Positions 1 to 34,531 of a DNA stretch of 34,531 bases are shown in pieces. Where the stretch lies: NCBI GenBank assembly GCA_030154025.1, contig JASKKT010000023.1:1-34531 (forward strand). Direction: 5' to 3'. The notes beneath the pieces are model-generated. The model was not told where the DNA came from. It saw nothing but the letters and a program-made list of their open reading frames with translations, and made no database searches. Origin of the DNA: Methanolobus sp. GTDB taxonomy: Archaea > Halobacteriota > Methanosarcinia > Methanosarcinales > Methanosarcinaceae. The position numbers and the translations under genes are program-made. Position 1 is the stretch's first letter; every line of letters begins with the position of its first letter.

Positions 1-81
1 GGAAGGGAACGTTTCCTTCAGGCACTCTTCTATCCTGCCAATATCGGGTGCAAATCCTCTTTTTAACTTGTATTCCTGCAT
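1..81 (-). CDS. 5' end of an unidentified gene (truncated by window)
   Basis: An open frame runs on the minus strand from an ATG at 81 to the window edge, giving 27 codons without a stop that begin MQEYKLKRGFAPDI. A TATA-like AT-rich box lies at about 135-150 on the same strand. That would place transcription start some 30-35 nt before the ATG, a normal archaeal arrangement. The fragment is charged and soluble-looking, and too short to assign to a family. I do not recognise it. Confidence 0.5.
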   Translation of the reverse strand, partial: MQEYKLKRGFAPDIGRIEECLKETFPS

Positions 82-454
82 TTCTATCAACTCATATTAG
101 AGGCTTAAAGCGAATAAAGGTACCGGTGGGATATTTAATTATAATCTAAGTGTCCGGGCTGTCCTTTATACAGAGGATTAGGTTGCCAAAGGTATATCAT
201 TTTCGAAAGATTAATCTGGAAAGGGCAATATCTTTTGCATTAGTGGTCCCGGGTACGCAGGAGTGTTAGCCGGGAGATCGTCTACGTGGTAAGGTCAGTC
301 TTCCTAAAGAGTGGGGATGAAAAGCGTATATCTGAAGAGCGGACACCTGCCAGGGAGAATTTGCTTATTGAATTCGCTATTTCAGTAGTTCGTGCATTCG
401 TTACTGCAGATTGTTGTTATAGGATTGCGTGAAATCCCATGAAGGAGAGGTAGA
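82..454. other. Intergenic region, no gene seen
   Basis: This stretch separates two divergent genes. The left part carries the TATA-like box of the truncated minus-strand gene (about 135-150). The right part is the leader of the lipoprotein gene and ends in a good ribosome binding site, GGAGAGGT, at 443-450. I found no tRNA-like cloverleaf, repeat or convincing small frame in between. Confidence 0.5.
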
Positions 455-1009
455 ATGAAAAGAACGACATATGTATGGACTTTAGCAGTGGTGTGCGCCC
501 TGCTGACCTTTTCCGTGCTTACGCTCGGCTGCACAGAAACACCCTCGGGAGAGGAGAACGACACTGTCATCGACGAAAACATGACGCCCGGAAACGGGGA
601 TACAGAGGCAGATGCCATGATGATATCTGAAGAGAACATGGACAGCATAATCGGAACTGAATGGCAGTGGGCCGAAATGAGTGGACCGATGCCTGCAGAC
701 CAGCTGCTGGTTCCTGATCCGGAGAATTATTACCTTGTGTTCTCAGAGGACGATATTTATTATTTCAGGGCTGACTGTAACACAGGAAGCGGCAACTATA
801 CACTTGAAGGAGAGAGCCTGACACTGGAACCCGGCGTGATGACGCTTGTTGCATGCGGGGAAGACTCACTGGACAGCCAGTATCTCGCATCCCTTAATAA
901 TGTGACTTCAGCAGCCACTGAGAACGGGCAGCTTATCCTTTACCTGGAAGATCAGGAGAACCGGATGCTCTTTGACAATGGAGGGGACTTTGAACAGGAT
1001 AGTGCGTAA
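455..1009 (+). CDS. META/HslJ-domain lipoprotein
   Basis: This is a 184-residue exported lipoprotein of unknown physiological role. The N-terminus has basic residues, a hydrophobic stretch and a lipobox-like TLGC with Cys26, so it should be anchored in the cytoplasmic membrane facing outward. An acidic linker follows (about 30-60). From about residue 65 there is a META/HslJ-like domain, shown by the pattern DCNTGSGNYTLEGESLTL followed by a later LVACGE, which matches the family's 'GCN..sG.Y...L.l....T..AC' signature. In bacteria HslJ-type domains occur in outer-surface proteins linked to stress or drug tolerance; the archaeal role is unknown. The GGAGAGGT site fits the ATG at 455. It is convergent with the radical SAM gene, with only about 30 nt between them. 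Confidence 0.8.
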   Translation: MKRTTYVWTLAVVCALLTFSVLTLGCTETPSGEENDTVIDENMTPGNGDTEADAMMISEENMDSIIGTEWQWAEMSGPMPADQLLVPDPENYYLVFSEDDIYYFRADCNTGSGNYTLEGESLTLEPGVMTLVACGEDSLDSQYLASLNNVTSAATENGQLILYLEDQENRMLFDNGGDFEQDSA

Positions 1010-1038
1010 GCATATCCTGTTTTGCATCTCAGGGAAGA

Positions 1039-1734
1039 TCACTTTCTCATCAGGGTCTTTCCCTTTTCTCCTACAAGGCGCACCTGCGGCACTTTTTCGA
1101 TCACTGCATCTCCCAGTTCCTTTAGCTCGGCCCACGATGGGGTCGGCTTCTCGTGGCCCATGAAAGGCAGGTCGAAATCAGGATTGCTCATGAACTGGTA
1201 GAGCATGACTTCCGAGGCTCCCTCCACATCCGGCAGGATGCGAGGTATGGTCTCTTTATTTATGAACTCGGGTATGACACGTATCCACACCCTGAGCCAC
1301 TTCTGCTTTGCAATGCCCAGGGACCTGCGCAGCAGTTGCACATACCTTATACTGCGCTCTTCGGACATCCCTGTAAGCTTCATGATGCCCGGCACATCAT
1401 CCAGGGGTGCCTTGATCTCAAGCACAAAACCTTCAACAAAAGGAAGGGCACCCTCGAGCACATCCGGCTTCATGCCATTGGATTTCAGTATCACTTGCTT
1501 GCCAATGCCGTGAAGTGATTCCACCAATGGCAGAAGCTCTTTTTGCAATGTAGGCTCGGCACCTCCCAGATAAACATTCTCAGTGGTCGACCTTTTTGCA
1601 AAATCGGTTACTTCATCAACGGACCATTCCTTGAACGGCTGGTGTATGTGGACGCAATAAGGGCACTTCATATTACAGCCTGCAAACTCCACCCGTATCT
1701 GCCCCATTGCATCAGATAAACTTATCAATCTCAT
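1039..1734 (-). CDS. Small radical SAM enzyme (PflA-activase-like)
   Basis: This protein of about 231 residues is a compact radical SAM enzyme. The CxxxCxxC motif for the 4Fe-4S cluster appears as CNMKCPYC (Cys20, Cys24, Cys27). The SAM-contacting 'GGxEP' position appears as YLGGAEPTLQ. The short core and the motif position resemble glycyl-radical-activase-like archaeal proteins, but no glycyl radical partner is nearby, so the substrate is unknown. I chose the ATG at 1734 because a GGAAGGA ribosome site sits about 7 nt upstream; a start at 1764 would lie upstream of that site. A TATA-like box at 1811-1821 (minus strand) gives a leader of roughly 55 nt. The gene appears monocistronic. Confidence 0.8.
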   Translation of the reverse strand: MRLISLSDAMGQIRVEFAGCNMKCPYCVHIHQPFKEWSVDEVTDFAKRSTTENVYLGGAEPTLQKELLPLVESLHGIGKQVILKSNGMKPDVLEGALPFVEGFVLEIKAPLDDVPGIMKLTGMSEERSIRYVQLLRRSLGIAKQKWLRVWIRVIPEFINKETIPRILPDVEGASEVMLYQFMSNPDFDLPFMGHEKPTPSWAELKELGDAVIEKVPQVRLVGEKGKTLMRK

Positions 1735-2095
1735 CAAAATCCTTCCAGAATATAGAAAGTGCATATCAGAGAAATCTCTATCTATATAGAATAAATGCTA
1801 ATTGGAACTCTATATTTATATCGGGCGAACTGTATTTCTGCATTCAATGCGGTGTGTTGTTGTAACATTGTTTCTTGTCAAGACTCAAGCATCCCTTCTA
1901 GTTTTTTCAAATGAGAAAAACATTTGGACATTTAGTCTTTTTTCTTTTTATCAAATTCACCACAAATGCGAAATTAAAGCTGGCACAAAACCACACGGCA
2001 AGGCGTGGTATATCAAAATTGAATGTATCTATACGCAGCCATGAAAAAGGAAACAACTGTGGATTTTCACAGTTGCTGATAGAATATTTTCAAAT
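1735..2095. other. AT-rich intergenic region between two minus-strand genes
   Basis: The region holds the promoter of the radical SAM gene (TATA-like box about 1811-1821) and the terminator hairpin of the upstream protease gene (2054-2075). Two short plus-strand frames are present (1802-2044 and 1911-2099). They lack a ribosome site, are rich in codons produced by random AT-rich DNA, and overlap each other, so I do not call them genes. Confidence 0.5.
2054..2075 (-). terminator. Hairpin plus T-run after the protease gene
   Basis: CAACTGTG at 2054-2061 pairs perfectly with CACAGTTG at 2068-2075 around a 6-nt loop. Read on the minus strand, the hairpin lies about 20 nt past the protease stop codon and is followed by TTTCCTTTTT. 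This resembles an intrinsic terminator; archaeal termination mainly needs the T-run. Confidence 0.65.
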
Positions 2096-3370
2096 TTAAG
2101 TGCGGAATGCAGCTACAATATCTTTACATGCTTCTATATGTGCACCATTATTATGGGTTGCATCCCCATAAACATCTCCGTCTGAAAACACTGTTCTTAC
2201 TCTATGTGTGCTATTGTAGATAACAGAGGGGGACATCACTGTATAATAAGTATAGGGCGTAGCTATCCATTCGTAGTGTTCATTGTGCCTTGAATCTAGG
2301 TTGTGTCCAATCTCATGGGTCAAAACGATGCACCTTTCAGGATAAGTTGCCCCATATGATCCCGTACCAGCAACCATTTGAAGTACACTATAAGCTTGTA
2401 CCGAACTTCCATTATATGTAGACCCCATTCCTAAGACCGTATCTTCAAAATCTTGTCCATAAAATAGAGTTGCAAGGTCGCTACCTGTAATATCCCTATA
2501 GGGGGAGATATCATTTTTAAAGAAATTTATTATCTCTTGCCCTGTACCACTGTCCAAGTAAGAATACCTTTTATAGTAGTCAAAAGTTAAGCTTGCATCA
2601 TGATCATCAAGCCCTAAATTGGCTGTATTAATCATATCTGCAATTTCAAACTCTGCCAAAGCGTAACTTCCATATATATTTTTAAAATGCCTATCATAAC
2701 ATGGCAATATTTTGATACTTGTCATTGCCCTAGACGTGAGTACCAAGTTATCGCTTGTCTCATAATATTCGAATCTGCTGTCATAATCAACACCTTCATC
2801 TGTATCATTAAGTAATCCGTCTGTAAGATCAAACTCAACAGATTTAGCTCTATAAACAATATGGATATTTTTTCCGCCTATTTCATTCTTTGTAACATCA
2901 ATATAATAGGCATTATCATCTACATCGATCATGCCTGCCAAAAGGTTGTTACTAATGGTTATTGCAACTTGGCTATCTTCATCTCCGACTACTTTTCCAT
3001 GGTATGTTCGAATGTCGGGAGCGTCAACTAAAACCATGTTTCCCTTTTCATCAGTAGTAATTACCTTTGTATCGTCACCCATTACATGTGTTTCATGCAG
3101 ATTTAATGCCACATCTTCTCCCATTAATTGCAGTATAATAATTTTATTTTCATTGACCGCGTTATTAAATTCAGTAGGTTTGATTGTAAATGTCGCACTA
3201 TTAAAACTTTTCACATTTTTAAGTGAATCGACAGATTCTTGTTTAGCATCAACATTTTCCATTGACACATAATAGTTGTTTTCACTCTGTGCATTTATAG
3301 CTGGTACACTTGCCAATAGAAGTAACCCTATTAAAACAAGCGAACTTGTTTGAATTATCTGTTTTCGCAT
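2096..3370 (-). CDS. Secreted metzincin-type zinc metalloprotease (ADAM/reprolysin-like)
   Basis: This 424-residue secreted protease precursor starts with a signal peptide: MRKQ, a hydrophobic stretch, then ASVPAINAQ with likely cleavage near residue 28. A prodomain-like region of about 180 residues follows. The catalytic zinc site is HEIGHNLDSRH: His352, Glu353, His356 and His362. The usual metzincin Gly is replaced by Asp. A Met-turn follows at Met379 in the context TVMSPS, which matches ADAM/reprolysin (M12B) enzymes. The protein is likely active outside the cell or at the S-layer; its substrate is unknown. GGAGAG precedes the ATG at 3370. Base composition is clearly more AT-rich than in the flanking housekeeping genes, suggesting acquisition by transfer. 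Confidence 0.85.
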   Translation of the reverse strand: MRKQIIQTSSLVLIGLLLLASVPAINAQSENNYYVSMENVDAKQESVDSLKNVKSFNSATFTIKPTEFNNAVNENKIIILQLMGEDVALNLHETHVMGDDTKVITTDEKGNMVLVDAPDIRTYHGKVVGDEDSQVAITISNNLLAGMIDVDDNAYYIDVTKNEIGGKNIHIVYRAKSVEFDLTDGLLNDTDEGVDYDSRFEYYETSDNLVLTSRAMTSIKILPCYDRHFKNIYGSYALAEFEIADMINTANLGLDDHDASLTFDYYKRYSYLDSGTGQEIINFFKNDISPYRDITGSDLATLFYGQDFEDTVLGMGSTYNGSSVQAYSVLQMVAGTGSYGATYPERCIVLTHEIGHNLDSRHNEHYEWIATPYTYYTVMSPSVIYNSTHRVRTVFSDGDVYGDATHNNGAHIEACKDIVAAFRT

Positions 3371-3594
3371 TTTATCTCTCCATTTTTGGTGTTAGCACTT
3401 TGTTCCAAAATATGCATATACTAACCCACATTTGACAAATTCTTAAGCATATATAAAATTAATGAAAGGAATGTACATAGATATAAGGATTAATCATATA
3501 CTTTTACAAGTGATTATATAAATCAATGATAAACGAGTCATATATATTTTAATTATGCAGTAAATATTTATAGAAAAGAAGCTACAAGTATAAT
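3371..3594. promoter_or_regulatory. Divergent AT-rich promoter region
   Basis: On the minus strand a TATA-like run at about 3447-3458 (with another AT-rich box near 3405-3415) can serve the protease gene. On the plus strand AATATTTATAG at 3563-3573 predicts transcription start near 3594, essentially at the ATG of the lipoprotein gene. Nothing else is recognisable here. Confidence 0.5.
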
Positions 3595-4098
3595 ATGAAA
3601 AATAAGCACTTATTGAAATGCATTGTTTTGTTTTCAATATACATTTTAGTATCTGGATGTACGGAGATCAATCGTGAAAATCCAGTCGAGGAAACGATAG
3701 ATTACAAAAATGCAAATCTGACACTTAATTTAATGCCGACTGAATTGTCAATCAAGGAAATATCCAATCTTCAGCTTACTTTAAAAAACGAGGGAAATTA
3801 TACGGTTAATGTAGCCAAACTTGAAGAACATGCCACTTATAATATAATTTATTCTAATGGTTCTGATATTGATTATTCGGAGATACCCTCAATGGATTTA
3901 CTGGGTGATGATTCACTAGTGGAACTGAAACCAAACGAATCAATATCTATTGATGTAAGTTCAAGTGGATGGGGACCATTTAACAAAGGTAATCACTCCC
4001 TGTCTGCAAAATATTTCATTACTGGACCAAATGCTTTTACCAAAACTCATTGGTCAGGGACACTCAGATCGAATAATATAACACTGATAGTCAAATAA
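3595..4098 (+). CDS. Lipoprotein with Ig-like domain, function unknown
   Basis: This 167-residue protein has a short basic start, a hydrophobic segment and the lipobox LVSGC (Cys22), so it should be a membrane-anchored lipoprotein. The rest is predicted beta-rich, with alternating hydrophobic strands and the phrase 'LQLTLKNEGNYTVNV', typical of extracellular Ig-like or CARDB-like folds that describe 'additional ligand or adhesion' modules. No catalytic motif is visible. The TATA box (3563-3573) places the transcript start at the ATG and no Shine-Dalgarno sequence precedes it, so the mRNA is probably leaderless. It shares AT-rich composition with the neighbouring protease and may belong to the same acquired segment. 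Confidence 0.65.
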   Translation: MKNKHLLKCIVLFSIYILVSGCTEINRENPVEETIDYKNANLTLNLMPTELSIKEISNLQLTLKNEGNYTVNVAKLEEHATYNIIYSNGSDIDYSEIPSMDLLGDDSLVELKPNESISIDVSSSGWGPFNKGNHSLSAKYFITGPNAFTKTHWSGTLRSNNITLIVK

Positions 4099-4844
4099 CC
4101 CATAGAGTCTCCTATTCCTTGTTGGTAACTGTTAATACAACGCTTCACCCACTCGCTGAACTCTTAAGTTTTTGAAGAGAACAGGATCAAGCTACTTATT
4201 TTGACATAACACGTTCAGAAAAAGTACGGCTACACTGAAAAAGTTTTCATAACAAGGGAACTACCTGTCCGCCACCGCAAAAGCAAGAGATCGTTTATAT
4301 CTTACACATTGAACTCGCTTGCACACCACGGCTACCTCTAAATAATCCCCACAACTTCAAATGCGACCAGCTTTGCTTTAACTGAAGAGGGAACGAGATT
4401 AATAGCAGAAGCAGGATTTTCATTGCAGGATATTAAAAGGAAACTGGAGATGCGTAACCGGTTAGGTTTGTGAATGTGATCAGAAGAGATTTCAACTGTT
4501 TTCAGCAAGCTTGCAAATTAAAACAACGGCTTATAACGGCACTAAAATCTGTCACCCATATAAAATGGTGAGTCAATTATTTTTATCAAATTATATTACG
4601 TAGTACCACTATCAAAATCCCTCTACCAAAACCCCGCCTCTATGCAGTTCTACTTGCTGGTGTTAAAGCAGTTAAAGAAAGAAGAAATTGTGCTATAACA
4701 CCACAAACCAAGATGTAGAGCAATATTAGCGGTGTTAAAGTAAAAACATATAGAAGGGATCCGGGCATCCCACATGCACTATGCAACCGTGCAGCGAACA
4801 TTATTTATCTGCCGCATACCATCAACCATCAGTCAAAGGTGATA
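4099..4844. other. Gene-poor region with a gene remnant and small repeats
   Basis: Apart from the winged-helix-like remnant at 4210-4473, I see no intact gene. The 10-mer GGTGTTAAAG occurs twice (4659-4668 and 4731-4740), and the inverted TAACACC lies between them (4696-4702). A TATA-like ATTATTTATC at about 4800-4809 is the likely promoter of the next gene, with transcription start near 4831. Confidence 0.5.
4210..4473 (+). pseudogene. Decayed winged-helix-like gene
   Basis: A single reading frame carries protein-like sequence on both sides of one in-frame TAA at 4339-4341. The first half reads HVQKKYGYTEKVFITRELPV and continues through a helix ending NSLAHHGYL. The second half includes FALTEEGTRLIAEAGFSLQD and ends at the TGA at 4471. 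The pattern of helix, 'L..L...GYL' and then 'ALTEEGxRL' is typical of winged-helix DNA-binding domains. Upstream, a protein-like stretch continues only in other frames, suggesting a frameshift, and no start codon with a ribosome site is present. This is probably a dead regulator gene; the family call is inference. Confidence 0.5.
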
Positions 4845-5150
4845 ATGTTGGTAAGAAAATTACAGATCGAAGACCTGGAACGGATCAAGGACGAAGCTGA
4901 AGGCAACGCTGAAGCAGGCGAGCTGGAAGGACTGTACGATCTTATAATACCTCCAGGCACCCCTTCATACATAGTTTATGACCTGGTGGAAGAGTTCGAC
5001 CTTGAACCTCTCCAGAGAAGGATAAAGGTCAACATCGTAGAGTGTGATGAAAGGGAACTGATAGTGCTGCGCGGAACACTTGAAGTGGTCCAGGCCGCCG
5101 AGAAATTCCTGCATGATGAGCTTGAAGCATGGGTCAACAGCGATAAGTGA
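4845..5150 (+). CDS. Small conserved acidic protein, function unknown
   Basis: This soluble, acidic protein of about 101 residues has no membrane segment, Cys/His cluster or nucleotide-binding motif. It looks alpha/beta: an N-terminal helix (LQIEDLERIKDEAEG), then a strand (YDLIIPP), helices, and a final pair of strands (KVNIVECDERELIVLRG) before a C-terminal helix. I think it belongs to an archaea-specific uncharacterised family but cannot name it. The start is uncertain. GTG 4839 lies inside the ribosome site AAAGGTGAT (4835-4843). ATG 4845 is very close to that site, and TTG 4848 is spaced better. It is monocistronic, with a TATA-like box near 4800-4809. Confidence 0.7.
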   Translation: MLVRKLQIEDLERIKDEAEGNAEAGELEGLYDLIIPPGTPSYIVYDLVEEFDLEPLQRRIKVNIVECDERELIVLRGTLEVVQAAEKFLHDELEAWVNSDK

Positions 5151-5154
5151 GCAT

Positions 5155-5166
5155 ACTTTCTTTTTT
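5155..5166 (+). terminator. T-rich terminator
   Basis: CTTTCTTTTTT begins 5 nt after the stop of the small conserved gene and lies in the 40-nt gap to the convergent marker 2 gene. An oligo-T tract of this kind is the usual archaeal termination signal. Confidence 0.5.
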
Positions 5167-5190
5167 ATCCATTGACATTAGGGCAGCAAT

Positions 5191-6168
5191 TCAGATATCA
5201 ATGCCTGTTATCTCATCTTTCATAAAATCAAAGACTGTTGCCCTGCAGTCACCATCGAGGATATCCAGTTTACGCGTGGCATCAATTGTTCCGATGACTG
5301 AGGCCCTGATACCTGTTCTTTCGAACACGCGGATGCATTCTTCGGCATTCTCCGGCCTTGCTGTCAGGATGTAACCTGTCGCCGGATATATTTTAAGCCA
5401 CTGTTCAAAGTCCACATTCTCAGGACATGGGATGCTGTTCAGGTCCACGGATGCCCCTACCTTGCTGACCTCGCAGAGCATACCTAGGGTGCCGATGGTT
5501 CCCGGGTTACTGATATCCTTTCCCGCGGTGGCCAGCTTTTTCTCACCGATCTCCTGCATCACCATGAACCTCTCACGTACTACGGCAGGCTCCTTGAAGG
5601 AAGTCGTATCCCAGCTGTAGGGAGAGTTCTTTCCCACCCTGCCTTCCATGTCATAAGCTGCAATAATGACGTCACCCGGCCTTGCGGTATCGCTGCGTAT
5701 CACGCTATCTTTTTTCGCAATACCTATGATGGCCACAGCAAGAGAATCATATGGGGTATCGGGATGCATGTGTCCTCCAACCATGGGTACGCCGAACTTC
5801 TTTATTCCGTCCCTGATGCCTTCCATGATCTCCCTGGTGGACTGCATATCGCTTGAAGACATGACATTGACCATCGCCAGCGGCCTTCCACCCATGGCCG
5901 AGATATCGTTCACATTAACCACAACCGAGGTATAACCTGCCCACCATGGGCTCTTGCTGGCTATCCTGCCCCAGATGCCATCGGCTGCGAAGAGGATCAC
6001 GTCATCCCCACCTATATCAATTACTGCTGCATCGTCACCGAAATCGACAACGGGCCCGTCGTACTCACTGCGTACGGCCTCAAAGACACGCACAATGTCC
6101 GCAATAGGTTTCTTACGGGTCACGCCTTCAAAGGTCCTGATGCTCTGTGCCAGTTTTTCCAGATCCAA
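5191..6168 (-). CDS. Methanogenesis marker protein 2 (PurM/AIR synthase-like)
   Basis: This 325-residue protein has the two-domain ATP-binding fold of AIR synthase (PurM), SelD, ThiL and HypE. The N-terminal ATP/Mg loop is visible as FGDDAAVI, followed by FAADGIW and then VNVNDISAMGGRPLAMVNV, the dimer-core strand motif of the superfamily. Full-length AIR synthases catalyse purine synthesis, but this sequence matches the methanogen-restricted branch known as methanogenesis marker 2, whose reaction is not settled to my knowledge. The start is a TTG at 6168, supported by GGTG about 7 nt upstream; no in-frame ATG gives the conserved N-terminus. It lies 65 nt downstream of nifB on the same strand, probably in one transcript. 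That suggests a shared role in metallocofactor handling (inference). Confidence 0.85.
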   Translation of the reverse strand: MDLEKLAQSIRTFEGVTRKKPIADIVRVFEAVRSEYDGPVVDFGDDAAVIDIGGDDVILFAADGIWGRIASKSPWWAGYTSVVVNVNDISAMGGRPLAMVNVMSSSDMQSTREIMEGIRDGIKKFGVPMVGGHMHPDTPYDSLAVAIIGIAKKDSVIRSDTARPGDVIIAAYDMEGRVGKNSPYSWDTTSFKEPAVVRERFMVMQEIGEKKLATAGKDISNPGTIGTLGMLCEVSKVGASVDLNSIPCPENVDFEQWLKIYPATGYILTARPENAEECIRVFERTGIRASVIGTIDATRKLDILDGDCRATVFDFMKDEITGIDI

Positions 6169-6233
6169 GTGAACACCTGCAGCGATAAAAGTAGTTTAAT
6201 CTTGTCCCGATAATGAGAAAAGAGGGTCGGGAA

Positions 6234-7169
6234 TCACTTATCCCCTGATCCTTCACCCTTCTTCATTTCCATCTTTATGATGTTCCTGCGTTCCTCGCTC
6301 ATTTGGGAAAGGTCCTTTCCGAGAAGACCGAAAGCGTCAGACCTGCATTGGCGGCAGTGTCTCATCTGCTGCACATAGGGTTCGCATGCATTCTGCACCT
6401 CCTGTCTGTAAGCAGGGGAAGGTGGCTCCATATCCGCAAACTTTGCCTGGCAGATAAGCGGCATGACATTCATGATGTAAATGCCAAGCTCATTCATCTT
6501 CTTTGCAACTTCGACCACATGCTTGTCGTTGATTCCCGGAATCAGTACGGTATTTATCTTGATGACAAGACCCGCATCCACTGCTGCCTTGATACCTTCA
6601 AGCTGGTTCCTTACCATGATCTCAGCTGCTTCAAGACCCCTGTAGACCTTGCCTTGATATCGGACATGATCCACTATCCTGGCCTGTATCTCCGGGTCGA
6701 TGGCGTTGAGCGTCACTGTAAGCGTTGTGACACCGGACTTGATGATATCAGGAAGTTTCTCCGGAAGCACGAGCCCGTTGGTGCTCAGGCACAATGTCAC
6801 ATCAGGGAACTCTTCCTTTATGAGGCCCAGTGTCTCAAAGGTCTCATCATTTGCCAGCGGGTCGCCCGGGCCTGCCACGGCCACTACCTTGATGAAAGGA
6901 TACTCCTTAAGCACCTGCCTGGTCTTCTCAAGGGCTTCCTGCGGACTGAGCACCTCGCTTGTGACACCTGGTCGGCTCTCATTTACACAATCGAACTTAC
7001 GGTCGCAATAGTTGCACTGGATATTGCATTTGGGAGCTACTGCAAGGTGAATTCTTCCATACTTATGTTGTGCATCCTTGGAATAACAGGGATGCTCGGC
7101 GATGATCCTCTTCATATCCTCGCCCTTTGAGACTTGTATGTCGCATGTATCTGAATCTGTATCATTCAT
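6234..7169 (-). CDS. nifB: NifB, nitrogenase cofactor radical SAM enzyme (short archaeal form)
   Basis: NifB builds the 8Fe-9S-C core (NifB-co) of nitrogenase cofactors with SAM chemistry. The 311-residue protein contains the diagnostic HPCYSKDAQHKYGRIHLAVA block, followed by CNIQCNYC (Cys48, Cys52, Cys55) for the radical SAM cluster. It also has the downstream Cys61-NESRPGV segment, the SAM-binding 'VAGPGDPLAN', and a C-terminal CRQCRSDAFGLLG Cys pair for the accessory clusters. It lacks the C-terminal NifX-like domain, as is usual in methanogens. No nifHDK genes are in the window. NifB occurs in almost all methanogens, including some that do not fix nitrogen. GGAG lies 9 nt before the ATG. 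A 93-nt gap after queD can hold its own promoter; marker 2 follows. Confidence 0.93.
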   Translation of the reverse strand: MNDTDSDTCDIQVSKGEDMKRIIAEHPCYSKDAQHKYGRIHLAVAPKCNIQCNYCDRKFDCVNESRPGVTSEVLSPQEALEKTRQVLKEYPFIKVVAVAGPGDPLANDETFETLGLIKEEFPDVTLCLSTNGLVLPEKLPDIIKSGVTTLTVTLNAIDPEIQARIVDHVRYQGKVYRGLEAAEIMVRNQLEGIKAAVDAGLVIKINTVLIPGINDKHVVEVAKKMNELGIYIMNVMPLICQAKFADMEPPSPAYRQEVQNACEPYVQQMRHCRQCRSDAFGLLGKDLSQMSEERRNIIKMEMKKGEGSGDK

Positions 7170-7262
7170 ATTTACAGCTCCTTGGCAGCTCCTGTAAATT
7201 CATGTCAGTTTAAGCATAAACCCATTGATAAAGTTTTGTATCGGCAAACTTAAAATACGATC

Positions 7263-7604
7263 TCAGTGACTTATCTCACACCACTTGCCCTGGCCTTCCC
7301 ATATCTTCAGTGAGACTGGGTACGGGAGCCTTGCGGACAGGCGTGCGTGCACGTGCTCACACATGTTCTCCACACTTGGGAACTCCAGTATGTCGTTGAG
7401 CAGCACATGATCATATTCTGCCAGGACCTCTTTAACGTTCTTCTTGATATCATAGAAGTCCATGACCATCCCGCTTTCTGTTTTCTCTCCTTCGATCACG
7501 ACCTCCACCTTGTAGGTGTGTCCATGCACTTTTCCGCACTTCCCGTGTCCCGGCAGGTAATGGGCACTGTCAATATAGTCAACGATTCCTAATCTCATCT
7601 TCAT
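7263..7604 (-). CDS. queD: QueD, 6-carboxy-5,6,7,8-tetrahydropterin synthase
   Basis: QueD converts dihydroneopterin triphosphate to 6-carboxytetrahydropterin in preQ0 synthesis, which feeds archaeosine in tRNA. The family's zinc and catalytic residues are visible: His15, then CGKVHGH giving Cys23, His27 and His29, and a later 'EYDHVLLND' His. The length (113 residues) is typical. I placed the start at ATG 7604, because its A overlaps the queE stop (TAATG) and GGGGGTG lies 6 nt upstream. The longer GTG start at 7619 would lie inside queE and ahead of that ribosome site. It is the last gene of the queC-DUF366-queE-queD operon and translationally coupled to queE. Confidence 0.92.
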   Translation of the reverse strand: MKMRLGIVDYIDSAHYLPGHGKCGKVHGHTYKVEVVIEGEKTESGMVMDFYDIKKNVKEVLAEYDHVLLNDILEFPSVENMCEHVHARLSARLPYPVSLKIWEGQGKWCEISH

Positions 7605-8359
7605 TAAAGGCACCCCCACATTTTATGGGTCTGGGGTATTATTCTTGTATTAACATGATCAAGCATTCTTTCCTGAAGGCCTATCAGATAGCCTGGCTCC
7701 GGAAGTAGCTCTTTTTGTGAAACAGGCTGGAGCACCGCACAGGATATATACCCTGCGATGGCACCTATCATACCCTCCACATCATCGGCTGCTGTGTCCT
7801 TTGTCACAACCACCTTGCAGAAGCAATCCCTATCCCTGGTGGCTTTCAGGGTCCTGAAGCACTCTATCGTGTTCTCAAGGTGCAGGTCCATGTCGTCTAC
7901 AGACGAAGGAGGCAGCAGCTTTACGTCCCCTGCCACATAGGAGACCTTATCCTTTATCCTTTTAGCCATCTGGGGCAGAGTCATGTTGGATTCCAGGTAG
8001 AGGGGGCTTGCAAGTTCGAGCCTGGATATGAAATCCGCATGTATTAAGGGCTCACCTCCGGTGAGGGATACCGAATGTATCTTCCCGTATGAACTCGCCA
8101 TCCTGGCAATGTCACTGGAATGCAATGGATTATCCAGCTGCCTGAATACGCCTGAACCCGGGACCTCCTCAAATCTGCATGTTTCTTCTTTCCCGACAGG
8201 CGTATCACAATAAGAACATCTGAGATTGCATCCAGTGAAGCGCACGAAAGCCTGCCTTACTCCTACATATGGTCCCTCCCCCTGCACGGAACAGAACACT
8301 TCGCTGACATTTGCATCGATATCAGCAGTATCACTTGCAGTCAACAGGCCGGCATTCAT
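7604..8359 (-). CDS. queE: QueE, 7-carboxy-7-deazaguanine synthase (radical SAM)
   Basis: QueE rearranges 6-carboxytetrahydropterin to 7-carboxy-7-deazaguanine. The 251-residue protein has the QueE entry motif EVFCSVQGEGPYVGVRQAFV, then FTGCNLRCSYCD with Cys44, Cys48 and Cys51 binding the radical SAM cluster, and SLTGGEPLIH for SAM binding. It ends in QTHKMWGCL, typical of the family's C-terminus. Its ATG overlaps the DUF366 stop by 4 nt (ATGA), with GTGATC immediately upstream, so the two genes are translationally coupled. The spacing of the cluster cysteines is the ordinary CxxxCxxC. Confidence 0.93.
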   Translation of the reverse strand: MNAGLLTASDTADIDANVSEVFCSVQGEGPYVGVRQAFVRFTGCNLRCSYCDTPVGKEETCRFEEVPGSGVFRQLDNPLHSSDIARMASSYGKIHSVSLTGGEPLIHADFISRLELASPLYLESNMTLPQMAKRIKDKVSYVAGDVKLLPPSSVDDMDLHLENTIECFRTLKATRDRDCFCKVVVTKDTAADDVEGMIGAIAGYISCAVLQPVSQKELLPEPGYLIGLQERMLDHVNTRIIPQTHKMWGCL

Positions 8360-8916
8360 CTGATCACGTCCAGGGGCCTGGACTTACGCAGGTCCTTCTC
8401 TATGTCATCGAATTCCCGCACGTAGGCTTCCGCGATCTCCCGCAGCACCGTTGCCACTTCGTTCCCTGAGATGCCAATATCCTCAAGGCTTCCGTAGTAG
8501 TTGTGCACTACGTTTATCCCGAAGTGAATTTTCTGGGATACGGCCGACGTGCTGGCTATTGAGATAGTGAGCTTCTTTGTGCCGATGAAAAGATCGTCCC
8601 CGTTACGGGTGATCCCTGAATGCCTGCCGGAGAGCAATTCCCGGACTATCGATGTGAACAGCCGCTGTCGTGCATAAACCAGTTTCAGGTCCGTGGAATC
8701 GAAATGCTCGATAACGAAATGGAGCATGTCGGTGGAGAATATCATGTCTCCCTGCTTCTTATCTTCAAGGTCTATCATGTGCTCTGTTATGACGTCGCAG
8801 GCTCCCCTGAAAGCAATGATTGAGTCTGCCTGCACATCTGCCAGGTTGTAGGCCCAGAGGGAGGAGATCTGGCTTCCGTCATAATCCAGTCTTTTGTCAA
8901 GTACTATACATTCCAT
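8356..8916 (-). CDS. DUF366-family protein in the preQ0 operon
   Basis: This protein of about 186 residues, beginning MECIVLDKRLDYDG, resembles the archaeal DUF366 family. The function is unknown. There is no transmembrane segment and no Cys/His metal cluster. Conserved-looking blocks are YDGSQISSLWAYN near the start, 'GDMIFSTDMLHFVIEHFD' in the middle, and 'IHFGINVVHNYYGSLEDI' late. Position is the best clue: it lies between queC (46 nt gap) and queE (4-nt overlap), so it should be co-transcribed and act in preQ0 or archaeosine metabolism, for example in transport, salvage or assembly (inference). The start is ambiguous among TTG 8931, ATG 8919 and ATG 8916. I prefer 8916 because AGTGAT sits 3-4 nt upstream. 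Confidence 0.75.
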   Translation of the reverse strand: MECIVLDKRLDYDGSQISSLWAYNLADVQADSIIAFRGACDVITEHMIDLEDKKQGDMIFSTDMLHFVIEHFDSTDLKLVYARQRLFTSIVRELLSGRHSGITRNGDDLFIGTKKLTISIASTSAVSQKIHFGINVVHNYYGSLEDIGISGNEVATVLREIAEAYVREFDDIEKDLRKSRPLDVIR

Positions 8917-8961
8917 CATATCACTGATCAACTACTGCAGAGATCTGTAAGACCTTTTCAA

Positions 8962-9696
8962 TTACCTGTTCCTCTGACCATGGTTTGTGCCAAGTCTCAC
9001 AAGCAGCGGGTCTGCAATACCAGCCTCATCAAAGGCACGCTGCCTTCTGATGCAGCTCTCACATACGCCACAGGGCATCTCTGCGCCCTGGTAACAGCTC
9101 CAGCTGTACTCAAGGGGAGCCCCGGAATCAATTGCTTTCCGGACTATGCCCTTCTTATCCAGGTCAATGAGCGGAGCCAGCACTTCTACTTTATTAAGGG
9201 TGGAGTAGGAAAGTGAGCCATTGATGGCCTCGATGAAGTCCGTGGAGTTGTCTGGAAAGGTCACTGCCTCTTCCCTGTTAAAACCTACAATAACGTGATC
9301 GCATCCCATGCTCTCTGCAAAGCTGGCTGCGATATTTATCAATGCACCATTGCGGTTAGGCACCCATACGCTCTTTGCAGATTCGAGGGTTATTGAAGGG
9401 TCGGCATCAGTAGCTATCTTCTCAGGAGACATCACAGGAAGCTCGCTGGCAGTATTGACAAGGGAAGTATTCGTGACACCTGCGAGCCAGGGAAGGTCGA
9501 TGACCTTCAGGGATATCCCAAAATGATCGCATATCTTTCCTGCATTCTCTATCTCGCGTTTTGCAGAACGCTGGCCGTAGTCGAATACGAGTGCAAGCTT
9601 CACTTGTGTGTGTTCTCTGGCTAGTGATACGGCTGTTACCGAGTCAAGTCCGCTGCTTAAAAGGGCAATAGAAGTACTGATAGTGATATCCTCCAT
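8962..9696 (-). CDS. queC: QueC, 7-cyano-7-deazaguanine (preQ0) synthase
   Basis: QueC turns 7-carboxy-7-deazaguanine into preQ0 using ATP and ammonia. The PP-loop ATP-binding motif appears near the N-terminus as LLSSGLDS (canonical SGGxDS with Ser for the first Gly). The downstream '[16 protein letters not shown]' is typical, and the C-terminal zinc site is shown by [16 protein letters not shown] placed the start at ATG 9696 (about 244 residues). A TATA-like AAAATATATT (minus strand, 9751-9760) predicts transcription start near 9728, which leaves the alternative GTG at 9747 outside the mRNA. It is the first gene of the operon and divergent from the unknown gene at 9838. Confidence 0.9.
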
Positions 9697-9747
9697 GGAT
9701 CGATCTGAAGTGTTGTGGCAGGTAAGATATTCCTGAGATAATACCAC

Positions 9748-9837
9748 AGGAATATATTTTTCCTATATGAAGGCATCGCTGATAAGAGCACTATTTATTA
9801 ATATACAGCAGATTATAATATTATTTGAGGATATGGA
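9748..9837. promoter_or_regulatory. Divergent promoter region of queC and the gene at 9838
   Basis: Two TATA-like boxes lie back to back: AATATATTTT at 9751-9760, read on the minus strand for queC, and TTTATTAATATA at about 9793-9804 for the plus-strand gene. GAGGAT just upstream of 9838 is the ribosome site of the latter. The 90-nt spacing makes shared regulation possible. Confidence 0.5.
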
Positions 9838-10323
9838 ATGCCGGCTATCAAAGATAAGAAAATCCTTGCTTCCCTTATGCAGCGAATGTACTGGATCGAG
9901 TCGCAGATGGAGCAACTGGGTACCTGGGAAGGGCGCATCGAACTGATGGACGAGAATCTCGAAGCACTTGAAGTACTGTCTCATGATTCGGATCTCCACG
10001 GGTCTATCATGGAAAAATGGCTCATAAGGGCAAACATCGAAGTCCCGGTGAGCATACCAAAAGGGCTTCCAGCTCATATATTTGACTTCGTGGGCCTGTC
10101 AACACCCGAGATATTCAAAAACATCGACAAGTACGAAGTACTAGCCATGAACGCCTACAGGGATATGATGAATGCTGACACCGAGGTTATTAAAGAACTG
10201 CTGCCGGGCCAGAATGACAGGGAAGAGTTCATGAAGGACCTGGAAAGGCTCATCAGGGATGAAGAGAAACATTCCAATATCTGTAAAAGTCAGGTCAAGG
10301 GATTTGCAAAATTAATGTACTGA
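9838..10323 (+). CDS. Helical protein of unknown function
   Basis: This 161-residue, almost entirely helical, charged, cytosolic protein is unassigned. Blocks such as 'QRMYWIESQMEQLGTWEGRIELMDENLEALEVLSHDSDLHGSIMEKW' (seen as two helices) and the late EEKHSNICKSQV could supply carboxylate and His ligands, as in ferritin-like four-helix bundles. The canonical ExxH pairs are not complete, so this is only a suggestion. GAGGAT precedes the ATG, with a TATA-like box about 35-45 nt upstream. It is divergent from queC and convergent with the Gly/Met-rich gene, with a hairpin in the gap. Confidence 0.7.
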   Translation: MPAIKDKKILASLMQRMYWIESQMEQLGTWEGRIELMDENLEALEVLSHDSDLHGSIMEKWLIRANIEVPVSIPKGLPAHIFDFVGLSTPEIFKNIDKYEVLAMNAYRDMMNADTEVIKELLPGQNDREEFMKDLERLIRDEEKHSNICKSQVKGFAKLMY

Positions 10324-10349
10324 GAGCCTGTCACGACTCCCAGTCAAAG

Positions 10350-10390
10350 CCGTATGCCTTGTTCAGCAGATACTTGCACAAGGCATGCGG
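10350..10390. terminator. Inverted repeat between convergent genes
   Basis: CCGTATGCCTTG at 10350-10361 pairs with CAAGGCATGCGG at 10379-10390 (12 bp with one G-T pair) around a 17-nt loop. It lies in the 81-nt gap between two convergent genes and would form a stable hairpin in either transcript. There is no strong T-run, so it may act as a 3'-end stabiliser rather than a true terminator. Confidence 0.5.
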
Positions 10391-10404
10391 AATTAAGATT
10401 CAGT

Positions 10405-10806
10405 TCAGTTGACAACTGTTATGTTGAATGTATAGACGGTGGGATTTGAAGTTGTGTCCTGATCGTCTTCATTTGTGTTGTCAGTAGTATCGTTATCGGT
10501 GCCTGTCGACGGGTTAGTAGTTACCGGTGTGGTTGTTGCCGGTGCAGTTGTGGGAGCACCTCCCATGCCTCCACCCATGCCACCCATACCGCCACCCAGA
10601 TTGGGGGTGGTCTCATTTTCTACTACTGATTCATTGAGATCAGTATCATTCAGGTCTGCAGACTGGAAGATGGCCTCCGGTTCTTCCGCAACCACTTCTT
10701 CCATCTCTGCCGGAACGTTGTCGTTTGAGAATTTCAGTGCACCGCTCAGCAGGACTGCAATTCCTATGACAATGACAACAGGTATTATTAGTAAGCGCCT
10801 ATCCAT
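10405..10806 (-). CDS. Membrane-anchored Gly/Met- and Thr-rich surface protein
   Basis: This 133-residue protein has one N-terminal hydrophobic segment (MDRR followed by about 20 residues, LLIIPVVIVIGIAVLLSGAL). It acts as a signal anchor or an uncleaved signal peptide. The rest is low complexity: an acidic stretch, a Gly/Met repeat (GGGMGGMGGGMGG), then a Thr/Pro/Asn/Asp-rich region with several NxT/S sequons that could be glycosylated, and a short final strand 'VYTFNITVVN'. No enzymatic motif is present. It probably protrudes from the cell surface. The promoter may be the TTTAAATAG box near 10875-10885 (minus strand). The function is unknown. Confidence 0.7.
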   Translation of the reverse strand: MDRRLLIIPVVIVIGIAVLLSGALKFSNDNVPAEMEEVVAEEPEAIFQSADLNDTDLNESVVENETTPNLGGGMGGMGGGMGGAPTTAPATTTPVTTNPSTGTDNDTTDNTNEDDQDTTSNPTVYTFNITVVN

Positions 10807-10955
10807 GTTTTACCCCGCATATCGTTTTTGAACTATATGACCACTTTTAGAGGGTCAATTGGTAATGCATGCTCCTAACTATTTAAACTTAGTGACTATG
10901 GAATTTTTCATCATTATTATGATGAACAGGCTGCCTGCAAAAACCGCCACCCAGG

Positions 10956-10968
10956 CATATATAAATAA
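10956..10968 (+). promoter_or_regulatory. TATA box of the DUF255 gene
   Basis: CATATATAAATAA in the 10807-11077 intergenic stretch is a strong archaeal TATA-like box. It predicts transcription start near 10985-10990 and a leader of roughly 90 nt before the coding start. I saw no other feature in that leader. Confidence 0.5.
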
Positions 10969-11077
10969 GAACAGACCAGATAGTAGATATGAGTGGGATA
11001 TTCAGTTGATCTGAGAGGCATCTTTGAATAACTGGCCTTAGCGCTTATCCTGATAGCTCGCATAAGAGGTGGAACAA

Positions 11078-13189
11078 TTGCAGGAACGAAAGCCTGATAG
11101 CAGGGAACAGAAGACCAACCGGCTGGCAGCTGAGAAAAGCCCTTACCTTCTTCAGCACGCACACAATCCCGTTGACTGGTATCCGTGGGGAGAAGAGGCC
11201 TTCAATAAGGCAAAACAGGATGATAAGCCCATATTCCTCTCCATAGGCTATTCCACGTGCCACTGGTGCCATGTGATGGAAAGGGAATCCTTTGAGGACC
11301 CTCAGGTCGCAGAACTGATGAACGAAGCGTTCATTCCGATCAAGGTTGACAGGGAGGAAAGGCCGGACATCGATAGCATATACATGTCTGTCTGCCAGGC
11401 AGTTACCGGGCGCAGGGGATGGCCTCTTTCCATCATGATGACACCGGACAGGAAGCCTTTCATGGCGGCAACCTACATACCTAAGGAAAGCAGGTACGGA
11501 ATGGCCGGCATGCTTGACCTGGTGCCTGCAGTCAGCAGCATGTGGAGCAAAAAGAGGGAAGAGCTCCTGGCAAATGCAGATGATATAGTATCTGCAATAT
11601 CCGGCAGCATGCGTGAGAGTACCGGAGGTCCGGGGCTTGATGAGAACACCCTTGAGAGGGCCTACCAGATGCTTTGCAATGGTTTTGATCCTGCTAATGC
11701 CGGTTTTGGCACTGCCCCGAAGTTTCCGACCCCTCATCACCTGACATTCCTGCTGCGATACTGGAAGAGATCTGAAGAGCCCATGGCACTGGAAATGGTG
11801 AAGGGCACACTCAGGGCAATGCGTATGGGTGGCATATATGACCATGTAGGTTTCGGTTTCCACCGTTATTCCACGGACTCTCGGTGGCTGGTGCCTCACT
11901 TTGAGAAAATGCTTTATGACCAGGCGCTTATAGCAATTACTCTTGTGGAAACCTATCAGGTTACAAGGGACCCTCTCTACAGGGAGAACGCTGAAGAGAT
12001 CTTCAGATATGTGTTGAGGGATATGCGCTCGTCTGAAGGCGGCTTCTATTCTGCCGAGGATGCCGACAGCGAGGGAGAGGAAGGCAAATTCTACCTATGG
12101 ACCGAAGAGGAACTGGCAGAGGTGCTTGGCGAGGTCGATGCCAAGCTGATAAAGGAGATATTCATGACAAGCCCTGAAGGGAATTTTCTTGATGAGGCAA
12201 GCAGGACCCGCAACGGCAGGAATATCCTCCACATGAGGGAAAGACAGCGGGAGATCGCAGTCCGGAGGGGAGATAATTATGAAGTGCTCAGGCGGTCCTA
12301 CGAAGATTCGCGCAGGAAACTCTTCGAGTACAGGGAAAAGCGCGTGCATCCGGCCAAGGATGATAAGATAATGACTGACTGGAACGGCCTGATGATAGTG
12401 TCACTCGCCAAGGCTGCCAGGGCGTTCGAAGAGCCTGCCTATGCCCGGGAAGCAGCCACTACCGCAGATTTCCTCCTTTCAAGGATGCTGGATCCTGAAG
12501 GAAAACTATTCCACAGGTTCCGCGAGGGTGAAGTTGCAGTGGAAGCTTTCCTTGATGACTATGCATTCCTGATATGGGGCCTTACGGAACTATACCAGGC
12601 TACCTTCGATACTGAGTATCTTAAGAATGCACTGTATCTGAACGACCAGCTTCTGGTACGCTTCAGGGACAACATGCACGGAGGCTTCTTCCATACAGCC
12701 GAGGACTCAGAAAAACTCATCCTGCGCAGCAAGGAGATATACGACGGGGCTATCCCTTCCGGTAATTCGGTATGTGCGCTCAACCTGCTCCAGCTTGGAC
12801 GCATGACAGGGAACATCGACCTTGAGAACAAAGCATATGAGATAATGCAGCTCTTCTCCGGACAGGTGTCAAAGATGCCTATCGGCTATACCCAGCTTCT
12901 GTGTGCCTTTGACTTTGCACTTGGCCCTTCAAGGGAGATCGTATTGGTGGGGGACCCGGAAAGTATTGAAACAAAGGAGATCATATCAGACATCAACAAG
13001 GAGTTCATACCCAACAAGGTAGTGATCCTGAAGCCTGCCGGCAAGGATGAAGAAATATCTGCGATAGCGAGGTATGTTTCTGATATGGGCATGAAGGATG
13101 GCAGGACAACAGTGCACATCTGCCAGAACTACAACTGTAATCTGCCTTCCAGTGACAGGGAGGAGATACTCAGGCAGCTGAAGGACTGA
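11078..13189 (+). CDS. DUF255 thioredoxin-like / six-hairpin protein (YyaL/SPATA20 family)
   Basis: This protein of about 703 residues has two parts. The N-terminal thioredoxin-like DUF255 domain (about 20-180) shows [19 protein letters not shown], then '[16 protein letters not shown]' with a CHWC dithiol motif, and later '[11 protein letters not shown]'. The remainder is an alpha/alpha-barrel resembling N-acylglucosamine 2-epimerase or six-hairpin glycosidases, as in bacterial YyaL and mammalian SPATA20. The substrate is unknown; the CxxC suggests redox work. It has no signal peptide and is likely cytosolic. GAGGTGG at 11066-11072 lies 5 nt before TTG 11078, so I prefer that start; GTG 11069 falls inside the ribosome site. 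The F390 synthetase gene follows after 43 nt. Confidence 0.88.
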
Positions 13190-13232
13190 TCCTGGTCCCA
13201 ATTAAAGACGGAATGATGAGGCGGACTTAAAA

Positions 13233-14591
13233 ATGGCGTTGAAAACGGGCTACTACAATCCTGCGATAGAAACGATGGACAGGGGAGAGCTTGATGCTCT
13301 TGTGGATGAGAGGATAAGATATACTGTCAGATATGCCGCTGAGAATTCCCTGTTCTATAAAAAGTGGTTCAGGGAGCACAATATCCTGCCTTCGGATATC
13401 AGGTCTCACGAAGACCTTCTGGAGCTTCCTATCGTCTCCGGCAGGACCATCCGTGAGAACCAGCCGCCTGAGAGCAGTGACTTCGGTTTCAGGGCAGTTG
13501 ACTGGAAGGATGTCTTCACGGTCCACGAGACCAGCGGAACGAGCGGTACTCCCAAGTCATTTTTCCTCACATGGGAGGACTGGGAGAGATATGCCGAGAA
13601 ATACGCCCGGAGCTTTGTCTCGCAGGGCTTCGGTCCCGGGGACAGGGTCATTGTGTGTGCTTCTTACGGTATGAACGTGGGAGCCAACACCATGACACTT
13701 GCAGCCAGGAACACAGGGATGACCATCATACCTATCGGAAAATGTAATTTCCCTCCGAGGGTCATGGATTCCTACAGGCCGACCTCCGTAGTTGGAAGCG
13801 TGTTCAAGCTCATACACCTTGCAAAAAGAATGAAGGCCCAGGGGATGGACCCCACAGAGTCCAGCATCGAGCGCCTGGTAGTGGGAGGCGAGAGTTTCCC
13901 CGACGAGTCACGCAATTACGTTGAGGAGCTCTGGGGATGTGATGTTTTCAATACCTATGGCAGTACCGAAGGCACCATGTGCGGTGAATGCTCACATATA
14001 AAAGGACTGCATGTGCCTGAGGACCTTGTGCATCTGGATGTTTACGATCCCGGAATGCAGGATTTCGTAAAGGACGGGGAATGCGGCAGGATAGTGCTCA
14101 CGACCCTGCTGCCCGTGGGAGCCAAATGCGGTACCGTGCTTCTCAATTACGACACTGAGGACACTACTGTTGTGCTTGACCGCAGGGAATGTGACTGCGG
14201 GAGGACACACATGAGGATCATGAACCCCCAGAGAGAGGCAGAGACCTTCTGGGTCTTTGAGACCCCTTTCAATCGGGTTGATATTGAGAAGGGAGTGTTC
14301 CAGAGAGAGAACATGGAGTACCTCACAGGAGAGTACGAGGCATTCCTTTACGGTGGCGAGGACGAGGGAGAGGTCACTTTAAGGGTAAGCCTGGAATGCG
14401 AGGATATGGAAAATTGTGACAGGGAACTGGTCAAGTCCAATTTCCTGACTTCCTTCTTCAGATTCAAGAAGTCCCTGGAGGACGCTTACGTCCAGGGCAG
14501 CCTGAACATCATATTCAATTATGTCGGGCCGGGGCAGCTGGAGTTCTATCACATCAAGGGTCGCCCCAAAAGAGTTATTGACAGGAGGTGA
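13233..14591 (+). CDS. Coenzyme F390 synthetase-type adenylating ligase
   Basis: This 452-residue enzyme belongs to the phenylacetate-CoA ligase-like branch of the ANL adenylate-forming superfamily, annotated in methanogens as coenzyme F390 synthetase. That enzyme links AMP or GMP to F420 under oxidative stress. The ATP loop reads ETSGTSGTPKSF, the A5 motif FNTYGSTEGT, and a CDCGRTH segment is characteristic of PaaK-like proteins. The N-terminal 'ENSLFYKKWFREHNI' is also typical of PaaK relatives. Other ligations are possible, since the family is often annotated by similarity. GAGGCGG lies about 12 nt before the ATG. It probably shares a transcript with the DUF255 gene, which would put two oxygen- or redox-related proteins together. 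Confidence 0.8.
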   Translation: MALKTGYYNPAIETMDRGELDALVDERIRYTVRYAAENSLFYKKWFREHNILPSDIRSHEDLLELPIVSGRTIRENQPPESSDFGFRAVDWKDVFTVHETSGTSGTPKSFFLTWEDWERYAEKYARSFVSQGFGPGDRVIVCASYGMNVGANTMTLAARNTGMTIIPIGKCNFPPRVMDSYRPTSVVGSVFKLIHLAKRMKAQGMDPTESSIERLVVGGESFPDESRNYVEELWGCDVFNTYGSTEGTMCGECSHIKGLHVPEDLVHLDVYDPGMQDFVKDGECGRIVLTTLLPVGAKCGTVLLNYDTEDTTVVLDRRECDCGRTHMRIMNPQREAETFWVFETPFNRVDIEKGVFQRENMEYLTGEYEAFLYGGEDEGEVTLRVSLECEDMENCDRELVKSNFLTSFFRFKKSLEDAYVQGSLNIIFNYVGPGQLEFYHIKGRPKRVIDRR

Positions 14592-14626
14592 ACTGGAAAA
14601 ACAATACCAGGTGTCCGGAAGCGGCC

Positions 14627-15325
14627 TCAGAAACTGCCTTTGTACACCTTCAGGCCATTCTCCGATACTGTAAGGATCCATGGCTCCATACTGTGAGAGG
14701 CAGCACGCATCTTACGCACACGCAAGTACCTGCTGGCCACATTTCCCTTCAGGTGCAGTCCCAGTTCAATTATACCATCCACCAGGTAGCCTTCGGCAGC
14801 CGTTGAGGGATCATTGATACCGGAGCACCTGTCATCCTCAAGTATGATAAAGGTGGTAAGCCCCTGGCGCCGGAAAGTTTCAAGCATCCGGTATATCCTT
14901 TTGCGCAGGTCCTTTGATTCCATATCGAGCAGGGAATAAAGAGCTCCAAGGGAATCTATTGCAAGACAGGTGCAGCTGCCGCCGGTCTCCCGCCTGAAGT
15001 CCAGGATGTTCTTCTCGAGTATTTCGAGCGGGTCTCCCGGGAAATCACCATAGAGGACCCTGTAGTCACTGAAATCGGATATGTGCAGTTTCTTTGAGAC
15101 TGTTATACCCATGCTGTCCATGTTGTTCAGATGGTTCTCCCTGCTCTGCTCGAGCGTGATATAGAGCCCTGACTCATCCGTCTTCTCCAGGTAGCCGGAA
15201 ATAAGCTGGAATGTGAAGCCGGATTTTAAGGTACCTGCGGCTCCTGTTACAAGCACGACACTTCCCCTGGGAATATCGGTCCCGAATACCTCGTTCAGGC
15301 CCTGTATGGTATCTGTGAATCTCAT
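14627..15325 (-). CDS. KaiC/RAD55-like RecA-superfamily ATPase
   Basis: This 232-residue single-domain KaiC-like ATPase has a Walker A motif VTGAAGTLKS (Lys34, Ser35) and a Walker B strand CLAIDSLGAL. The first catalytic carboxylate position is in 'LYITLEQSREN', with EQ rather than KaiC's EE. It ends in a beta-strand arginine finger-like segment (RYLRVRKMRAASHS) that KaiC-like proteins use in subunit contacts. Such archaeal proteins act in signalling rather than in a clock. It lies 19 nt downstream of the REC-PAS-PAS-DUF835 gene, with a GAGGA ribosome site, so the two form an operon and probably interact. It is convergent with the F390 synthetase gene. Confidence 0.85.
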   Translation of the reverse strand: MRFTDTIQGLNEVFGTDIPRGSVVLVTGAAGTLKSGFTFQLISGYLEKTDESGLYITLEQSRENHLNNMDSMGITVSKKLHISDFSDYRVLYGDFPGDPLEILEKNILDFRRETGGSCTCLAIDSLGALYSLLDMESKDLRKRIYRMLETFRRQGLTTFIILEDDRCSGINDPSTAAEGYLVDGIIELGLHLKGNVASRYLRVRKMRAASHSMEPWILTVSENGLKVYKGSF

Positions 15326-15344
15326 AGATCGTCCTCTTCTTACT

Positions 15345-17012
15345 TCAATTGTCGCACCGGGTGTCCTCAGGACTTTTCAGTGGTCGCATCCACCTTTTGA
15401 GCAGGTGGAAATCCTTCCTGTCAAGTGTATCGGGGTCCAGCTGCACTATAAGTCTGGAGTCCGATGCCATCACAGTATCGTTTGTCTGCTCCATGAGCTT
15501 TATCACTGACATGGGATCATTATCCAGAAGCAGGTATTCCAGGCCATCCACAAGTATTATCCCGTCGCTTACCTTGTTAAGGAAATCATGTATGGTGGGG
15601 TGGAGCTTGAACAGTTCCGAGGGGTCCAGTGTCTGCTGGCCGGTGTTCTTGTTCCGGGTCAGCCACACAAGGGGTGTCTTTGGCAGGCCGTACATAAGTC
15701 TGATCTTCTCCGGATTCTTCCTGGTAATGCACAGGCCCGGCTTTCCCTGTTTTACAAGTCCCGAGAAGGCAAGGTATCCTTCCTCCCGCCTGCTGCAGTC
15801 TGCCATGTAAATAAAGCCCGGCTCGAGTTCATCCTGCGGGCCTGCACCCGCATTATCTGCATACTCTGCCATGTCCTCTGTCAGAGGGGTGATGAAAAGG
15901 CCCCTGAGTTTTGATAGTTCCTGCAGGGTGATGATAAGGCCCATGGTACCCTCTTTATCCTTTATCCGGGAAGTTGAGACATTCATAGGGACCCTGTCAC
16001 CATTGCCTCTTATGAAAACCACTTCACAGTCCCTGATATCCCTGAAATCTGAAAATGCCTCGCTCTCAACTAAAGAAGCGATCGGGCGACCCACAAGATC
16101 TCCCGTCCCCATGCAAAGCAGATAGGCTGCGTTCTTGTTGGCAGTGATGATATTTGCACTGCTGTCGATCGAGAGGGTTGCGATCGGGGAGGCCTCGAGG
16201 AGATTGCCCAGGTACTCGTTACCCTGCCTTATCTTCTCTTCCGCTTCCTTCCTTTCCGTGATATCCGTCCCGGAAATGAGCAGACCCTTCAGGCTCCCGG
16301 GTTCTTTCATCCGGACAACAGCATTCCAGCCTATTATCCTCTCCTCGCCGCTTTTGGTAAGTACCGGGCTCTCGAAATATCCCTGAAAGTCGTTCTCTTC
16401 CAGAAGGAAACTCATGAAAACTCCTCTTGACCGCTCCCGGGATGATGCAGGGACACATTTATCGAACCAGTCTGTCCCGATCAGCTCACCCTGGGAATAT
16501 CCCAGCATGTTGCAGGTCTTTTTACTGAGGAGCTTCACGCTGCCCTCTTCATTTACTACCACGAGCACGACTGCAGCAAGGTCAAGATACATATTGGCCT
16601 GGTCACGTTCTTTTATCAGCTCGTCCTGCAGGCGCTTAATGCGAAGGAGGGAACTGACCCTGGTAACTATCTCTATCCTGTCAAGTGGTTTTGTAAAAAA
16701 ATCATCCGCACCTGCCTGCACCCCTCTTACACGGTCCTCAGAACCCGAGAGGGAAGTCACCATCACAATAGGAATGAACCTGGTCTTTTCTGATCTCTTC
16801 AATATCTCACATACTTCATAACCAGTGATGTCAGGCATCATTATATCAAGCAGGATTATGTCAGGGTCATGCTTCCTGGCCATGTGAAGGGCTTCAATTC
16901 CACTAGTTGCAGATACTGTTTCATAGCTGTCATTCAGGTAAGCCTCCAGCAGCGAGATATTTACCTGCTCATCGTCAACTATGAGCACTTTCCCTTTTTT
17001 TGTTTCACCCAT
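15345..17012 (-). CDS. REC-PAS-PAS-DUF835 signalling protein
   Basis: This cytosolic response regulator has about 555 residues. The N-terminal REC domain (about 7-125) shows the acid pair Asp13-Asp14, the phosphorylation site Asp56 in ILLDIMMP, and the conserved Lys in FFTKPLD. Two PAS domains follow (about 145-255 and 270-370); the first ends in the typical 'GTDITERKEAEEKI'. The last 150 residues match DUF835, with 'GLCITRKNPEKIR', 'LHPTIHDFLNKVSDGIILVDGLEYLLL' (as two motifs) and 'MASDSRLIVQLDPD'. No histidine-kinase or DNA-binding domain is present, so output is probably protein-protein contact with the KaiC-like ATPase encoded just downstream. I chose ATG 17012, with GTGAT 4 nt upstream, over TTG 17015. 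Confidence 0.88.
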   Translation of the reverse strand: MGETKKGKVLIVDDEQVNISLLEAYLNDSYETVSATSGIEALHMARKHDPDIILLDIMMPDITGYEVCEILKRSEKTRFIPIVMVTSLSGSEDRVRGVQAGADDFFTKPLDRIEIVTRVSSLLRIKRLQDELIKERDQANMYLDLAAVVLVVVNEEGSVKLLSKKTCNMLGYSQGELIGTDWFDKCVPASSRERSRGVFMSFLLEENDFQGYFESPVLTKSGEERIIGWNAVVRMKEPGSLKGLLISGTDITERKEAEEKIRQGNEYLGNLLEASPIATLSIDSSANIITANKNAAYLLCMGTGDLVGRPIASLVESEAFSDFRDIRDCEVVFIRGNGDRVPMNVSTSRIKDKEGTMGLIITLQELSKLRGLFITPLTEDMAEYADNAGAGPQDELEPGFIYMADCSRREEGYLAFSGLVKQGKPGLCITRKNPEKIRLMYGLPKTPLVWLTRNKNTGQQTLDPSELFKLHPTIHDFLNKVSDGIILVDGLEYLLLDNDPMSVIKLMEQTNDTVMASDSRLIVQLDPDTLDRKDFHLLKRWMRPLKSPEDTRCDN

Positions 17013-17127
17013 CAAATCACTCGCTGTTCAACAGAACCCTTTCACTTGCCGCAGGTACCGGGATCCTCTCCAGGGCCGGATGATCTGCACTCTGTCAATA
17101 CTTTGTTGTTCCGGACATAGGATATAT

Positions 17128-17151
17128 ATTTAAGCCATATAAATATTATAG
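17128..17151. promoter_or_regulatory. Divergent TATA region with a 15-mer shared with the che promoter
   Basis: ATTTAAGCCATATAA at 17128-17142 is identical over 15 nt to the sequence at 25606-25620 in front of cheY, and an AT-rich TATTATA follows. Read on the plus strand, the TATA element predicts transcription start near 17170, ahead of the DUF434 gene. On the minus strand, TAATATTTATA can serve the REC-PAS-PAS-DUF835 gene with a leader of roughly 100 nt. Confidence 0.5.
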
Positions 17152-17216
17152 TGTACCTGGGAAGATAACAACCGGGCCGGTCAATATAAGCTCCTGCCAC
17201 CGGCAGCGATCCCGTC

Positions 17217-17984
17217 ATGACATCAGGGGACCAGGACAAGATCATGTGCTTTAATATGAAGTATCCCGAGAAAAGCCTGATTCTGGCTGCAAGGGATATC
17301 AGATACCTGCTTGAGCAGGGATACCCAAAGAGCAGTGCCATCAGGTTCGTAGGTGATCATTACGGACTTGAGAAAAGCCGCAGGTACATACTCTCACGCA
17401 ATGTGCTCGCGCCGGACGTAGCCTCTGCACGCAACAGGAAGAGAGTTCCCTGCACATGCATACGCGACCGGCATATACTCATTGACGGGTACAATGTACT
17501 GATAACCCTCGAAAGCTACCTGAAAGGTGAGGAAATATGGATTGGAGATGACGGTTTCATCAGGGACAACAGGGGAATTTTCAGAAGCCATGTAAATGAT
17601 AAGGATACATTCAGGTCAGCAGGGCTGATGCTGTCCCTTCTCAGAGCGAACGCAGCCGGAGAGATCACAGTGATCCTGGACAGGCAGATGAGCATGAGCG
17701 GGCAGCTTGCCATGGCCATAAGGCAACAGATGGCTGAGACAGGCGTAAGAGGCCAGGTAATCACTTCCGGAAGTACGGACCATGACCTGAAGAAAGCCCG
17801 AAGTTGTGACATCGTGGCAAGCGCAGACGAAGTTATAATAGATGCAGTGGTGGAGGTCATCGATATCCCTGCCTGTATCATCAGTGGCGATCAGCATAGC
17901 TGGAAATCGCTTTATTCATTGGGTTCTGTACAGCCAGATCAACAGGAAATACAGAAAGCTAAAGAGGATAATACAGACAAATGA
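17217..17984 (+). CDS. DUF434/DUF5616-type protein with NYN-like core
   Basis: This 255-residue cytosolic protein matches the archaeal DUF434 architecture. The N-terminal helical domain (about 18-75) contains 'YLLEQGYPKSSAIRFVGDHYGL', a helix-turn pattern split across two helices. The C-terminal domain (about 80-230) begins HILIDGYNVLITLE and later has VILDRQMSMSG and DIVASADEVIIDAV. The IDGYN strand and spaced acidic residues resemble NYN/PIN nuclease folds, so RNA cleavage is possible but unproved. Its stop overlaps the start of the mptN-like gene (ATGA), which implies co-translation. Downstream in-frame ATGs (codons 10 and 14) are alternative starts; the promoter fits the first. Confidence 0.75.
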   Translation: MTSGDQDKIMCFNMKYPEKSLILAARDIRYLLEQGYPKSSAIRFVGDHYGLEKSRRYILSRNVLAPDVASARNRKRVPCTCIRDRHILIDGYNVLITLESYLKGEEIWIGDDGFIRDNRGIFRSHVNDKDTFRSAGLMLSLLRANAAGEITVILDRQMSMSGQLAMAIRQQMAETGVRGQVITSGSTDHDLKKARSCDIVASADEVIIDAVVEVIDIPACIISGDQHSWKSLYSLGSVQPDQQEIQKAKEDNTDK

Positions 17985-18889
17985 AAAAGATAGGTATAGC
18001 CATCACGGACGCCAGTGACTGGACTGCGGCAGCTCTGGCAGACAGCCTCCGGAAAAAGGGAATTGAACCTTGCGTTCTCAATCTCTGCCATGCGGAGGCC
18101 GGCATCGCTAACGGGACCGAGTACCAGGTAAACGGCACCGACCTTGCAGGACTTGATGCTATCATCGTGCGTGACATGGGTGCCGGAAAGAACGAAGCAG
18201 TCACATTCCGTTTTGACATATTGCGGCAGCTTGAGAACGAAGGGGTGCTGGTAGCCAATCCCCCTTCTGCGATACAGAATGCTGCAAACAAATATCACTC
18301 TTCATATCTTTTCTCAAAGGCCGGGTTGCCTGCTCCCCGGACAAAGGTCGTCCAGGACGCAGACAGTGCCATGAAGGTACTGGATTCCTTCGGAGACGCT
18401 GTACTGAAGCCGGTTTTCGGGTACAAGGGTATCGGGATAGCCCGTATCAGGAACGGAGATATCATCAGGCCCGATGGAACAAAGGACCCTGACAGCACTC
18501 CGGAACTGGTTTCCTCCCTGCTGGAGGAGAAGGGCATGCTGTATATCCAGGAGTTTGTGGAGAACACAGGAAAGGATACAAGGGCTTTCGTAGTCGACGG
18601 AGAGGTTGTGGGTGCCATCTATCGCAAAGCTGCACCCGGCTGGTGGCTGAATAACCTGAGCCGGGGAGGCAGTGCCCACAGGTGCACCCTTGCACCCGAA
18701 CAGAGCAGCATGTGTGAAAAAGCAGCAGATGCAATAGGTGCGATCTATGCAGGCGTAGACATCATAGAAGGACCCGGAGGAAGCATGCTGCTGGAAATAA
18801 ACGGCACTCCTTCGGGTGCAGGTATTTACAGGGCATGGGGCATCAATGTGGCTGACCACATAGTAAAGGCTGTCATTGAACGCCTTTGA
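17981..18889 (+). CDS. mptN: RimK-like ATP-grasp ligase, probable MptN
   Basis: This 302-residue ATP-grasp enzyme of the RimK group adds glutamate to an acid. In Methanosarcinales, MptN adds alpha-linked glutamate to tetrahydromethanopterin, giving tetrahydrosarcinapterin. The sequence shows the pre-ATP-grasp domain, then 'NPPSAIQNAANKYHSSYLF', the ATP-binding strand VLKPVFGYKGIGIARI, 'YIQEFVENTGKDTRAFVVDG', and the metal-binding LLEINGTPSG. CofF, the F420 gamma-glutamyl ligase, is the close alternative and motif reading alone does not separate them. I favour MptN from overall resemblance. The 4-nt overlap with the DUF434 gene makes an operon. The family is sure; the exact substrate is moderately sure. 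Confidence 0.8.
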   Translation: MKKIGIAITDASDWTAAALADSLRKKGIEPCVLNLCHAEAGIANGTEYQVNGTDLAGLDAIIVRDMGAGKNEAVTFRFDILRQLENEGVLVANPPSAIQNAANKYHSSYLFSKAGLPAPRTKVVQDADSAMKVLDSFGDAVLKPVFGYKGIGIARIRNGDIIRPDGTKDPDSTPELVSSLLEEKGMLYIQEFVENTGKDTRAFVVDGEVVGAIYRKAAPGWWLNNLSRGGSAHRCTLAPEQSSMCEKAADAIGAIYAGVDIIEGPGGSMLLEINGTPSGAGIYRAWGINVADHIVKAVIERL

Positions 18890-18921
18890 GGACACTCCGG
18901 ATATGCCATTTAAGCAAATAC

Positions 18922-18929
18922 CTTATAAA
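18922..18929 (+). promoter_or_regulatory. TATA box of pth2
   Basis: CTTATAAAT lies about 30 nt before the pth2 start codon, so transcription would begin only a few nucleotides upstream of the ATG. No ribosome binding site fits in that space, which points to a nearly leaderless mRNA. Confidence 0.45.
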
Positions 18930-18956
18930 TGCGAATTGTGAAAGGTTGTAATACAG

Positions 18957-19304
18957 ATGATAGAATATAAGCAGTGTATCATAGTGAGGGATGACCTGAA
19001 GTTATCCCCCGGGAAACTTGCGGTCCAGGTGGCCCATGCAGCAGTATCCTCCGCAGAGTGGGCTGACAGGTCCACGCTGGAAAAATGGAAGGAGGGTGGC
19101 CAGAAGAAGGTCGTTTTGCGCGTTGCCAACACCCAGGCTCTTTTTGAGCTGAAAGAAATTGCAAGAAGACAGAACATACCCACTGCCCTTATCCAGGACG
19201 CAGGGCTCACTGAGATCAAGCCGGGAACCATAACGGTCCTTGGTATCGGGCCTGCAAAAGAGGAAGAACTGAACAAGATCACAGGAAACCTGAAACTGTT
19301 GTAG
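18957..19304 (+). CDS. pth2: Peptidyl-tRNA hydrolase, archaeal/eukaryotic type
   Basis: Pth2 cleaves peptidyl-tRNA that drops off ribosomes, recycling tRNA. The 115-residue length is typical. Family motifs are present: 'KQCIIVRDDLKLSPGKLAVQ' with the catalytic-site Lys, QVAHAAVSSA, 'KKVVLRV' and 'ALIQDAGLTEIKPGTITVLGIGP'. The bacterial Pth fold is unrelated, so this supports an archaeal origin for the window. It appears nearly leaderless (see the TATA box upstream) and is followed after 21 nt by the transglutaminase-like lipoprotein gene. Confidence 0.95.
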   Translation: MIEYKQCIIVRDDLKLSPGKLAVQVAHAAVSSAEWADRSTLEKWKEGGQKKVVLRVANTQALFELKEIARRQNIPTALIQDAGLTEIKPGTITVLGIGPAKEEELNKITGNLKLL

Positions 19305-19325
19305 GATCAACATCCAAGGGATAGA

Positions 19326-20513
19326 ATGGCCCCCTCAAAAAAACTCTTCCGTCTGTTAATTATTACTGCGCTCTTCATATCTTCTGTCACATCGATGGGG
19401 TGCGTCTCAGAACCCATGCAGCGATTAAGTGAATACGCTTCACCATCCTCAACTGCTTACCTGCAGGACGGGAAGGTCTATGATCCCGATCCATCAAGGC
19501 TGACCGTGCCGATGATACCGGCGCAGGCTCCTTTCAGGTATGAGGGCAAGCCAGCTGCAGGAGAGATGAGGTTCTCTCCCGGGTACCAGCTTGCGAGCAG
19601 TTACTATTACACTGCATTCTATGAAGGCAGTGATGGGGTGACAGGCATCTACATTGAGAATATGGGGGACCACACCATATTCGCTTACGAGTTCGGCCTG
19701 CTTGACGTAAGCACCGGCAACTGGTACGGACGGGAAACCGGTACTACCATTATCCCGGGAGAGAAAAAGAAGCTGGGAAATGTGGCCGTGCATGTGCCGG
19801 CAGGCTCAGAGGATATAAGATTGAAACTTGGCCTATCGATACTTGTTAAGACGCAATCGGGCCAATGGTATGATTACGGCAGGCAGTACTTCGAGGATTT
19901 CACTATCGATGCAGAGCAGCAACCCCTGATGGAAAGCCCGGAATACCTTTCCAATCCCCAAAGTTCCTTTTATCTGATAAATGATAAGGTGGACCCATAT
20001 AATACGGAAGTCCGCAAAATGGCAGCAATTTCCGCGAAAAAATATCCCGGACCTTATAGTGTTTACCAGTTGTGTTCCCTTTTTGATGATACAAAGAACA
20101 GGATCGATTACATCAACGATCCAAGGGGCAGGGATATGTGGTCCCCTCCAGGAGACACGCTGCTGGTAGGGGCCGGTGACTGTGACGATTATGCAATATT
20201 GCTGGCCTCGCTGGTGGAATCCATCGGAGGCACTGCAAGGATATATCTTACTGACACACATGCCTTTGCAGCCGTGTATATCGGGGATGAAGACAACACC
20301 CAGCTAGTAGTTGAAGGTGTACGTCAGTATTATGGTGACCTGCCCGTATACTACACAACAGATGAATACGGGTCCTGGCTTCTTATGGACCCGACTTCAA
20401 GCGTTTATGCGGGAGGTCTTCCCGCGGGCGCCGCGCCTGTTAACGGGGGATGGACATTCCAGAATACCTCGCAGGTGATCGCAATAGATCTCGCGCCCAA
20501 GGATCAGGAGTAA
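19326..20513 (+). CDS. Transglutaminase-like lipoprotein
   Basis: This 395-residue protein has a signal peptide and lipobox (TSMGC), so it should be anchored outside the cytoplasmic membrane. The middle region (about 95-205) is beta-rich, with 'GVTGIYIENMGDHTIFAYEFG' (two strands) suggesting an Ig-like module. The C-terminal part is a transglutaminase/protease-like core. The catalytic triad candidates are Cys286 in GAGDCDDYAILLASL, His312 in DTHAFAAVYI, and Asp355 in LLMDPTSS. Enzymes of this fold crosslink or cleave peptide bonds; the substrate here is unknown, perhaps the S-layer or a cell-surface protein. It sits 3 nt upstream of truD. The two probably share a transcript without any obvious functional link. 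Confidence 0.82.
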   Translation: MAPSKKLFRLLIITALFISSVTSMGCVSEPMQRLSEYASPSSTAYLQDGKVYDPDPSRLTVPMIPAQAPFRYEGKPAAGEMRFSPGYQLASSYYYTAFYEGSDGVTGIYIENMGDHTIFAYEFGLLDVSTGNWYGRETGTTIIPGEKKKLGNVAVHVPAGSEDIRLKLGLSILVKTQSGQWYDYGRQYFEDFTIDAEQQPLMESPEYLSNPQSSFYLINDKVDPYNTEVRKMAAISAKKYPGPYSVYQLCSLFDDTKNRIDYINDPRGRDMWSPPGDTLLVGAGDCDDYAILLASLVESIGGTARIYLTDTHAFAAVYIGDEDNTQLVVEGVRQYYGDLPVYYTTDEYGSWLLMDPTSSVYAGGLPAGAAPVNGGWTFQNTSQVIAIDLAPKDQE

Positions 20514-20516
20514 ATC

Positions 20517-21833
20517 ATGAACATACCACCTGTGGAAAAACAGATAGGCATAGAACTGTACTCTACAACCCTGCCGGGAATCGGCGGGGAGCTGAGGCAG
20601 GAGATCGAAGATTTCATAGTAAAAGAGATAAGTAACCGTGAGGAGGGCAGTTCCGGAAAACAGCTCATCCTCGAACTTACCAAAAGCAACTGGGACATGC
20701 ATCACCTGGTAAGGGACATGTCCCGCAAACTGGGCATCAGCCAGAAGCGCATCAGCTTTGCCGGTACAAAGGACAAGAGGGCAAAGACCACGCAGAAGAT
20801 CAGCATCTATGACCTGAAGGAGGAAGAGATCGGGAACTTCTACCTAAAGGATGTGGAGCTGAAGGTCATTGGCAGGTCTGCCAGGTCCGTTGAGCTTGGC
20901 GACCTTTTAGGGAACGAGTTCGTGATCACCGTAAGGGATATCGAATTCGGGACAGAGGAACTGAAAACCATCCTTGACGGGATAACAGCGCAGATAAGGG
21001 CTTCCGGAGGTGTTCCCAACTTTTTCGGCATACAGCGTTTCGGAGCCTCCAGGCCTGTGACGCATCTTGTGGGCAGGGAGATACTGCAGGGGGACTTCGA
21101 AAAGGCTGCACTGACCTACATAGCCAGGTCCTTCCCTGATGAGCAGGAGGATGCGCGGGAGGTGCGTGACCGTGTGTGGGATACGCACGATTTTGCAGAA
21201 GGGCTGAAGATATATCCCCTGCGTCTCAGGCACGAGAGAGCGATGATGCATTATCTTGTGGAGAACCCCGGGGACTATGCCGGCTCCTTTACGGTACTTT
21301 CCCAGAACATCAGCAAGATGTTCGTGCACGCCTGGCAGTCGTATATGTTCAACCGCATTATCTGCAGGCGCATAGAAGAAGGTCTCCCGCTTGACGCTGC
21401 AGTGCCGGGGGACATTGTATGTTTCAAGAACAAGGAAGGGCTTCCCGATGTGAGTAAAACCCAGCAGGTCACCGAGGAGAACCTTGAGGGCATGAACAAC
21501 CTCGTTAAAAGGAGGAGGGCCTTTGTGACAGCACCACTTATCGGGTACGATACACCCCTTGCATCGGGCGTGCCCGGGAAGATCGAAAGGGATATCTTCG
21601 GGGAAGCAGGCATCCCTGCAGAGGGTTTCAGGGTGAAGGGGCTGCCGGAGCTGGCTTCTGCCGGACTGCGCAGGGAGATACTGCTTCACTGCGAGCCTTC
21701 GTTCGAGGTGGCGGAAGATGAGCTCAATCCGGGAAAGTTCAAGGCTGTCCTGGATTTCATGCTTCCCAAGGGGAGCTATGCAACAACTGTCCTTCGTGAA
21801 TACATGAAGGTCGAGCCAATGAAAATGAGTTGA
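20517..21833 (+). CDS. truD: tRNA pseudouridine synthase TruD
   Basis: TruD makes pseudouridine in tRNA (position 13 in bacteria; archaeal targets may differ). The 438-residue length is typical of the archaeal form. The catalytic Asp86 lies in the family signature FAGTKDKRAKTTQ, and 'PNFFGIQRFGASRPVTHLVG' is the second hallmark, with the insertion domain in between and after. AGGAG sits upstream of the ATG, only 3 nt after the lipoprotein stop. A hairpin that includes the stop codon closes the gene. Confidence 0.95.
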   Translation: MNIPPVEKQIGIELYSTTLPGIGGELRQEIEDFIVKEISNREEGSSGKQLILELTKSNWDMHHLVRDMSRKLGISQKRISFAGTKDKRAKTTQKISIYDLKEEEIGNFYLKDVELKVIGRSARSVELGDLLGNEFVITVRDIEFGTEELKTILDGITAQIRASGGVPNFFGIQRFGASRPVTHLVGREILQGDFEKAALTYIARSFPDEQEDAREVRDRVWDTHDFAEGLKIYPLRLRHERAMMHYLVENPGDYAGSFTVLSQNISKMFVHAWQSYMFNRIICRRIEEGLPLDAAVPGDIVCFKNKEGLPDVSKTQQVTEENLEGMNNLVKRRRAFVTAPLIGYDTPLASGVPGKIERDIFGEAGIPAEGFRVKGLPELASAGLRREILLHCEPSFEVAEDELNPGKFKAVLDFMLPKGSYATTVLREYMKVEPMKMS

Positions 21834-21850
21834 AGGGAGAGATCCCTTCA
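21831..21850. terminator. Hairpin at the truD stop, between convergent genes
   Basis: TGAAGGGA (21831-21838) and TCCCTTCA (21843-21850) form a perfect 8-bp stem capped by GAGA. The truD stop codon is the first 3 nt of the stem. TATTTATTAAAAA follows, and a T-run occurs further on (21879-21885). It lies in the 51-nt convergent gap with pyrG, so it can cap both mRNAs. Confidence 0.6.
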
Positions 21851-21884
21851 GGTATTTATTAAAAAGTCAGTATCCGTTGTTTTT

Positions 21885-23465
21885 TCAGGCAATAATTGCT
21901 TCGATGAATGCCCTGAACGGTGGGGAGGGCCTGCCGGGCCTGGACTTGAATTCCGGGTGGAACTGGGATCCGAAGAAGAACTTCTTTCCGGGTATCTCCG
22001 CTATTTCCATCCTGTTCCTGTTCCTGCCTGAGAACACCATGCCTTTTTCCTCTATCCTGTCCACGAAGTTGGGATTGACCTCATACCTGTGCCTGTGTCG
22101 CTCGATTATCTTTGAACAGCCGTAGACACATTCTGCGAGGGAGCCTGACCTGAGGTCGGCCTCGTAATCACCCAGCCTCATCGTGGCACCCATGTCAACC
22201 ACATTCTCCTGTTCCGGAAGTATGTCAATTACCGGGTAGGGAGTATTCTCATCGAACTCAGTGCTGTTCGCATTCTCCATCCCAACCACGTGCCTTGCAA
22301 ACTCAACAACCGAAAGCTGCATCCCCAGGCACAGTCCTAGATAGGGGATATCATTCTCGCGGGCGTACCTGATGGCCATTATCTTGCCTTCGACACCACG
22401 CTCGCCAAAACCTCCGGGAACCAGTATCCCGTCGTACTTTGACAGGGTTGCCACCAGGGACGGGTCCTTTTCGAACGATTCCGCGTTGATCCAGGTCGCA
22501 CAGTAATTAACTCCGCATGCAATGGCTGCATGTTTGATTGAGGCACTTATGCTGAGATAGGAATCCTCAAGGTGAGTATATTTTCCCACGATCCCTATGT
22601 TGACCTTGCCCTTGAGATTATGCATCCTGTCCACCATCTCCACCCAGGAACTGTCCTGGATGTCCGACTGGAGGTTCATGAACTTCATCAGGTAGTCGGT
22701 CAGCCCTTCCTTTTCCATCATGAGAGGAACCTCGTAGATATCCTTTGCATCATGGGCGCTTATAACGGCCTCTTCAGGTACATCACAGAAAAGTGCTATC
22801 TTTGAGATCGTGCTGTCAAGCAAAGGTTCCTTGCACCTGGTCACAATGACATTGGGTGTCAGTCCGAGCTCCCTGAGCTCCTTCACGGAGTGCTGGGTAG
22901 GCTTTGTCTTCTGGTCTCCCTGTGGGTCCAGGGGTACCAGTGTGACGTGGACAAATGCCAGGTCGCCCTTAGGCTCTTCCCTGTGCATCTGCCTGACCGC
23001 TTCCAGGAAAGGCATGCTCTCGATGTCACCGACAGTACCGCCCACTTCCACAAGGCACACATCGGCGCCGCTCTTTGCAGCTACCTTCCTTATGCGGTCC
23101 TTGATCTCGTTGGTTATGTGGGGGATTATCTGCACGGTCTTGCCAAGGTATTCGCCACGGCGCTCCTTAGAGATAACTGCCTGATAGACCTTGCCTGTTG
23201 TCAGGTTGTGTTCCCTGGTAAGCTCGGTGTCAAGAAAACGCTCGTAATTGCCAAGGTCAAGATCGACCTCGCCGCCATCCTTCAGCACAAAGACCTCTCC
23301 GTGCTGGAAAGGGCTCATGGTGCCTGCATCGATATTGATGTAGGGGTCTATCTTGATGGCTGTTACCTTGTAGCCCCTGTTCTTCAGGTTGCGCCCGATA
23401 GAAGCGGTGGTTATTCCCTTACCGAGCCCGCTCATTACTCCGCCGGTCACTATAATATACTTCAT
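21885..23465 (-). CDS. pyrG: CTP synthase
   Basis: PyrG makes CTP from UTP with glutamine nitrogen. The protein has about 526 residues. The N-terminal synthase domain carries [17 protein letters not shown] and the '[19 protein letters not shown]' segment. The C-terminal glutaminase domain carries the nucleophile Cys in LGLCLGMQL, and the His-Glu pair near the end (FHPEFKSRP). I chose ATG 23465, because GGTGAT lies 7 nt upstream and the earlier GTG 23477 falls inside that site. It is the third gene of a minus-strand operon after a Trm112-like protein and a membrane protein, 17 nt downstream of the latter. Confidence 0.96.
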
Positions 23466-23482
23466 GTGATGCATCACCTTTT

Positions 23483-24178
23483 TTATTTGAATATAGGAAG
23501 TCTGATCAATAGATATGCCATTAGGAAGGTAAGAAGGATCGAATAGAGGACCGATGGATAGAATCCGAAGAAGGGTTCAAAGTCTATGGAAAGCAATATC
23601 ATTGCCACGATCACCACGGCCATCAGGAACACAAAAGCAGCTACCAGGTATACAGATCTGGAAGATGTTATCTCAAAGACCGACCTTATCAGCTGCAGTG
23701 AGATGTCCGGAAGCTGGGCACTCCAGCTTTCCCTGTTGTCCTTGCGTACTTCTTTGCGTGTATCCTTACGTACGCCTGAAGAAGACTTACGCGGAACTGA
23801 TAGTGAACTGTCCACGTCGACTGTGAAACTGGCGTCGTCCGGGCCCGGCAATCCTATATTGAGGTCAAAGCCCGCCTTCTTCGAGCCATAGCCCACTGTC
23901 ACGAACAGCTGGCCTCTGGTATAGAACCTTCCTGCATAGGGTATCCTTGCTATTATCGGGATATACTCCTCATGCCGGACATAGGGGTTATCTTCAAGGA
24001 TAGTAATATTCTCATGCAGGGAATCGCTGACTGACAGATTCACATGGGTGGGAGCACCATAGTTGATGATCACAAGCTCAAAACTTCGTTCCTCACCCTG
24101 GGACAAAGGCAGCTCAACCGTAATTGATTCAAATTCAATAGAGTTGACTCCAAGCCTGTTTATGTGCACCTGTTGCAA
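23483..24178 (-). CDS. Archaeal membrane protein (DUF7524-like)
   Basis: This 231-residue protein has a beta-rich N-terminal half, with '[21 protein letters not shown]' as strands of an Ig-like domain. A basic charged linker (about 130-150) follows, then two C-terminal membrane segments ([20 protein letters not shown] and [19 protein letters not shown]). I believe this is the methanosarcinal family called DUF7524; the function is unknown. There is no signal peptide, so the N-terminal domain's side of the membrane is unclear. The start is a TTG at 24178 with a GGGGAC-like site 6 nt before. It lies 17 nt from the Trm112-like gene and 17 nt from pyrG. Confidence 0.65.
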
Positions 24179-24195
24179 TTGTATGTCCCCGCCGC

Positions 24196-24378
24196 TTATT
24201 CCCTGAGCTCAGGAGGAAGCATGTTCGGAATGCCCTCTTCAATGGGATAGTATTCGTTACATCTCGGACAGTAAAGAGTCCCGGAAATAACCTCGTTCCC
24301 GTCCTCTTTCTCAATATTGAGGATCAGGTCGCCTTTGCATACAGGGCAGGCAAGAATTTCCATAAGGTCCTTTTTCAT
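24196..24378 (-). CDS. Trm112-like zinc-binding protein
   Basis: This 60-residue protein binds one zinc through ACPVCKGDL and LYCPRCNEYYPIEEGIPNML, a pattern identical in layout to Trm112 and bacterial UPF0434. Archaeal Trm112 activates several methyltransferases that modify tRNA, rRNA and release factors by binding them as a small partner. It heads the operon with the membrane protein and pyrG. On the minus strand a TATA-like ACTTATATC at about 24410-24420 puts the transcript start near 24388, about 10 nt before the ATG. Confidence 0.85.
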   Translation of the reverse strand: MKKDLMEILACPVCKGDLILNIEKEDGNEVISGTLYCPRCNEYYPIEEGIPNMLPPELRE

Positions 24379-24445
24379 GTCGATCAGTACCTACCAATTA
24401 TATTACAATGATATAAGTTTTTGCAAGCGGGATTTCCTCCGGATA

Positions 24446-24460
24446 GATATCTTAATTAGG
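24446..24460 (+). promoter_or_regulatory. TATA-like box of the Gate-domain gene
   Basis: GATATCTTAATTAGG lies about 25-35 nt before the ATG at 24483. No ribosome site precedes that ATG, so the mRNA is probably leaderless. Confidence 0.35.
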
Positions 24461-24482
24461 TTCCTGCCTTCTACCATATGCC

Positions 24483-25421
24483 ATGTCCTCCGTTCTCATC
24501 AGTGCCCTGGATTTTGCCATCCCTATACTTATAGTGATATTTATAGGCCTGTTCGGGACCGCCGTCCTCATAGAACTGGGCCTGATGCAGAGGCTGTCCC
24601 GTTTCGCAAGCCCGGTATTCAGGTTCACGAACCTTCCTGATACCTGTGCCTCCTCCTTTGTGGTATCCATGGGCTCCACGGTCGCAGCCAATACCATGGT
24701 GGTCAATTTCAGGGACAACGGATGCATAAACAACAGGGAGGCAATGCTGTGTGCCGTGATGAACAGCACGCCTGCATACGTAAGGGAGATATTCACATAC
24801 CAGATACCTATAGTGCTGCCTGCCCTGGGTCCTGTGGTGGGTGGTTTCTACGTCATGGTGTTCATAGTGACAGCCATTGTGAAGGTGACGACAGTGGTTG
24901 TTCTGAGTAAACTGCTCCTGAAGAAGAACCCCTGTAAGTTCGAGGAGACCATCACTGAGAAAAAGGTAAGTCTCAGGGAAGCCGTCGCAAGGTCGCTCAG
25001 GAAGAACAAAAAGCTGTTCATGAAAATATCCGTAGTCTACCTTGCAATGACAACACTGGTATTCTACCTCAGGGACAGGGGTGCCTTTGAGCTTTTCAGT
25101 GTACTGCCCCTGGCAGACATTTTCGGTATCCCACCTGAAAGCATAGTGCCCCTCACAAGTTTCGTTGCAAGTCCCATCCTCGGCATATCCCTGCTGGGAC
25201 CCATGCTCAGTAATAACGGGATTTCCCCGCTTCAGGCAATGATAGTGCTTATGCTTGGAAGCATGTTCATGCTCCCCATATTCAGTATCCGGACACTGCT
25301 TCCCAGGTACATCTCCATATTCGGCGCGCGGACAGGGATAGGCATAGTGACCTTTTCCACCGGCATAAGCGTGCTTGTGAGATTTGTCATACTGCTTGTC
25401 CTTCTGTCAATGGCAAATTAA
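24483..25421 (+). CDS. Gate (nucleoside recognition)-domain membrane protein
   Basis: This 312-residue integral membrane protein has about seven to eight hydrophobic segments. It resembles the Gate domain (nucleoside recognition) seen in nucleoside transporters and spore maturation proteins. Visible signatures are 'FVVSMGSTVAANTMVVNF' and 'AVMNSTPAYVREIFTYQIP' in the first half and 'SFVASPILGISLLGPMLSNN' in the second, which suggests two inverted halves. A cytoplasmic basic loop separates them (about residues 155-180). The cargo is unknown; the fold alone does not prove nucleosides. No Shine-Dalgarno sequence is present and the mRNA may be leaderless. A hairpin-T-run terminator follows. Confidence 0.78.
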   Translation: MSSVLISALDFAIPILIVIFIGLFGTAVLIELGLMQRLSRFASPVFRFTNLPDTCASSFVVSMGSTVAANTMVVNFRDNGCINNREAMLCAVMNSTPAYVREIFTYQIPIVLPALGPVVGGFYVMVFIVTAIVKVTTVVVLSKLLLKKNPCKFEETITEKKVSLREAVARSLRKNKKLFMKISVVYLAMTTLVFYLRDRGAFELFSVLPLADIFGIPPESIVPLTSFVASPILGISLLGPMLSNNGISPLQAMIVLMLGSMFMLPIFSIRTLLPRYISIFGARTGIGIVTFSTGISVLVRFVILLVLLSMAN

Positions 25422-25457
25422 GCACTTATCGAGGTTATGGAAGCATTCGGCAGTATT

Positions 25458-25484
25458 CTGCATGAGATATGCAGGATCTTTTTT
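25458..25484 (+). terminator. Hairpin plus T-run after the Gate-domain gene
   Basis: CTGCAT (25458-25463) and ATGCAG (25469-25474) pair around a 5-nt loop and are followed by six T residues at 25479-25484. This separates the Gate-domain gene from the chemotaxis operon. Confidence 0.55.
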
Positions 25485-25567
25485 CGAATAGCTGTGGTCT
25501 ATTCACTTGCCACGAGAGTTTACCGGTAGCAGATGCCATTCTTTTTTATTAAGGTTTATACAATAAA

Positions 25568-25630
25568 TTAATATATTATATAATCGTCTATATATTAACA
25601 TGGCAATTTAAGCCATATAATATTTATGAA
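25568..25630 (+). promoter_or_regulatory. Promoter region of the chemotaxis operon
   Basis: ATATAATATTTA at 25615-25626 is the best TATA box and predicts transcription start near 25645-25650, with GGGAGATC about 10 nt before the cheY start. Upstream, TTAATATAT (25568-25576) and ATATATTAA (25590-25598) form a 9-bp inverted repeat with a 13-nt spacer. ATGGC (25600-25604) and GCCAT (25612-25616) form another inverted pair overlapping the TATA box. Both could be operators, but AT-rich DNA produces such repeats by chance. Confidence 0.55.
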
Positions 25631-25672
25631 TGTGTGATTCTGCACGCATAATAAAAAGGGAGATCAGACAAA

Positions 25673-26029
25673 ATGGCAAAAGTAATGATTGTGGACGACG
25701 CCGCATTTATGCGCATGGTCATCAAGGATATTCTGAAGAAGAATGGTCATGAGGTCGTGGCTGAATGCGTTGACGGACTTGATGCTGTCCAGAAGTACCC
25801 CCAGTTCAAACCGGATCTTGTCTTCATGGACATCGTTATGCCTAATATGGAAGGAACGGATGCGTTAAAGAAGATAATGCAGATGGATCCCTCTGCAAGG
25901 GTGATTATGTGCTCATCCATAGGACAGCAGTCTGTTGTCACTGACGCTCTCAAGAGCGGAGCCCTTGATTTCATAGTGAAGCCATTCGATGCCGCAAAGG
26001 TCCTGGAAGTTATCGGAAAAGTAATGTAA
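25673..26029 (+). CDS. cheY: CheY, chemotaxis response regulator
   Basis: This 118-residue single-domain receiver carries the CheA phosphoryl group to the motility switch. In archaea the switch contact is via CheF rather than FliM. Conserved residues are the acid pair Asp8-Asp9, the phosphorylation site Asp53 in VFMDIVMP, Ser in MCSSIG, and Lys103 in FIVKPFD. It is the first gene of the operon, and its stop codon directly abuts the cheB ATG. A GGGAGATC ribosome site lies in a short leader. Confidence 0.93.
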   Translation: MAKVMIVDDAAFMRMVIKDILKKNGHEVVAECVDGLDAVQKYPQFKPDLVFMDIVMPNMEGTDALKKIMQMDPSARVIMCSSIGQQSVVTDALKSGALDFIVKPFDAAKVLEVIGKVM

Positions 26030-27124
26030 ATGACGATCAATGTCCTTGTAGTCGATGACTCGGCGCTGATGCGTAAAGTTATTTCCGATATCCTCTCGGA
26101 AGATGCGGAAATAAAAGTAGTGGGAACCGCAAGGAATGGCCTCGATGCTGTGGAAAAGGTCGAAAGGCTCAAGCCGGATGTGGTCACTCTCGATGTGGAG
26201 ATGCCTACACTTGACGGGCTGCATGCTCTTGGATATATCATGAGCGAGTGCCCGACACCCGTGGTAATGCTTACGGCTGTCGACCCCAAGTCCGCTGAGA
26301 GAACCCTGAACGCTTTTGAATACGGGGCTGTGGACTTTATCCAGAAACCTTCCGGCAATATCAGCCTGAATATAATGGACATTGCTAACGATATCCGCTT
26401 AAAGGTAAAAATAGCGTCCAGAGTGGACCTGAAAAAGCTGGGTTTTATGGAAGAGCATGTGAATTCCCGTGAGAGCGCTGAGAAAAAACAGCACATCCCA
26501 CCTGCAAAAGCTTCTGAGGACACAAGGAAGAAGCATTTTTCAAACCAGAAGATACTTGCAATAGCTTCCTCTACAGGGGGGCCGCGGGCACTTGAGCAAG
26601 TGATCCCAAAGCTACCCGGCAATCTGAAGGTACCGGTGGTTGTAGTGCAGCATATGCCTGCAGGTTTCACGGCCTCGCTTGCACAGAGGCTGGATATGCA
26701 GTCACAGCTTAAGGTTTGCGAGGCTAAGGACGGGGATGTGCTTGAACCGGGCATAGTATACATTGCCCCTGGCAATTACCACATGGAAATAGTGCAGAAG
26801 AACATCAACGGGCGAACCTCGGAGGTCGTTTCACTCAACCAGAATCCCCGTGAGCAGGGTGTGAGGCCCTGTGCGAACATTCTTTTCAAATCGCTGGTCC
26901 CGCTGTACGGGCAGAACATACTGGCTGTGATCCTGACCGGCATGGGCGCTGACGGAGCTGACGGGGCTGAGGAGATCAAGAAAGCCGGAGGCGGGGTGAT
27001 AGCCGAGGATGAGAAGTCCTGTGTGGTCTACGGTATGCCAAAAGCAGTTGTCCAGCGCGGCCTGTCGGATAGCGTCGTCACTCTGGAAAAGGTCTCTGAA
27101 GAGATAGTTCAGATGCTAAGGTAA
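26030..27124 (+). CDS. cheB: CheB, receptor methylesterase/deamidase
   Basis: CheB removes methyl groups from receptor glutamates when phosphorylated. The 364-residue protein has an N-terminal receiver domain (Asp9-Asp10, phosphorylation site Asp55 in TLDVEMP) and a linker of about 50 residues. The methylesterase domain shows the catalytic Ser in IASSTGGPRAL (about 178-182), His in VVQHMPAGF, and Asp in LTGMGADGADG. The ATG directly follows the cheY stop, so translation is probably coupled. All catalytic residues are intact. Confidence 0.95.
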   Translation: MTINVLVVDDSALMRKVISDILSEDAEIKVVGTARNGLDAVEKVERLKPDVVTLDVEMPTLDGLHALGYIMSECPTPVVMLTAVDPKSAERTLNAFEYGAVDFIQKPSGNISLNIMDIANDIRLKVKIASRVDLKKLGFMEEHVNSRESAEKKQHIPPAKASEDTRKKHFSNQKILAIASSTGGPRALEQVIPKLPGNLKVPVVVVQHMPAGFTASLAQRLDMQSQLKVCEAKDGDVLEPGIVYIAPGNYHMEIVQKNINGRTSEVVSLNQNPREQGVRPCANILFKSLVPLYGQNILAVILTGMGADGADGAEEIKKAGGGVIAEDEKSCVVYGMPKAVVQRGLSDSVVTLEKVSEEIVQMLR

Positions 27125-27137
27125 ATGGTGATCAAAT

Positions 27138-27179
27138 ATGGTAACTTACACGATTACAATGACATTGAGAGGGGTGTGA
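27138..27179 (+). CDS. 13-codon upstream frame before cheA
   Basis: A short frame (MVTYTITMTLRGV, stop TGA at 27177-27179) follows a perfect GGTGATC ribosome site at 27127-27133 with 4-nt spacing, and it ends 5 nt before the cheA ATG at 27185. It is out of frame with cheA. It may be a leader peptide that couples cheA translation to cheB, or a chance frame. Confidence 0.3.
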   Translation: MVTYTITMTLRGV

Positions 27180-27184
27180 AAGAC

Positions 27185-29224
27185 ATGGACATGTCTGAAT
27201 ACAAGGATATCTTCAAAGCAGAGTCCGAGGAACACCTGCAGCAATTGAATGAGTCGCTTCTGGGGCTTGAGCAGAACCCAAAAGAGATCGAGTACATCAA
27301 CACCATGTTCCGCTCTGCACATACCCTTAAAGGGATGTCGGCAACCATGGGATTCAGCACCATCGCGGAACTGACCCATGAAATGGAAAACCTGATGGAC
27401 ATGGTGCGTAAATACCAGGTAGCTGTCAGCAACTCCCTCATTGATATCCTCTTTGAATGCCTTGATACCCTGGAAGCCCTTGTGGAAAGCGTGGACAGCG
27501 GTGAAGAGGTTAACATCTCCCATCTCCAGGCCACACTTGCACAGGCCATGGAAGGTACCCTGTGCGCGATCGAAGATACGGGCGCCGGCATAAGTGAACT
27601 TGCAGCAACGAGTCCGGCAGCCATGGAGGGACCAGTGGCCCCTGTCCCTGTGGCAGAAACACATATCAAGTTCTCTGAGGCTGAGACCGCAGGCATTGAG
27701 CATGCACTGCAGGAAGAGGACAGGGTCCTTAAACTGAAGGTCATGCTTGACACCTCATGCGTACTGAAGTCCGCAAGATCCACATTGGTGCTGATAAACC
27801 TGTCCAGGATAGGAAAGATCATCAAATGCGTGCCTTCTGAGGCAGATCTTGAGGATGAGAAGTTCGATTTCGATTTTATGGTTGTCCTTGCAAGCAAAGA
27901 GAGTGACGATGTGATAAGTGGTATCATCAGGAAGATCTCTGAGGTCAGGGACGTGGATATCACACCCCTGTATGAATGTGAGAATGCCGTCCATGAGTAT
28001 TCTGAGAAAGAGGAAGAGGAGACCGGCGAATCCCGTCAATGTTCCTCAGCGGTCAAGAGATCGGAATCCGTAAAAAGCATCCAGAGTGTCAGGGTCAACA
28101 TTGAGCGCCTTGACAATCTCATGAACCTGGTGGGAGAGCTGATCATCAATAAGATACGGCTGAACCAGCTTGCTTCCGATCTTAACACCAAGAGCCTGGA
28201 TGAGTCCCTTGCAAACCTGGACCGTCTTACCAACGAGATACAGAACGAGGTAATGGAAGCCAGGATGGTGCCAATCGACCAGGTGTTCAGCAGGTTCCCC
28301 CGTATGGTAAGGGATCTTGCAAAATCCGAAGGGAAGCAGGTGAACCTTGTTATCGAGGGCAAGGAGATCGAGCTTGACAGGACCGTGCTTGACGAGATAG
28401 GAGACCCGCTTGTCCATCTGTTGCGCAATGCAGTGGACCATGGGATCGAGCCCACTGAGGAACGTATAAGACTCGGCAAGCCTGAGGCAGGCTTTGTAGG
28501 CCTTTCTGCTTCAAGGCAGAGGAATAGTGTCATTATCGAGGTAGAGGACGACGGAAAAGGTATGGGGCCGGCACATCTCAGGGATATTGCTGTCAAAAAA
28601 GGCATCATGACCCGTGAGGAAGTGGACAAGCTATCTGATACGGATGCCCTGAACCTGATATTCGTGGCCGGATTCAGTGGTGCAAAGGCGGTCACCGACG
28701 TTTCCGGCAGGGGAGTTGGAATGGACGCCGTCAAGGCAAAGATAGAGGCCTTAGGAGGTACCGTAAAGGTAAGCTCGGTGCCTGGCCAGGGAAGCTCCAT
28801 CAAGCTGCAGCTGCCTCTGACCGTTGCCATCATCCAGTCCCTGATGGTCACCATTGCAGGCGAGACATACGCCATACCCCTTGCAAACGTGGTAAGGGAT
28901 GTGGGTATCAAGGCCAGCGATATCAAGACCATCGAAGGAAAAGAGGTCATCCTGCTGCGAGGGGAAGTGCTGCCCCTGCTGAGGCTGCGCGATGTGCTCG
29001 AATGTCCGGGAGAGGCTGAGAAAAAAGAGAACCTGATAGTTGTGGTCGTGGAGCGCATGGGCAGCAACATCGGATTCGTAGTGGATCAGCTTCGGGGACA
29101 GCAGGAAGTGATCATCAAAACGCTTGACAACAAACTCTTGAAGAACACAAAAGGATTTGCAGGCGCCACCATCCTGGGAGACGGGAGCGTTGCGCTGATC
29201 CTTGATATTGCTACTATGATATGA
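27185..29224 (+). CDS. cheA: CheA, chemotaxis histidine kinase
   Basis: CheA autophosphorylates under receptor control and passes phosphate to CheY and CheB. The protein has about 679 residues. The HPt domain has the phosphoryl His46 in AHTLKGMSATMG. A linker with a CheY-binding-like domain follows, then the dimerisation helices ERLDNLMNLVGELIINK. The kinase core has the N-box HLLRNAVDHGIE and ATP motifs DDGKGM and GRGVGMDAV, followed by a CheW-like C-terminal domain ('AIPLANVVRD', 'LLPLLRLRDVL'). I prefer ATG 27185, where a GAGGGGTG site lies 8 nt upstream, over ATG 27125, which directly follows cheB without its own site. An additional 13-codon frame precedes it. Confidence 0.94.
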   Translation: MDMSEYKDIFKAESEEHLQQLNESLLGLEQNPKEIEYINTMFRSAHTLKGMSATMGFSTIAELTHEMENLMDMVRKYQVAVSNSLIDILFECLDTLEALVESVDSGEEVNISHLQATLAQAMEGTLCAIEDTGAGISELAATSPAAMEGPVAPVPVAETHIKFSEAETAGIEHALQEEDRVLKLKVMLDTSCVLKSARSTLVLINLSRIGKIIKCVPSEADLEDEKFDFDFMVVLASKESDDVISGIIRKISEVRDVDITPLYECENAVHEYSEKEEEETGESRQCSSAVKRSESVKSIQSVRVNIERLDNLMNLVGELIINKIRLNQLASDLNTKSLDESLANLDRLTNEIQNEVMEARMVPIDQVFSRFPRMVRDLAKSEGKQVNLVIEGKEIELDRTVLDEIGDPLVHLLRNAVDHGIEPTEERIRLGKPEAGFVGLSASRQRNSVIIEVEDDGKGMGPAHLRDIAVKKGIMTREEVDKLSDTDALNLIFVAGFSGAKAVTDVSGRGVGMDAVKAKIEALGGTVKVSSVPGQGSSIKLQLPLTVAIIQSLMVTIAGETYAIPLANVVRDVGIKASDIKTIEGKEVILLRGEVLPLLRLRDVLECPGEAEKKENLIVVVVERMGSNIGFVVDQLRGQQEVIIKTLDNKLLKNTKGFAGATILGDGSVALILDIATMI

Positions 29225-29241
29225 TAATATGAGGGTATAAT

Positions 29242-29856
29242 ATGGCAGAAATGGACGAAATGACAAAAGGAGCATTCCAGGAAGCAGGAAATATCGGAAT
29301 GGGTCATCTGGCAACCTCTCTTTCGAAGATGGTAAACAGAGAGGTAAAGATCGACATACCTGTAGTGGAGATGCTTTCACTTGATGAGATAATATCCAGG
29401 GCCTCGAATGGAAAGCAGAAGAGCGTTGTAGGGATACACCTCAACATCTCAGGGGATGTGACGGGAGGAACCCTGATACTCCTGCCCAAATTCTCCGCGC
29501 TATCATTCTCAGACCTGCTTCTGAAAAAATCCATAGGGACCACGACCAAGATAGAGGAGCTTGAGATCCGCAAACTCCGTGAGATGGGAGTGCGCCTCTG
29601 CAGTTCCTACATGCGAGTGGTCAATGAGTTTCTCGGGATCAATCTTTCCATCGGTGATCCCACAATGGACGTAAATATGGACGGAGTAGCCGATTTCATC
29701 AAGACGGAGATAGGCCAGCTGGCTGACGAGTTCATAGTCGTCAAGGGGGAATGCTATATCCCGTCCACCAACTCGAGGAACGAATTCAACATGCTCTTCG
29801 AGCCTGAGGCCAGTGACATCATTATGGCTGCGATCATGAAAAAGATGATGGGATGA
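29242..29856 (+). CDS. cheC: CheC-family protein 1, second active site degenerate
   Basis: CheC proteins dephosphorylate CheY-P and bind CheD. The first phosphatase motif is intact in its key residues: EAGNIGMGHLATSLSKM keeps Glu and Asn, though the usual Asn after GMG is His. The second half-site, where the family normally reads ExxNIL, is REMGVRLCSSYMRVV, so its Asn is lost. At 204 residues it is normal length. It begins 17 nt after cheA with a GAGGG site and ends one base before the FtsA-like gene. It could be a one-site phosphatase or a CheC-type scaffold. Confidence 0.88.
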   Translation: MAEMDEMTKGAFQEAGNIGMGHLATSLSKMVNREVKIDIPVVEMLSLDEIISRASNGKQKSVVGIHLNISGDVTGGTLILLPKFSALSFSDLLLKKSIGTTTKIEELEIRKLREMGVRLCSSYMRVVNEFLGINLSIGDPTMDVNMDGVADFIKTEIGQLADEFIVVKGECYIPSTNSRNEFNMLFEPEASDIIMAAIMKKMMG

Positions 29857-29857
29857 A

Positions 29858-31978
29858 ATGAACAGTTCCCACTTTGCCCTGGACATAGGTACCAGGACCG
29901 TTGTGGGGCTCATTGTCGAAGGAGAGCCTCTGGAAGTAAAAGCCGCATGCATCTGTGGACATGATGAGCGCAGCATGCATGATGGACAGATCCATGATGT
30001 GGAGAAGGTCGCAGAGGTAGTAGGTAAAGTAAGATCGGAACTTGAGAAACAGCTCGGATACAGGCTCACGAGGGCCAGCATAGCTGTTGCCGGGAGGGCA
30101 CTGAGAACTTCCAGGGCAAAGATCACCATCGAACTCCCATACCGTGAGATCACTGAAAAGGAAGTGTCCGAGATCGAGTTTGAAGCAGTTGCAAGGGCCA
30201 GCACCGAGATCGATGCGGACGAGCGGTTCAACTGTGTGGGCTATTCGGTCATCGGGTACGAACTTGATGGACAGAGGATCTCCAACATAACAGGGCACAG
30301 CGGAACTTCGATATCAGTGGAGGTTCTTGCAACTTTTCTGCCGGAAGCTGTGGTTAACAGCATGTTTGCTGTGCTTGCCAGGTGCGGCATGGAGATCGCA
30401 GGCATCACCCTGGAACCCATCGCTGCCCTGAGCGTTTCCATCCCCATGGATATGCGCAAGCTCAACCTGGCACTTGTGGACATTGGCGCAGGTACCTCCG
30501 ATATAGCAGTCACGAATGACGGAACTGTCATCGGGTACGGCATGGTTGCGGAGGCAGGGGACGAGATCACTGACTTTATATGCGACCATTACCTGGTCGA
30601 TTTCAGGAAAGGCGAGGAGATCAAGCAGAAGCTTTCCTCATGTGAGAAGGTGGAGATACAGGACTTCTTTGGCAATGTGACCGAGATCCGGACTGCTGAA
30701 GTCATTTCTGCCATAGGGGAAGAAGTGGACAGGTTAGCCCGGCACATAGCCGAAGAGATACTTGCAATAAACGGCAAGCACCCCCGGGCAGTAGTGCTTG
30801 TGGGAGGAGGATCCCAGACGGTCACACTGAAGGAACGGCTTTCAGTACATCTGGGAGTGCCTGCGCAGCGCATAGGGACGCGCCTTCCTGCAATGATAGG
30901 GCAGTTCAGGGATAATACCGGCAAGGTCACAGGTGCCGACATGATCACGCCGCTTGGCATAGCCCTGACATCTATACAGAAAACAGGCATCAGGTTTACA
31001 GAGCTCACTGTTAACGGTGCAGCTATCCATCTTATGGCATTGAACGGCCTTACGGTAATGGATGCCCTTGTGGCCGCACACGTAAAAAGGATATATCCGC
31101 GTCCTGGGCTTGCCCTTACGCTCAGGGTGAACTCGCAGTTCATGACCATTGAAGGAGATGCAGGCAGGCATGCCAGCATCCTCCTGGACGGGAAGAAGGC
31201 GACCCTTGGGGACCCGGTCGGCAACGGGTCCGTAATAGAATTCGAACCGCCCGTAGACGGCAGTAATGCAAGCATAACTGTCAGGGAACTTGCATCCAGG
31301 ACTGGAGCTCCGCTGTTCACCGGCATAACCATCAATGGCCAGGAAACAGAACAAATGACTCCTGTCCTTGTTAACGGGAAGAAGGCATCACCTGAGGACA
31401 GTATACCTGACAGGGCGGAGGTATCGATAAAAGCTGCCACGCTTCTGGATGTAGTGCTCGGCAGAGCAGGCAATGGCCCACAGGACAGGATGCAGGTCTC
31501 CGTCAACAAAAGGCCAAAGGTCCTCGACAGGATAAGATACGATGTCATACTGAACGAGAACCCTGTAGATGCCGGGAAACTTTCCAGCATAACGATAAGC
31601 GAGGGGGACCGGATACAGATATGTGAAACCGAGATTAACTGGACCCTTGGCGAGATAATTGAAGCGCCTTCAAGGAGAAAGAGCATCAGTATAATCCTGA
31701 ACGGCAAAAAAGTTGTATTCAACGGCCGTGAAGGTTCCGTCATGGTCAACGGGAGGAAGGCAGAGCTTTCCGAAAGGGTGCTCGACGGTGATGATATAAC
31801 AATCAAGGAAGGGACTGATGAGAGTCCGATACTTTCCGACCTTTTTGAGTTCATGGACATTAACAGGGAAGAGCTTGTAGGAAAAAGCATCAAGCTGATC
31901 GTTAATGGTGCCCCCGCTCGTTTTACGACCCCATTGAGCGACGGGAACAAAGTTAGCATAGAGTTCCCGGAGGTATAA
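29858..31978 (+). CDS. FtsA/PilM-like actin-fold ATPase with C-terminal repeat tail
   Basis: This 706-residue protein of the actin superfamily resembles FtsA and PilM. Phosphate-1 is FALDIGTRTVVGLI (Asp9). An SHS2-like 1C domain (about 68-165) replaces actin subdomain 1B. Phosphate-2 is LALVDIGAGTSDIAV (Asp208), and the adenosine loop is VVLVGGGSQT (about 309-320). From about residue 380 a tail of repeats 'hhhNGKxAxL...DGDxIxI' runs to the end. There is no amphipathic C-terminal helix like the membrane anchor of FtsA, and no transmembrane segment. Proteins of this layout (about 700 residues, same opening motif) occur in Firmicutes as I recall. Its place between cheC1 (1-nt gap) and cheR (abutting) ties it to chemotaxis or motility; the role is unknown. 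Confidence 0.85.
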   Translation: MNSSHFALDIGTRTVVGLIVEGEPLEVKAACICGHDERSMHDGQIHDVEKVAEVVGKVRSELEKQLGYRLTRASIAVAGRALRTSRAKITIELPYREITEKEVSEIEFEAVARASTEIDADERFNCVGYSVIGYELDGQRISNITGHSGTSISVEVLATFLPEAVVNSMFAVLARCGMEIAGITLEPIAALSVSIPMDMRKLNLALVDIGAGTSDIAVTNDGTVIGYGMVAEAGDEITDFICDHYLVDFRKGEEIKQKLSSCEKVEIQDFFGNVTEIRTAEVISAIGEEVDRLARHIAEEILAINGKHPRAVVLVGGGSQTVTLKERLSVHLGVPAQRIGTRLPAMIGQFRDNTGKVTGADMITPLGIALTSIQKTGIRFTELTVNGAAIHLMALNGLTVMDALVAAHVKRIYPRPGLALTLRVNSQFMTIEGDAGRHASILLDGKKATLGDPVGNGSVIEFEPPVDGSNASITVRELASRTGAPLFTGITINGQETEQMTPVLVNGKKASPEDSIPDRAEVSIKAATLLDVVLGRAGNGPQDRMQVSVNKRPKVLDRIRYDVILNENPVDAGKLSSITISEGDRIQICETEINWTLGEIIEAPSRRKSISIILNGKKVVFNGREGSVMVNGRKAELSERVLDGDDITIKEGTDESPILSDLFEFMDINREELVGKSIKLIVNGAPARFTTPLSDGNKVSIEFPEV

Positions 31979-32815
31979 ATGCTTAAAACTGCTGAGAAAC
32001 ATGCAACTAAAGAAGATACTGACTTCTTTATGCTCAAGAGTGTGATCAAGGACAGACTCGGGTTCAACTGCGAGTACTACAAGGATTCCCACTTCAAGCG
32101 CAGGATAGATGTCAGGCTGCGAGCTTCAGGTGCAAAGGACTATGGAGAGTACGTCCGGCTCCTGAAGGACAATGCCGGGGAACTTGACATCCTCATGGAC
32201 ACGCTTACGGTCAATGTTACTAACTTCTTCCGTAATACCGAGGTCTATGACATAGTGGAGAAGGAAGTGCTCCCTGCGGTGATCAAGGCTAAAAGCACAA
32301 GCCCTCTCAGGTCCATTAAGATATGGAGCGCGGGCTGTTCCATAGGAGTGGAAGCGTATTCCATTGCCATGCTCCTGCACCACATCCTGGGAGACAACAT
32401 CAGGAAGTACAATATAACTATCACAGGCACCGATATCGATAAGGCAAGCCTGCAGCAGGCCCGGCAGGGTCTCTACGGTGAAGTGGAAATGAAGGATGTC
32501 AGGCCTGCATTCCTGAAGAAATACTTTGTGCAACAGGGGAACCATTACCAGATCATAGACGAGATCAGGAAGATGGCACACTTCAAGTCCCATGATATGA
32601 TATCAGGCCCAAAGATGAAGGGATTCGATATAATATTCTGCAGGAACGTGACCATTTATTTTGAAAAGGAACTGCAGGAGAAACTGTACATGGACTTTTA
32701 TGACGGGCTCAATGATAACGGGTTCTTTGTGATGGGAAAAACGGAGACACTCCTTGGCCCTTCAAAAGACCGCTTCAAGCCTTTCAATGCAAAGGAAAGG
32801 ATATACAATAAATGA
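31979..32815 (+). CDS. cheR: CheR, receptor methyltransferase
   Basis: CheR methylates receptor glutamates using SAM, opposing CheB. The 278-residue protein has the N-terminal helical domain (YYKDSHFKRRIDVRLRASG, residues about 34-52) and then the SAM-binding methyltransferase core. Signatures are TVNVTNFFRNTEVYD, IWSAGCSIGVEAYSIAMLL (motif I), ITGTDIDKASLQQARQG, and FDIIFCRNVTIYFEKE. The ATG directly follows the FtsA-like stop, and GGAGGT sits 5 nt upstream inside the FtsA-like gene, so the two are translationally coupled. A hairpin follows immediately. Confidence 0.95.
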   Translation: MLKTAEKHATKEDTDFFMLKSVIKDRLGFNCEYYKDSHFKRRIDVRLRASGAKDYGEYVRLLKDNAGELDILMDTLTVNVTNFFRNTEVYDIVEKEVLPAVIKAKSTSPLRSIKIWSAGCSIGVEAYSIAMLLHHILGDNIRKYNITITGTDIDKASLQQARQGLYGEVEMKDVRPAFLKKYFVQQGNHYQIIDEIRKMAHFKSHDMISGPKMKGFDIIFCRNVTIYFEKELQEKLYMDFYDGLNDNGFFVMGKTETLLGPSKDRFKPFNAKERIYNK

Positions 32816-32831
32816 CCGGGATGCCTCCCGG
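32816..32831 (+). other. Intercistronic hairpin between cheR and cheC2
   Basis: CCGGGA (32816-32821) and TCCCGG (32826-32831) form a perfect GC-rich 6-bp stem around TGCC, starting at the base after the cheR stop. There is no T-run and GAGGAG for cheC2 follows soon after. A processing or stability element is more likely than full termination. Confidence 0.5.
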
Positions 32832-32863
32832 CCTGGAATGTAAAAACGATTCGAGGAGAAAAA

Positions 32864-33478
32864 ATGATAGGAATGATGGATGAACTGACCGAGCTCCAGA
32901 CCAGTGCGCTGAAGGAGATAGTCAATATCGGCGTGGGCAATGCTGTTACTGCTCTTTCGAAAATGATAGGAACGCAGATCAGTATAGAAGTTCCCGAACT
33001 TAAGATAGAAAAGATCGAAGAAGTGCCTGAAAGGGCCGGTGGTGCTGACACAGTCGTATCCGGGGTCATCATGCATGTGAACGGGGATATCAACGGCTAT
33101 ATTATGATGCTGTTATCCAGGGAGACAGCCGAAACGATCTGCACGACCATCACCGGCGAAGAGGTTCCTGATATACTGGATCCTATGAACCAGTCCCTTA
33201 TAGAGGAGGTCGGGCACATCCTGGCGGGCTCCTACGTAAGCTCTCTTTCTGAGTTCCTGGCTCTTGACTTCATGATATCGCCTCCAATGCAGACCTATGA
33301 CATGCTTGGCGCTATCATGGACCAGATACTTATCGAGATGAGCAGGAATGTGGAATACACATTCCTTTTTGACACATTCTTCACAATGCAGGGAAACAGG
33401 ATGGAGGGAATCCTGCTCACCCTGTTCGATCCGGAATCTATGGACAGGATACTCTCGAGGATTAACGAGATGGTTTGA
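32864..33478 (+). CDS. cheC: CheC-family protein 2, second active site altered
   Basis: This is a second CheC-like CheY-P phosphatase. The first active site is intact (LKEIVNIGVGNAVTALSKM, Glu and Asn present). The second reads SLIEEVGHILAGSYVSSL, with His where CheC usually has Asn, so this half may be inactive or altered. At 204 residues it is the normal family length. The GAGGAG site fits the ATG at 32864. It is separated from cheR by 48 nt containing a hairpin and precedes cheC3 by 15 nt. Confidence 0.9.
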   Translation: MIGMMDELTELQTSALKEIVNIGVGNAVTALSKMIGTQISIEVPELKIEKIEEVPERAGGADTVVSGVIMHVNGDINGYIMMLLSRETAETICTTITGEEVPDILDPMNQSLIEEVGHILAGSYVSSLSEFLALDFMISPPMQTYDMLGAIMDQILIEMSRNVEYTFLFDTFFTMQGNRMEGILLTLFDPESMDRILSRINEMV

Positions 33479-33493
33479 CAACAGAGGTGGAAA

Positions 33494-34105
33494 ATGAAAA
33501 TAATACTTGACCAATTCTATTACGATGCGCTCAATGAGATCGGTAACATAGGCATGGGAAACGCCACGACAGCTCTTTCCCAGCTGGTGGGCAAGGCGAT
33601 CAGGGTCAGCGCATCCGAGCTCACGTCCCTTGAGCCGGAATACATTTCCAGGCACCCGGACAACAGCAAGTCTGCAGCCATAGTCAAGATAGTGGGTGAC
33701 CTTAACGGCGGCTTCGTACTGATGCTGAACAGGAGGCATTCCGAAACACTGTCAGAGATGCTGCTTGCACGCACGGAGTATGAGAATGACAGCTACATGA
33801 AGAATTCAGTGTCTATTGAAGTTGCAAACATCCTGGCAGGTACCTACTGCACCGCTCTTTCCAGGTTCCTTGATATTTCCGTGACTCCTTCACTGCCCTT
33901 TCTGGCGGAAGGGAGCCCGGATGACGTGCTGAATAAGTGCGGGAAGTACCTCAACGGGAAAATGGACCATATCATGGGACTGACCGCCCTGTTCGAGATA
34001 GAGGCTGAGGATGAGTACCACAGCCTGAGCGGTGATATATACATGCTCCTGGACACCGCTTCCATGAGAGTGATCATTGACAGGATAAACCAGATGCGTA
34101 CCTGA
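33494..34105 (+). CDS. cheC: CheC-family protein 3, both active sites intact
   Basis: This third CheC paralogue is the only one with both phosphatase half-sites complete: ALNEIGNIGMGNATTALSQL and VSIEVANILAGTYCTAL each keep Glu and Asn. It is therefore the best candidate for the main CheY-P phosphatase. At 203 residues it is typical. GAGGTGG lies just before the ATG. It lies directly upstream of cheD, and CheC normally binds CheD to control deamidation, so this pair is likely a functional complex. Confidence 0.92.
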   Translation: MKIILDQFYYDALNEIGNIGMGNATTALSQLVGKAIRVSASELTSLEPEYISRHPDNSKSAAIVKIVGDLNGGFVLMLNRRHSETLSEMLLARTEYENDSYMKNSVSIEVANILAGTYCTALSRFLDISVTPSLPFLAEGSPDDVLNKCGKYLNGKMDHIMGLTALFEIEAEDEYHSLSGDIYMLLDTASMRVIIDRINQMRT

Positions 34106-34112
34106 TACAATC

Positions 34113-34531
34113 ATGATAATCGTAGGAATGGCAGACAGCGCAGTAGCAAGGAAACCCGCTAAGATCTCGACCCTGGGGCTGGGTTCGTGCGTAGGTGTTG
34201 CCATGTACGATAAAACAAGCTGTATCGGCGGAATGGTCCATATAATGCTTCCAAGTATTGAGAATGCAAGGTCCAAGGATAACCCTGCAAAGTTTGCCGA
34301 TACAGGCATACCATACCTCCTGGAATGCATGGTGGAAGAGGGTGCTGCAAGAAACGCCGTCAAAGCCAAGATCGCAGGAGGAGCGAGGATGTTCTCCTTC
34401 AGTTCTAACGCCCAGCTCAATATTGGAGAGAGGAATGTAAGTGCGACCAAAGAGGCACTGAAGAAGTTGCGGATCCCGCTTGTTGCAGAAGATACGGGTG
34501 AGAACTACGGGCGTACGATAATCCTGGATAC
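34113..34531 (+). CDS. cheD: CheD, receptor glutamine deamidase (3' end beyond window)
   Basis: CheD deamidates receptor glutamines and is regulated by CheC. The visible 139 codons carry the catalytic residues: Thr20 and Cys26 in STLGLGSCVGVAMYD, and His43 in MVHIMLP. The spacing matches the known Thr/Cys/His triad of the family. IAGGARMF is a further family motif. The frame runs through the last base without a stop, so only a short C-terminal part is missing. It starts 7 nt after cheC3; I see no strong ribosome site, so translation may depend on coupling. Confidence 0.93.
   Translation, partial: MIIVGMADSAVARKPAKISTLGLGSCVGVAMYDKTSCIGGMVHIMLPSIENARSKDNPAKFADTGIPYLLECMVEEGAARNAVKAKIAGGARMFSFSSNAQLNIGERNVSATKEALKKLRIPLVAEDTGENYGRTIILD

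Follow-up and report, generated by a model that had tools for sequence, protein, structure and literature searches.

Few signalling systems have been studied as well as chemotaxis, and the list of its components is regarded as almost complete. The described proteins closest to the one reported here are FtsA (TIGR01174, PF14450) and PilM (PF11104, TIGR01175), in which the IA-IC cleft of the actin fold binds membrane proteins by their short cytoplasmic tails; the 1C subdomain of FtsA also makes lateral filament contacts (PMC7613929). MreB, DnaK and EutJ have an actin-type ATPase core as well, and in MreB the Glu of an E-P motif is catalytic (PMC4051119). Archaeal chemosensory arrays are positioned by NTPases, and MinD4/MinD2 of Haloferax volcanii (PMC11588486), which have the unrelated ParA/MinD fold, are possible functional analogues of the protein described below.

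The window, that is, the whole 34,531-nt stretch of Methanolobus DNA analysed here, is one contig of a draft genome that is 99.8% complete. Its che operon contains a gene, single-copy in this genome, for an actin-fold protein that we call FTSA-like. The features are as follows; the che genes were assigned by Pfam.

25673..26029, + strand, cheY
26030..27124, + strand, cheB
27125..29224, + strand, cheA
29242..29856, + strand, cheC1
29858..31978, + strand, FTSA-like gene, encoding a 706-aa FtsA/PilM-type actin-fold protein with a beta-rich tail (open reading frame and model)
29858..31000, + strand, actin-fold core, residues 1-381, with FtsA-type 1C subdomain (AlphaFold2 model, VIA-align)
29882..29896, + strand, phosphate-1 motif DIGTR, residues 9-13, invariant in alignments
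29960..29998, + strand, family signature HxxRSMxDGQIHD, residues 35-47, near-invariant in archaea and Bacillota
30407..30427, + strand, TLEPIAA, residues 184-190, an E-P-x-A-A active-site motif as in MreB
30479..30508, + strand, phosphate-2 motif DIGAGTSDIA, residues 208-217 (alignments)
30803..30814, + strand, adenosine motif GGGS, residues 316-319 (alignments)
31001..31975, + strand, C-terminal tail, residues 382-706, of tandem beta-rich units
31969..31974, + strand, GGAGGT, likely ribosome site of cheR, within the FTSA-like gene
31979..32815, + strand, cheR, a recurrent neighbour of the family in Bacillota
32864..33478, + strand, cheC2
33494..34105, + strand, cheC3, with both E-x2-N phosphatase sites present
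34113..34529, + strand, cheD, open at the contig end (157 aa in relatives)

The FTSA-like open reading frame begins with ATG and has no internal stops. It is separated by 1 nt from the cheC1 stop, which ends at 29856, and its own TAA, ending at 31978, abuts the cheR ATG at 31979. These coordinates agree with a preliminary description of the window, which had also placed the cheR ribosome site inside the gene and had recognised all three nucleotide motifs of the actin fold; the likely site and the motifs are those listed above. With 24 intact copies, invariant synteny and a dN/dS of 0.14, the open reading frame is a real gene, far beyond chance.

An AlphaFold2 model built on 15 sequences (mean pLDDT 84, pTM 0.63) was compared with the PDB over residues 1-381. 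By VIA-align, this core matched FtsA (7q6i) with Z 32.9 over 359 residues and PilM (2ych) with Z 28.9, and MreB ranked behind both (Z 22.8); 1C replaces 1B as in FtsA, against which the model gave Z 29-33 over ~355 residues. As modelled, the protein thus has the actin fold of the FtsA/PilM branch, which the preliminary description had anticipated. The E-P motif, shared with MreB as E-P-x-A-A, is present in 115/118 family members and differs from the K-P or Q-P of four clear true FtsA; its Glu, aligned with that of MreB, would by inference be the catalytic residue, and the motif is consistent with ATP hydrolysis. The DGQ[IV]H[DN] portion of the family signature was found in 108/118 members. The ~325-aa tail, an addition relative to FtsA, PilM and MreB/DnaK/EutJ, carries repeated NG..A..DGD.I motifs, is beta-rich in the model, and keeps its motifs between archaea and Bacillota (e.g., FTTPL.DGD near the C-terminus). 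The full model, the repeats and weak ThiS/S4 Pfam matches suggest, with moderate confidence, tandem beta-grasp-like units; modelled alone with no alignment, the tail reached a pLDDT of 32.

The curated models set the family apart from its relatives. The protein exceeded the Pfam PilM_2 gathering score (30.4 versus 27 bits) but fell below the NCBIfam cut-offs for PilM (TIGR01175; 55.3 versus 133 bits), FtsA (99.3 versus 175.85 bits) and MreB (17.4 versus 365.75 bits), and it differs from MreB, DnaK and EutJ in its FtsA-type 1C subdomain. The four clear true FtsA, which come from carrier genomes, have a C-terminal membrane helix with an FF-rich end (e.g., KVKKFFGHFFE), whereas FTSA-like ends in a strand (...VSIEFPEV); the absence of a C-terminal amphipathic helix, noted earlier from the window, was thus borne out by comparison with true FtsA of Bacillota. 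An arginine of the 2B region (I-I-E-A-R), which by motif position we take to be R286 of E. coli FtsA, was present in 5/5 FtsA-type sequences and absent from all FTSA-like members aligned. The context of R286 is given elsewhere (PMC5832921). Identity with the divisome FtsA, already doubted in the preliminary description, is ruled out by the score below cut-off and the missing helix and arginine. A division or cell-shape paralogue of FtsA merely riding in the che operon would fit the nearest fold and best NCBIfam model, both of which are FtsA; however, the same two features are missing, SepF is kept in Methanolobus with and without the FTSA-like gene, the carrier genomes examined have a separate ftsA, and carriage tracks CheA (see below), so that this reading is very unlikely. 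The neighbourhoods also differ: ftsA has ftsZ as a neighbour, whereas FTSA-like lies in a che operon or beside cheR, and no pilNOPQ genes were recognised near it, the annotated neighbours in Methanolobus and Bacillota being che, hem, ctsR-clpC or ccpA-aroA clusters. The 'pilM' annotation of an Anoxybacillus homologue looks like over-annotation.

To assess distribution within the genus, 27 Methanolobus genomes were compared (that of the window and 26 others). Intact copies, 58-91% identical to that of the window, were found in 24, the window's genome included, and in these the order gate-cheY-B-A-C1-gene-R-C2-C3-D holds without exception over the span that the contigs cover. The gene is under purifying selection, with a dN/dS of 0.14 against its nearest relative and 0.03-0.19 for its che neighbours. 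The remaining three genomes comprise G018, where a deleted remnant is left, and G012 and G021, where the FTSA-like gene is missing; nor did G012 give a cheA match. A tree built from seven che proteins nested both G018 and G021 inside Methanolobus, and the two genomes keep cheY, B, A, C1, R, C2, D and the archaellum marker PF05377. The remnant in G018 is missing residues ~104-587, and with them the nucleotide site, and cheC3 survives there as remnants; G021 has an empty site with neither gene. Among the genera examined, only Methanolobus has the cheC3 gene, a divergent paralogue of the cheC4 group; in the sister genus, cheC1-cheR and cheC2-cheD adjoin directly, without FTSA-like or cheC3. Both che-operon genomes that lost the FTSA-like gene have therefore lost cheC3 as well, in small numbers and draft genomes; G003 keeps FTSA-like intact with a broken cheC3, so the pair is not strictly obligate. 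A neutral hitchhiker, retained through operon structure, would account for a gene that evolves faster than most of its che neighbours and was dispensable in two lineages, but purifying selection, invariant motifs, a cheR adjacency that arose independently and the phyletic association in Bacillota make this explanation extremely improbable.

Some details of these loci are recorded here. In G018 (L050:6768-7421), the in-frame deletion has joined the first ~104 residues to the last ~110, giving a 216-aa product in which the otherwise invariant D42 is changed to G. The cheC3 of G003 has an internal deletion and a frameshift (L036:7026-7363). Downstream of cheD, Methanolobus has a membrane protein of 340-407 aa and a fourth cheC (L027:13060-14937 in G006); in the sister genus (L107), cheD and cheC are not separated by that membrane protein.

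Outside Methanolobus, no other genus of the same family or order was positive, and across 393 genomes of 136 genera in the archaeal phylum Methanolobus was the sole positive genus. Homologues were, by comparison, recovered from 112/199 and 167/299 Bacillota genomes (overlapping samples), one copy each, mostly full length and at 33-45% identity. In an unrooted tree with no firm sister group, the archaeal sequences formed one clade among Bacillota branches, so that a single transfer from Bacillota is the simplest history; most likely, a Methanolobus ancestor acquired the gene once, with insertion between cheC1 and cheR. An archaeal invention was rejected: the family is widespread in Bacillota, has a large beta-rich tail, and was acquired by a single genus. 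A scan of IMG/VR with the family alignment gave no FTSA-like relative, and matches in plasmid and phage collections were mostly true FtsA, the long ones being from Anoxybacillus, Acetoanaerobium and unannotated 'Bacteriophage sp.' faecal contigs. Full-length FTSA-like genes occur in several such human faecal records (GenBank MT835512, MT835546, MT835753, MT839800 and others), which are probably bacterial contigs mislabelled as phage. In Cerasibacillus terrae (L065:9977-10997), a frameshift about 200 residues in divides the gene, which is likely a pseudogene or an assembly error.

The preliminary description had proposed a role in chemotaxis, to be doubted if homologues were scattered without che linkage. 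Most Bacillota copies indeed do not adjoin che genes, and their neighbourhoods vary among hem genes with cheR, flgG...ctsR-mcsAB-clpC and, in Bacilli, ccpA-aroA...ytxHG-murC; nevertheless, the proposed role was strengthened by CheA in nearly all carriers, cheR as a recurrent neighbour, and the loss of cheC3 with the gene in Methanolobus. Among the 199 Bacillota genomes, CheA was present in 111/112 carriers versus 56/87 non-carriers (Fisher p 4e-12, a test that counts genomes as independent where ancestry is shared and CheA is confounded with flagella), and all 112 carriers had CheA or CheR. A sporulation gene was considered and rejected by a Spo0A control: carriage was 105/157 in Spo0A+CheA+ genomes, 1/17 in Spo0A+CheA-, 6/10 in Spo0A-CheA+ and 0/15 with neither, tracking CheA rather than Spo0A. 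In 74 Bacillota loci selected independently of cheR, cheR lay within about 2.2 kb of FTSA-like in 16, and upstream on the same strand in 15, with gaps down to 67 bp. Adding 20 further loci, four of them selected because of cheR, brought the count to 21/94, with gaps from 42 bp; on rough assumptions, random placement would give ~0.07. The adjacency requires only 3-5 changes on the tree and thus represents few, long-kept events. The cheR of Methanolobus, 59-60% identical to that of genera without the FTSA-like gene, is by sequence the resident archaeal version; co-transfer of the two genes was accordingly rejected, and cheR adjacency arose independently of Bacillota. In one Bacillota genome (G704, L145), the genes cheB-cheY-cheC-cheD form a cluster 0.6 kb from the FTSA-like gene and convergent with it.

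CheA and flagella usually co-occur in Bacillota, and the CheA link might therefore only reflect a motility-assembly factor that serves flagella there and the archaellum in Methanolobus; flgG two genes upstream in one Bacillota lineage would fit. This is quite unlikely, as the archaellum and the flagellum are unrelated, so that Che proteins, and not the flagellum, are what both hosts share. The Methanolobus gene, moreover, lies in the che operon with the archaellum marker PF05377 on other contigs of the window's genome, and G018 and G021 lost the gene while retaining that marker.

Overall, the link of the family to chemotaxis is well supported, and FTSA-like is probably an overlooked component of the apparatus that directs cell swimming. 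As to mechanism, we give roughly even chances to a chemotaxis-dedicated actin-like ATPase that works with the CheR/CheC adaptation module as an ATP-gated scaffold. It would be a soluble ATPase of the FtsA/PilM actin branch, from a Bacillota family that became part of chemotaxis. The actin core would change state on ATP binding and hydrolysis, perhaps through polymerisation, and the 1C subdomain and beta-rich tail would dock adaptation proteins (CheR, CheC-type phosphatases, perhaps CheD), which could then be held at, or released from, the chemosensory array. By analogy with FtsA and PilM, the core could bind the tail of a receptor or other membrane protein while the repeat tail binds CheR or CheC, the state of the core being under the control of ATP; hydrolysis, partner binding and the scaffold role are all what we infer. 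That the archaeal operon placement is a single event counts against this scheme. There is a modest chance that the protein is a dedicated filament-forming actin for chemotaxis in Bacillota and, by transfer, in one archaeal genus, organising or partitioning the array or the adaptation enzymes.

The main rival, by analogy with Haloferax MinD4, is a positional factor: the protein would polymerise and so place the chemosensory array, and in archaea the archaellum too, at the cell pole, or partition it between daughter cells, in the way that MinD4/MinD2 do in Haloferax. The actin/FtsA fold with its 1C subdomain and the positioning of archaeal arrays by NTPases (PMC11588486) both favour it; however, FTSA-like lacks the membrane-targeting helix and the conserved FtsA arginine, its neighbourhoods showed no linked ftsZ or min genes, and the gene that recurs beside it, cheR, encodes an adaptation enzyme, not CheW or a receptor. 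We regard a positional role as unlikely.

The finding is broader than the preliminary description supposed: FTSA-like is probably an overlooked, chemotaxis-dedicated actin-family ATPase of Bacillota that passed once into an archaeal genus. In PMC open-access text, no account of the family in chemotaxis was found, and where annotated its members are called FtsA- or PilM-like, even though this single-copy actin-family gene is present in about 56% of sampled Bacillota genomes. If FTSA-like acts in chemotaxis, annotations across Bacillota would be corrected, simple deletion tests could be made in cultured Bacilli, Clostridia and Methanolobus, and an actin-type ATPase would be added to the pathway.
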